Source of the DNA: a virus
IMG/VR virus record: IMGVR_UViG_3300008120_000126
Coordinates: 1 to 45,450 of that record
DNA length: 45,450 nt
Direction: 5' to 3' (one strand)
Shown here piece by piece: positions 1 through 45,450 of the stretch (position 1 is its first letter; each line of letters begins with the position of its first letter). The position numbers and the translations under genes are program-made. The notes below the pieces were generated by a model. That model saw only the letters and a list, made by a program, of their open reading frames with translations, did no database searches and was not told where the DNA came from.

Positions 1-1164
1 TTGGTTACCTTGAGCGCCCTGAAAACCTAAATTGCCTTGTTCGCCTTGGTTTCCCTGCCGTCCTTGAGAGCCTTGTGAACCTATACCGCCTTGATTGCCT
101 GCTGGGCCTTGCACCCCAACAAAACCCTGCGGCCCATGAAGTCCTTGGCTTCCTTGGGAACCCTGCGCGCCTACAAAACCTTGCAAACCAGAAATTCCTT
201 GAGGGCCTGCCGTACCTTGGAAACCTTGAAACCCGTTAGTTCCGTTAACCCCAGAAGCTCCTTGGCTGCCTTGCAACCCCTGAGAGCCCTGTAGTCCTTG
301 AGGGCCCGAAGAACCTTGAAACCCCTGCCCTTGGTATCCTTGAGCTCCAGACCCGCCTTGATCACCTTGGCTCCCCTGGCGTCCTTGAGCGCCCTGAGCT
401 CCAGTAATGCCTTGAGTCCCGACAAGCCCCTGCAGCCCAACAGAACCTTGCAGGCCCTGGAACCCTTGAAAGCCAGCTCCAGTTTCGCCTTGGTAGCCTT
501 GCTGCCCAAAACTACCTTGGTCTCCTTGCACGCCATCTGATCCTTGGTCTCCCTGAAATCCCTGCGCCCCCTGACTTCCCTGCGCCCCTTGAACGCCGAG
601 ATCTCCTTGAAAACCCTGATCTCCCTGGGGGCCTTGGTAACCTTGGTCTCCCTGTGCTCCTTGTACGCCGAGATCTCCTTGAAAACCCTGATCTCCTTGG
701 GGGCCTTGGTAACCTTGGTCTCCCTGTGCTCCTTGTACGCCGAGATCTCCTTGAAAACCCTGATCTCCTTGGGCTCCTTGCGGCCCCGGCACACCTGGCA
801 CGCCCTGGTCTCCTTGAGCTCCCCCACTTGGGCCTTGTAGCCCTTGAGAACCCTGAACTCCTTGAGCGCCTCCTCCACCACCAACACCAGTTAGCTCCAC
901 CCAAAAAGAATCAACCCAATCGTAAATTCTACCATCACTTGTATTTAACCACCTTAGACCTTGATACGGGTTCTCCGGTGCGGTGGGGCCAAAAACTACA
1001 CTTGCGTTACCGCCGCCACCGCCTCCTCCAGATATTTCTTCTACAGACCCATCAGGCGCTACAGTTTTAAAGACGCCATCAGCCCCATAAAACAACTTCA
1101 CTCCTGTAGTTGGGGGTGACGGGCTAGTGCTAGGCACTCCAAACTGTATAGATTTTACAGGCAT
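1..1164 (-). CDS. Collagen-like tail fibre / virion appendage protein (3' end outside window)
   Basis: The reading frame is open from an ATG at 1164 to the window edge (388 codons seen, no stop), so the C-terminus is missing. The first ~95 residues are a non-repetitive head that contains a Gly-rich linker and a 'GLRWLNTSDGRIYDW' type segment of the kind found at phage fibre N-termini. From about residue 98 the protein is an almost unbroken Gly-X-Y collagen-like repeat rich in Q, D, A, V and F (for example GDQGFQGDLGVQGAQ). Collagen-like stretches are common in phage tail fibres, where they form trimeric rods. The gene sits 2 nt after a gene with a fibre-type motif, in the late operon. The binding tip would lie in the missing part. 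Overlapping long frames on either strand are artefacts of the repeat. Confidence 0.85.
   Translation of the reverse strand, partial: MPVKSIQFGVPSTSPSPPTTGVKLFYGADGVFKTVAPDGSVEEISGGGGGGGNASVVFGPTAPENPYQGLRWLNTSDGRIYDWVDSFWVELTGVGGGGGAQGVQGSQGLQGPSGGAQGDQGVPGVPGPQGAQGDQGFQGDLGVQGAQGDQGYQGPQGDQGFQGDLGVQGAQGDQGYQGPQGDQGFQGDLGVQGAQGSQGAQGFQGDQGSDGVQGDQGSFGQQGYQGETGAGFQGFQGLQGSVGLQGLVGTQGITGAQGAQGRQGSQGDQGGSGAQGYQGQGFQGSSGPQGLQGSQGLQGSQGASGVNGTNGFQGFQGTAGPQGISGLQGFVGAQGSQGSQGLHGPQGFVGVQGPAGNQGGIGSQGSQGRQGNQGEQGNLGFQGAQGNQ
595..773 (-). repeat. 72-bp tandem repeat inside the collagen-like region
   Basis: Near-identical units start at 595, 667 and 739; the third is partial. The 72-bp period equals 24 residues, or eight Gly-X-Y triplets, so unit gain or loss would keep the frame and change rod length. 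The first two copies differ at only a few bases, which indicates recent duplication. Confidence 0.85.
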
Positions 1165-1166
1165 AG

Positions 1167-1733
1167 TTACATAAACTCGATGCCAGAAAGCCGATTACTT
1201 ATGGCTTGGAATGTCCTTAGAGGGGACATCCAATTAACATTGCTTACCCCAGCTTCGGCTTCAGATTGAGTTGCTAAAGAGCTTACAGAAACAGTAGGCC
1301 CTGGGTTTCCGGAAATGAAACTACGTCGCGAGATCGAAGCTTTTATAGGGAGACAAGATACCTCCTCTTCATCACTAACTAAAGTCACCTCTAAAGAAGC
1401 GTTTATAACTTTAGTTTTTACTCTGGCGTTAGACTCAATTGAGTCTAAAAGATCGTCGACCTCCTGAGTGTTTAAGTTTAGTTCCCCAAAGTATTCGCTA
1501 TTCCCAACAGAAACAATAGGAATTAGCCCTAAAGCAAGATAATCGGAGTTAGGCAACTTAGATTGCTTAACAGCAATAGCTAGATTCCCGTCAACTCTGT
1601 AGTTGGAATTGTACTTACGTAAAGAAATCTTAATTGGGTATTTGTCCGGAAACGACAAAGGGAAAGAAGATACCTTGCCACCTTCGTCAGCATCCAAAAT
1701 AGTTCGCTCATCTAGATCAAAAACCCAGTTCAT
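1167..1733 (-). CDS. Tail fibre-associated / virion protein with fibre C-terminal motif
   Basis: 188-aa late-operon protein, just upstream (in transcription) of the collagen-like fibre. The N-terminal two thirds is beta-rich and not recognised. Near the C-terminus (about residues 150-180) it carries 'LATQSEAEAG' followed by 'MSPLRTFQAI', matching the short ATQAEAEAG...TPLRT.QAI motif found in many phage tail-fibre proteins. It is probably a fibre, fibre base or adaptor subunit. The name rests on this motif and on gene order. Confidence 0.65.
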   Translation of the reverse strand: MNWVFDLDERTILDADEGGKVSSFPLSFPDKYPIKISLRKYNSNYRVDGNLAIAVKQSKLPNSDYLALGLIPIVSVGNSEYFGELNLNTQEVDDLLDSIESNARVKTKVINASLEVTLVSDEEEVSCLPIKASISRRSFISGNPGPTVSVSSLATQSEAEAGVSNVNWMSPLRTFQAISNRLSGIEFM

Positions 1734-1754
1734 TAAATTACGGAGTTACGACCG

Positions 1755-2051
1755 CTATTTCATGCTTTTAGAAGCCCCCTTTTCGATAGCCATCAAAAAA
1801 CCTTCTCCTGGAGGAATCTCATTCTCACCAGTTTCAGTCTGGTTTTCGGCTTCAGACTCAGCTGAGCTTTCGTTTTCGGCTTCCTCATCGTATTCAGAGT
1901 TTGCCACAGGTACTCCATCAACAGCGCTAAGCGTCAATAGCCCGTCACCACCCATTACAACAGTGGCCATTACTTCAAAAGGCTGACCGGGTTTAGAGTC
2001 CTCTGGAGCCGAAAAACCATTAGGAGCGGGAAAAGAAATAGAACTTTTCAT
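1755..2051 (-). CDS. Small acidic virion protein, unknown (head decoration candidate)
   Basis: 98 aa, between the major capsid gene and the fibre genes. The N-terminal half is beta-like (a 'GQPFEVMATVVMGGDGLLTL' segment); the C-terminal half is a low-complexity acidic stretch rich in E, S and N (about residues 54-80). Small genes at this position often encode head decoration or head-tail proteins, but no family is recognised. The start ATG lies just after a hairpin that follows the capsid gene. Confidence 0.55.
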   Translation of the reverse strand: MKSSISFPAPNGFSAPEDSKPGQPFEVMATVVMGGDGLLTLSAVDGVPVANSEYDEEAENESSAESEAENQTETGENEIPPGEGFLMAIEKGASKSMK

Positions 2052-2069
2052 ATAATTTATGCTAGGCTT

Positions 2070-2098
2070 GGCCAGCCCCGCGTTTAACGAGGCTGGCC
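2070..2098 (-). terminator. Hairpin after the major capsid gene
   Basis: GGCCAGCC (2070-2077) pairs with GGCTGGCC (2091-2098), an 8-bp GC-rich stem 23 nt past the capsid stop on the minus strand. No T-run follows, so partial attenuation or 3'-end protection of capsid mRNA is as likely as full termination. Confidence 0.45.
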
Positions 2099-2121
2099 GT
2101 TCATGCCAGAGCAGCTACTTA

Positions 2122-3312
2122 TTAGCAGCTGAGGAGTCCGAGCGAGGAATCGCAACGTGCGTGACGAATCACATAGCCCCATTCAGGGAACACGGGCTTA
2201 CTTCCAGAGCTAAGAACAGCGCGGAAATATCCGATGGTGCCGTCAGGATTGTCGGCAGTGTCACGGATGTTGAGCCACTTAAACTCGCCCATGTACGAGA
2301 CAGGGTCGAACTTAGTGTTGCCGCCAGGAGCGGTGATTGGGGCGGGAATCATGCACTCCAACACATCAGTGTGGAACACGAAGGTATCTTCGTACGTAGC
2401 AGTAAGGTAGTCAGGATTGATGTCCCAACGGCCGGAACCAGTATTAAAGGTGCCAGTAGTGCTACGAACGTAATGCGGAACACGGACCCAGGCGCTGCCA
2501 CTCCAGTTCCAACGAGGTGCGAAGTCGTCGATGAGGTGGTAGAAGCCCTTGTAGGCGCGCTCAACGCCAAGAGGAGCGAGGAGCTCGCTAACCTTGGTGC
2601 TGTAGCGGTAGTCTTCGCGAACAGCGGTGTTCTCAAGAATGAGGCCGTTGCTCTGCTCCGAGCTAGTGATGATGGCGAACTGAGGACGGCCATTCTCGCG
2701 GCCGAAAGGATTGTTGCCAGCACCATCGCGAATGAGGCGCATATACAAGCGATCAAGGATGCCCTGAGTCAAGCGGCTAGGAGCAGCTCCAACGGGAACG
2801 TTGGGGAAGTTGCCGCCAGTGCCGAACACCAACTGCGCCGTCGTAGAAACAGTGACAGGAAGCACTTTGTTTTCAGCCAAGCGGCTGTATTCACTACGAT
2901 AACGCTCAATCCACGCATAGCTTGTATTCTCAGTGAGGATACGGAAGATGTTGGAGAGTTGCTCTTTGCGCTTCATAGTGAAGCGAAGGTCGTTTACGCA
3001 AATCTTCGGAGACTCGATAGCAGTCTGCTGAAGGTTGAAGTTACGAAGGGTCTGAGCGAACTCAACTACAGTGGCAGAAGGAACGCAGTTAGAGCCCGAG
3101 CCAGTATTGAAACCTACATCAGACCACGCCTGAGCTGCAGTAGGAAGCGAACGCTGATAGGTCATCACGGAAATGGAAGTGCCCATCTCATCAGGCCATG
3201 TAGCTTTTTTGCAAAGCTTAAGCCAAGGTGACGTGTTAAGGGATTTATGGTAAATGTCAGGACCGATACGGTTAGCCTCATTCACCAAAAGATGATCAAT
3301 ATCGAAAGGCAT
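2122..3312 (-). CDS. Major capsid protein (probable)
   Basis: 396 aa, directly after a coiled-coil scaffold-like gene and preceded by its own leader with a promoter-like sequence and hairpins. The sequence is typical of a major head protein: no low complexity, many aromatic residues, beta-rich C-terminal half. The codon choice is strongly biased toward C/G-ending codons compared with its neighbours, as expected of the most abundant product. No short diagnostic motif is available, so the call rests on the order portal-scaffold-capsid, the length and the codon bias. An HK97 fold is expected from the family context, not seen directly. Confidence 0.75.
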   Translation of the reverse strand: MPFDIDHLLVNEANRIGPDIYHKSLNTSPWLKLCKKATWPDEMGTSISVMTYQRSLPTAAQAWSDVGFNTGSGSNCVPSATVVEFAQTLRNFNLQQTAIESPKICVNDLRFTMKRKEQLSNIFRILTENTSYAWIERYRSEYSRLAENKVLPVTVSTTAQLVFGTGGNFPNVPVGAAPSRLTQGILDRLYMRLIRDGAGNNPFGRENGRPQFAIITSSEQSNGLILENTAVREDYRYSTKVSELLAPLGVERAYKGFYHLIDDFAPRWNWSGSAWVRVPHYVRSTTGTFNTGSGRWDINPDYLTATYEDTFVFHTDVLECMIPAPITAPGGNTKFDPVSYMGEFKWLNIRDTADNPDGTIGYFRAVLSSGSKPVFPEWGYVIRHARCDSSLGLLSC

Positions 3313-3353
3313 AAATTACTTTCTTGGTTGAATTTTGGGTTGGGTTGTTGTTT

Positions 3354-3388
3354 CCCTTCCCGAGCCAAGGAAGGGCCCCTTGCGGGGC
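3354..3388. other. Two abutting hairpins in the capsid gene leader
   Basis: CCCTTCC (3354-3360) pairs with GGAAGGG (3369-3375), and GCCCC (3375-3379) pairs with GGGGC (3384-3388). They lie in the 165-nt gap between scaffold and capsid genes. They may attenuate read-through from the scaffold gene or stabilise the 5' end of capsid mRNA. Confidence 0.45.
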
Positions 3389-3441
3389 GTTAAGCTCTTT
3401 GAATTGTCCTGAATATTTAGCGGTATCCAGACCGCGATAGC

Positions 3442-3469
3442 AAAATAAGTAAAGACATAATGATGTCAA
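3442..3469 (-). promoter_or_regulatory. Candidate sigma70-type promoter for the capsid gene
   Basis: On the minus strand a perfect TTGACA (3469-3464) is followed, after 16 nt, by TATTTT (3447-3442), upstream of the capsid hairpins and start codon. A separate capsid promoter would fit the high codon bias and the long leader of this gene. Confidence 0.45.
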
Positions 3470-3477
3470 TACTTTTT

Positions 3478-4647
3478 TTACATGACGAAATGTTTTTCTA
3501 TGGAGTCCAAAAAACTTAACGTAGAATCAACATCTTTAGGTTTAGAGTCGCTTCCAACTCCAGCGCCAGGGGTGGCTTTCTGATATTTCTTCAAAGCGTT
3601 TTTAAGCTCAGATACTTCTGAAGATAAAGCTTTGTTTTTTTTAATAACTTCTGGGAGTACCGCGCCGGAGTACGCTGCAAAAGCCTTGTGCTCATTAGAA
3701 AGCTTGTCAAAATTAACGTTAGAAACCTGAGAAACCACTTCAGATTCAAACTTAGACCTCTCCTCTGCAGATTCCGGCATTGGTATTTTGCTTTTAAACG
3801 TCTCCCAAACAGATTTAACAGAATCCCCCCACGCAGCTTTCGACTCTTCGGATTTTTTGCTTTCTTGGAGCTGCAAAGCTTTATCTCTAGCAGCTAAAGC
3901 TTCAGAAGCCCTCGCTCTAAGAGTATCTCTCTGTTCAATTACAGCAGCATAGTCATCCCCTAACTGATATAAGCTAAACCTGTCGCGCTCAGAAAAATTA
4001 CCGGCCAAATCGGAGATCATTTGCCCCTGCTTCTTATGGTTTGGCTCTTCAAGCACGTTCAAAATAGCTCTCTCAGAAATGTCGTACTCCTTAGAAAGTT
4101 CTTCCACAACGCCTAGAATAGCCGCCATTGGTGCGACAACAGACTCTTTGTACTCCTGCGTCGCCTCAAACCTAGAAATGGCCAACTCCTTTTCATACTC
4201 AGAGATCTTCAACTCTTTTTCGGACAACGCAGATTTTAGTTTTTCAGGATCCTCCAAAGTCTCAGATTTAGCGCTTTCTAGCTGCGTGATTTTAGCTTCT
4301 AATTCCGCTACTCTGGCTCGTGCTGCTTTGGCTTCTGCTTTAATCTCTTTAAACCTAGCCCCAGCGTTGGCTGTCATAGACTTAGTTTCGTCTTCGACCT
4401 CTTTAACAGTAGACTCGTCAGTTTTATCCTCCTCACTAGACGGCTCTTCCTCAGCGTTATCTTCAGGCTTTTGATCGTCAGAGGCCTCGGCCTCTTCAAA
4501 AGCTTTATCTAAAGCTGCAAACCAAGACGGCTCATACTCACTGTTAGGCTCAGGAGAGGTCGTTTCCCCCAAACTGTTTTGTTGAGTTTCTGTAGCTTGG
4601 CTGTCTTGGTGTGTTTGTGCATCCGAAGATGGTTCTGTATCTGGCAT
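3478..4647 (-). CDS. Capsid scaffolding protein (probable)
   Basis: 389 aa, very acidic and low in complexity at the N-terminus (residues 1-85 rich in E, D, S and T), followed by long heptad-like helices (about 95-160 and 225-350) rich in A, E, K and L. It has almost no Cys and a charged C-terminal helix. This composition and the position between portal and capsid genes are characteristic of head assembly scaffolds, which are removed or degraded during maturation. The gene begins with an AC-rich leader and no clear Shine-Dalgarno sequence. No protease motif is seen in it. Confidence 0.75.
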   Translation of the reverse strand: MPDTEPSSDAQTHQDSQATETQQNSLGETTSPEPNSEYEPSWFAALDKAFEEAEASDDQKPEDNAEEEPSSEEDKTDESTVKEVEDETKSMTANAGARFKEIKAEAKAARARVAELEAKITQLESAKSETLEDPEKLKSALSEKELKISEYEKELAISRFEATQEYKESVVAPMAAILGVVEELSKEYDISERAILNVLEEPNHKKQGQMISDLAGNFSERDRFSLYQLGDDYAAVIEQRDTLRARASEALAARDKALQLQESKKSEESKAAWGDSVKSVWETFKSKIPMPESAEERSKFESEVVSQVSNVNFDKLSNEHKAFAAYSGAVLPEVIKKNKALSSEVSELKNALKKYQKATPGAGVGSDSKPKDVDSTLSFLDSIEKHFVM

Positions 4648-4650
4648 GAT

Positions 4651-4944
4651 TTATTTTTGGTTTGTTGGTTTAACGTGGCCCCAAGGTTCCGAAAAACCAA
4701 GGGGCTTGGTTGGCTCTTTTGTAAGCGCTTTTAAATTCCGGTAAAACCGGAAATACCCTTCTCTAGCGGACCCGCTAAGAGCCGCTTGATGTAGTATGTC
4801 TACTGCTCCTACAAAGTGATTAGGTATGTCTGTCTCCATCGAGAGGCAAACCTCTAAAGCTTGTTTCAGCGGCTCTTCGTTAAGAATATCTGCTAATTTA
4901 GTTCGAAGAGACTCATTACGGTCCCAATCTGCTTTTGTCGTCAT
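4651..4944 (-). CDS. Small protein between portal and scaffold genes, unknown
   Basis: 97 aa, mostly helical, with no recognised domain. It lies 12 nt after the portal gene and 3 nt before the scaffold gene, so it is co-translated with head-assembly proteins. A small head or head-tail assembly factor is possible from position only. Confidence 0.55.
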   Translation of the reverse strand: MTTKADWDRNESLRTKLADILNEEPLKQALEVCLSMETDIPNHFVGAVDILHQAALSGSAREGYFRFYRNLKALTKEPTKPLGFSEPWGHVKPTNQK

Positions 4945-4956
4945 GTGACTTGAATA

Positions 4957-6927
4957 TTACACCCCAGACGCAATCTCTTGAGCTTTATCGGCGTCTTTAA
5001 AAGCCCGTTCTTGAGCCGCATCAGCCATACGAATCTGGCGTTTGGTGTCCGCTTCTTCCATCATAAGCCTCTGCTTAACTCTGCTTTCTTCTATCTTAGA
5101 AGCTAGAGCCGATTGCTGGTCAGAATTACCAGGCTCAGAAGCTACATTAGCCGACTGCTCATTTAATTTCTGAACATGCTTAGCGCCATTAGTGACGACT
5201 TCAGTTAATTGAGACAAAATCTTTCTATTTGCAGCTGCTTCTTCAGTTACTGTTGGGTCTGCAGATTGGGCTTCGATATGTAAAGTTGCGTGCTCTAGCA
5301 AGGCAACCAACCCCGGAATCACGGTGGCTATGTCGGAAGCGCCCTCATTCAAACCGTTAACTCCTTGAGACAGGGCAGCGATATGGCTCTTAGCATGTAC
5401 AGTGTGGTTATCGTTAGGGTAGGTAGGCAGCTGGGTCCCAGCCATCAATGTGTTATTCTCAAGATTAGCAAACTTCTCGTCCATCAAAGGTCGGCTTTCA
5501 GAAGTAGGTTTCTGTACGTACCTGTCGGAGTTAGCGTAACCGATCCTAGCCGCCACCCTATCCCTCAAAAGATTCTGTCTGCCAAACTCGTCAAACGCCG
5601 GGGCTATCTGGCTAAACTCATCAAAAGTTAACTGACGCATCTGCTCGCTTCCAGCGCCTATGGCTCTTACAGCGGTTACACGAGCCAGATCTACCTGATA
5701 TATCGCCTCCAAAGGCACCCCTCGCTCAAAACAGCGCTTTTTAAACTCTCTAACAGAGTCTCCTCCTGGCTCAGAAGGGTAGTAATCCCTACGGCATACA
5801 CGACGAACAACCTCTCTAAATAATCGCTCTAGAGGGTCGTAGAATAAAGAAAGCGCGGAAGTGCTAAGCCTAGCTCTGTCACTTTGTTGAGATTGTATTT
5901 CGTATTTAGTTTTTTGGCGTGTGTCAACTTCTGTAGCGGAAGCCTGGTATCCGCTTGTACGATTCGTAATCAACCTAGACATGTCTTGTAACACAGGAAG
6001 AACACTGGTAGACATGTTAGGGATAGACCGCTCTTGGATCTCAACCCCAGGAGACAATATGCTGTACGGTCCAAAATAAGACAACTGCAAATTCTGGAGA
6101 GCGTCTTCGTTGGCTGGTTGAAGTATGACGCTGCTGCTAAGAAGCGCTCCGTCGACCATCTGGCACCTTAGCCTATTACTGGTTTGTATTTCAGTAAATA
6201 TCTTAGCGCCTAAACCTCGTATACTGTGGTACTGGCCGTTAACCCCTACGCCATATGTAAATATTGTAAACGCCTGCTCCATACGAGAAAACTTCCCAAC
6301 TCTGCGATACAAAAAGTCTTCTTTATCAGTAGCGTCATCTCGAAGGATAATAGAATGAGTAACAGTCCCGTCGAACTCTACATTCCAAATATGCACAACT
6401 TTAATTTCAGACGATGTAGCCACGCCAACATATAGATCGTTGCTTTTCATCTCCCTAACAATAGCCTCCCAGTCAGTAGAGTGCCCGCCAGAAGCAGGGG
6501 AGTTGGAGACAGCGTCCTTGATAGCTTTCTTAACCGCACTAACGTTCCACCCTAACTCTAAAGCCTTCTGCTCGTCTTCTATAAAACGGTACAACTGCTG
6601 AGCCTGCATAACTCTAGAACAACACGCTACCTCTATCTCAGACTCACTAGCTAAAGTCTTACGGGGAATCAGAAAATCGCTCCACCCACCGACGCGCCAA
6701 CGCCAGTCCAAGTCAGACTCAAAATACGTAAAACCGACGCCGTGCGCTACAAAATGTGTAGCTAGCCTTAACCAGTTAGGTGTGTACGAGTTCCACCCAC
6801 GGAGCATACGAGTAATCTCTTCACTAATAGTGTCTTCGTAATCCAACCTCTCTTGAGGGTCGCCAAACTTGGTCTTGAAGTTTATCAAAACCTCGACACT
6901 GGAAAGCAAATCAACATACCCAGACAA
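4957..6927 (-). CDS. Portal protein (head-tail connector)
   Basis: 656 aa from a TTG at 6927 that has GGAG six bases upstream. The frame stays open further up to a CTG at 6999, which would add 24 plausible residues, so the true start is uncertain. The protein has an alpha/beta N-terminal half with many Trp and Tyr residues, a central part like a portal wing/clip ('LSSSVILQPANED', 'GPYSILSPGVEIQ'), and a long helical C-terminus rich in E, K, Q and A that resembles a portal barrel. Twelve such subunits form the DNA channel at the capsid vertex. Size and position (terminase, then portal, then scaffold, then capsid) fit podovirus-type portals. Confidence 0.75.
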   Translation of the reverse strand: MSGYVDLLSSVEVLINFKTKFGDPQERLDYEDTISEEITRMLRGWNSYTPNWLRLATHFVAHGVGFTYFESDLDWRWRVGGWSDFLIPRKTLASESEIEVACCSRVMQAQQLYRFIEDEQKALELGWNVSAVKKAIKDAVSNSPASGGHSTDWEAIVREMKSNDLYVGVATSSEIKVVHIWNVEFDGTVTHSIILRDDATDKEDFLYRRVGKFSRMEQAFTIFTYGVGVNGQYHSIRGLGAKIFTEIQTSNRLRCQMVDGALLSSSVILQPANEDALQNLQLSYFGPYSILSPGVEIQERSIPNMSTSVLPVLQDMSRLITNRTSGYQASATEVDTRQKTKYEIQSQQSDRARLSTSALSLFYDPLERLFREVVRRVCRRDYYPSEPGGDSVREFKKRCFERGVPLEAIYQVDLARVTAVRAIGAGSEQMRQLTFDEFSQIAPAFDEFGRQNLLRDRVAARIGYANSDRYVQKPTSESRPLMDEKFANLENNTLMAGTQLPTYPNDNHTVHAKSHIAALSQGVNGLNEGASDIATVIPGLVALLEHATLHIEAQSADPTVTEEAAANRKILSQLTEVVTNGAKHVQKLNEQSANVASEPGNSDQQSALASKIEESRVKQRLMMEEADTKRQIRMADAAQERAFKDADKAQEIASGV

Positions 6928-6995
6928 AGCAGACTCCAGTAGTGCGTCAGCTTCCCCAAAGTTAACATTAGCTCTAGCGGCCTGTCCAGTAGCCC

Positions 6996-7121
6996 TCAGT
7001 CAGCTTTTAAAAGCCTGTGGTAGATCTCCCTCGCACTCTTTGCATCTTTGATGCGAGTTCTAGGGGGAGTCCCACTATCATCAAGCGTCTCCAAAAGAAG
7101 GTCGTTTGTAGAAGAAGACAT
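6996..7121 (-). CDS. 41-aa protein upstream of portal, unknown
   Basis: ATG at 7121, 9 nt after the stop of the glycosyltransferase-like gene; the stop overlaps the upstream end of the open portal frame. The product is short, charged and helical (ends REIYHRLLKAD), has normal codon use, and fills an otherwise empty gap in a tight operon. No family is recognised. A portal fusion by frameshifting was considered and rejected. Confidence 0.5.
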   Translation of the reverse strand: MSSSTNDLLLETLDDSGTPPRTRIKDAKSAREIYHRLLKAD

Positions 7122-7130
7122 AAACGCCAA

Positions 7131-7871
7131 TCACTCTACGGCGGCTTTTTCAGGTTGTTCTTCGGCTTTCACCGAACGTTTCACCGAAAGTTTCACCGAA
7201 CGTTTCACCGAACTTTCCGTAGGCTCCAGAACAAATTCTTTTAAGGCTCCGTGGTACAATACAGAAGAAGGTTTAACATCGCCATCTACTTGAATTAAAG
7301 AAGTGTTGTGAGCCATAGGAACTATTTCGTTTTGGCAGAATACCTCATAATTGATGGGGAACATCGGGGAGTGTGCCGCCAAAGAAGAGTTAGGGAGGTA
7401 GTCTTGAGAGTATACTGCGGACCTGACTAAGTGTTGCCCTTCCTTATACGTAGCTCCATCAGCAGATACTAGCTCAGTGTCCACAAGCGCCCCCAAGAAA
7501 GGCATTTTAGCTAAGTTATACTCGGACTCTAAAGAGTCCAGCCAACCCGACTTCAACGGCGTAGCCTGAGCTCCAAACCAAAGCCAGGGGGCCGCGCTAT
7601 TAGCAACATACTTCAAGTAATGCGCAGAGTTAAACCAACAAAAATTGATGTCTAGTGGGGGGATGGAAGGGCCGTCTTGGCTGAAAACATAAGCGGAGAC
7701 TTTAGAAAAAAGATTCTGGACCTTGTCAAACACGACTTTAAGGTTAGCCTCGTCGGACGGCTTGGCTACAACTACAGCTTCGTGGTTTTGATACGGCCCA
7801 AATTTGATAAGGGCCTCCAAACCTTTTTCTGTGACAGCGTCTTCGCTGGATGCGGGAATTACAATGATCAT
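7131..7871 (-). CDS. Glycosyltransferase-like protein between terminase and portal genes
   Basis: 246 aa. The start 'MIIVIPAS', the hydrophobic strand 'EAVVVAKPS', and the segment 'PWLWFGAQATPLKSGWLD' followed by PFLGALVD resemble GT-A-like phage proteins with a W-L-W-x-E-x-D-x-x-P-L-x-x-G-W-L core. Here the usual acidic metal-binding residues of that core are replaced (F-G-A-Q), so metal-dependent catalysis is doubtful. The C-terminus is a short basic repeat (SVKRSVKLSVKRSVK) encoded by a 12-bp tandem repeat. It may modify virion or host glycans, or be a degenerate structural relative. Confidence 0.5.
   Translation of the reverse strand: MIIVIPASSEDAVTEKGLEALIKFGPYQNHEAVVVAKPSDEANLKVVFDKVQNLFSKVSAYVFSQDGPSIPPLDINFCWFNSAHYLKYVANSAAPWLWFGAQATPLKSGWLDSLESEYNLAKMPFLGALVDTELVSADGATYKEGQHLVRSAVYSQDYLPNSSLAAHSPMFPINYEVFCQNEIVPMAHNTSLIQVDGDVKPSSVLYHGALKEFVLEPTESSVKRSVKLSVKRSVKAEEQPEKAAVE
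7167..7213 (-). repeat. 12-bp tandem repeat encoding a basic S-V-K-R tail
   Basis: Four near-perfect units of GTTTCACCGAAC type (plus-strand reading) give the repeated SVKR/SVKL tetrapeptide at the end of the glycosyltransferase-like protein. In-frame, so length variation is tolerated. Confidence 0.8.
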
Positions 7872-7928
7872 GGATGGTATGTTAAACAGATATTATTGAA
7901 CTGCACTTCAGCAACTGTCAAATTTTTT

Positions 7929-9722
7929 TTATCTTAACAAGGTTTTAGGCAAGTTGGCGCGATTCAATCGGCTAAATAGGCCCCCTAAATTGCGAGCAGT
8001 TGGACTGTTTTTAGTTTCAGACTTTCTATCCGCCCCAAACCCAAACTTTTCGCGACACAACGCCACTAACATTAACGCAGCGTCGGCCTCATCGGGGGAT
8101 TTCCCAATCCTCATTTTCATATCTGGCTTAGGCTCAGCTACCAATCTCATGTTAGACCCTTTTTTAGTGGAATAAGTCCTAGCGCATAACTCTCTAGCGA
8201 GGGTAGCTGTAACTCCGCGTATCTGCCCCGTCCTCATCAGTTCTTTAGCGCCGAACCAGATCTCAGTGACTCTGTTAGCGTATCGCTCGTTTGAAGGTGT
8301 GGGGTCAGAAACACTAGCTGGGAGTTCGCTAGCTTGACCGCCGAAATCAATTCGAACCACCCTATTAGACCACTCTCTAGCCACAATGTCCCCAAAAGGC
8401 TTCCCGGCCCCGCTGGCGTCAAAACAAGCATTTTCAGGAGCCACACCATTACTGATGCAGCGGTCTCTAAAAGTTTGCACTATTTGAAAGGATCTAGGTA
8501 CTGAAGTCTTGGTTACGTCCTCACGTAAAAACTCAACTCGGTCGAAACACAAAGTTTTCAGCCCGTCTCCATTCTCTCCGTACCACCCAAAATAAAGAGC
8601 CGTTCGATCGCCGCCATTTGTAAAAGCCGGGTCTAAAGCAGCAATCTTAACCGGAGGGGTCAGCCAGATCGCGGGTTGATCCGCTTTAAATTTTATAATG
8701 TCCGCTTCGGAATATATCCCATCAGCCGCACCAGTGGGGCTCCAGTAGCCGCGAATCATTCGCCAATACGCGTTAGAGTTTTCACCCAAAGATTCTCTTT
8801 GCTGCTCCAGAAAATCTGCAGTGATCAGCCACGGATACAGCGTCGAACCAGCAGAAATGTTAGGGCTCTTTTCGCCGTCCAACCTCAAACACTTCCCCCG
8901 GTCAGTCTCCCATTCCTCGCTCTCTGAGTTTATCGAGGCCCAGCCAGCTTTAGGTTTTGCGAAGACGCCAAAAGCGTCGTAGTAGCTTGCAGGGTTTCCG
9001 AGACCGACCATCTGAAACCAAGGATTCACCGCCAAGTTGGAATACGCCGCTCCAACAACAGACTCGCCCAACTCAGGGAGCTCGTCCGCGATCAGCAAAA
9101 CGCGAGGGGCCTTAAACCCGATCAATTTTCCGTAGGCTTCCTTGTCCTTACTTTTTTCGGCAGCGATCAAAGAAATTCCACTGCGATCTGAACCAGTCGA
9201 ATCTTTCGTCCCCATATCAAAACGAATCAATCCGACGGAGTCCACGAGCTTGCCCGGGGCTCTTCCTGGTATCGCCTGCCAATAATCTCGGATAGCTCCC
9301 CAAATGCGCTTCCGAGAATCTTTCAAAGATGTCGACGTCACGAGCACCATTGTTTTGCTTGGCAAGCATAAAAAATTTACGATTGCCCACACGGCCCCAA
9401 AATCAGATTTGCCCGTGCTGGCGGCCCCAGCTATCGCCAAAAAACTTTTTGGTTTTTCCATAGCCTCGCAAGCTTCTTCGAGCATTCGTTCCGCCCACGG
9501 GTGCCACACAAATTTTTTCCTTTTGTTGTTCGGCCCCCAAAGCATGTCCGAGATGGCTTTGAAATGCCCCGCTCTACCAAGACCGCCTGGGATCTCTGAA
9601 GGCCCTAACCGGAACGCCTTCAAATGCCGCATGAGTTGATTGTCAGTTTTCTTCCACCAAACACCCCACTGCAGTTCTACGTCTGAAGAGGGTGCGGGTG
9701 GGTTTACGGTTATAGAACTCAT
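7929..9722 (-). CDS. terL: Terminase large subunit (packaging ATPase/nuclease)
   Basis: 597 aa from the ATG at 9722. An upstream in-frame start would add 8 residues across a promoter-like box and is less likely. The N-terminal ATPase has Walker A GAASTGKS (residues 99-106) and Walker B VLLIADE (208-214). The C-terminal RNase H-like nuclease has conserved acids in 'ALDPAFTNGGDRTAL' (D364, D372) and 'CFDASG' (D435). It cuts concatemers and pumps DNA through the portal. It is the first gene of the late operon. The only terminase-small-like gene in view is far away on the same strand near 23.4 kb. Confidence 0.93.
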   Translation of the reverse strand: MSSITVNPPAPSSDVELQWGVWWKKTDNQLMRHLKAFRLGPSEIPGGLGRAGHFKAISDMLWGPNNKRKKFVWHPWAERMLEEACEAMEKPKSFLAIAGAASTGKSDFGAVWAIVNFLCLPSKTMVLVTSTSLKDSRKRIWGAIRDYWQAIPGRAPGKLVDSVGLIRFDMGTKDSTGSDRSGISLIAAEKSKDKEAYGKLIGFKAPRVLLIADELPELGESVVGAAYSNLAVNPWFQMVGLGNPASYYDAFGVFAKPKAGWASINSESEEWETDRGKCLRLDGEKSPNISAGSTLYPWLITADFLEQQRESLGENSNAYWRMIRGYWSPTGAADGIYSEADIIKFKADQPAIWLTPPVKIAALDPAFTNGGDRTALYFGWYGENGDGLKTLCFDRVEFLREDVTKTSVPRSFQIVQTFRDRCISNGVAPENACFDASGAGKPFGDIVAREWSNRVVRIDFGGQASELPASVSDPTPSNERYANRVTEIWFGAKELMRTGQIRGVTATLARELCARTYSTKKGSNMRLVAEPKPDMKMRIGKSPDEADAALMLVALCREKFGFGADRKSETKNSPTARNLGGLFSRLNRANLPKTLLR

Positions 9723-9725
9723 AAA

Positions 9726-9737
9726 GGTATAATATCC
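9726..9737 (+). promoter_or_regulatory. GGTATAATATCC box beside terL
   Basis: Exact match to the box found before many early genes. It lies 4 bases from the terL start codon. Read on the minus strand it offers TATTAT as a -10 element directly before terL; on the plus strand it faces the att/int region. Confidence 0.5.
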
Positions 9738-9772
9738 AAGTAACAATAAAACATGTCAATATTGTGTCATGT
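9734..9772 (-). promoter_or_regulatory. Late promoter candidate under a near-palindromic operator
   Basis: On the minus strand TTGACA (9759-9754) faces a TATTAT element about 19 bases further on. The TTGACA lies inside ACATG-T-CAATATTG-TGT-CATGT (9751-9772), whose arms ACATG/CATGT and core CAATATTG are inverted repeats. A repressor bound there would block late transcription. Spacing is longer than ideal. Confidence 0.4.
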
Positions 9773-9780
9773 CAGTGTTT

Positions 9781-9804
9781 TTGTCGGGTTAAAAAATCCG
9801 ACAA
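9781..9804. other. 7-bp hairpin near the att terminator
   Basis: TTGTCGG (9781-9787) pairs with CCGACAA (9798-9804). It adjoins the minus-strand terminator and may reinforce it. Confidence 0.45.
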
Positions 9805-9838
9805 GAAAAAACCCGCAGAGCCAGTATTCATGCGGGTT
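9805..9838 (-). terminator. Rho-independent terminator downstream of the tRNA-Thr half
   Basis: On the minus strand an 8-bp stem, AACCCGCA/TGCGGGTT (9838-9810), is followed directly by a run of T. It lies 10 nt beyond the end of the tRNA sequence on the same strand. It looks like the natural terminator of the host tRNA gene carried along with the tRNA 3' half, so that insertion restores both. Confidence 0.75.
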
Positions 9839-9848
9839 GGGGAGGGGA

Positions 9849-9894
9849 GCCGACACTCGGATTCGAACCGAGGACCGACGGTTTACAAAACCGT
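9849..9894 (-). other. attP: Phage attachment site core: 3' half of tRNA-Thr(UGU)
   Basis: On the minus strand the sequence reads as an anticodon arm ACGGT-TTTGTAA-ACCGT (anticodon TGT, Thr), a 5-nt variable loop, a T arm CTCGG-TTCGAAT-CCGAG and an acceptor 3' strand TGTCGGC. There is no D arm and no matching 5' acceptor strand before the anticodon arm, and no encoded CCA. A tRNA 3' half beside a tyrosine integrase is the classic att core. Phage genes on both sides make it attP rather than a prophage end. Confidence 0.85.
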
Positions 9895-10150
9895 TTATAC
9901 TGGGGTAATATCCTAGAAATACACCTAAGTTAAAAATATCAAAATCAAACATTTAAAATAAAAAGTGGTATATTATTGAATGTCACTAGGATGTTATAAA
10001 GTACCGTTTTTTCGCCAATTTTCTGGTATTTTGCGTCATTAGTCCGTCTATACTTTCAACGAGTTACTAGGGGTTTTAATCGCGGTAGCGGTCAAAAAAA
10101 CCGTTGAACATTTTTTGTCATGTGGTGTCAATACTAGCACAGAAAATTTT

Positions 10151-11323
10151 ATGCCAAAACAAAAATCAAACGGCGAATACCCGAAGCATCTGGTTTCTCG
10201 CTACGGGAAGGTTCACATTTATAAAAACTCCAACCGGGGGGCTTGGGTAGTGTATGTGGTGGCCTGGTCAATAGGCAGAAAAAGGCATCGTCTCAGTTTC
10301 TCCGACGAGATGGCTGCCTTAAATCACGCCGAACTCGTGCAGGAGCAGTTCAAAAAAGGAGAGCAGTTGGCCACCGCGATTTCATCCAGCAAGGCTCTCT
10401 ACTACGAGACCTGTGAACAAAAGCTCAACGGCGTGTCTCTACTAGACGCCGTAGATTACTACATGCGGATGCACGGTGAGACTAAATCGGGAGTTTCCCT
10501 CCAGAAAGTCAAAGACGAATTTATGGAGGGCGTGAAAAAACTTGGTAACCAGCCACGAGACATCTCCACGCTTAGGGGGCACCTAAACAAATTCGCCGAC
10601 TGCATGAAGGTTCCGATGGAGTCAATACGGGCCGTTGATATTGATAGGTATCTTCAGGGGCATGAGAGCTGGTCAAATCGAACGCGCATAAATCATCGAA
10701 GTTCGATCATGCGGCTTTTCAACTGGGCGATAGAAAAAGAACGGTTGCCATCCAACATGGCGAACCCCGTAGAAAAATCGTCCACATACAAATCGGAGAC
10801 GACTGGATCCCCAGGAATTTTCACACCTTCCGAGCTACAAAAACTTCTCGACACTGTCGAAGAAGATTGGATGCCATACATCGCTATCGCCGCGTTTGCG
10901 GGGCCTCGATCTGCTGAGATTCCTCGACTAGAGTGGGAGTCGGTGTTGTTCGACGAAAAAGTAATTGTGCTCGACGCCAGGCACACAAAAACAAAGCGCC
11001 GAAGAGTTGCGCAAATGCCGGACAACCTCGTTTTGTGGCTCAAAAGTTACAGCGGAAAAAAAGAGGGCCCCATATGCCCCTCAAAAAATCCGAACAAAAT
11101 GACGAACAGGTTGTCTAAAGATGCAAAGGTACTATGGAAACACAACGGACTTCGGCACTCATATGTGTCCTACCAAATGGCAATCCTCCGAGACGCCGCA
11201 AAAGTAGCGGAGCAATGCGGAAACTCTCCCGAACAAGTTCAAGCGAACTACAAGGCCAACGCTCTTGAGAGCGAGGCTAAAAAGTGGTTTGCGATCAAAC
11301 CAAAAAAGAAAGGTACAAAATAA
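10151..11323 (+). CDS. int: Tyrosine-type site-specific integrase
   Basis: 390 aa from the ATG at 10151; an ATG 36 bases upstream gives an unlikely extension. It has an SAM-like core-binding domain (about residues 95-205) and a catalytic domain. Active-site candidates are R253 in 'AGPRSAEIPRLEW', K280/K282 in 'HTKTKRRR', R335 in 'NGLRHSYVSY' and nucleophile Y367 in 'QANYKA'. The usual His of box II is Asn and the later Gly-His is Gly-Asn, a variant seen in many integrases of Verrucomicrobiota and relatives. It would recombine the adjacent tRNA-Thr half site with the host tRNA gene. The leader is AT-rich without a Shine-Dalgarno sequence. Confidence 0.93.
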   Translation: MPKQKSNGEYPKHLVSRYGKVHIYKNSNRGAWVVYVVAWSIGRKRHRLSFSDEMAALNHAELVQEQFKKGEQLATAISSSKALYYETCEQKLNGVSLLDAVDYYMRMHGETKSGVSLQKVKDEFMEGVKKLGNQPRDISTLRGHLNKFADCMKVPMESIRAVDIDRYLQGHESWSNRTRINHRSSIMRLFNWAIEKERLPSNMANPVEKSSTYKSETTGSPGIFTPSELQKLLDTVEEDWMPYIAIAAFAGPRSAEIPRLEWESVLFDEKVIVLDARHTKTKRRRVAQMPDNLVLWLKSYSGKKEGPICPSKNPNKMTNRLSKDAKVLWKHNGLRHSYVSYQMAILRDAAKVAEQCGNSPEQVQANYKANALESEAKKWFAIKPKKKGTK

Positions 11324-11330
11324 GAGAACC

Positions 11331-11381
11331 GTCAACACCAAAAAAAACTGTTGACACGAAAAATATCTGGGTATCATATTC
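11331..11381 (+). promoter_or_regulatory. Hairpin plus promoter-like box after int
   Basis: GTCAACA (11331-11337) pairs with TGTTGAC (11349-11355). The second arm overlaps a TTGACA (11351-11356), which is followed by GGTATCATATTC (11370-11381), a variant of the phage's common box. The stem may end int mRNA or act as an operator for the promoter of the next gene, which starts 30 nt later. Confidence 0.5.
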
Positions 11382-11411
11382 AGGTATCAAACCAGAAAAC
11401 CAAACACTAAC

Positions 11412-11627
11412 ATGCCAAATAAACTAGCAGATGATCGTCGGCGAGCGGTCTTCATCGTCGACAGCAAAGATTATCAAGACCTAGAAGACTACGCAAAAAT
11501 GATGGGGTTCACCGCATCAGTCCTACTTCGAGAGGCAGTATACCGGCTTGCCAAAGAGCTCAGAACCGAAGGCAAGACTATTCTAGAAAGACAACCCCGC
11601 CCAGATGAAGGTCACACAACAAAATAA
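11412..11627 (+). CDS. Ribbon-helix-helix-like DNA-binding protein
   Basis: 71 aa. A short strand (RAVFIVD) is followed by a helix (YQDLEDYAKMMG), a turn and a second helix (TASVLLREAVYRLAKEL). This is the strand-helix-helix layout of Arc/MetJ/CopG-type regulators, which dimerise through the strand. It follows the integrase and its own promoter-like box. With the next RHH gene it is a candidate for control of lysogeny, since no CI-type repressor is in view. The fold is inferred from pattern, not from a strict motif. Confidence 0.6.
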   Translation: MPNKLADDRRRAVFIVDSKDYQDLEDYAKMMGFTASVLLREAVYRLAKELRTEGKTILERQPRPDEGHTTK

Positions 11628-11661
11628 ATATTTAATGCGTCCAAAATTATTTATTGATTTT

Positions 11662-11673
11662 GGTATAATATCC
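11662..11673 (+). promoter_or_regulatory. GGTATAATATCC promoter-like box
   Basis: Exact box preceded by TTT, giving a TGG-TATAAT extended -10. It lies in the 124-nt gap before the second RHH gene. A 36-nt mini-ORF (11686-11721) follows and is probably chance. Confidence 0.6.
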
Positions 11674-11751
11674 CAAATACAAAAAATGAACCACGATAAC
11701 ACAAACCCAAGCCGACAATAGCACCCTAACACTCAACTGTTCTAGCACAAC

Positions 11752-11937
11752 ATGTCAACTCCACACTACACACAAACAAGCGTATCAATCGAACTGCCAC
11801 AACACCATGAAACCGTATTAGACGAAGCCTCCGAAACAACAGGGCTGACTCGCGATCAAATCGCAAAGGAAGCTCTCAGGCGGCTTTTAAACGAGATCAG
11901 AACCGACAAAAAAGGGCACTACCACGCAGTCATATGA
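11752..11937 (+). CDS. Second ribbon-helix-helix-like protein
   Basis: 61 aa with the RHH pattern: strand 'TSVSIELP', helix 'HHETVLDEASETTG', and helix 'TRDQIAKEALRRLLNEI'. Its stop overlaps the start of the following HTH gene (ATGA), which implies translational coupling. It is probably a dimeric operator-binding regulator of the early region. Confidence 0.65.
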   Translation: MSTPHYTQTSVSIELPQHHETVLDEASETTGLTRDQIAKEALRRLLNEIRTDKKGHYHAVI

Positions 11938-12266
11938 CAATATCACCAAAGCTAGTGGTGGAATGCGCCGGATCGTTCAGAGTAAAAGTTCTCCAAGGAG
12001 GCCGCGTAGAGATTAGCATGGAGGACGCAACCGGAGAGTTAACGGCGGATGATGTCCTTTATGACAAAAAAGGCGCAGCAAACAGGCTGGGCACCACTAT
12101 TAGGTCCATAGACAATTTTATGTCGCAAAAGAAAAACCCGCTACCTTTCATCAGGAACGCAGGAAGACCTAAATTCCGAGAGTCGGACATTAAGTGGTGG
12201 CTCGACCAAGGATGCTCCGTTGCCGCTAGAAGGGCGGCAACGAGGGCTTTGGGTATAATATCCTAA
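11934..12266 (+). CDS. Helix-turn-helix (HTH_17/MerR-like) protein, excisionase candidate
   Basis: 110 aa. The C-terminal half reads 'LYDKKGAANRLGTTIRSIDNFM', then a wing ending 'NAGRPKFRESDIKWWLDQG', the usual form of small phage HTH_17 proteins in which a helix-turn-helix is followed by '[K/R]..[R/K]F...D...WL'. The N-terminal ~45 residues are beta-like and unassigned. Proteins of this type next to int often act as excisionase or as early regulators. It is coupled to the RHH gene by a 4-bp overlap. Confidence 0.65.
   Translation: MTISPKLVVECAGSFRVKVLQGGRVEISMEDATGELTADDVLYDKKGAANRLGTTIRSIDNFMSQKKNPLPFIRNAGRPKFRESDIKWWLDQGCSVAARRAATRALGIIS
12252..12263 (+). promoter_or_regulatory. GGTATAATATCC box inside the end of the HTH gene
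   Basis: Exact box with TATAAT ending 11 nt before the ATG of the resolvase gene. Transcription from it would give an almost leaderless mRNA (a few bases of 5' UTR). No Shine-Dalgarno sequence is present. Confidence 0.6.
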
Positions 12267-12270
12267 TAAC

Positions 12271-12738
12271 ATGACAACTCTCGTAGGAATAGACCCAGGG
12301 GCGAACGGAGGTTACATGGTCCGGTTTGGCGGTGGTACAACATTAACTGGGCCGCTTCCGGAAACCGAAGGGGACTTACTAAGCCTGATAGAAATGATCA
12401 GCATGTCGGAAGCTGATGAGCGGATATGCTACCTAGAAAACTTAGTTAAGTTTACAGGCAACCCAATGCCGTCTTCAGCTATGGCTACATACGCCTCAAA
12501 CTGGGGAGTGCTAAAAGGGATGCTCATGGCTTTGAAGTTTCAGCTGGTGTTAGTCACGCCTCAAACGTGGCAAAAAGCACTAGGAATGGGCAGCAGCAAA
12601 GGAATGAGCAAACCCGAATGGAAAAATAAACTAAAATCAGAAGCTCAAAGGCTCTACCCGACACAAAAAATAACCCTATCAAACGCGGATGCAGCTCTAA
12701 TATTTAGACATGCAGATTTACAAGAAAGAAAAAAATGA
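12271..12738 (+). CDS. RuvC-like Holliday junction resolvase
   Basis: 155 aa with an RNase H-like fold pattern: 'GIDPGANGGY' (first catalytic Asp, residue 8), a second acidic strand 'RICYLENLV' (Glu), and C-terminal 'LSNADAALIFRHA' (Asp). This is the RuvC/phage resolvase arrangement. It would resolve branched intermediates of replication or recombination before packaging. It opens the replication block and overlaps the next gene by 4 bp. Confidence 0.8.
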   Translation: MTTLVGIDPGANGGYMVRFGGGTTLTGPLPETEGDLLSLIEMISMSEADERICYLENLVKFTGNPMPSSAMATYASNWGVLKGMLMALKFQLVLVTPQTWQKALGMGSSKGMSKPEWKNKLKSEAQRLYPTQKITLSNADAALIFRHADLQERKK

Positions 12739-12992
12739 AAACACAAACTAGAAAAAAATACAAAACCCAAAAACAAACCCCAGATCTATATCAAATAGTC
12801 TGGAAGCATCAGACCATAGAGCAGCGATTTAAAATGTGGCTCAAAGGAATCTACGACTCTGTTAGGTACTTCCCAGAGGAGAAATCCCCACAATTGATAG
12901 CAAAAAAAAGAAGGGGCAGGCCGCGCAAAGACTGGTTATACAACCCAACAACAAACACCACTTACACTAAGTCTACAGGCTGGGAACTATGA
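12735..12992 (+). CDS. Small basic AT-hook protein
   Basis: 85 aa, very rich in Lys and Arg. 'AKKRRGRPRKDW' near residue 60 contains the AT-hook core RGRPRK, which binds the minor groove of AT-rich DNA. Overlaps at both ends (ATGA) tie it to the resolvase and the next small gene. Possible role: DNA architecture at replication forks or at the origin; not shown by sequence alone. Confidence 0.6.
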   Translation: MKTQTRKKYKTQKQTPDLYQIVWKHQTIEQRFKMWLKGIYDSVRYFPEEKSPQLIAKKRRGRPRKDWLYNPTTNTTYTKSTGWEL

Positions 12993-13153
12993 ACGAAAAA
13001 GATTCGGGCCCAAACAGAACCAGAGCTGAAGAACAGCGGTACATAAACGACATGTACATAGCAGGCACAATGTCTAGAGAAGAGTGGAGAGAAAAGACAG
13101 AGGAGCTTAGCGATCTGGGGAGGTGGGACGCAAACGGGCGGATAAAAAAATGA
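12989..13153 (+). CDS. 54-aa acidic protein, unknown
   Basis: The ATG overlaps the upstream TGA (ATGA) and the stop overlaps the downstream ATG in the same way. The product is hydrophilic and helical (ends [11 protein letters not shown]). The tight double overlap supports it as a real gene. No family recognised. Confidence 0.6.
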   Translation: MNEKDSGPNRTRAEEQRYINDMYIAGTMSREEWREKTEELSDLGRWDANGRIKK

Positions 13154-13350
13154 GCTTAAGGCACGAACAATACCACGCGCTTAAAAAAACTAGAGAGTTT
13201 CTTAGAGAGCTTCTAGTCTCTAAAACTAGGCCCAAAACCTCTCAAGAGTTTAAAGACAAAGCATACTCGTGCCTTAGGCATTTCCCTTTTCTAGATCAAA
13301 ACGGAAAGCCGATGTTTTCGCAAGACGATTTTGGGCCCGACAAACTATGA
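13150..13350 (+). CDS. 66-aa protein, unknown
   Basis: I take the ATG at 13150, which overlaps the preceding stop, over a GTG at 13123 that would lie inside the previous gene. The product is basic and helical ('[18 protein letters not shown]'). Its stop overlaps the NrdR-like gene by 4 bp. Confidence 0.6.
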
Positions 13351-13661
13351 CGTGCCCTCACTGCAACGTCAAAAAAACATCGACTAAGATTACGGACTCC
13401 AGGATGACGGGAGATAGAAAACGCCGTCGAAGAGAATGCCAGTTCTGCGGAAATAAGTTTACCACCTACGAATACGTAGATCTCTACCCCTACAGAAACT
13501 CAGGCCCCGACAAAGTGCCAAAAAAGAAAAAACCCGGCCCTAAGGCGCGCCCTAAAAAAGTTAGGACAAGCGAATCTAACTGGCTGCAACGACTAATGGC
13601 TAAATTAGATAATGAAAACTCCGTACCCAGTACAACAGTCGCACATAAATCTGCTGTATAG
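13347..13661 (+). CDS. NrdR-like zinc-ribbon protein without ATP-cone
   Basis: 104 aa. The N-terminus closely follows the NrdR zinc ribbon: CPHC (residues 3-6), '[16 protein letters not shown]', CxxC ([10 protein letters not shown]). NrdR represses ribonucleotide reductase genes in bacteria and has an ATP-cone after the ribbon; here the ribbon is followed only by a Lys/Pro-rich basic tail. It may therefore bind DNA without nucleotide sensing. The 3' end overlaps the helicase start by 50 bp in another frame. Confidence 0.75.
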
Positions 13662-16059
13662 TTCTCTTGTAAAGAACAAGGCGGCTTTAGATGCCTCAGC
13701 GACGGGGACTGGAAAAACATTATGCGCAATAATGGTCGCCAAAAAGCTCGGTAGACCAGTCGTTGTAGTGTGCCCAAAAGCAGTTATCCCCGCTTGGAGA
13801 AAAGAGCTAGAAGAACAGGGGGTTCCCTCGGCTGCCGTGATAAATTACGAAAAGTTACGCACTGGAAAGTCTGGTCTAGGCGCATGGAACAGTAAAAAAT
13901 GGGAGTGGGGCCTAAACGAAGAGCATTTAATAGTGTGGGACGAGGCCCATAGGTGCAAAAGCCCCTCCGCTCAAAACACAAAAATGCTGATTGCATCAAA
14001 AAGCCACTACAACTTGATGCTTTCGGCGACAATCGCAGACGACCCAACCGAATTGAGGGGGGTTGGGTTCTTATTAGGGCTGTTCGAGCTGCCTAAATTT
14101 TGGAACTGGTGCCGATCGCACGGGTGTCGACCTAATCCATGGGGCGCAATGGAGTTCGACAGACGGAAAACGGGGGCTTTAGAGAAAATCCACAACCAAA
14201 TAATGCCAAATAAGGGCGGCAGAATGACTGTAGACGACATGAAAGGGCACTTCGCGGACAACTTCATTATAGATGACCCGCTAGACTTCTCGGACGACGG
14301 TAAAATTAAAGAGCTGTACGAGGAAATGGAGCTTGAGCTTGAGGGGTTGAAAAAAGAGATGGCCGACGACAGCGACAACCCAGCAGCAAAAGCTTTGGTT
14401 GCTCAACTCAGGGCACGGCAAGCAGTGGAGTTATACAAAGTGCCTCTTATTTGTAATACAATTGAGGAGATTGTTAACGACGAACACCGCAATGTTGCGG
14501 TATTTGTCAACTTTGACGCCACAATAAACGCTATTTTAGATAGACTGCAAAAAACAGAAAGCACAGTTTCTGTAATACGCGGGAAACAGTCTGAAAAAGA
14601 AAGGGAAGTTTCTATCTTGAGGTTCCAAAATAACACCTCAAGAGTGATACTTTGCAACATGGAGGCTGGGGGAGTGGGAGTCTCTCTACACGACACAACC
14701 GGAGAAAGGCCGAGAACCGCACTTATAAGCCCGAGCTTTAACGCAAAATCTATGGTGCAAGTTCTAGGGAGAATCCATAGAGCGGGGGGAAAAAGCCCAG
14801 CCATTCAAAGAATTTTAGTCGCCGAGGGCACCGTTGAAGAGAAAGTAGCGAAATCTGTAAAAGAAAAAATTAAAGCACAAGAAATTTTGAACGGATCTAA
14901 AAGTTCGTTGTCTAAAGACGGAGCTGGGGTATATTACCCAGCTGACAACACAGTAACATCACCAATGCCAGAAATAGATCACGCTTCGCGAGCTCACGCA
15001 GAACATAGCCCCTCAGCACTAAAGAATTTTGAAGTTTGCCCAGGATACCTCCCAAGAGAGGGGACTAACTGGGCGGCAGAGCGCGGAACTAGAATCCACG
15101 AGGCTCTCGAAGCAGAAGATATTTCTAGGCTTGTCGACCCAGACGAACAAGCCATCGCGCAAAAGTGCTACGACTATGTAGCACAACTGGAATCAGGCCA
15201 CTCTTTTAAACACAAAGAGGTACGATTCGACATAGATTTGGGTGGTGGAGAAAGCACTTTTGGAACCGTCGATCTTTGTCTTGGGTTTCCGAAAAAACTG
15301 ATGCGATTGGTAGACCACAAAACAGGTTACGGAGCTGTCGAAGACGCGGAGATAAACACCCAAGCCTGGGCTTACACAATTGGTGCATTTCAAAAGTTTG
15401 ATGTAGACACTATTGAGTTTTACTTCCTTATGCCGGTGCGTGATGAGGTTAGCTACGCGGTATTTAAACGGGAGCAACTCCCTGAGATGCAACTTCGGCT
15501 CCAAACAATTATTAAGAGAGCGAAAGACGGGAAGATCTTTAACCCGCAAGCAGGGGTATGCGACTACTGCGGAAACCAAGCCAAGTGCCCAGCACTAGCT
15601 AAGAAGGCGCTTCTTATTGCCAATAAATACCCCGAGACAGGTTTTGAGGTTCCAAACGATATTACCGGAGACAAGGCCGACTCTGAGGAGCTGGCGCAAC
15701 TTTTGAAGTTGGCCCCCATAATGGAGAGCTGGGCTGCAGGGATTAGAGAGCTATCCAGAGAAAGGGCTGTTAACGAGGGGTGGGAGCTTCCTGGGTTCCG
15801 TCTGCAAGAGCAAAAGCTCCCAAGAAAAATTACATCAGCTATTCAAGCATACGACGCAGTTAAAGATACTGTGTCGCTCACAGATTTTCTAGCGGCCTGC
15901 ACAAAAGTAAGTGTGCCGGACCTAGAAGACTATTTTGCTGAGTCGGTCCCAAAAGGGAAGAAAGGCCAAGCAAAACAACAGCTTGTCGACCGACTTACGG
16001 ACGCAGGCTGTCTCAAGCAAGAGGGCACCACATTTGTCCTCAAGCAAGAGAAAAACTAA
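13612..16059 (+). CDS. SF2 (SNF2-type) helicase fused to a PD-(D/E)XK Fe-S nuclease
   Basis: 815 aa. Residues 1-430 are an SF2 helicase: motif I ATGTGKT (30-36), II DEAH (110-113), III SAT (138-140), [15 protein letters not shown] (383-395). Residues ~460-815 form a RecB/Cas4-like (DUF2800-type) nuclease: '[10 protein letters not shown]' (H496), 'GTVD' (D554), 'VDHK' (D568, K570), 'QAWAY' (Q584). Four Cys, C476 and then C650-x2-C653-x5-C659, match the AddB/Cas4 [4Fe-4S] clamp. In many phages the two activities are separate genes. Likely role: DNA end processing or unwinding in phage replication/recombination. No frameshift separates the halves. Confidence 0.88.
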
Positions 16060-16096
16060 CAACCCAAACAACCAAAAATCCAAACATCCAAAACAT

Positions 16097-16900
16097 ATGG
16101 CGTCCATATCATTCGCAGCTAAGCCCCCAACAAAGAAACAAGAAACAGTCGCGCAGGAGGTATCATATCCTAGTGACACGACAGAAAGCTCGCTGGCTGT
16201 AGTAGACCAGGGATTCAACAACGCGGTAGCCGTGCCTAAAGGGCCAGCCGTGGCTTCAGGCATCGTTGGAGAAGTCTCTATGCGTGACATCAAGCTTCCA
16301 CGACTCAACTTGGTGCAGAAAGTAGGCTCGCTGGCAGACAACTTCCAACCTGGCAGCATTGTGTTTGAGAAGACGTTCGTGCTGTCGGACGGTAAGCCCC
16401 AAAACACGTTGGACCTGACTCCGCTGCAACTCAGGAAGCAATACCAGAAAAAGACCGCTTGGGGTGAAGGCGACAACACAGAGCAGCCAGAGGTCTACGA
16501 CACTGCTGAACAAGTCCGTGAGGCCGGGGGCTCGTTGCAATACGGTGACGAGAACTACTTTCAGGAGATCGCCCACATTGCGTTTGCGGTCAAGCTGCCT
16601 GAGAATATCGAAGCTCCGGACGAACTTACAGACCTGTTCCCGCACCAGTTCGCGGACGCTCTTTATGCGGTCGCAATGTGGACTGTGGCTAGCTCCAGTT
16701 ACACGGCCCTTGGGAAACGAATCATTAGCGACTCGGCGATGACTCTCCGAAACGGTCTGCATACAGGGCACTACCTTGTGGGCAGCGAGATCAGGAAGAA
16801 CGCGCGTAACTCATGGTATGCGCCACGTGCTACGTTTGCAGGTAGGCACACTCCGGAAGCGGCTGAGTTCTTTGCCTCGATCCTGAAGTTGAATTCCTAA
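16097..16900 (+). CDS. Probable single-stranded DNA-binding protein (SSB-like)
   Basis: 267 aa from the ATG at 16097, after an AC-rich leader; the frame is open further upstream but overlaps the helicase gene. The core 'IKLPRLNLVQKVGSLADNFQPGSIVFEK' followed by 'PLQLRKQYQKKT' resembles a phage family often found between recombination nucleases and DNA polymerase and annotated as ssDNA-binding. Codon use is much more biased to C/G-ending codons than in neighbours, as expected for an abundant protein. Function is inferred from position and this resemblance. Confidence 0.5.
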   Translation: MASISFAAKPPTKKQETVAQEVSYPSDTTESSLAVVDQGFNNAVAVPKGPAVASGIVGEVSMRDIKLPRLNLVQKVGSLADNFQPGSIVFEKTFVLSDGKPQNTLDLTPLQLRKQYQKKTAWGEGDNTEQPEVYDTAEQVREAGGSLQYGDENYFQEIAHIAFAVKLPENIEAPDELTDLFPHQFADALYAVAMWTVASSSYTALGKRIISDSAMTLRNGLHTGHYLVGSEIRKNARNSWYAPRATFAGRHTPEAAEFFASILKLNS

Positions 16901-16910
16901 AACAAGAAAT

Positions 16911-16995
16911 TTCGAAGTGGGGGCGTAGAGCGCAGAGATGTTCTGCGACTAGGGTTAACTGCATTGGCTCCCTCTGTTGATCACCCCACTTCGAA
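16911..16995 (+). ncRNA. Candidate 85-nt three-way-junction RNA
   Basis: A 12-bp perfect outer stem, TTCGAAGTGGGG (16911-16922) with CCCCACTTCGAA (16984-16995), encloses a hairpin CGCAGA-gatgt-TCTGCG and a second weaker stem AGGG...CCCT. It fills the gap between the SSB-like and polymerase-region genes and ends 10 nt before a start codon. Possibly a cis-regulatory element or small RNA; there is no T-run after it. Confidence 0.55.
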
Positions 16996-17005
16996 CTCCC
17001 CTAAA

Positions 17006-17203
17006 ATGTCCTCCGATAAAAAGCTTTTAGAAGCTACAGAACGAGCTTGCCACAGATGGCTTTGTATACACAACCCCGAATACAGACGGGCTTGGCTGCA
17101 GGAATGCGTAATAAAATACAATGCTAACAGATGTAAAGACCTATGCAAAATGTTATCTACTCCCTTGATACTGAAAATTACTACGATTCAGAACTCAGTA
17201 TAA
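17006..17203 (+). CDS. 65-aa protein overlapping the DNA polymerase start, unknown
   Basis: ATG at 17006, directly after the three-way-junction element. The first 45 residues are a charged, Cys-containing helical segment (ATERACHRWLCIHNPEYRRA) that looks genuine. The last third overlaps the polymerase gene by 61 bp in another frame. Unrecognised. Confidence 0.45.
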   Translation: MSSDKKLLEATERACHRWLCIHNPEYRRAWLQECVIKYNANRCKDLCKMLSTPLILKITTIQNSV

Positions 17204-18894
17204 CCACAATGGGAGCGTGGAAGTACACGCGGGCTTCCGAAAATTACATGCTCACAATTTCGGGGTCCGATGGGCTTAAGTACGCAGGAAACCCAAAAGA
17301 TTTCGATTGGGGCATCCTGAGAGGTAAGACTATAGTCATGGCCAACGCGGGCTACGACCTCACAGTTCTAGAGGCTGAAGGGGAGAAGGGGAACATACCA
17401 AAAGATCTCGGGTTTAAAGAGGTCGTCGATGTCCTAGACATGGCTAGATATATGGGGCGTCCAGGGTCGCTGGCTGGAGCATCACAAAGCTTGCTTGGCA
17501 TCGAGGTAGACAAAAAGACCCGAGCCAACATGAAGGGCAAGCAGTGGGAGACGATGTCGGCGGAGTTCAAAAAAGAAGTCACCGACTACGCCATCAAGGA
17601 CGCTGAGATGACTCTGAAACTGTGGCTGGAGTTCGGACACAAATGGCCGTGGCACGAAAGGGAGCTGTCTAGGCAAACAAGGGAGATAGGAATGCGCGGA
17701 GTTCCTGTGGACATAGAAAAAGCTCAGCAATACAAAAAGCATTTAGAGGGGCTTATCTGGAACGCGGAACAAAGCATCCCTTGGGCTAAAGAAGAGGACG
17801 CTAAGATTCTATCCCCAAAAGCGCTGGCAGAAGAATGCCGTAAAGTAGGGATCGAGCCTCCAAAGTCGCTGGCCGTGGATAGCGAAGAGTGCCAGCGGTG
17901 GGAGGACAAATACGGAGAAACTTATCCTTGGGTCGGAGCCATGCGAGATTGGAGACGCTGCAATATGTTGTTGAAAAAAGTATGCACTTTTATCAACAGA
18001 ACCAAGCCGGATGGGTGGATGCCGTTTTCCCTAAAATACTTTGGAGCTGGCTCTACGGGACGGTGGAGCGGGGATGCAGGGTTGAACCTCCAAAACTTGA
18101 ATAGGAAAGAGCTATACGGGGTAGACCTACGCGGGCTCATCAAAGCCCCAAAAGGCACCAAGATTGTAGCGGTCGATCTAAGCCAGATTGAACCTCGTTG
18201 TCTTGCTTTCCTGTCTTCTGACGCAAATCTCATAGACTATATCCGTCAAAGCGACGACCTTTATGACGCTCAGGCGCGAGCTTGGGGCCTGCACGAAGGG
18301 CCGGACCCGCTACGTAAAAACCCTGCAAAAAGGTTAATGATTAAGCAGCTGAACTTGGGCTTGGGGTACGGTATGTCGGCATCCAAGTTTAGCATGGTCT
18401 CAGGGACAGAGGCGGCCGAGGCAGAGCGACTGACAACGCTGTTCAGGACCAAAAACCCAAAGCTTAAGGCTCTGTGGAAGGCGTTGGAGACCTCGATGAA
18501 GCGGCACGCTTCGCGGGGGGCCGACTTCAGCTTAGAGCTTCCGAGCGGAAGAGAGATCACCTATTGGTCGGCCAGCAACGCAGGGGGAGGGCTCACCGCC
18601 GTCACGTGCCGAAACGGAAAAATGATGCGTTCGAAGTACTGGTATGGGCTGCTTGTAGAAAATTTAACACAGGCTACCGCAAGAGAAGTATTTGCTGAAA
18701 AGCTACTTAATATAGAGGCTGCCGGACACACGATTTTGTTTTCCGTCCATGATGAGGTAGTGTGTCTAACTCGCGAAGAAGAGGCTGAACAATCTCTAAA
18801 AAATATTGTCGAAATAATGTCTGAGACTCCGGAATGGATGCCTGGGCTGCCTCTCGCCGCCGAAGGAAGTATCGAGGACAAATACGGAAAATGA
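17143..18894 (+). CDS. polA: Family A DNA polymerase with 3'-5' exonuclease domain
   Basis: 583 aa. Proofreading exonuclease: Exo I SLDTE (D9, E11), Exo II N68/D72 in 'ANAGYDLTVL', Exo III Y149/D153 in 'YAIKDAEMT'. Polymerase: motif A 'AVDLSQIEPR' (D345), motif B R397-K401-L405-Y409 in 'RLMIKQLNLGLGYG', motif C 'SVHDEV' (H536, D537). There is no 5'-3' nuclease domain. The residue matching E. coli Pol I Phe762 is Leu (L405), a variant linked in viral PolA surveys with temperate or slower phages. It is the phage replicative polymerase, beside the primase-helicase and SSB-like genes; the next gene overlaps by 4 bp. Confidence 0.95.
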   Translation: MQNVIYSLDTENYYDSELSITTMGAWKYTRASENYMLTISGSDGLKYAGNPKDFDWGILRGKTIVMANAGYDLTVLEAEGEKGNIPKDLGFKEVVDVLDMARYMGRPGSLAGASQSLLGIEVDKKTRANMKGKQWETMSAEFKKEVTDYAIKDAEMTLKLWLEFGHKWPWHERELSRQTREIGMRGVPVDIEKAQQYKKHLEGLIWNAEQSIPWAKEEDAKILSPKALAEECRKVGIEPPKSLAVDSEECQRWEDKYGETYPWVGAMRDWRRCNMLLKKVCTFINRTKPDGWMPFSLKYFGAGSTGRWSGDAGLNLQNLNRKELYGVDLRGLIKAPKGTKIVAVDLSQIEPRCLAFLSSDANLIDYIRQSDDLYDAQARAWGLHEGPDPLRKNPAKRLMIKQLNLGLGYGMSASKFSMVSGTEAAEAERLTTLFRTKNPKLKALWKALETSMKRHASRGADFSLELPSGREITYWSASNAGGGLTAVTCRNGKMMRSKYWYGLLVENLTQATAREVFAEKLLNIEAAGHTILFSVHDEVVCLTREEEAEQSLKNIVEIMSETPEWMPGLPLAAEGSIEDKYGK

Positions 18895-19163
18895 CAATCG
18901 CACAATACGCTTCAAAGTGGGCTGTGGTCGAGCACAAAGCCGAATACAGAAACAAGCCTTTATGGTCTAGGTACGATAGGCAGCAGATATTTTTCAACTG
19001 GGCTGTAGATGACGCAGAAAGCCCTATACGAAAAGCCATAGACGCTGGAGCTCACGAAGAAGACATCCATGCTGAATTTGACGCTGCTTTTGAAGAAATG
19101 ATGTCACTTTTAGCAAGAATGGAAGGCGATAGCCACGCGCACCCAGACGAGCCGCCATTTTAA
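18891..19163 (+). CDS. 90-aa protein downstream of polA, unknown
   Basis: I take the ATG at 18891, which overlaps the polA stop (ATGA). The product is acidic at the C-terminus and rich in His, Glu and Trp (AHEEDIHAEFDAAFEEM). Translational coupling to the polymerase suggests a replication-associated small protein; no family is seen. Confidence 0.65.
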   Translation: MTIAQYASKWAVVEHKAEYRNKPLWSRYDRQQIFFNWAVDDAESPIRKAIDAGAHEEDIHAEFDAAFEEMMSLLARMEGDSHAHPDEPPF

Positions 19164-19172
19164 TTTAGCAGG

Positions 19173-19184
19173 GGTATAATATCA
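19173..19184 (+). promoter_or_regulatory. GGTATAATATC promoter-like box before the primase gene
   Basis: 11 of 12 bases match the common box. TATAAT ends 15 nt before the ATG of the primase-helicase gene, and CAGTAAC follows it, as after other copies (AAGTAAC, TAATAAC). No -35 element is evident. Confidence 0.6.
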
Positions 19185-19195
19185 CAGTAACAAAA

Positions 19196-21358
19196 ATGCC
19201 AACACAGACGACCTATCTCGCAATCAAGAACCTCAGGAGCAACGACGCCTTCGACATCGGAGGCAAGCCATGGGAAGCCAGTATCCCGCCGCGCCCAGGA
19301 CTCCAGTCGGGGGCGACTAAAGAAGCTTATCGGGTTTGGTGCTCCGACCCAAACACCGACTGGGTCTTCTATACTTTTGCAGAGGGGCTCACCCCATCCC
19401 TAAGAGTTTCGGAAACAAATCCGGTCAAGTACCAACACGGCATTATTGCCGACTATGACTCGGTAGTTCCCATCGCCGACGCGAAGCAGATCCTCGCTAA
19501 CAACTGCCCGGCTGGGCTGGAGCCCACAGGAATCTCTCAAACATTCAGCGGGGGGATTCGTGTGGTGTGGGAGTTCGAAGAGCCGCTGATGTTGGACAAC
19601 AAGGGTCTCTACGAGTCTTTCATGGCTTACGCAGCAAAAGAACTGCGTGTAAAGAAACTGCTGCCACATTTTGACGAGACCTCCTTAAAGTCAAACCAGG
19701 TGTTCGAGATCGGTAGCGACTGGGAGCAGATTCCAGGTTCCCTTCCGATCTCATGTAATGTGGTCCATCATTGGCTGGCCGAATCCGCGCTTAAAGCCAA
19801 GAAGGTATCGGATAACAATACTTCAATCCCATACGATCGCATCGCAGCCGAGATCGAGAAACAGTTCCCAGGAAAGCTGCAGGGCGACATTAGAGAAGGT
19901 CTACGCGTGCCGCTGTTCTGGATCGACGACGGGATTGACCGTGTCGGTGCAGTCATGGGAGAGCACGGGGTTATATGTTTCTCGGACCGCGCAGGTAAGT
20001 CTTTTGTGCCGTGGGTAGAGATACTGGGTAAAAAGTTTGTTTCGGAATACGAAGCCGAGCGCACCGGAGCTGCCGCAGCAGACTTCTGGTATGACGGACG
20101 CGCCTATTGGGTCAAAGACAACGACCTATGGTGCCGACTCGTCAGCGAGGAGATGGGCCGTCGGTTGAAAGTCCTGTACAGGCTTTCCAGCAAGAACGGT
20201 AACAAGGACACCGCAAGCGAAGTAGATAAGGCTATGGTCGCAATCCAACAGACCAAGCGGGTGCAGTGCGTAGCGCCGTTCGTCTACAATCCGGTCGAAA
20301 TTCTAGACTTCAATGGAGCCAAGTACCTAAACACCAGCCAACGCAAAATGATGGAGCCCGCTGCAGAGGATGGGGATTTCCCCTGGCTCAAGAAGTTTTT
20401 GCTGGAGCCTGGTATCTGGGATAGCGCCGTGGATGAAAACGGAGTCGGCCAAAGAGACTACTTCTTAGCTTGGTTAAAAAGATTCTGGGAATCGGGCAGA
20501 GCGGGACGGCTGCTTTCGGGTCAAATGGTGTTCATCGCCGGAGGCGCGGGACAGGGTAAGACCTTTCTATCCTCGTTCATCATGGGCCAGATTTCAGGGG
20601 GACATAGCGATGCGAGCGGATACCTGCTAGGGGGAGGGGACTTCAATAAGGAGCTAGTCGAAGTCGGAGTGTGGAGCGTTGACGACGGTATGGCCACTAT
20701 CGACGGGACTAGCCGAAAGACTTTCTCAGCTAACGTTAAAAAGGTCGTCGCTCAAACCGAGATCCTTTACCATCCAAAGTTCCAAGATGCTACGAAGCTT
20801 CCGTGGCAGGGTAGGGTAGTCGTCACCTGTAACACGGACGAAGAGTCTCTCTCGATCGTCCCGACCACGGACAATTCAATCACAGATAAACTCATGCTGT
20901 TTAAACTCGGAGAATGGTATCCAAGTTTCCCACCTAACCACGTCATCGAGGCACAGGTCAATGCAGAACTGCCGTTCTTTCTAAGGTGGCTCTCCCAGTG
21001 GACCCCGCCACCCTGCATCATGGCATCGTCATCACGAAGCCGCTATGGAGTGAAGTCCTTCCACCACCCAGAAATCCTGGCTCACAGCCAGAGTCTCGCA
21101 GCAGCCACCCACCTCCGAGAAGACATTGACACCCTGCGACACCTGAAGGACAGCATCCTGTTCATAGATGGGGCGAAGGTGTGGGAGGGCACCTCAGGAG
21201 ACCTACTCCGAATCGGCAAGGACTTCTTTGCTACCAGGGCGAGTGCAGCGCAAATGGGCGTATGGTTGGCTCAAGTTCACAAAAGCAATGCAGCCCCGTG
21301 GCTGGGTCGCAGGGAAGGCAGGGCCCGGAAGACTCTCTGGATAATCTCCAAGCCGTAG
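19196..21358 (+). CDS. Primase (AEP-like) fused to SF3-type helicase
   Basis: 720 aa. The N-terminal part has the acidic pair of an archaeo-eukaryotic primase-like site in 'GIIADYDSV' (D86, D88) and a later 'SGGIRVVWEFEEP' strand. The C-terminal ATPase has Walker A GGAGQGKT (449-456), Walker B 'VWSVDDG' (492-498) and a motif C-like 'VVVTCNTDEE' (N546), as in phage SF3 helicases. It would open the origin and prime synthesis for PolA. It has its own promoter-like box and lies just upstream of the probable origin. The primase call is weaker than the helicase call. Confidence 0.82.
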   Translation: MPTQTTYLAIKNLRSNDAFDIGGKPWEASIPPRPGLQSGATKEAYRVWCSDPNTDWVFYTFAEGLTPSLRVSETNPVKYQHGIIADYDSVVPIADAKQILANNCPAGLEPTGISQTFSGGIRVVWEFEEPLMLDNKGLYESFMAYAAKELRVKKLLPHFDETSLKSNQVFEIGSDWEQIPGSLPISCNVVHHWLAESALKAKKVSDNNTSIPYDRIAAEIEKQFPGKLQGDIREGLRVPLFWIDDGIDRVGAVMGEHGVICFSDRAGKSFVPWVEILGKKFVSEYEAERTGAAAADFWYDGRAYWVKDNDLWCRLVSEEMGRRLKVLYRLSSKNGNKDTASEVDKAMVAIQQTKRVQCVAPFVYNPVEILDFNGAKYLNTSQRKMMEPAAEDGDFPWLKKFLLEPGIWDSAVDENGVGQRDYFLAWLKRFWESGRAGRLLSGQMVFIAGGAGQGKTFLSSFIMGQISGGHSDASGYLLGGGDFNKELVEVGVWSVDDGMATIDGTSRKTFSANVKKVVAQTEILYHPKFQDATKLPWQGRVVVTCNTDEESLSIVPTTDNSITDKLMLFKLGEWYPSFPPNHVIEAQVNAELPFFLRWLSQWTPPPCIMASSSRSRYGVKSFHHPEILAHSQSLAAATHLREDIDTLRHLKDSILFIDGAKVWEGTSGDLLRIGKDFFATRASAAQMGVWLAQVHKSNAAPWLGRREGRARKTLWIISKP

Positions 21359-21375
21359 GGCAACTGTTAGGAAAA

Positions 21376-21430
21376 GCCTAGTAGTTCAAGTCACGCTAGA
21401 CTTGCAGCCCAGTTTCTAAGCAGACTAGGC
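21376..21430. repeat. Nested inverted repeat after the primase-helicase gene
   Basis: GCCTAGT (21376-21382) pairs with ACTAGGC (21424-21430); inside it CAAGTC pairs with GACTTG around a 6-nt loop. It is too short and lacks the arms for a tRNA. It may act as a 3'-end structure of the replication operon or be part of the origin. Confidence 0.55.
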
Positions 21431-21509
21431 ACTAATCGCCATTCGCGAATAGCGTTCAGCGCATAAACTCGACATATACGCTTAAACGCATCATAGTATC
21501 CAAGGTTGC

Positions 21510-21812
21510 GGGGCAACCATCACCCCACCAAACCATCCCCCACCAATGTAAGGGCAACAGGGCGAAAGGGATGACCCCAAATGGTGATGGTGGTGATGGT
21601 TTTTGGCTATACCGTGCTTCCGGCGCTGTTTTCGCTGTTCCGTCCGTCAGGCGTGTGGGCTTTCTCTATTTCTCTATTATACCCCCCTTTTTATTATAAA
21701 CCATCACCACCATCACCATTTTAAATATAAGTATAAAAATTATCAACGACTTAAGTGTGGTGATGCCTGCTCAAAAATGCCTTCACCAACCCTCACCACA
21801 TCACCACTTGGT
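21510..21812. other. Probable origin of replication with iterons
   Basis: At least six copies of CCATCACC/TCACCAC-type iterons occur in both orientations. The centre is a perfect 24-bp inverted repeat (21579-21602 and 21698-21721) built of ATGGTGATGGTGGTGATGG, with a 95-nt spacer whose end is AT-rich. An AT-rich tract (about 21716-21750) follows. Iterons, inverted repeats and an easily melted tract beside a primase-helicase gene are hallmarks of an origin. Confidence 0.65.
21579..21721. repeat. Perfect 24-bp inverted repeat, 95-nt spacer
   Basis: The left arm at 21579-21602 is the exact reverse complement of the right arm at 21698-21721. Each arm itself contains direct repeats of GGTGAT/TGGTGG, so the arms act as opposed iteron clusters. 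Confidence 0.9.
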
Positions 21813-21822
21813 TTTGCCGCCC

Positions 21823-21882
21823 TCCCGAGCGGGAAGTTTTGTTCCATTTTTACGCGGATGCTTTGATTTGTTCCCGAGCGGG
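21823..21882 (+). terminator. Two CCCGAGCGGG hairpins with T-rich followers
   Basis: The same short stem-loop occurs at 21824-21833 (followed by AAGTTTTG) and 21873-21882 (followed, 8 nt on, by CTTTTTC). The short 4-5 bp stems make them weak terminators at best; duplicated protein-binding sites are an alternative. Confidence 0.35.
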
Positions 21883-22019
21883 GTTGCAGGCTTTTTCGGA
21901 AAAAAATTTTTCAACCTATCTATGTATAGTGCTCGATCCTGCGCCACGGCCCCACCCCCCTACCCGCGTGGTGTGTGCGCGCATGATGCACGCCGCGTAG
22001 CGCGGCCCGCGCACGCAGG

Positions 22020-22038
22020 CCCTCAGCTTCGCTGAGGG
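22020..22038. other. Strong GC-rich hairpin at the border of the structured RNA
   Basis: CCCTCAGC (22020-22027) pairs with GCTGAGGG (22031-22038) around TTC. It ends a very GC-rich patch (about 21945-22020) and may insulate origin and RNA region. Confidence 0.55.
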
Positions 22039-22048
22039 TTGGGGGGTT

Positions 22049-22434
22049 GGTTTGCCGTCGATCGGTTCGGTCGAATGGCATCGCTCTTTGCAGTGCAGGA
22101 TGGAAGCCCTGCCGACAATCGAATCGGTCTGAATGCCTCGGCAAACTCGAAGCAAGACATCAGGATAGATCCCAAACGGAAGTAGATGATGTGGATGGAA
22201 GAACTGATGCACCTTGCAAGCGAAAAGTCGGAAAAGAGAATGGATAGGATCGAAGGAACAGAGAAACCCGAAAGGGTTAGTCCGCTCTGGAAATGATGGG
22301 ACTGGTAGCGTCGAAAGACTTTATAGATTTAATCTATATTAAGCCGTGACCATGCCGTAGCGATCAGGGTAAGTATGTTTCGCAGAACAGAAAGCCTCGC
22401 CGAAATCGGAAGATATGTGGAACATATCAGCGAG
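22049..22434 (+). ncRNA. Candidate large structured non-coding RNA, unknown class
   Basis: Nested and branched pairings show at once: GTTTGCCG (22050-22057) with CGGCAAAC (22139-22146); inside it the hairpin TCGATC/GGTCGA (22058-22074) and GGCAT with ATGCC; then AACCC-GAAA-GGGTT (22265-22278), AGTCC with GGACT (22279-22303), GTC-GAAA-GAC (22310-22319), TATAGAT-tta-ATCTATA (22322-22338), and a three-way junction closed by CTCGC/GCGAG (22396-22434) with ATATGT/ACATAT within. Two GNRA tetraloops suggest tertiary contacts. There is no supported ORF. In size and complexity it resembles phage-borne ornate RNAs such as GOLLD or ROOL, but I cannot assign a class. The strand is inferred from neighbouring genes. 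Confidence 0.6.
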
Positions 22435-22479
22435 CACCCCACGCCGGATTAAAGTATGGGAAATGTAAACTCATCACTT

Positions 22480-22594
22480 GAGTTGTGCAGTAAGAAGTTT
22501 TCTGAAGTGTATTTACGGCAGTTTGCCTCAATATCAATACACCCTGCACAACTCCTGTCTGGAGTTCTCCTATGCACCGCTCTCCGTTGGAGAG
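22480..22594 (+). ncRNA. Structured module just upstream of the 139-aa gene
   Basis: A perfect 11-bp stem, GAGTTGTGCAG (22480-22490) with CTGCACAACTC (22544-22554), encloses GTGTATT/AATACAC (22507-22542), which encloses GGCA/TGCC. A further hairpin CTCTCC-GTT-GGAGAG (22580-22594) follows. It ends about 46 nt before a start codon with a good Shine-Dalgarno sequence. It may be the last domain of the upstream RNA or a separate leader element for the next gene. Confidence 0.6.
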
Positions 22595-22640
22595 TTGGAG
22601 CCAAGTCAAGTAGGAGGATTCCATTATCAGGAGTAAAGTT

Positions 22641-23060
22641 ATGATCACTAAAGAACTAGCTAATGTCGGCCCCATCACTAATCGTCTTTCTGCTAAAGGC
22701 AAAGACCTCGGCTCAAGGATTGCATACAATGGCAATCAAACCGCAAGTGAAATCCGTGCTTCCCTTCGGGAATCTGGGTTCAAGGGCAAAGAGTTGACCT
22801 ATAAGGTCAATGAAATCCTCTCCGGTGAAGCTGATGTTCGCTGGGTTAAGCACGAGCAGATTGTGTCTATTGCTAGAAGCAATGGGTTCGTTCCAGATTA
22901 CACCGACGCAAGTGCCAAAGGCACTTCTATGACGACTCGTTATGTCCGCCCTGAACAGCAATTCATTGCTGCGTCGGATGTCGCCGAAAAGAATGCCGTG
23001 ATTGCCGCACTCCAAGCGGAGCTTGCTGAACTCAAGGCACTTGTGGCCCCACAATCCTAA
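22641..23060 (+). CDS. 139-aa protein with C-terminal coiled coil, unknown
   Basis: It starts at an ATG with AGGAG seven bases upstream, one of the few clear Shine-Dalgarno sites in the window. The N-terminal 70 residues are helical and basic; the C-terminal 'AEKNAVIAALQAELAELKALV' is a heptad helix suited to oligomerisation. Regular codon use indicates a real gene. It lies directly behind the large structured RNA, so it might bind or be regulated by it; that is speculation. No family recognised. Confidence 0.7.
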   Translation: MITKELANVGPITNRLSAKGKDLGSRIAYNGNQTASEIRASLRESGFKGKELTYKVNEILSGEADVRWVKHEQIVSIARSNGFVPDYTDASAKGTSMTTRYVRPEQQFIAASDVAEKNAVIAALQAELAELKALVAPQS

Positions 23061-23081
23061 CGGATTTCGTCAGACACCTAG

Positions 23082-23103
23082 CCTCTCCCCTTCGGGGGAG
23101 GGG
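23082..23103 (+). promoter_or_regulatory. UUCG hairpin that includes the ribosome-binding site
   Basis: CCTCTCCCC-TTCG-GGGGAGGGG forms a 9-bp stem with a C(UUCG)G loop. Its 3' arm carries GGAGGGG, the only Shine-Dalgarno-like sequence before the next start 10 nt on. It could close off translation of that gene, or serve as a weak terminator of the 139-aa gene. Confidence 0.55.
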
Positions 23104-23113
23104 TTGTAGTCTT

Positions 23114-23377
23114 ATGAAAACCTATATGCCCAGCGGATCTGTCCGCTCTAATTACCCTCAGATTGAAGAGATATGCAGGCTCTATCGCAGTGAACGAGCC
23201 GAATACATCCCAAAGTCCAAGCTGCCTGACCCAAGCGAGGTGCGTCTCCGCATGGAGATCGCCTTGTTCAAAGCTGATCTCTCACGAGCTGGCTGGCTCC
23301 GCGAACAAGCGGTAGCTAAAGCTGTGGCCAGAATCGCTGAGATAGAGTCCACTTGGCCTCAGTTGACGGGTTGCTAA
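23114..23377 (+). CDS. 87-aa protein, unknown
   Basis: Charged helical protein (for example 'SEVRLRMEIALFKADLSRAG') read from an ATG behind the UUCG hairpin. The stop overlaps the end of the convergent terminase-small-like gene by 4 bp. No recognised domain. Confidence 0.6.
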   Translation: MKTYMPSGSVRSNYPQIEEICRLYRSERAEYIPKSKLPDPSEVRLRMEIALFKADLSRAGWLREQAVAKAVARIAEIESTWPQLTGC

Positions 23378-23901
23378 CCCGTAGGCTCACCCTCTGCAGG
23401 GCTGTCGAGTAATGACACACTCTGGACAAAATCACCCTCGAAATCAGCCTTAACAGGCCCGTCCTCAAGACTACCAATGCCTATTATTGTATTTACCTGT
23501 GTTTCGAGATTGTCCAACCCTGCCGCCCTGCGAGCCATCTTATCCACAATATCCGCATCTTTCCAGTTCTTGGGAGGAGCGAGCGTAGCCTGTTGCATAA
23601 GTTCAGAGGTTTTCTCGAACATCATACTACGATACGCCTCACCACGCTCCGCCCATGTCTTTCCGACCTGCTTTGCGGCCTGTTTTTGGGTCTCCAAAAT
23701 GGTCGGTTGCACCTTTGTTGCATGAGATGCAACCTCGGTTATATGGGTCTCTGGCCGCATCTCCATCCATTTTTCCCTAGCTGAACGAGCTTTAAGAGTC
23801 CCTTCAGGCACATCGTATTTCACTGCAAGTAAAGGGATTGACATCCCATGTGAGAATTCGATGCGTATAGCATCCCAATTTCGGTCAAGTGCTGCAGGCA
23901 T
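23374..23901 (-). CDS. Terminase small subunit-like DNA-binding protein
   Basis: 175 aa from the ATG at 23901; a TTG at 23943 would add 14 residues. Residues ~7-45, 'WDAIRIEFSHGMSIPLLAVKYDVPEGTLKARS' region followed by AREKW, match the HTH of phage terminase small-type proteins (G-x-S-[IL]-x-x-[LI]-A-x-x-Y-x-V-[PS]-x-x-T[LV]-x-x-R...REKW). The rest is helical, as in TerS oligomerisation regions. It would recognise packaging sites and feed DNA to TerL. It is a lone minus-strand gene inside the plus-strand early region, convergent with the previous gene and divergent from the next. Confidence 0.65.
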   Translation of the reverse strand: MPAALDRNWDAIRIEFSHGMSIPLLAVKYDVPEGTLKARSAREKWMEMRPETHITEVASHATKVQPTILETQKQAAKQVGKTWAERGEAYRSMMFEKTSELMQQATLAPPKNWKDADIVDKMARRAAGLDNLETQVNTIIGIGSLEDGPVKADFEGDFVQSVSLLDSPAEGEPTG

Positions 23902-23968
23902 AAGTAACGACTTGAGTATGTCATTACCCTGCAACCCTGTCAACCATCAACCCGCAGACCAACAACCA

Positions 23969-24238
23969 ATGAACCTAAAAGAAACGCAAGAGGCTTTAAT
24001 CAAAGCCATGCTAGTCATCCACAAAGTAGAACATGTAACGACCACCATAGAATTGTGCCGTCTTGGAGAGTGGGAAGACCACCGCCCTGCTTTGGACACT
24101 ATTCTTCGGAGACTTGCGGAGGCTGGTATTAGAGTTTCCCCTTCTACATCCAAGGACTTAGGCCTACCTGAGAAACCTTTTAACCCTTTCCAAGCAAACA
24201 ATAACTACCGCATGTGGCAAGAGGAAAACCCTTTATAA
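23969..24238 (+). CDS. 89-aa protein, unknown
   Basis: Starts at the ATG at 23969 after an AC-rich leader; the frame is open upstream only by chance over the divergent gene. Mostly helical ('TIELCRLGEWEDHRPALDTILRRLAEAGI'). Not recognised. Confidence 0.6.
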   Translation: MNLKETQEALIKAMLVIHKVEHVTTTIELCRLGEWEDHRPALDTILRRLAEAGIRVSPSTSKDLGLPEKPFNPFQANNNYRMWQEENPL

Positions 24239-24326
24239 AACCCTTTCACCCTGTCGCCCTGTCCCGCTTCTGCAGGGCAGCAGGTATCCAAACAAACCAG
24301 AAGCAAACTACACAGAAAGTAAAGCC

Positions 24327-24590
24327 ATGATAACGCTAGACAACACAGCATCCCGCACCATCGACAACTCTGATCCCGACTCGATCATCGAGCAGATCAA
24401 CCTCGCTGGCTCACGCCACGACATCAAGCAGTCCCTCCAAACACTCACCCGCAAATACCCGTTTGTTGTGGAGTGGGTGAGCTACTCTGATCTGAAGCTG
24501 GAAGAGTGGCGTCCAGGCGAGCGGCCTATGGATCTGTTGTATGCCTCGTTCGACGGCAAGACTTTGACCGAGTGCTACGGAAAGATTTGA
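24327..24590 (+). CDS. 87-aa protein, unknown
   Basis: Compact alpha/beta protein ending 'MDLLYASFDGKTLTECYGKI', with C-ending codons. The 88-nt gap before it contains a Pro/CACC-rich stretch similar to the 3' ends of the nearby paralogous genes and may be a remnant of one. No family recognised. Confidence 0.55.
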   Translation: MITLDNTASRTIDNSDPDSIIEQINLAGSRHDIKQSLQTLTRKYPFVVEWVSYSDLKLEEWRPGERPMDLLYASFDGKTLTECYGKI

Positions 24591-24617
24591 ACGAATCAAA
24601 AAACTTATTGTCTATGA

Positions 24618-24629
24618 GGTATAATATCC
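24618..24629 (+). promoter_or_regulatory. GGTATAATATCC promoter-like box
   Basis: Exact copy of the box, 30 nt before the start of the small membrane protein gene. It falls in a gap between genes and probably starts the 24.6-27 kb transcript. Confidence 0.6.
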
Positions 24630-24658
24630 AATAGACATATTGGTAACAAGAAACTGCC

Positions 24659-24823
24659 ATGACCAGAAACAAAATCGCAGGGCTAATCGCCCTGTTCGCT
24701 GTCGCTTCCTTCGGGTTTGTCCCTGCAGCCCTGTTGTCGCTCGGCATACACGCCGCGCTTATCTCTGCCCTAGCCGCTCTGATTCTCGGAGTGGTAGCCG
24801 TCCTCATTGACCCCAACATCTAA
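24659..24823 (+). CDS. 54-aa membrane protein with two transmembrane segments
   Basis: After a short basic start (MTRNK) there are two hydrophobic helices, about residues 6-28 and 31-50, joined by a short turn, and a DPNI tail. It is too short for secure assignment. A class II holin-like or superinfection-exclusion membrane peptide is possible, but its early position argues against a lysis role. Confidence 0.6.
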   Translation: MTRNKIAGLIALFAVASFGFVPAALLSLGIHAALISALAALILGVVAVLIDPNI

Positions 24824-24825
24824 CC

Positions 24826-25182
24826 ATGAGCGCATCATTAGGCAACACCGCATACAATCTGAAGGTGGCAGACTCATGTGCAACTTCCGGTAAGGGCGGC
24901 TCTATAGAGCTAAGCCTTAGCGCCAAACTAACTGTTGAGATGTCGGCGCATTTATGCGCCATCACAGAGCTGTGCATTAGAGGAAAGAACAGGAACAGCG
25001 CAGTTCTAGGAAACGCCGACATAAAGTTGTCCGGAACATTTGGCGACGAGAACAACACCGCACACAACTCCGACTGGCTCCGTGCCGTGGCAAGAATGTT
25101 AGACCATCTCGCCGACAACATGGACCGTCTCCCAACCCACGAACAGACCATCGCCATGATGGTCGCAAACAGAATGTCATAA
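24826..25182 (+). CDS. 118-aa protein, unknown
   Basis: Starts 2 nt after the membrane-protein stop. Ser/Ala-rich N-terminal half with beta tendency, helical C-terminus ('WLRAVARMLDHLADNMDRL'). Contains four Cys without a clear metal-site spacing. No family recognised. Confidence 0.6.
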   Translation: MSASLGNTAYNLKVADSCATSGKGGSIELSLSAKLTVEMSAHLCAITELCIRGKNRNSAVLGNADIKLSGTFGDENNTAHNSDWLRAVARMLDHLADNMDRLPTHEQTIAMMVANRMS

Positions 25183-25214
25183 CCAACAAATAAACCCCTA
25201 TAAAAATTAACCTT

Positions 25215-25430
25215 ATGCCAATCCAAGTATACGAACGCAATGTCTATGGTCGCCAGACCATTTATCCAGTCGGCCCCGAAGCGGGGCTACTAACCGCACT
25301 CACCAAGAAAAAGACCCTTGACCTCGCCGATGTCCGCCATCTGCAAGACCTCGGTCTTGAGGTTGAGTTTGTCCCCGACCCAGCAACCCACCTTTCAAGA
25401 GGCCAACAGCTAACCCTTAACCTGCAATAA
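25215..25430 (+). CDS. 71-aa protein, unknown
   Basis: Small alpha/beta protein ('MPIQVYERNVYGRQTIYPVG'). AT-rich leader with no Shine-Dalgarno. Its 3' end is part of a 17-bp direct repeat shared with the next gene's end. Confidence 0.55.
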   Translation: MPIQVYERNVYGRQTIYPVGPEAGLLTALTKKKTLDLADVRHLQDLGLEVEFVPDPATHLSRGQQLTLNLQ

Positions 25431-25681
25431 GCTATGCCAGACCTTAACCTTCCGACTAACCCAAGCGTTCCGCCAGATCAAACAGCCGCATATTACTACG
25501 GTTTATTAACAGAGAACAGGAAGCTGGCTAGAGACCAAGTCAAATTCGAGTTCAGATACGCTAAGAAACAACACAAAGCCGCTACGAAGATGCTGGAACG
25601 AGCGTATGTCCATATGCTTAAAGCGAGAAACCTAATACTATCGGCGAAAAGAATCGTTAAACATAACCCTTAACCTGCAAT
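25412..25681 (+). repeat. 17-bp direct repeat at two gene ends
   Basis: AACCCTTAACCTGCAAT occurs at 25412-25428 and again at 25665-25681, each across the 3' end of a small gene. It suggests duplication or gene-cassette insertion at this sequence. Confidence 0.7.
25434..25673 (+). CDS. 79-aa basic helical protein, unknown
   Basis: Lys/Arg-rich with a long helix (residues ~25-75, 'ENRKLARDQVKFEFRYAKKQ'). Starts 3 nt after the previous stop. It is flanked by the 17-bp direct repeat, so it may be a mobile small cassette. Unrecognised. Confidence 0.55.
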   Translation: MPDLNLPTNPSVPPDQTAAYYYGLLTENRKLARDQVKFEFRYAKKQHKAATKMLERAYVHMLKARNLILSAKRIVKHNP

Positions 25682-25708
25682 GACACCTAACGGAAAGTCA
25701 CCCCGCCA

Positions 25709-26392
25709 ATGAAAACTAAAAAGAAACGCGTTAAGAAACATTACAGCGACACGGGCATGGCCCGTGCGTTCTTCGATGAAACCCTGTCTCCCAGCATCGT
25801 GAGCGTCGGTAACTCCTGTCTCGCTACACCGGATAGATTCTGGGCGTTCGATACCACATTCGCCGCCAAGATTACCCTCGATGGTTCGCCCTACTTCCTA
25901 GTGCGAAACAACACCAATGAACCTGCGTATGTGACTACCGCGTTGCACAACGCCATGCGTAGAGATCTTGATGAACAGGAGCGAAAATACCAGCACTTCT
26001 ATAGACGGGCTGAGACTGATCCTATACTGCATACCAGTCACGGCATCCCGATCCTTGAAGTAGCTAGGGTCGTTCCGAACAGCACGCCTAGCGATTGGCG
26101 AGCCGACTGGGTAGAATCTCTGCAGTTTTACTACGAGTCTCTCATTGAGAACAGGCTGGCTCGAAAGAGTGCGATCTGGATCAGCTCCCAATTCTGGCAT
26201 CACACCAATATCGCGAACAACACGCTCAAGTTTATTGGTTTGCCGCAGCTTACTAGGGATGAACTGCGTGTTGAAGCTATTGAGAACGCCTTAGCAGTTG
26301 AGCTGTTCAAGCAGAAAGCAGATGGTTACCAGCCCGACTATTGGCGAAGCAACTATAACTACTATACACCCGCCTTCTTAAAGGCCGCGTAG
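25709..26392 (+). CDS. Unknown protein, paralogue A of a three-member family
   Basis: 227 aa, basic N-terminus (MKTKKKRVKKHYS), then a layout shared with two later genes: an 'ARAFFDETLSPS' start block, a central 'FAAKITLDGSPYFLVRNN' strand pair, a helical middle, and a C-terminal 'NALAVELFKQKADGY' block. The family has no recognised domain. Rich in Trp, Tyr and Arg. The three copies bracket the MoxR/VWA genes, which suggests a shared role or repeated duplication in this accessory block. Confidence 0.65.
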   Translation: MKTKKKRVKKHYSDTGMARAFFDETLSPSIVSVGNSCLATPDRFWAFDTTFAAKITLDGSPYFLVRNNTNEPAYVTTALHNAMRRDLDEQERKYQHFYRRAETDPILHTSHGIPILEVARVVPNSTPSDWRADWVESLQFYYESLIENRLARKSAIWISSQFWHHTNIANNTLKFIGLPQLTRDELRVEAIENALAVELFKQKADGYQPDYWRSNYNYYTPAFLKAA

Positions 26393-26394
26393 TT

Positions 26395-26556
26395 ATGTCC
26401 GCACTAAACTTCGAGGATGGCACGGTCCTCCCTATCTACAATTCACTGGAGGAAGCGTTTCCCTTCCTCCCAAACGACACAGAAACAGAAACCAATGAGC
26501 AAATACAAATCAGTTTACCCGAGCGAAACAGCTCTGGGACAAGCGTTCAGCGCTAA
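26395..26556 (+). CDS. 53-aa acidic ORF, low confidence
   Basis: ATG two bases after the preceding stop; acidic product (NFEDGTVLPIYNSLEEAFPF). Its last 20 codons overlap the start of paralogue B in another frame. Position and composition are plausible but support is thin. Confidence 0.35.
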   Translation: MSALNFEDGTVLPIYNSLEEAFPFLPNDTETETNEQIQISLPERNSSGTSVQR

Positions 26557-27139
26557 AGCATTCTCGCCTAAAGGCGATCTGTTCCGATCCAGACACGGGT
26601 CAACAGCTACCCACACAACCATTCGCACTCCTACTCAGTTCATAGCTAGGTGGGAAGGCAACACATTGTTCAAGACCCGCTATGCTGGGGACGGGCAGCA
26701 ACCCTTGTGGCAAGCTGTAAACACTCATTACTACACCACCATCTACAAAGTGATGACCGATGTCGGTGAGCCTAGTAAAAAGACGCTCCCTTACATGTGG
26801 CGCATCTACCAGTTAGCTCCGCTCGACACCCACGAGGAGATGCTGCAGAAGCAACTCTTGTGCGCTCACAAGACATTCGCCCGAAGCAAACGGGCTAGGG
26901 TTCACAACCAGATGTATTACTACAACTGCGCTGTAGACTTGTTCAATGAGTGCATAGACTTTGCTAATGTCTTCCAGCTAATGCCGCCTAGTAAGAACGA
27001 CATACCCGAAGACTTTATAGCATGGCCAGCGATCGTAGCATTCAAGCTAAAGGCAGACGGGGCGTTCGTTAGAGAGCACCACACCCTGTCGCCCTATTAC
27101 ACTTCAACCCTTTCACCCAGTCAATCCGTTGCCGCCTGA
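26495..27139 (+). CDS. Unknown protein, paralogue B of the three-member family
   Basis: 214 aa from the ATG at 26495; the open frame upstream overlaps the small acidic ORF. It starts 'MSKYKSVYPSETALGQAFSA' and has 'FSPKGDLFRS', a central 'FIARWEGNTLFKTRY' and a C-terminal 'AIVAFKLKADGAF', clearly the same scheme as the gene at 29809 and more distantly the one at 25709. The Pro/Ser-rich C-terminal tail is followed at once by a promoter-like box, as in paralogue C. No known family or catalytic motif. Confidence 0.7.
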   Translation: MSKYKSVYPSETALGQAFSAKAFSPKGDLFRSRHGSTATHTTIRTPTQFIARWEGNTLFKTRYAGDGQQPLWQAVNTHYYTTIYKVMTDVGEPSKKTLPYMWRIYQLAPLDTHEEMLQKQLLCAHKTFARSKRARVHNQMYYYNCAVDLFNECIDFANVFQLMPPSKNDIPEDFIAWPAIVAFKLKADGAFVREHHTLSPYYTSTLSPSQSVAA

Positions 27140-27144
27140 CCTTG

Positions 27145-27156
27145 GGTATCATATCC
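27145..27156 (+). promoter_or_regulatory. GGTATCATATCC box after paralogue B
   Basis: One-base variant of the common box, beginning 6 nt after the paralogue B stop and 37 nt before the MoxR start, with an AC-rich unstructured leader between. Confidence 0.55.
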
Positions 27157-27192
27157 GAGGCAACACAAACACACAACTAACACACAACACAT

Positions 27193-28239
27193 ATGTCCAA
27201 GACAAACACAGTTAAAGTATCCACCAAAGCCACCGTCAAACCCAGCCAGCTTATCGAGATCCTCAAGTATTGCGATCAAGCCAATCTGGTTCCCTTCGTG
27301 CTGTCGCCTCCCGGCCTCGGCAAATCGTCCATCGGTCGCCAGTATTCCATGATGCGCTCCGGTGACCCCAGCAAATACAAGCCCGTGTATCTCGGTCAGA
27401 TCGCACCCACCGATCTGTGCGGCTTCCCCTACATCGACCGCGAGAAGAATGTCATGCGCTTCTCCGTCCCAGCCCTGTTGCCCAGCGAACCTAACTCTAC
27501 GCTCCACCTTGACGAGCTGCCCAATGCCGCCAAGCAGAGTCAGAACGTTGCGCTCCAAGTATCCTTGGAACGCCGCGTCGGTGAGTGGGTAGCCCCCGAG
27601 AACACCTTCATCATCCTGTCTGGTAACAGCCAGAGTGACCGCTGCCATGTCGAGAAGCTATCCTCTGCGCTAGCCAATCGTGTCATGTTCATCAACCTTG
27701 TGCCTGACCTCGACGACTGGTGCGAGTGGGCTCTGGATAACGGCGTCGATGTTCGTGTCATCGCTTTCCTCCGCTTCCGCCCCGACTTGCTCCACTCGTT
27801 TGACCCGCAGAAGTGGGACGGCGAGGGTGGCTTCGCTTCTCCCCGTAGCTGGGAAGCGGCGTCCCGCTTGATACAGAAAGACCCGCCCGCTTCGGTGCGT
27901 GTGCCAATGCTTGAGGGTATCCTCGGCGCTGGCCCTGCCGCTGAGTTCGGTGCGTTCCTCGACACCTACGAACAGCTGCCCTCGATCGACGCTATCCTGC
28001 TCGATCCATCCGGTGCTGAGGTTCCTGAAACCCCGTCGCCCCGCTACGCTGTGTGTGCCGCACTCAGTCAGCGTGTCACTGGTAAGAACTTCGGTCGTAT
28101 CCTCACCTACCTTGACCGCTTGCCAATGGAGTTCACAACCTTCGGTGTGCGCCTCGCTTACAAGCTCAAGCGTTCCGAGGTAACCTCAACCAAGGACTTC
28201 ATCAAATGGGCGACCGACCACAAAGACGTTCTGCTGTAA
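27193..28239 (+). CDS. MoxR-like AAA+ ATPase
   Basis: 348 aa. Walker A 'PPGLGKSS' (residues 39-46), Walker B 'LHLDELPNA' (104-112), sensor-like 'ILSGNS' (141-146), and a C-terminal lid. MoxR ATPases work with VWA-domain partners as remodelling or metal-insertion chaperones; the partner here is the next gene, 8 nt downstream. Codon use is strongly biased to C/G-ending codons, suggesting high expression. Some MoxR-VWA pairs belong to conflict systems, so a role in host takeover or defence is possible but unproven. Confidence 0.88.
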   Translation: MSKTNTVKVSTKATVKPSQLIEILKYCDQANLVPFVLSPPGLGKSSIGRQYSMMRSGDPSKYKPVYLGQIAPTDLCGFPYIDREKNVMRFSVPALLPSEPNSTLHLDELPNAAKQSQNVALQVSLERRVGEWVAPENTFIILSGNSQSDRCHVEKLSSALANRVMFINLVPDLDDWCEWALDNGVDVRVIAFLRFRPDLLHSFDPQKWDGEGGFASPRSWEAASRLIQKDPPASVRVPMLEGILGAGPAAEFGAFLDTYEQLPSIDAILLDPSGAEVPETPSPRYAVCAALSQRVTGKNFGRILTYLDRLPMEFTTFGVRLAYKLKRSEVTSTKDFIKWATDHKDVLL

Positions 28240-28247
28240 CATAATTT

Positions 28248-29444
28248 ATGCAACCAATGCCACAACCTAAGCCGTTGACTCAAGCCGAGATCAGCGAGCA
28301 GATCAAGCGGTCAGAGAAACAAGTAGTCGAGTTGGTCATGTGCCACCCGTTCTTCGCTTCTCTGTTCCTCAACCTCAACCGCGTCTACACCGACGAAGTG
28401 GAGACGATGGCTACCAATGGTGTAGACATCTTCATCAACCCTCAGTTTGTCAAAGACTGCTCAGACTCTGACATCCTGTTCACTCATGTCCACGAGGCTA
28501 TGCACTGCGCTCTCGGTCACCCTTGGCGCAAGGGAGATCGCGACCATGTCAAGTCCAACATGGCTATGGACTACGCCATCAACCAGATCCTCGACGACAT
28601 CATTCAAGCTGGCTGTCGTAACCTTTCCATGCCTGTTGGCGGTCTACTCGACCCTCAGTATGCAGGTATGGCTTGGGAGGAAATCTACGCCAAGCTGCCA
28701 CCGCCCCCACCGCCACCACCAGGGGGAGGCGGACGTGGTCAATGCGGCTTCGGTGAAGTCCTCGACGGCGCAACACCACCCGACCCCAAAACTGGCAAGA
28801 AGAAGTCCAGCGGTGACATGGCCGCTGAGTGGAAAGGCAAGCTGGCCCAAGCCGCTCAAGCTGCTCGTATGCAGGGCAACCTCCCTGCTGGCGTCGAGCG
28901 TCTCGTCGATAGCATCCTTGCCCCCAAGGTTCCTTGGCGCACCGTGCTTCGCCGCTTCCTTACCGAGATCATCAAGAACGACTACGACTGGATGAAACCC
29001 GACCGCCGCTTCTTGCCCGACGACATCTACATCCCCGACATCGGCGATGAAGAAGCTGCTGGCGAGATTGTTATCGCCTTCGATACCTCTGGGTCTATTG
29101 ATCAAGACATGCTCGCTGCGTTCATGGCCGAGGTTAACGCCATCCATGAAACAATACGCCCTATCAAAACGCACTGCGTTGCTTGTGACGCTGCAGTTCA
29201 CAACACTGCAGAGTTCGGACCAGACGATACTATCATCTTTTCTCCGCAGGGCGGCGGCGGAACAGACTTCACTCCAGTCTTTGACTGGGTCAAGAAGCAG
29301 GGCATCAACTGCAAGGCCCTAGTATATCTGACTGACCTCTATGGCAGTTTCCCTACAGCCTCTCCTGGCTACCCCGTTTTGTGGGCTTGCTGGTCGGAGT
29401 GCGACAATGTGCCCTTTGGCGATGTGGTTCACGTCAAAGACTAG
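28248..29444 (+). CDS. Metallopeptidase (DUF2201-type) - VWA-like protein, MoxR partner
   Basis: 398 aa. The N-terminal domain has the zincin motif 'HEAMH' (residues 82-86) in 'FTHVHEAMHCALGHPWR'. A poly-Pro/Gly linker (151-164) follows. The C-terminal VWA-like domain has the MIDAS 'FDTSGS' (D279, S281, S283), 'GGGGTDF' (T339) and 'YLTDLYG' (D363), so metal binding looks intact. This matches predicted metallopeptidase-VWA proteins that pair with MoxR ATPases. The substrate is unknown. The cassette is high in GC-ending codons like its partner. Confidence 0.87.
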   Translation: MQPMPQPKPLTQAEISEQIKRSEKQVVELVMCHPFFASLFLNLNRVYTDEVETMATNGVDIFINPQFVKDCSDSDILFTHVHEAMHCALGHPWRKGDRDHVKSNMAMDYAINQILDDIIQAGCRNLSMPVGGLLDPQYAGMAWEEIYAKLPPPPPPPPGGGGRGQCGFGEVLDGATPPDPKTGKKKSSGDMAAEWKGKLAQAAQAARMQGNLPAGVERLVDSILAPKVPWRTVLRRFLTEIIKNDYDWMKPDRRFLPDDIYIPDIGDEEAAGEIVIAFDTSGSIDQDMLAAFMAEVNAIHETIRPIKTHCVACDAAVHNTAEFGPDDTIIFSPQGGGGTDFTPVFDWVKKQGINCKALVYLTDLYGSFPTASPGYPVLWACWSECDNVPFGDVVHVKD

Positions 29445-29527
29445 CTGTAAAGAATAAGTTTACTCCTGTGTAGTTGTGCTAATAGGCGCTGGGTCCGACC
29501 CCCTGTGCCGCAACATCAACATAGACT

Positions 29528-29812
29528 ATGGAGCTGCACCCTAAAAAAACGTTATCTGAGTTCACCAAATTATTGTCAGAGCCATCTGAGTTCTTTGCTC
29601 GTTCGACATGCGACATGCGGACAACTAGAGCTCGTAAGCTAAAATGGTCGTGCCACTTCTCTCATTGGGCTTGGGGGTGGGATCGAAATCGCGGCCGCGC
29701 CCGCTACAGAATATTCGTCACCAAGCAATACTGCAACGCTCTCACACTAACCGACAAAGACTTCAACAAGTTAATCAACGCACTAGCAACCATTAAAAAA
29801 TTCAACTTATGA
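29528..29812 (+). CDS. 94-aa basic protein, unknown
   Basis: Rich in Arg, Lys and Trp ('HFSHWAWGWDRNRGRARYR'), with a Cys-containing N-terminal half and helical C-terminus. Stop overlaps the start of paralogue C (ATGA), so the two are coupled. Codon use is more AT-rich than in the MoxR/VWA genes before it. Unrecognised. Confidence 0.55.
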   Translation: MELHPKKTLSEFTKLLSEPSEFFARSTCDMRTTRARKLKWSCHFSHWAWGWDRNRGRARYRIFVTKQYCNALTLTDKDFNKLINALATIKKFNL

Positions 29813-30396
29813 GATATAAATCTGTATATGGTTCTCACCATACCCTTGTAACCGCATGGTCAAAAGGGACATTGTCGCCTAAAGGCGACTTTTTTAAGTC
29901 ATCTACTATGATGTGTGACCATAAGAGTATTTACTCCTATGGTCGTCATTTCTGCATCGCCAAGAAAATTGACGGGAACACAATCCTATTAACTGAGCGA
30001 AAATATTCTGTATCAACTGCAAAGCATAGAAACCTTGTAGCCTCCGCGTTGGGAAGCCTGTTTTACAATGTAATACCTGTGCCAACACTCGATCAAGGCG
30101 GCCCTAAAGAATGGGTAGAATTTAGTATTAAAGCTGCTCGCGGTTTATTCCAAGAGGCTAAAAAAGCCAGAACTAACCGACCATTCAAGACGGGCTACTC
30201 GGTAGAGTATTTTAACAGGGCTGCGCGATACGCTGAAGAATTCAGCGTAGAGATGCCCACCCCTGCAGCCCTGCCACAAGGATACTTGGACTTCCTTGTT
30301 GTAGAGATGTTCAAACAAAAAGTTGACCAAACTTCAACCCCCATACCAACCCTTCACCCCTGTTACACTGCTCACAACGGCGCTGTTGCCGTGTGA
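29809..30396 (+). CDS. Unknown protein, paralogue C of the three-member family
   Basis: 195 aa. Shares with paralogue B the start 'RYKSVYGSHHTL', the block 'LSPKGDFFKSS', a central 'FCIAKKIDGNTILLTERK' and C-terminal 'FLVVEMFKQKVDQ', plus a Pro/Thr-rich tail. It is translationally coupled to the previous basic gene. A promoter-like box follows its stop at once, as after paralogue B, so gene and box seem to have been duplicated together. Function unknown. Confidence 0.7.
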   Translation: MRYKSVYGSHHTLVTAWSKGTLSPKGDFFKSSTMMCDHKSIYSYGRHFCIAKKIDGNTILLTERKYSVSTAKHRNLVASALGSLFYNVIPVPTLDQGGPKEWVEFSIKAARGLFQEAKKARTNRPFKTGYSVEYFNRAARYAEEFSVEMPTPAALPQGYLDFLVVEMFKQKVDQTSTPIPTLHPCYTAHNGAVAV

Positions 30397-30398
30397 TG

Positions 30399-30410
30399 GG
30401 TGTAATATCT
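30399..30410 (+). promoter_or_regulatory. GGTGTAATATCT box after paralogue C
   Basis: Two-base variant of the common box directly after the paralogue C stop; the next gene starts 29 nt later behind an AC-rich leader. Confidence 0.5.
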
Positions 30411-30439
30411 AACTAACAACAAACCAACCAAATAAAATT

Positions 30440-31132
30440 ATGGCTATTCAAATCACAGACAAACTAATCGAAGACATCAACGCGCATATCAAAGAACTAT
30501 GCAAGACAGCTATTAAATCCGAGTTCGGTTCAAGCAATGAGCACATACCAATTTACATTTGTCACGAAGACAAAGACTTCGCAGATAAAGTGTATTGGGG
30601 CGACAAAGTAAACCTCAGAGATCAGATGCCGGACAAGTGGTGCTCCAATATTAAATGCAGCCCTTCAAATTCTTATGGATATTCAGAGCTGCGTATTAAA
30701 AACGAAGCGTATCCTAAAATCCCATTGAGGTTTTCGATTGATACGAAGGGGCTTACTTATAAAGCCCCGCCAAATACAAATCAATGGGACGATAAACTTA
30801 CTTTGTATAAAACTCTCTCTGACAAAAGCCCAATGCCTACCTATGTTTTCGAGCAACTTAAGGCTCGTTGTGAGGTAGCTACCCGCTGGGAAGAGACTGG
30901 CAAAAAAGTAAAAGAGTTCCTGCAGACATGCCGCTCGCTTAACCAAGCCGTCAAGGTTTGGCCAGAGCTGGTCAACTTCTTACCCGAAGACCGCCGTAAG
31001 CGGCTTGAAGAAGACAATAAACCCAAGGCTAAGAAGGAGCGGACCACCCCAGCCCCCGAAGAAATCCTTGGACAAATCAACCGAGACGAGATCGCTGCCG
31101 ACCTCGTTGCACTCAGATTCGCAACCAACTAA
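30440..31132 (+). CDS. 230-aa conserved-type phage protein, unknown
   Basis: The N-terminal part is alpha/beta, starting 'MAIQITDKLIEDINAHI'. The C-terminal 'FLQTCRSLNQAVKVWPELVNFLP' recalls the end of phage proteins carrying the Nmad5 (nucleotide-modification-associated) domain, but this is a short match. The tail is Lys-rich and charged. Possible link to DNA modification is weak. Confidence 0.5.
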   Translation: MAIQITDKLIEDINAHIKELCKTAIKSEFGSSNEHIPIYICHEDKDFADKVYWGDKVNLRDQMPDKWCSNIKCSPSNSYGYSELRIKNEAYPKIPLRFSIDTKGLTYKAPPNTNQWDDKLTLYKTLSDKSPMPTYVFEQLKARCEVATRWEETGKKVKEFLQTCRSLNQAVKVWPELVNFLPEDRRKRLEEDNKPKAKKERTTPAPEEILGQINRDEIAADLVALRFATN

Positions 31133-31148
31133 CCCAAACAACAAACAT

Positions 31149-32021
31149 ATGACTGCCAACACACAAGACCTCCGTTCCCGCGCAATGCTCGTAACCCTCA
31201 ACATCAGCGTGTGGAACCCCAAGAAGAAAGACACCACAGCCACGCTTGAGACTCTGATCAAGCACGGCGCATCCTCGTCGGCTGGCGCGTTCATCAAGAA
31301 CCTCCTGCCCGACGGCTCCATCGACCGAGTCAAGAAGAGCGAGGGCGCTTTGCGCGCTCTGTTCTATAAGCACACCCTGCCGTGGCGCGACGAAGGCATT
31401 CGCATCCTTCCGTCCGCTGCGTGGGAAGACTTCGCCAACGAAGAGCGCGAGGTTAAGCGTGAGTTCTACGAGGCTGTCGGCGAGTTTCTGGTCAACTACG
31501 ATGCTCACCGCAACAGGGCCAAGGCCGCACTCAACGGGCTGTTCAGCGAGAGCGACTACCCGCCAGTCGAGGTTGTCCGCTCTAAGTTTGCTGTCCGTGT
31601 GTCATGGTTCCCCCTGCCAGACAGCGCCGACTTCCGAGTAGACCTCCCCGAAGAAGTGCGCCAGCAACTCAGCGCCGAGATTGACTCCGGAGTATCCGAG
31701 TCACTCAAGGTAGCTAGCGATGCTCTCTACACCCGACTGGGAGACGCTCTCGGTCGAGTTGTCGAACGCCTCGACGACAGCGACAAAGTGTTCCGTAACA
31801 CCCTCATCACTAACCTTCGGGAGCTGTGCGTTCAGATCCCCAAGCTCAACGTCATGGGCGACGAGACAATCCTGCGCCTTGTCGGTGAGACCGAGAAGAT
31901 TGCCAGCCTTGAGCCAGATCAGATTCGTGCGGATGAAACTGTCCGCAAAACCGCCCACAAGACAGCCGGAGACATCCTCGCTGCTATGGGCATCACGCAG
32001 CCAACCCAAATGGCTGCTTAA
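31149..32021 (+). CDS. DUF3150-like protein
   Basis: 290 aa from the ATG at 31149 with the AC-rich leader; upstream in-frame codons lie in the previous gene. The beginning 'MLVTLNISVWNPKKKD', then 'LPWRDEGIRILPSAAWEDF' and a central 'FAVRVSWFPLPDSADFRVDLPEE' give the layout of DUF3150-type proteins, which occur beside MoxR and VWA genes in phages and bacteria. Codon use is GC-biased like the MoxR/VWA pair, suggesting the three act together although unrelated genes now lie between them. The family name is a tentative recall. Confidence 0.5.
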   Translation: MTANTQDLRSRAMLVTLNISVWNPKKKDTTATLETLIKHGASSSAGAFIKNLLPDGSIDRVKKSEGALRALFYKHTLPWRDEGIRILPSAAWEDFANEEREVKREFYEAVGEFLVNYDAHRNRAKAALNGLFSESDYPPVEVVRSKFAVRVSWFPLPDSADFRVDLPEEVRQQLSAEIDSGVSESLKVASDALYTRLGDALGRVVERLDDSDKVFRNTLITNLRELCVQIPKLNVMGDETILRLVGETEKIASLEPDQIRADETVRKTAHKTAGDILAAMGITQPTQMAA

Positions 32022-32052
32022 CCTAAAACTTATTATCTTAAATTACAGTATT

Positions 32053-32454
32053 ATGCCTAAGAAAAAATCGCCAGCCAAAGATACTATCGCTACTTTAGTA
32101 GCATCAAAGATGTCGGGAAAATACCCCGAATTTGTAGACCAACTAATCAAGTTGGTCAAAGAGTTCCCAAGCGTAGAAAAGATTGAGTTTCAATTCAGCG
32201 GAGGAGGGGACAGCGGAGACATCGACCATATCGAATATCTTCCGGGCCTTCCCAACCCAGAGATGAAACCTCATTTCAACACCGACCCTGTATACAAAAT
32301 AGTATACGACGAAGCATCCTGCGACTGGGTTAACAACGACGGTGGCGGTGGGACGCTTACGGTAGACCTTGCGGAAGGGGAAATGCACCTGACCTCCTAC
32401 TACTACGAGCAAGTACAAAACGATTGCGACGACAAAACCATCTCGCTCCAATAA
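32053..32454 (+). CDS. DUF6878-like protein
   Basis: 133 aa from the ATG at 32053. 'IEFQFSGGGDSGDIDHIEY' and 'DWVNNDGGGGTLTVDLAEG' correspond to the G-x-GDSG and NN-x-GG-x-G blocks of DUF6878-type proteins. The product is acidic and beta-rich. Biochemical function of the family is not known to me. Confidence 0.6.
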   Translation: MPKKKSPAKDTIATLVASKMSGKYPEFVDQLIKLVKEFPSVEKIEFQFSGGGDSGDIDHIEYLPGLPNPEMKPHFNTDPVYKIVYDEASCDWVNNDGGGGTLTVDLAEGEMHLTSYYYEQVQNDCDDKTISLQ

Positions 32455-32455
32455 C

Positions 32456-32860
32456 ATGCACCCGTATCATCATTCGTTATCGTCCGCCAAGAAGTTCGGC
32501 GGCAAGCCTGAAGACTACCTCGCTATCCATCACTGGTTTGACGAGAGCAAGCGACACTACGCCGACTTCCGGCATCGTGTGCTTCGGCATCACTCGGAAG
32601 GCATCTATGCTTGCGAAGAGAAGTTCGGAGTAACAATCACAAACAGCGACGGCACTACGTTGCCTACTCGCTATATCGGTGAGCAACATGTCCGCGAGGA
32701 CATGGGCTTCATCCCTTCATTGCAGGACTGGTGCTCTAGCATCCAACCCCAAGAATGGATGCACCGCACACCCCAACATACCGACGCCGAGACCAAGGCG
32801 CAGGCTTTAGTGGGGGTGATACCTAAAAGACGTATTGAACTTAAAAAGAAACTTATATGA
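32456..32860 (+). CDS. DUF6915-like protein
   Basis: 134 aa. The His-rich start 'MHPYHHSLSSAKKFGGKPED', then 'IHHWFDESK', 'FRHRVLRHHSEGIY' and 'YIGEQHVREDMGFIPS' follow the DUF6915 consensus closely. The many conserved His, Asp and Glu residues suggest a metal site, but the activity is unknown. It starts 1 nt after the DUF6878-like gene and overlaps the next gene by 4 bp. Confidence 0.75.
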   Translation: MHPYHHSLSSAKKFGGKPEDYLAIHHWFDESKRHYADFRHRVLRHHSEGIYACEEKFGVTITNSDGTTLPTRYIGEQHVREDMGFIPSLQDWCSSIQPQEWMHRTPQHTDAETKAQALVGVIPKRRIELKKKLI

Positions 32861-33144
32861 AAGTAACCCGCCCACTCAAACGACCATATTCCTTCACAGC
32901 TAAAGTCCCAGGGAAGTTGTTCAACTTCTTTTTCCACTACAATAAACCGCTCTCTATGCAGAAAGGCAGGAATGTCCTGTCGATCCACTTCAAAGACGCG
33001 TGCCACTTTGTAGAAGGCTTAAGCTGCAAAGTTCCGATTGCCACTCGAAATCGCAAGTCACAACCCCGATGCGTGATGAGCGGCAAAGCAACAACAATTG
33101 AAATCCTCGATGTGGCTGGGGTGCCACACGCAGTTATCAAATAA
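32857..33144 (+). CDS. 95-aa basic protein, unknown
   Basis: ATGA overlap with the DUF6915-like gene. Lys/Arg-rich beta-type sequence ('RPLKRPYSFTAKVPGKLF'). No recognised domain. Confidence 0.6.
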   Translation: MKVTRPLKRPYSFTAKVPGKLFNFFFHYNKPLSMQKGRNVLSIHFKDACHFVEGLSCKVPIATRNRKSQPRCVMSGKATTIEILDVAGVPHAVIK

Positions 33145-33147
33145 ATT

Positions 33148-33780
33148 ATGATTGCTGAACAAGATGATGTTAAAACAGAATTCGAATTCCACGAGCTAAG
33201 CGATGCTTCCAAAGCCCGCGCAGTCGATAGATGTTTCGAGTCTGTCTGGGGCGATTGGCATTCTCACATTATAGAAGAGTGGGAAGACAAGCTCAAAGAA
33301 CACGGGTTCACAGACGCCGTCATAAACTTCTCCGGATTCCACAGTCAGGGCGACGGAGCTTCATTTACAGCGGACTTTAATTACGTTGGGGATGCAGCTT
33401 TGAAATGGCTGCAGCCAGAAGACGTTGCTAAGTTTATAGCCCTTAAAGTTATCTTAAAGATGGACGATGAGGACGCCAACCCAGAGTTGGAGATCATTGG
33501 CAAAATAACGCAGAGCGGTCATTACAGCCACGAGAATACAATGGGGGTTAGCGGAGATGTATATCCTGTATCAGAAGGATCTCACGATCCAATAGTTGAG
33601 TTCGTAGACTCGATGTCTCACAGCCTGCTAGACGCCGTGCTGCATAAAGCTAAAGATTTAGCTCAAGACCTATACTCTGCTTTAAACGCAGAGTATGACT
33701 ACCAAACAAGCGAAGAAAACGTAGCCGAATTGAGCCATGCTAACGGCTGGCGCTACGACGAACACGGAGATTTAATATGA
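33148..33780 (+). CDS. Conserved phage protein with 'SQGDGASF' motif
   Basis: 210 aa. 'FEFHELSDASKARAVDR', then 'DAVINFSGFHSQGDGASFTA' is a signature of a widespread phage/plasmid family, sometimes labelled as a toxin-antitoxin stability protein without firm proof. The rest is helical and acidic. The stop overlaps the next start by 4 bp. Confidence 0.6.
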   Translation: MIAEQDDVKTEFEFHELSDASKARAVDRCFESVWGDWHSHIIEEWEDKLKEHGFTDAVINFSGFHSQGDGASFTADFNYVGDAALKWLQPEDVAKFIALKVILKMDDEDANPELEIIGKITQSGHYSHENTMGVSGDVYPVSEGSHDPIVEFVDSMSHSLLDAVLHKAKDLAQDLYSALNAEYDYQTSEENVAELSHANGWRYDEHGDLI

Positions 33781-33962
33781 GAAAACCAACTGAAGAAGAC
33801 CTAGAGACATTACTAGAAGCAAGTAAACGTGCACTGCACGAACTAGAAATCGAGAACATCGGCCACTCCCACGTCACCTACTCACGTTTCTGGGAGTGCG
33901 ACAAAACAATAGACGAAGTTATGGAAGAATTAAAAGACGCCCTACGGCCCTACCAACAATAA
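33777..33962 (+). CDS. 61-aa acidic helical protein, unknown
   Basis: Coupled by ATGA overlap to the preceding gene. Glu-rich helices ('TEEDLETLLEASKRALHELE'). Unrecognised. Confidence 0.55.
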   Translation: MRKPTEEDLETLLEASKRALHELEIENIGHSHVTYSRFWECDKTIDEVMEELKDALRPYQQ

Positions 33963-33970
33963 AAAAAATT

Positions 33971-34225
33971 ATGGAAAACACAACAAACGAAACCCCATCA
34001 TGGGAAGAAATAACACCAACACTCCTTGAGTTAATTCATGGAGACAACGACGAAGCCGCCCAAGCTGCTATGCTTGACATCCGTAGGATGGCTAAGCTGG
34101 CAGACAAAGCAGCTCCGTTAGCCTGTATGCTAACTACAACACTCGACGCATTAGTAGAGCACGACGACGAGACAACAGAGCCGTTCGTTCGAAAACAGTT
34201 CGAGCAGCTATCCGAAAACAATTAA
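33971..34225 (+). CDS. 84-aa acidic protein, unknown
   Basis: Starts at the ATG at 33971 behind an A-run leader. Helical, acidic ('LLELIHGDNDEAAQAAMLDI'), reminiscent of small HEAT-like or anti-repressor proteins but not assignable. Confidence 0.5.
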   Translation: MENTTNETPSWEEITPTLLELIHGDNDEAAQAAMLDIRRMAKLADKAAPLACMLTTTLDALVEHDDETTEPFVRKQFEQLSENN

Positions 34226-34234
34226 ATTTGACAA

Positions 34235-34246
34235 GGTATAATATCT
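34235..34246 (+). promoter_or_regulatory. GGTATAATATCT box abutting a start codon
   Basis: The box ends one base before the ATG at 34247. If TATAAT is a -10, transcription would start at or inside the start codon, so either this gene starts at a later ATG (34277) or the box has another function here. Confidence 0.5.
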
Positions 34247-34438
34247 ATGGAACATCTGAGACACAGATCCGAATTGATGGGCAAACACTATTACGGGAGC
34301 AATCCCTGCATTCATCCGCTAATCATGGCGGAACTTATGATCCGGTTGGAGAACCGCCGAAAGGCCGAGCCTTCAACCCTGCGACCCAGCAATCTTTTAT
34401 CTAAGGTGCTATACACTTTGGCAAACCTTTTACCATAA
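34247..34438 (+). CDS. 63-aa protein, unknown
   Basis: Basic product with 'MEHLRHRSELMGKHYYGS'; an internal ATG at 34277 is an alternative start given the abutting box. The stop overlaps the next start (TAATG). Unrecognised. Confidence 0.5.
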   Translation: MEHLRHRSELMGKHYYGSNPCIHPLIMAELMIRLENRRKAEPSTLRPSNLLSKVLYTLANLLP

Positions 34439-34617
34439 TGCTAATAAACCAGAAAGCAGTTCGCGAGTATATCCTCGCTCAAGTCAAACAACTACGTCCT
34501 CATCACCCCTTCGAACGAGTTGGCACATCGTTTGTTGCCAGGATTGAGGGAGCTGTAAGGAACGCTGTAGTTCAAGAAATCAAAAACCACCCATCGAAAG
34601 GAAAGACATTACAATGA
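34438..34617 (+). CDS. 59-aa basic helical protein, unknown
   Basis: Overlaps its neighbours at both ends (TAATG, ATGA). The sequence 'RVGTSFVARIEGAVRNAV' followed by 'NHPSKGKTLQ' looks like a small conserved phage type with a helix-strand-helix core of histone-like size. DNA binding is a guess from composition. Confidence 0.6.
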   Translation: MLINQKAVREYILAQVKQLRPHHPFERVGTSFVARIEGAVRNAVVQEIKNHPSKGKTLQ

Positions 34618-34811
34618 CATATCACTTAAAGTCCCTCGCTGTAAAAGCTACCGCTATGATTATAGCCCTCTTGCTATGCGCAGCAGCGGCTTTACTTTTA
34701 AACAGACTTATAGGTTACTTAGACTCAGGTGTTACATCGCCTGTGACTTATGTGCTGCCTATCGTTGAAGACGGTAAATCTTTGTCGCACATAAAACGTG
34801 CGACATTTTAA
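34614..34811 (+). CDS. 65-aa single-pass membrane protein
   Basis: A short basic N-terminus (MTYHLKSLAVK) precedes one hydrophobic helix (residues ~12-33, LLLCAAAALLL core), then a ~30-residue polar tail. It could be a small inner-membrane effector; no lysis genes adjoin it. Overlaps the previous gene by 4 bp. Confidence 0.6.
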   Translation: MTYHLKSLAVKATAMIIALLLCAAAALLLNRLIGYLDSGVTSPVTYVLPIVEDGKSLSHIKRATF

Positions 34812-34836
34812 ACAATCACACCAACAGAAAACTCCA

Positions 34837-35199
34837 ATGAATACAAACCCAGACGACGACATTGACCCAGATACAGACTATGTGATTGGGCTTAGCCCAA
34901 AGATGCGGGAGAGAAACTCCGCTAAACATATCTGTTCACTCATCGAGAAAACTATAACCGGAGACCCTGGTGACTCGGATGATTTAGACAGCATTATGCT
35001 AAGCGTTTCGTCCTTGCTGGACGAAACCCCCTCCATACGAGTCTACAATCAAGAAGATAGCCCTCCAGTAGTCTCTATGTTTCGTCCAAAGGACTTAAGG
35101 CTTCTACTAGTACACGAAGACGAAATAGAAGACCCCCAAGTTCAGACAATAATCCGACATTTCGGATTCGACGGAACTACATTACGCCCTATCGAATGA
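34837..35199 (+). CDS. 120-aa acidic protein, unknown
   Basis: Start chosen at the ATG at 34837; upstream in-frame codons overlap the membrane-protein gene. Asp-rich N-terminus (NPDDDIDPDTDY), low net complexity, and a C-terminal 'IIRHFGFDGTTLRPIE'. ATGA overlap with the next gene. Unrecognised. Confidence 0.55.
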   Translation: MNTNPDDDIDPDTDYVIGLSPKMRERNSAKHICSLIEKTITGDPGDSDDLDSIMLSVSSLLDETPSIRVYNQEDSPPVVSMFRPKDLRLLLVHEDEIEDPQVQTIIRHFGFDGTTLRPIE

Positions 35200-35354
35200 G
35201 TAAACAGCCGCCTCCGCAAATCACTATCATCAAAAAACTACTCCAGTTCCATTGGAAAAAGTTTGTTGTTGCATTGGGCCTATGCCCCGATTGCGGAGGC
35301 GCGCTTAGGGCGTGTCGGTTCGGGCGCCCCTACTGCGAAAATTGCGATTTATGA
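35196..35354 (+). CDS. 52-aa zinc-ribbon protein
   Basis: Coupled at both ends by ATGA overlaps. A basic helix is followed by CPDC (residues 30-33) and CENC (47-50), a four-Cys zinc ribbon. Likely a small nucleic-acid or protein-binding factor. Confidence 0.65.
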   Translation: MSKQPPPQITIIKKLLQFHWKKFVVALGLCPDCGGALRACRFGRPYCENCDL

Positions 35355-35599
35355 CACAACAATACCCAGCATCAGAATACGAAGGAGACGCTTCCGAATG
35401 TGGAGCGCTATTTAAATACGAAGGAAAATGGTACGCCCCGAACTTGGAGTTCCGGCGTTTATTAGGTTTTTTCGGAGAGCCTCTTGTAAGAGATGTGATT
35501 AGCAACAGTAGAAAAGAGATAAACCCGTCCTCAATTACTGATGAGGTTGCTCAAGTGCTCCATAAAGTCTGTTTGTCACTTAAAAAGTCTAAAAAGTGA
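35351..35599 (+). CDS. 82-aa protein, unknown
   Basis: Start at the ATG overlapping the zinc-ribbon stop. 'CGALFKYEGKWYAPNLEFRR' then a helical Lys-rich end. No recognised domain. Confidence 0.55.
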   Translation: MTQQYPASEYEGDASECGALFKYEGKWYAPNLEFRRLLGFFGEPLVRDVISNSRKEINPSSITDEVAQVLHKVCLSLKKSKK

Positions 35600-35611
35600 C
35601 CGTCGCACAAT

Positions 35612-35806
35612 ATGAAGCCTTACCCAAAATGGACATGCCTACCATGCGGCAAGGAAAACGGCACCCAGCAGCGGGCCGTCTCGTGCTGGCACTACGGCAA
35701 ATGCGACGTTTGCGAAACCAATGCCGAAGTCACAGAACCACGGGACTTTGGGCATTTTAACAAGTGGTTTGAAAAGAAAACAAAACAAAAAATAACTATA
35801 AAATAA
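35612..35806 (+). CDS. 64-aa zinc-finger protein of a conserved phage type
   Basis: CLPC (residues 9-12) and CDVC (31-34) form a four-Cys site with an intervening 'SCWHYGK'; it is followed by 'VTEPRDFGHF', the end block of a small phage zinc-finger family of unknown function. Confidence 0.65.
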   Translation: MKPYPKWTCLPCGKENGTQQRAVSCWHYGKCDVCETNAEVTEPRDFGHFNKWFEKKTKQKITIK

Positions 35807-35807
35807 T

Positions 35808-36446
35808 ATGATACAATACGAGCTACCGTCCATTAACAGCAACTTCCGCACGGTGTTTAATAAAAATAAACCCAGCATTCTAATTGTAGATAACTTTTAT
35901 GACAACCCAGATAAAATTAGAGAGCACGCTTTAAAACAACCTTTCCGAGAAAACTTGCAGTTTTACAAAGGGCTAAGGTCCCAGGACACACTTCTTTTGC
36001 CTTATGTAAAAGAAGAGTTTGAAAGGTTACTTGGGGTAGAGATTTCTGATTGGCTGGGCCAAAGTGCAAACGGTATTTTTCAGAAGACCCTTAAGAAAGA
36101 CCCTTTGGTGTTCCACGCCGATAGCCAAGACTACGCTGGAGCAGTCTACTTAACCCCAAACCTGCCCCCTTCTATGGGAACGTCTATGTGGAAGCACAAA
36201 AAAACAGGGTGTAGGCGACCTCCTGAGCACCCCCTGGAAGTCCAGAATTCCGAGCAACGAAGCTCTAACGAAGTAGTGTTCACGAAAGACTCTTTGTTGG
36301 ATCCCTCTTATTGGGAGTTAGTAGACAAGGTAGGATCGGTGTACAATAGGTTAGTTCTTTGGGACGCAAAACTAATCCATTCTGCAAGCGAATACTCAGA
36401 AGAGACGGAGCGTTTAGTGCAACTGTTCTTTTTTAATATTAAGTGA
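35808..36446 (+). CDS. 2OG-Fe(II) oxygenase-like protein (DUF6445-type)
   Basis: 212 aa. 'VFHADSQDYAGAVYLTP' supplies H-x-D, 'GTSMWKHKKTG' is the mid strand, and 'NRLVLWDAKLIHSASEY' provides the distal His, matching the jelly-roll of 2-oxoglutarate/Fe(II) hydroxylases of the prolyl-hydroxylase type. It starts a block of late plus-strand genes that modify sugars. A substrate in the surface glycan or nucleotide-sugar pathway is inferred from neighbours. Confidence 0.65.
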   Translation: MIQYELPSINSNFRTVFNKNKPSILIVDNFYDNPDKIREHALKQPFRENLQFYKGLRSQDTLLLPYVKEEFERLLGVEISDWLGQSANGIFQKTLKKDPLVFHADSQDYAGAVYLTPNLPPSMGTSMWKHKKTGCRRPPEHPLEVQNSEQRSSNEVVFTKDSLLDPSYWELVDKVGSVYNRLVLWDAKLIHSASEYSEETERLVQLFFFNIK

Positions 36447-36452
36447 CATAAA

Positions 36453-37709
36453 ATGAACAATCTTAAGTTTAGTTTAATCACCCCTACTCATAAAGAAAAC
36501 CCATATTTGCTTGAACTATTTGATAGCATAGTTGCCCAGACCCATTCGAACTGGGAGTGGGTTTTATGGTTAAATGGATCTGTGACTAAGTCAGGGCTGC
36601 CAGATAGTATTTTAAGTTTTGCCGAAAAAAACGAAGATAAAATAAAGATTTATGAAGCCCCACAAGGCCCAAACTTTGTTGGTTTCCACAAGTTTGAAGC
36701 TTTTTCTAGAGGGTCGGGAGATGTCTTAGTAGAAATGGACCATGATGACATTCTTATTGAGAACTGCTTGGAGGAGCTTAATAAAGCGTTTGCAGATGAA
36801 GAGGTCGGGTTTGTGTACTCTGACGACTTAAAACTTCATATGCAGGATAAGTTCTACCCGTTTAACCCCAAGCATGGGTGGACGTACGACAAAGTTAAAT
36901 GGCGAGAAAAAGAACTTTTTAGAATGCACAGTTTCGAACCGTCCAGTCGATCAGTAGCATTTATTTGGTACGCTCCTGATCACGTTCGTGCTTGGAGAAA
37001 AACTGTTTACAATGAGGTTGGGGGGCATAACCCAAATCTCGAAATTTGTGACGACCAAGAACTGATGATTAGGACATACCTTAAAACAAAAATGGCTCAT
37101 ATACCTAAGCCACTTTATGTTTATCGTATCACCGGAGACAACACTTGGTTGGAGAAAAATTCTAAGATTCAGACAGAGACGGTTAGAATATTTAAAGAAT
37201 ACGCGTTTAGGCTAGCTGAAAGAGATTGTGAGTTGAAAAACTTACTTAAAGTAGATCTAGGAGGTGGGATTGACCCAAAACCAGGGTACATATCTATAGA
37301 CCAAAAAGACGCTCATATTATTTGCGATTTGAACGAAGGGATACCTCTAAAAGACAACTCTGTTGGGGTGTTAAATGCTAGCCACATCATAGAACATTTG
37401 AGAGATCCTATTAAAACTATGTCCGAGATACATCGGGTCTTGGCCGACGGGGGGTGGGCTATGATTGAAGTTCCGTCCACAGATGGGAGAGGAGCTTGGC
37501 AAGACCCAACTCATGTAAGCTTTTGGAATGAAAACAGCTTTTGGTATTACACACAATCGTCAAAAGCGAAGTACATAAGAAACACTACAGTTAAGTTTCA
37601 GATTTTTAGAAACGAAACGGTATGGTGGGATAACCAAGTTGCGGTTACCCATTGTTGGCTGTGCGCCATTAAATCAGACAATAAAAGACCAGGGCTTACT
37701 GATATATGA
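36453..37709 (+). CDS. Glycosyltransferase (GT2) fused to a class I methyltransferase
   Basis: 418 aa. Residues 1-~230 are a GT-A glycosyltransferase: 'FSLITPTHKENPYLLELFDS', 'VLVEMDHDD' (metal-binding acidic triad) and later 'ICDDQELMIR'. Residues ~270-415 are an SAM-methyltransferase: 'LKVDLGGGIDPKPGYISID' (motif I), 'IICDLNEGIPLKDNS', 'ASHIIEHLRDP' and 'EIHRVLADGG'. The two activities suggest transfer and capping methylation of a sugar chain. Codons are AT-rich compared with the middle block, consistent with separate acquisition. Overlaps the next gene by 4 bp. Confidence 0.85.
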   Translation: MNNLKFSLITPTHKENPYLLELFDSIVAQTHSNWEWVLWLNGSVTKSGLPDSILSFAEKNEDKIKIYEAPQGPNFVGFHKFEAFSRGSGDVLVEMDHDDILIENCLEELNKAFADEEVGFVYSDDLKLHMQDKFYPFNPKHGWTYDKVKWREKELFRMHSFEPSSRSVAFIWYAPDHVRAWRKTVYNEVGGHNPNLEICDDQELMIRTYLKTKMAHIPKPLYVYRITGDNTWLEKNSKIQTETVRIFKEYAFRLAERDCELKNLLKVDLGGGIDPKPGYISIDQKDAHIICDLNEGIPLKDNSVGVLNASHIIEHLRDPIKTMSEIHRVLADGGWAMIEVPSTDGRGAWQDPTHVSFWNENSFWYYTQSSKAKYIRNTTVKFQIFRNETVWWDNQVAVTHCWLCAIKSDNKRPGLTDI

Positions 37710-38542
37710 AAAAGAAACTACTATTTTATGGGAATTGCCATGCGTCCACAATAGCCACGTGGGTAAACACGTATTACTCTGACAAATATGAAGTTATTGA
37801 CTCAGAAAGTTCGGGGCTTTTAGATTTTCACGGAACCTATAAAAATTTCGCCGTATGGGTGGACAGCGTTTATAGGCAAACAAGCTACGCTGATAAAGTG
37901 CATGAGTGCGTTAAAAAAGCAGATTACTTCATCTATCAGCCTATAGAGCAAGCTGCGTGTGAAGCATTGCATACAAATTACTTAATTGAAAATATAGTTA
38001 CGGGGGCTTCAATATGCATCCCAAACAATAGGTTCTTTGGCTATCCTGTATGCGAAGCATCCCTGGCTCCGGTATTAAAGTACATATACAAAGAAGTGAC
38101 TAAAAATAGGCGAGACATATTCGAGTATTTGGTAAATGAAAAAGACCCTAAATTCAGTGAAATACTTTTAGATAAAGCTTCTGTTAGCATAGAAGACAAC
38201 AAAAAAAGGCTTCAAGAAAAAGCGCACTCAAGTTCAATCAAAATTGACATGACCTCTTTTATCGAAAGCAATTGGAAAAGCGATCTATTATTTGGGTGCC
38301 ACCATCATCCTATTGGGGTTTACTGGGCTAAGTTTGTAGCAAATTTCTTTTCGGCTATCGGAGAGACTGTAGACGAATCCTATAGAGAATATTTGCGATA
38401 CCCTTCTCAAAGCAAAGTCTTAAACATTAAAAAGTTTAGTTTTGTAAACGATATGCTCCCTAATATAACTCTGCCCAGTGACATTGATTTAATTCGAGAC
38501 CCCACTATAGACATAGTGCCTGAGTCGTCTCTAGAAAATTGA
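37706..38542 (+). CDS. WcbI-like polysaccharide acetyltransferase
   Basis: 278 aa. It starts 'KKLLFYGNCHASTIATWV' (the GNC block of WcbI-type enzymes), has 'YFIYQPIEQ', 'ICIPNNRFFGYP' and a late 'LLFGCHHHPIGVYWAKF' (His-rich block). WcbI proteins are putative acetyltransferases of capsule synthesis. With the oxygenase and GT-methyltransferase it makes a surface-modification cassette, perhaps for O-antigen conversion in lysogens or virion glycosylation. Confidence 0.7.
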   Translation: MKKKLLFYGNCHASTIATWVNTYYSDKYEVIDSESSGLLDFHGTYKNFAVWVDSVYRQTSYADKVHECVKKADYFIYQPIEQAACEALHTNYLIENIVTGASICIPNNRFFGYPVCEASLAPVLKYIYKEVTKNRRDIFEYLVNEKDPKFSEILLDKASVSIEDNKKRLQEKAHSSSIKIDMTSFIESNWKSDLLFGCHHHPIGVYWAKFVANFFSAIGETVDESYREYLRYPSQSKVLNIKKFSFVNDMLPNITLPSDIDLIRDPTIDIVPESSLEN

Positions 38543-38581
38543 CACGCATGGCTTAGCAATTACGATAATTACAGCAGGCAG

Positions 38582-38752
38582 ATGGATGACACGACCGAGA
38601 GCCTCTCAAAGAAGCGTTCTACTCGGTGGGACTGGGCGGCCTTATCGGCCCTTGACTCCCGAACGCCCACATCTGAAAAGGGAAGCGCGCTCCCGTCCCT
38701 GCACCCCTTTACCAAAGATCAGTACAAGCCCAGTAGCCATATTATTTCTTAG
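38582..38752 (+). CDS. 56-aa ORF at the end of the plus-strand operon, low confidence
   Basis: Reads from an ATG in the 200-nt convergent gap; polar product ('SKKRSTRWDWAALSALDSRT') with G/C-ending codons unlike the AT-rich cassette before it. It overlaps the convergent HNH-like gene by 11 bp. No obvious terminator hairpin with a T-run is seen in this gap. Confidence 0.4.
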   Translation: MDDTTESLSKKRSTRWDWAALSALDSRTPTSEKGSALPSLHPFTKDQYKPSSHIIS

Positions 38753-38960
38753 CTCGGTTAGCGCTAGCCGACATCATGTGCAGGTTTGATGGTGAGTTGT
38801 TCATCGGGTTAGAGTCTTTATGGTCAACGTCTTTTCCATCTCCTTTTCGTGCTCTCCCTTCGCGAACCATGCGACGTCGTGCGGCGTTTCTTTTAGCCCT
38901 GCGTTTTTTTTGCATAGGCGTTCCTTGGTAGTTTTTATATTCTTCTTTGTAGTCTCTCAT
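38742..38960 (-). CDS. Small HNH-like protein
   Basis: 72 aa; the ATG at 38960 overlaps the upstream stop (ATGA); a TTG five codons earlier is less likely. Strongly basic N-terminus, then 'GDGKDVDHKDSNPMNNSPSN' and 'HMMSASANRAKK', the D-H...N...N layout of minimal phage HNH endonucleases. In late operons such proteins can support terminase cleavage, or be homing remnants. It is the last gene of the minus-strand late operon in this part. Confidence 0.65.
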   Translation of the reverse strand: MRDYKEEYKNYQGTPMQKKRRAKRNAARRRMVREGRARKGDGKDVDHKDSNPMNNSPSNLHMMSASANRAKK

Positions 38961-39556
38961 AATTTTTTCCAACAATGTTCCGGAAACTCCATGTTATCCG
39001 TAACTCCCTTGTGTAGGATTTCTAAAGGAAGATGCACTTGCGCTTTGTTACTGCAACTACAAACAGCGCATCCTTTAAGAAACGGGTCTTGCCCTGTGCC
39101 CCTGCCGCCCACCACCCCTGAAATAGTTGACACTAAGTTATTGCACCCAGAGCATCCCACAATTTCTTGGTTTTTAGAGCAACTTACGCATATGTTTGCT
39201 CGGCGCTCAGCTTCCGACTGCTCCACAAACTTACCCCCCTTAGCCATCCAAGTAGATGCTACTAACAAAAAGTTTTTTACATCTGATACTGTAATTGAAC
39301 GAACCTCGGCATTCGGTGTCTCATCAACATACATACAAGTGCCAGGTTCATACTGTTTGCAAACCTCTGCTTCCAACTCCTTCTCCCAACCAGGAGGCAG
39401 AGGGTAACCATTTGCGATACGGTGTTTTCTTACGGAAGACGCCAGATCGTTCCACGAAAGAGACCGAAACTGTACCCCGCTGGCAGGTTCGGTGTATCTA
39501 AACCCACCAGACGGGACCAACGATTTATTAACAAAATACATTCTTATGGAGTTCAT
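38957..39556 (-). CDS. Cys-rich zinc-binding phage protein, unknown
   Basis: 199 aa. The C-terminal third has 'ICVSCSKN', 'VGCSGCNN', 'GCAVCSCSNK' and 'EHCWKK', about eight clustered Cys that suggest two zinc sites. The N-terminal 'GGFRYTEPASG' and 'YPLPPGWEKELE' segments are typical of a late phage protein family without a known role. An internal ATG (39541) is an alternative start. Confidence 0.65.
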   Translation of the reverse strand: MNSIRMYFVNKSLVPSGGFRYTEPASGVQFRSLSWNDLASSVRKHRIANGYPLPPGWEKELEAEVCKQYEPGTCMYVDETPNAEVRSITVSDVKNFLLVASTWMAKGGKFVEQSEAERRANICVSCSKNQEIVGCSGCNNLVSTISGVVGGRGTGQDPFLKGCAVCSCSNKAQVHLPLEILHKGVTDNMEFPEHCWKKL

Positions 39557-39791
39557 CGTATATTATTCAAACTATGTTGCGTATGCTTTTGAGGCCTATT
39601 ACTTCAAACTGCTTATTTGCTGGTACTGCTTATTCGCTTTCGGTTGGGTGTTCTTAAAGACTAAATTTGACTTGGAGTCTGCAGTGGCTCCTGTAGTACA
39701 GACCTCGGTTATTATGATTGTCGCGGTAGGCATACCTTTGCCGTTCTTATTATCTAGCTGGGTCACTGGCGACTTGGTCATTCCGAAATAA
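39546..39791 (+). CDS. 81-aa membrane protein on the strand opposite the late operon
   Basis: Two hydrophobic segments (residues ~18-36 and ~48-70), Trp- and Tyr-rich, from an ATG at 39546. It overlaps the starts and ends of both flanking minus-strand genes by about 11-14 bp. The amino-acid pattern looks like a real small membrane protein (holin-like size), more so than the minus-strand frame in the same interval. Isolated on its strand, so expression is unclear. Confidence 0.45.
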   Translation: MEFIVYYSNYVAYAFEAYYFKLLICWYCLFAFGWVFLKTKFDLESAVAPVVQTSVIMIVAVGIPLPFLLSSWVTGDLVIPK

Positions 39792-42700
39792 TCGACTGGA
39801 CTTGCGGGTAAGAGTCTTTCGCATCTCTTAAAGCCTGAATCCTCGCTCTAAAATTAGGGGTCCCCACAGCGTTTTCTAACGCCTCGTTCCCAGGAAACCT
39901 GCGCACGTATTTACCGCCAGCTATTTGATTGATGTCGTCGTTGCTAACCCCGCGAGCCTGCATAGCTCCGTAGACTTTGTGTTTAGGGACGCCCATCATA
40001 ATTAAAGCGTCGACGTCTTTGCGAATCTCTACAAACGCTTTCATCCTAGAGTCGTTAGATTGCCTATAGTCATCTTTTATTTTATCTAGGTCGGCTGTCC
40101 CCCTTGTACGGTACTCTTTCGTAGCAAGATTTGTAGACGACTCTAGCATTCGGTTAAATGCTCCAAGTTTTTTGTTCTGGAAAACTTGCAGCAAGTCTAC
40201 TTCACTCGGTTTCTGGCCCAGGATAGCCCCCTTCAGCTCGTCTTCAATGTTGTAGACCTTCCCGCTAGGAGACACATCCCCTTTATAAGCTTTGACTATA
40301 CGCTCCGCAAAATTGACAGCTCCAGGCTTAACAGCTGACCAAATCCTATCAGCCCCTTTTTTAAAGTTGTTCCAGTCTGAATCTGCTTTTTCGTACAGCG
40401 GATACCCTTCTTTAGTGTATCCACGCGCAACGTCCGCAACGGCCCCAAAGAACAATTGCTCCCCCGTCCAAGGAGCCATAGCCTTGTCCAGCCCAGCCGC
40501 CGCCACATCCCAACCAGAACCGCCCTGCTTGTACTCGTTTGTCATGGCAGTGAAAGGCTCTTGTATCACATCAAACGGGTTAAGGTAGCTTAGGTCCCAA
40601 AAAGAAACCTTACCGTCTTTTGTTTTACCTGTAAGAGCTACTAAAGCGTTAACCTGCCATTCAGGCAGGAATCTTCGCAAGGCGTCTTCGTCATCATCGT
40701 CCAGTTGTGCAAATGAACGGATTGTCCCAGCCGCCGCCACAAGAAGCCCCTGCGCTACAAGCATAGAGCCCATACGCACTAACCCAGATTTCTGCAATAC
40801 TGGGTTACCGCTTTTGACATCGTCCCACCCAGTCTTAAGTGTGTTTAGACTTGTACGTATAATTTCGCTAGTCCACGATATATACGGAGCTAAGTACGGC
40901 TGCCCTTTGACTATGTCTTTTACAAACTTGGGGATCTCGCTATACGTCGGAAGTACCGCCCTGACTCTGTCAGCCGCCATTCTGTCCAAGGCTTCAGGAG
41001 TTGCCTTCGGGTAAGCTTTTTCAAAGGTAGCTCGTTCTGATTCAAAAGCCAAAATCTTCCAAAAATCATCCCCAGCTGAGTAGGCGTCTACAAGCCTATC
41101 GTTACCTTTTTTTGCAAGGCTCATCAGGGAAGAAAGCTTTTCGTTAAAAGCGTTTTTAGGGTCCCTGTCAAAAATTACAGACGTAAGATCCTTAATGACT
41201 GTGGCTTTAACGTTGTCACCCATAACGCCCAGCTTTACCAGCCTTTCGATATAGTCTACTACTTGATTAGAACGCTCAGGCTGCATTCCCACAAGTCTTT
41301 CTCCTGTAGTATACATTGAGTTGCCAAAACGCTTAAAGAAACCTAGTTTAGATATGTCGTTTGTTACGTACCCTTGGGCTAACATCAACAGTCCGTTGCC
41401 CGCAAAGTTTCTAACGTATGTTTGTGGCGGGTTATAAATAGTTTTAGACGCCATTGCAATTCCGGTTAGCCCTGTAATCCATTGCATTATCGGCTTTTGT
41501 TCGTACGTCTTATTCAGCTCGGTAAAAGCCTCTCCAATTATAGGAGGCCCGTACACATCTGCCATAGGATTTGGGTTGGGGGAGTCAGACATGCTTGAGT
41601 ACACTTTCACCCACCCCAGCGGGCGTCTACCCGGGCTAACACCTTCTTTCCAAAGGAAAGGGGTGCTTCTAGTAAGCCCCATATCTAAAAAATCTTGTTG
41701 GAAATTATGGTGGGCTATAAAGCTCGCCATCTTTAGATAAGACTTGGCGTAGTTAACCCCGACGTCTTTGTACTCACCCATAAGCTCGCGGAGCTCTTTG
41801 GGGACTTGGCCCCGCAAAGTGATTATAGACGTGTCTTTTTTTCCTGGCACCCTGCCTCCTAAAAACATGTCTGCTGCGCTATCGTCACCAACCCTAAGGT
41901 AATCTTCCATAAGATTTTGAACGTCGGTGTCGGCAACTGTAGCTTGAGCTGCTGCTAGAGCTTGCTGTCTTGTAGGCACAGTTTGATTGTTAATGCGGGC
42001 GTTTCTGCGAATTTTTCGAGCTTCTTCCGCGACAAGCTGAGCCCTAAACATTGTAGCCGCATTGTTACGTATCCTTTGCGAATCTTCCGAATTATCAGTT
42101 AGTATAAAGTTAGCCCATTCAGGGTTATCGAACACTTCGTACGACCTGTTCAAATATACTTCCATGTTAGCCCCAAGAGTGGCTTGTAGATTCTTGCCTA
42201 CTATGCCTTCTGAAATCATTGTTTTGCTAAGCTGGTCAATGTGCTGTCGCATAGTTTCTACCACATCCCTCAAGTCTTGTGGTAGTTGGTTTAGAGCAGA
42301 TAGTCTATCGGCTTTCCTTTGTACATTGTTGGCTTGCACTTGACTAATCCGGTAGTTATCCGCAGCCGCTATAGCCGACTGACGTTTTGCCAGATCTGTT
42401 TCGCTTTTCGCCGCTTTAACCATCTTTTTCCAGCTGTCGTATTGAGCGTCTGTTAACACGTTGTCGGTGCTGCCCAGAGCTTCTTGGAGCGTTGTTGGGT
42501 TAGGGTTGTGCTCCTTCACAAGACGTTGGAACTTTTTAGCCGTCTCTTGAACCCTATAATTAGCGCCTCGAATTTCCGCGTTCTGTTGGGCTATCCTGTT
42601 AAATACTTTCTGATCCATAAGCCCCTGTCCAAACCAACCGCTAGCTTTCCATCCAGCAGAGTTCCTTTTCATTCGGCGGATTTGTGCTTTAGAGGCGTTC

Positions 42701-45450
42701 AACGGGTCTATGCCGATCTCGTCTGCCAGTTCTTGAGAGACAGGGTCACCGACTTTGTAGACTGAGTATGTGTTTCTATTAAAAAATCTAAGGCTTTCAC
42801 TTCTGCTATATAAGAAATTTTTAAATTCCCCCGCAGTATACACATCGCTCCCTAGCATCCCTTCGTTGTGTACAAATCTCAAAGATGGGTCATCCGGAAT
42901 TGCATCTATATTTGTTATCTTCCCGTCTACTATCTTGGGGTACCAAAGCCCTGCGCGTTCCCCAGAATAGTGAGGCTTACTCCCTCTAACATCGAGCCGA
43001 ATATCTGCTAATTTCTGGGAGTTTACTTTAGAGGCGTTGAGTGTTTCTGACCTTATCTCTGTGACATTGTCGCCCAGCGACCCTGTTGCAGAGTTAAGGC
43101 GCTGTAACATTTGGCTGTCATTAAGAATTACGGCAGCGAGCCTAGGGTCTTTGGTTAGCTGGTATCTAGCCAGCACCATACGAATGCGCCCCATAAGATA
43201 GTCTGCTATGCTGCGAACTATATCAGAAAACTTATCCCCTGTTTTATTCTCTAGGGTTTTAAGGGAGTCTTCGTAAGACTCTCCAGTAAGATAACGCTCT
43301 GTGAACATGCGCTTGTATTCGCCCGCCACGGCTACTTTATCCGACAAAAAGTTGTTCCTTCTTTCTAGGTACTCGGCGTCAGTCATGCCGTCGAACCTGC
43401 GAACGTAAGCGTCAGCTGTCTCCTGTCGCATTTCGTCCGTCATCACTTCGTCGTGAAACGCTTCAATTTTTTGACGTCCAATGCGACCCTTGCTATCAGG
43501 AGTCGAATAGTCATTTATCATTCCGGCGATGTGGAGGTTCTCGTGACCAAGCAGCTTAGATATAGTTTTAGCGGCTTCCTCGTCGTTAAGACCTTCGGTC
43601 TCAATAGCTATTGCTTCTGGATCGTATACAATTTCCAGCTCCCCCGACTCACCCATTCTGGCTTGCGCCGGATGCCCGTTAAGGTTCTCAGATTTTACCG
43701 GAGTGCGTATAGATCCGATGGCGTTTTGAACCATTTCTTCTACAGCAGCTACTCTAGAGTCTTGGACATCTTTTAAGCTGCCTTTGTAAGCCATGTACCC
43801 TTCTTCTCTTCCGAACATTTGTCTAAACGCTAAAATCTGAGTAGGCCGCTCCGCTTGTTTTTTCTGAACCGCTCCTTGCGAAACGACACGAACTCCATCT
43901 TTGGCTTTTGTTAGCGCTGAAATAAACGATTTCCCATCGAGAGAAAGGGCAGGACCGTAGGTTTCTACATGGATGTTTCCCCCAAAAGCCGCTCCGGTTC
44001 GCGCACCACGAATCTTTGCAACGGAAGCGTCAGAAGTTATACGAATCCACCCTGATTCCTGAGCCGCTTGTACATACGCCAGTGGGGATGGCCCAGCGGC
44101 TTTTTTTGCTTGAGAGAAAAACTCGTCACGATCTGGTGGCTCCGTGCCGTAAACCTCCGCCATAGACACCTGTTCTTGAAACTGGTCTTCTATTTCGGAA
44201 TCAGTGGTTTCGTTTTTAAGAGAGGGCTGCTCTCGTACCAAGTCTTTGACTTTTGACTCGATAATAACGGCCATGCCTTTTTCATCTTTATCCGGAGTGT
44301 AATTTCGAAGCCTGTCTGCTACCCATTGTTTAATGTAAAGACCATGCGAAGCCGCAGAAGCCCCTTCATCATCTCTTGAAGTGGCTTCTTCAAAAACATC
44401 AATGACCTTACCGTAGGGAGTTACCCAGTAATTTCTCCCAGTTTTAATTTTCTCTGCTTCGGTCTCCAAGCGACTTTTAACAGGTTTAGCCTGTTTTGAT
44501 TTAGACTCCGCTGTTTTTTTCTCGCCTCCCGTAGCTCGTTGTTGGTAGTCGCGAATTTTAGCGTCATCTTGAGGGTCTTGAGCCAACGCCAAGATGTTGT
44601 CCATCGCTTGACTAAGCAAACTGTCGGGTCGGACATTTTGACCGCCAATAAGATTTTTAAACAGCTGCTTTACTTGCTCGTAGAGGTTCTTAAAAATGTT
44701 TGTGTTTTTAAGCTTGATGTCCGGCAAAGGAGCTTGAGTGCTCATCCATACCGAAAAGCGCGTGTTCGTAAGCGTTTCCGTAAACAACTCGTCAAGGTCT
44801 GACAACCCATAGAACATGTCGTCGCCTCGGCTAAACATCTTGCGAGCTGCTTGAGAAAGCGTTTGCCCTTTTTCTGGCTCTAGCACCTGACGGCGAATGT
44901 GGGTAAGAATCTTTGTAAGGTCTCGGTACGCTTCGCGTTCAACTCCAGTTCTGTTGTACGAAGGGCGGAGCTTGTGGAAAGCTACATGGTGTAGGGCTTC
45001 GTGAACAATTGTCTGCCCTATCGACCCGCGATGAAAGCTACCTACGTTGACCTGAATTTTACCAGTGCTTGAGCTGTCCCCGCTAGTATAGAGTCCCGCC
45101 CAGTTCTTGTCTTTTTGCAGGCTGGCAAGAGTTTCAAACGACACTCCAGAGAAATCTACGTTTGAAGACCCGATAAACTTTGCAAAAATCTTTACAAGTT
45201 GAGGTTGCTTGGGGTCTTCAGCTATCCCCAAAAGCACACGTTTAATGTCAAACTTTTCTTGGGTAGCACCGCCGTTCCAATCTATAATTTTATCTACGTT
45301 TGTCTTGATTAGAGTGCGCTTCTCTTCCTGATTTAAAACGGCTTGAGGCTCCGCAGATAAAACGCTTTTAGCTTTTTTAGTGTCAACTTCTACCGTTTGC
45401 TGAGAAATAAGATCGCGCATTCTTTCGCGCATCCGTGCGTCCATCTCTTT
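39778..45450 (-). CDS. Giant virion (ejection-type) polyprotein with two zincin motifs; 5' end probably outside window
   Basis: At least 1888 aa. The first ATG is 6 bases from the window edge and the frame is open beyond it, so the N-terminus is probably missing. Numbering from that ATG: zincin motif 'IVHEALHH' (H148-E149-H152), a second 'GHENLHIAG' (H634-E635-H638), long helical regions, a hydrophobic stretch around 1620 ('GSMLVAQGLLVAAAG') and a charged helical C-terminus. Very long multi-domain late proteins of this kind are internal or ejection proteins that enter the host with the DNA and carry peptidase or other activities. The stop overlaps the opposite membrane ORF. Confidence 0.8.
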   Translation of the reverse strand, partial: KEMDARMRERMRDLISQQTVEVDTKKAKSVLSAEPQAVLNQEEKRTLIKTNVDKIIDWNGGATQEKFDIKRVLLGIAEDPKQPQLVKIFAKFIGSSNVDFSGVSFETLASLQKDKNWAGLYTSGDSSSTGKIQVNVGSFHRGSIGQTIVHEALHHVAFHKLRPSYNRTGVEREAYRDLTKILTHIRRQVLEPEKGQTLSQAARKMFSRGDDMFYGLSDLDELFTETLTNTRFSVWMSTQAPLPDIKLKNTNIFKNLYEQVKQLFKNLIGGQNVRPDSLLSQAMDNILALAQDPQDDAKIRDYQQRATGGEKKTAESKSKQAKPVKSRLETEAEKIKTGRNYWVTPYGKVIDVFEEATSRDDEGASAASHGLYIKQWVADRLRNYTPDKDEKGMAVIIESKVKDLVREQPSLKNETTDSEIEDQFQEQVSMAEVYGTEPPDRDEFFSQAKKAAGPSPLAYVQAAQESGWIRITSDASVAKIRGARTGAAFGGNIHVETYGPALSLDGKSFISALTKAKDGVRVVSQGAVQKKQAERPTQILAFRQMFGREEGYMAYKGSLKDVQDSRVAAVEEMVQNAIGSIRTPVKSENLNGHPAQARMGESGELEIVYDPEAIAIETEGLNDEEAAKTISKLLGHENLHIAGMINDYSTPDSKGRIGRQKIEAFHDEVMTDEMRQETADAYVRRFDGMTDAEYLERRNNFLSDKVAVAGEYKRMFTERYLTGESYEDSLKTLENKTGDKFSDIVRSIADYLMGRIRMVLARYQLTKDPRLAAVILNDSQMLQRLNSATGSLGDNVTEIRSETLNASKVNSQKLADIRLDVRGSKPHYSGERAGLWYPKIVDGKITNIDAIPDDPSLRFVHNEGMLGSDVYTAGEFKNFLYSRSESLRFFNRNTYSVYKVGDPVSQELADEIGIDPLNASKAQIRRMKRNSAGWKASGWFGQGLMDQKVFNRIAQQNAEIRGANYRVQETAKKFQRLVKEHNPNPTTLQEALGSTDNVLTDAQYDSWKKMVKAAKSETDLAKRQSAIAAADNYRISQVQANNVQRKADRLSALNQLPQDLRDVVETMRQHIDQLSKTMISEGIVGKNLQATLGANMEVYLNRSYEVFDNPEWANFILTDNSEDSQRIRNNAATMFRAQLVAEEARKIRRNARINNQTVPTRQQALAAAQATVADTDVQNLMEDYLRVGDDSAADMFLGGRVPGKKDTSIITLRGQVPKELRELMGEYKDVGVNYAKSYLKMASFIAHHNFQQDFLDMGLTRSTPFLWKEGVSPGRRPLGWVKVYSSMSDSPNPNPMADVYGPPIIGEAFTELNKTYEQKPIMQWITGLTGIAMASKTIYNPPQTYVRNFAGNGLLMLAQGYVTNDISKLGFFKRFGNSMYTTGERLVGMQPERSNQVVDYIERLVKLGVMGDNVKATVIKDLTSVIFDRDPKNAFNEKLSSLMSLAKKGNDRLVDAYSAGDDFWKILAFESERATFEKAYPKATPEALDRMAADRVRAVLPTYSEIPKFVKDIVKGQPYLAPYISWTSEIIRTSLNTLKTGWDDVKSGNPVLQKSGLVRMGSMLVAQGLLVAAAGTIRSFAQLDDDDEDALRRFLPEWQVNALVALTGKTKDGKVSFWDLSYLNPFDVIQEPFTAMTNEYKQGGSGWDVAAAGLDKAMAPWTGEQLFFGAVADVARGYTKEGYPLYEKADSDWNNFKKGADRIWSAVKPGAVNFAERIVKAYKGDVSPSGKVYNIEDELKGAILGQKPSEVDLLQVFQNKKLGAFNRMLESSTNLATKEYRTRGTADLDKIKDDYRQSNDSRMKAFVEIRKDVDALIMMGVPKHKVYGAMQARGVSNDDINQIAGGKYVRRFPGNEALENAVGTPNFRARIQALRDAKDSYPQVQSIISE

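Follow-up and report, generated by a model that had tools for sequence, protein, structure and literature searches.

Location and coding status

The window, by which we mean the whole stretch of DNA that was analysed, is a 45,450-base IMG/VR virus record of an uncultured phage. A gap at 21359-22640 separates a DUF5906 primase-helicase-like gene (19196-21358) from an ORF of 139 amino acids with a pI of 8.9, here called ORF1 (22641-23060, + strand). ORF1 is followed by a hairpin (CCTCTCCCCTTCGGGGGAGGGG, 23082-23103, + strand), and two related phages, L005 and L015, have a hairpin at the same place. A terminase-small-subunit-like gene lies just downstream of the region.

The upstream part of the gap holds a perfect 24-nt inverted repeat, AAATGGTGATGGTGGTGATGGTTT, with arms at 21579-21602 and 21698-21721 and a 95-nt AT-rich core between them. 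This origin-like repeat is kept in L005 (68% over 317 nt), and it supports the statement of a first-pass annotation that the RNA discussed here lies next to the phage origin. The layout is the same in L005 with GGTGGTGGT units and in L015 with GGGTAGGGG units. Since the repeat unit differs between phages while the arrangement is kept, this is likely an origin.

Further along lies a leader element, AAAAATTTTTC...TATA...CCCGCGTGGTG, with nearly constant spacing (21902-21973, + strand). Lying directly 5' of the proposed RNA, it may be a promoter or may act as a DNA element. A search pattern taken from the leader comparison, AAAATTTTTY-N38-66-CCCGCGTGGTG, finds 16 stretches in IMG/VR. The 13 matches in GTDB genomes are not meaningful, and as none of them comes with the helicase, chance matches are of another kind. 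Two phages, L112 and L118, have the leader element without the RNA, with an opposite-strand terminase-like gene directly after it. The element may therefore not be the RNA's promoter, but instead a DNA site that serves the origin or packaging. A canonical sigma-70 promoter for the leader RNA was not found beyond chance.

The rest of the gap, 21975-22640 on the + strand, is proposed here to be a leader RNA of about 666 nt, the 5' end being putative. Taken whole, the region from about 21977 to 22640 has an MFE z-score of -3.2, and covarying RNAs are found in the same slot of relatives.

This region is non-coding. The codon signature of the phage is absent from every ORF in 21359-22640; ORFs within 21600-22640 have codon log-odds of at most 0.035, versus at least 0.11 for the phage's genes. 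A Pfam search of 21359-22640 returned nothing above cut-off. The earlier statement that there is no credible ORF is thus borne out, and the protein family match that would have argued against it was looked for in Pfam without a hit above cut-off. The Rfam search suggested at that stage (GOLLD, ROOL, HEARO, introns) was run as well. No Rfam family reaches its gathering threshold across the region, and relaxing the threshold up to an E-value of 10 yields only chance-level matches, far under their cut-offs. Group I and group II intron models have no match in the region at E-values up to 10, and the region sits between intact genes, interrupting neither. Searching phages and plasmids with blastn for distant homologues gave only a 50-nt chance match, in the origin part. 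The exact pattern of the window RNA, looked up in IMG/VR, retrieves identical copies only. The reading as a large Rfam-negative RNA that includes the module starting at 22480, at about 660 nt and non-coding, is supported.

The core of the proposed RNA

The first-pass annotation had focused on 22049-22434, the central part of this RNA, because of its many complementary segments. Several elements can be named on the + strand. A hairpin, CCCTCAGC-TTC-GCTGAGGG, is predicted at 22020-22038. A domain at 22050-22146 is closed by an 8-bp helix of GTTTGCCG (22050-22057) and CGGCAAAC (22139-22146), as seen in a single sequence. A candidate H-type pseudoknot at 22259-22303 can be read from the sequence, in which CAGAG (22259-22263) pairs with CTCTG (22285-22289), and AGTCC (22279-22283) with GGACT (22299-22303). 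Inside it is a GAAA-capped hairpin, ACCC-GAAA-GGGT, at 22266-22277. With the GTC-GAAA-GAC hairpin at 22310-22319, this accounts for the two GNRA tetraloop hairpins that had been reported. The reported three-way junction also has a counterpart, a candidate arrangement at 22396-22434 where CTCGC and GCGAG surround two hairpins in the predicted fold.

The number of stems is another matter. There are 13 perfect stems of at least 6 bp in 22049-22434, versus 12.8 ± 3.5 in shuffled sequence, and the MFE z-score is -1.37 for this interval and -0.43 for 22040-22470. So the named stems exist, but their number is at chance, and the argument based on the wealth of complementary segments does not hold. Three GNRA hairpins have stems of at least 3 bp, versus 1.2 expected. 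Local z-scores over 100 nt (+ strand, against the whole window) are unremarkable in the core, and the one stretch that departs from the background is about 22476-22650.

A weak z-score of the window core does not by itself exclude an RNA, because the covariation-supported cores of relatives score alike (-1.30 for L120, -0.93 for the first 430 nt of L109). For whole non-coding regions, those of the relatives and of the window, + strand z-scores range from -2.1 to -5.0. The support for the window core is positional and architectural, and its folding is putative.

Related phages

A search with the helicase led to L005 (contig 3300042879_005258, helicase 85% identical), L015 and L008. In all three, long non-coding stretches separate the helicase from the terminase-small-subunit-like gene. 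The inverted repeat and leader element of the window can still be aligned with L005, but from about 22000 onwards, through the whole of ORF1, the two sequences cannot.

Phages with the leader element supplied the further relatives, which were placed in group A (L108, L110 and L120, of which L120 is the same contig as L015), group B (L109, L113) and group C (L116, L117, L121). Together with L005 these are nine phages, or ten with the window, and each has the same architecture: some 600-820 nt of non-coding sequence, then an ORF of 122-163 amino acids. Because L112 and L118 have the leader and lack the RNA, RNA and ORF1 together seem to form a cassette that a phage may or may not carry.

L008 has a strongly folding non-coding region at 7990-8475 (z about -4 to -5), which follows the positional ORF1 rather than preceding it. 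As its ORF order differs, L008 is kept out of the main argument. Downstream of the helicase, L017, L018 and L019 have 0.3-1.1 kb of non-coding DNA with repeated GTTGATNATCAACG-like palindromes.

Covariation

The three sequences of group A contain 17 two-sided compensated base pairs. In 500 shuffles this number is never reached, and slid partners give 0-3. The structure was written by hand over 472 columns and chosen with its sequences in view, which inflates the excess; the gap is still large. Helix 8 of this structure is out of register and contributes nothing. There are 21 G-U cells versus 4 A-C cells, a bias that agrees with an RNA of + strand sense. The group A structure has many helices and also a covarying pseudoknot-like element.

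For the five sequences of groups B and C, five helices with 24 pairs have 100% of their cells paired. Four pairs have two-sided changes, a count that is in itself unexceptional (62 of 500 shuffles); the cells paired and the covariation score are above all shuffles. An 18-base RNA motif of these groups, searched for as an exact match in IMG/VR, is confined to the five phages.

Two covariance models were built. R1, made from L120 and L110, finds the held-out L108 with an E-value of 7e-20. R2, made from L109, L116 and L121, finds the held-out L113 at 4e-15. Neither matches L005. On the window, R1 scores an E-value of 1 or worse, and R2 on the window core a non-significant 0.13, so neither model places the window in group A or in groups B and C. 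The cores are regarded as unalignable between groups, because the models recover their own held-out members and not the window. Either the RNAs may evolve very rapidly, or the slot may be occupied by different RNAs. The window core may likewise be a homologue of the cores in other groups, or may have no more than their position in common with them.

Two candidate links did not hold up. A motif, CCCACGCCGGA...GGGAAA (22436-22464), noticed by hand as one that the window has in common with group A, gets an E-value of only 2.6 from R1. Pairwise structural alignment of the window with L108, L109, L113 and L005 scored above decoys at the first parameters. Such scores vary with length and parameters, and no coherent common helices appear in the tracebacks, so these scores are not evidence of homology.

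R2 also has a weak match elsewhere in the window, at 34193-34291 on the + strand (13.4 bits, E-value 0.2). R1 has one in L017, within the helicase region (E-value 0.02), which is probably chance.

A predicted pair of competing helices before ORF1

The last part of the RNA, 22480-22640, has an MFE z-score of -5.7. It has 7 stems of at least 6 bp versus 2.2 in shuffled sequence, a number that none of 60 shuffles reaches. Two + strand helices are predicted here. P1 (22480-22554) is an 11-bp helix of GAGTTGTGCAG (22480-22490) with CTGCACAACTC (22544-22554). P2 (22551-22634) pairs ACTCCTG (22551-22557) with CAGGAGT (22628-22634), and closes a further long helix with an apical hairpin. The ACTC of ACTCCTG is common to both, so the helices compete. 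According to fold prediction, P1 is the preferred pairing in transcripts that end before 22628.

P2 takes in the Shine-Dalgarno sequence of ORF1, AGGAG (22629-22633, + strand), whose predicted probability of being unpaired is about 0. Of the two computed folds, which exclude each other, one therefore has the Shine-Dalgarno sequence paired. A 7-nt anti-Shine-Dalgarno stretch is found in 35 of 3000 shuffles, and one that also has a competing helix of at least 8 bp in none of 3000; the test is post hoc, having been designed once the feature had been seen. Judging by the modelled folds, 22480-22640 is probably a translational switch for ORF1 that works by sequestering its Shine-Dalgarno sequence.

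Relatives have an analogous terminal element. In group A, CACCYAGTCC pairs with GGGCTRGGTG, and this middle strand is an equally good partner for ACACCYAGTT, which lies 12-14 nt ahead of the ORF1 start. L110 has all three strands altered together. The same three-strand arrangement, with another sequence, is found in L005 (GCAATCC/GGATTGC/GCAATCC). Written as X1-X'-X2, a triple 7 nt long and 12-20 nt before the ATG is present in L120, L110, L108 and L005, with a frequency in shuffles of 1/400 to 5/400 for each. A joint alignment of group A and L005 has the X':X2 helix and its continuation 100% paired, with 4 two-sided changes. Group C has a weaker version, read by eye, where TTGG is common to two helices.

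ORF1 follows the RNA always in this phage group. Its proteins are basic across groups (pI 8.9-10.3) and possibly bind nucleic acids. The structure predictions are of low confidence (pLDDT 52 and 60), and searching the PDB with them gave no match. Between groups the proteins are barely alignable, with only marginal similarity. This suggests that RNA and ORF1 may change together.

Interpretation

Our best explanation, to which we assign a probability of roughly 0.5, is that this is a large structured 5' leader RNA with a translational switch controlling ORF1. The leader would be transcribed from the + strand and span some 660 nt, between the element at 21902-21973 and ORF1. Its 3' end would be bistable. 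During RNA synthesis, X' (CTGCACAACTCCTG, 22544-22557) would first pair with X1 (GAGTTGTGCAG, 22480-22490). Once X2 (CAGGAGT, 22628-22634, with the Shine-Dalgarno sequence) emerges, it would pair with X', the long hairpin would close, and the start signal would be hidden. The upstream core might sense something, be it a ligand, the ORF1 protein, another phage protein or the state of the ribosome, and shift this balance, which would then set ORF1 translation. Several observations count against this explanation. The ORF1 proteins are barely alignable, so that a common regulated gene is a candidate only, and in group A the Shine-Dalgarno sequence is not obviously within X2. The chance-level number of core stems, the lack of a canonical sigma-70 promoter beyond chance, the reversed order in L008, and the leader element without RNA in L112 and L118 count against it as well.

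The main rival is a free, trans-acting large RNA in the manner of GOLLD or ROOL. It would share a transcript with ORF1 until cleavage at the terminal hairpin set it free, and might have ORF1 as its protein partner. A phage-borne non-coding RNA of 600-820 nt with many helices, a covarying pseudoknot-like element in group A, a core far larger than an ordinary leader, and a basic ORF1 that always follows would all suit such an RNA. Against this, a 3' end that sequesters in the manner of a switch speaks for a role in cis, the core differs between groups, and there is no tRNA nearby, as there is at many GOLLD and ROOL loci (PMC12286853). The leader position and the sequestering end favour a cis-acting leader, and we judge the free RNA to be unlikely.

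A second alternative is that only the terminal hairpin at 22480-22640 is functional, with 22049-22434 neutral or decayed in the window, though other phages keep a structured RNA there. The chance-level stem number and MFE of the core would follow, and there is no alignable core homologue to set against it, the identical copies being uninformative. But z-scores are just as weak for the covarying cores of L120 and L109, and all full non-coding regions, the window's included, lie at -2.1 to -5.0 on the + strand. Compact phage genomes rarely retain neutral bases by the hundred, which also makes a decayed core improbable. Least probable is an element acting as DNA, part of a replication origin or a packaging site, with stems forming in single-stranded DNA. 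The perfect inverted repeat and the primase-helicase gene adjoin the region, the terminase-small-subunit-like gene is just downstream, and the leader element persists without RNA in L112 and L118, all of which suit a DNA element. Yet the conserved DNA element stops before the variable region, and RNA is a better fit to covariation over hundreds of nucleotides, to a terminal helix at the ORF1 start, and to a wobble bias on one strand (21 G-U versus 4 A-C cells).

Returning to the leader with a switch, it might represent a new class, the giant phage leader RNA. In such a class the three-strand switch and the gene order would be kept, while a core of several hundred nucleotides would be replaced or rewritten between close relatives, core and ORF1 changing as one cassette. 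We put this forward tentatively, and regard it as rather doubtful.

Relation to known RNAs

To our knowledge, few large structured phage RNAs are known. Here an RNA absent from Rfam would sit at the same position throughout a group of uncultured phages, and end in a predicted switch before one gene. With one gene, two helices and simple mutants, the predicted switch is a concrete handle on the function of a large phage RNA. A changing core next to a conserved end would be an unusual mode of RNA evolution.

Among large phage RNAs, GOLLD and ROOL assemble into cages made of RNA only; they are often found near tRNA islands, and no function has been assigned to them (PMC12286853). ROOL stands for Rumen-Originating, Ornate, Large; the solved example is 659 nt long and has pseudoknots (PMC12286853). 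GOLLD has one variable part and one that is better conserved (PMC12286853).

The proposed leader RNA recalls both by its size, its setting and its wealth of helices. It resembles GOLLD in being large, non-coding, phage-borne and known from environmental sequence, and both have a variable and a better conserved part. Unlike GOLLD, it has no Rfam match and no neighbouring tRNA, is directly upstream of an ORF, and has a 3' end that sequesters a Shine-Dalgarno sequence. With ROOL it has in common its size, its phage location and pseudoknots (here the pseudoknot-like element of group A), but it comes without an Rfam match, a tRNA island or detected common sequence. No Rfam family, GOLLD, ROOL and HEARO included, reaches its gathering threshold for this region in the window or in the relatives. 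The proposed leader RNA should not be filed under GOLLD or ROOL.

Riboswitch-type expression platforms and translationally autoregulated phage leaders are also comparable, as they too have two mutually exclusive helices, one of which hides the Shine-Dalgarno sequence. Compared with these, the upstream domain is several times larger here, and belongs to no known aptamer family.

ARAGORN calls no tRNA genes in the window, and so the tRNA neighbourhood of GOLLD and ROOL is absent. This includes 9848-9904 on the - strand, 12 kb away, where Rfam has a borderline tRNA match of 29.4 bits against a cut-off of 29.
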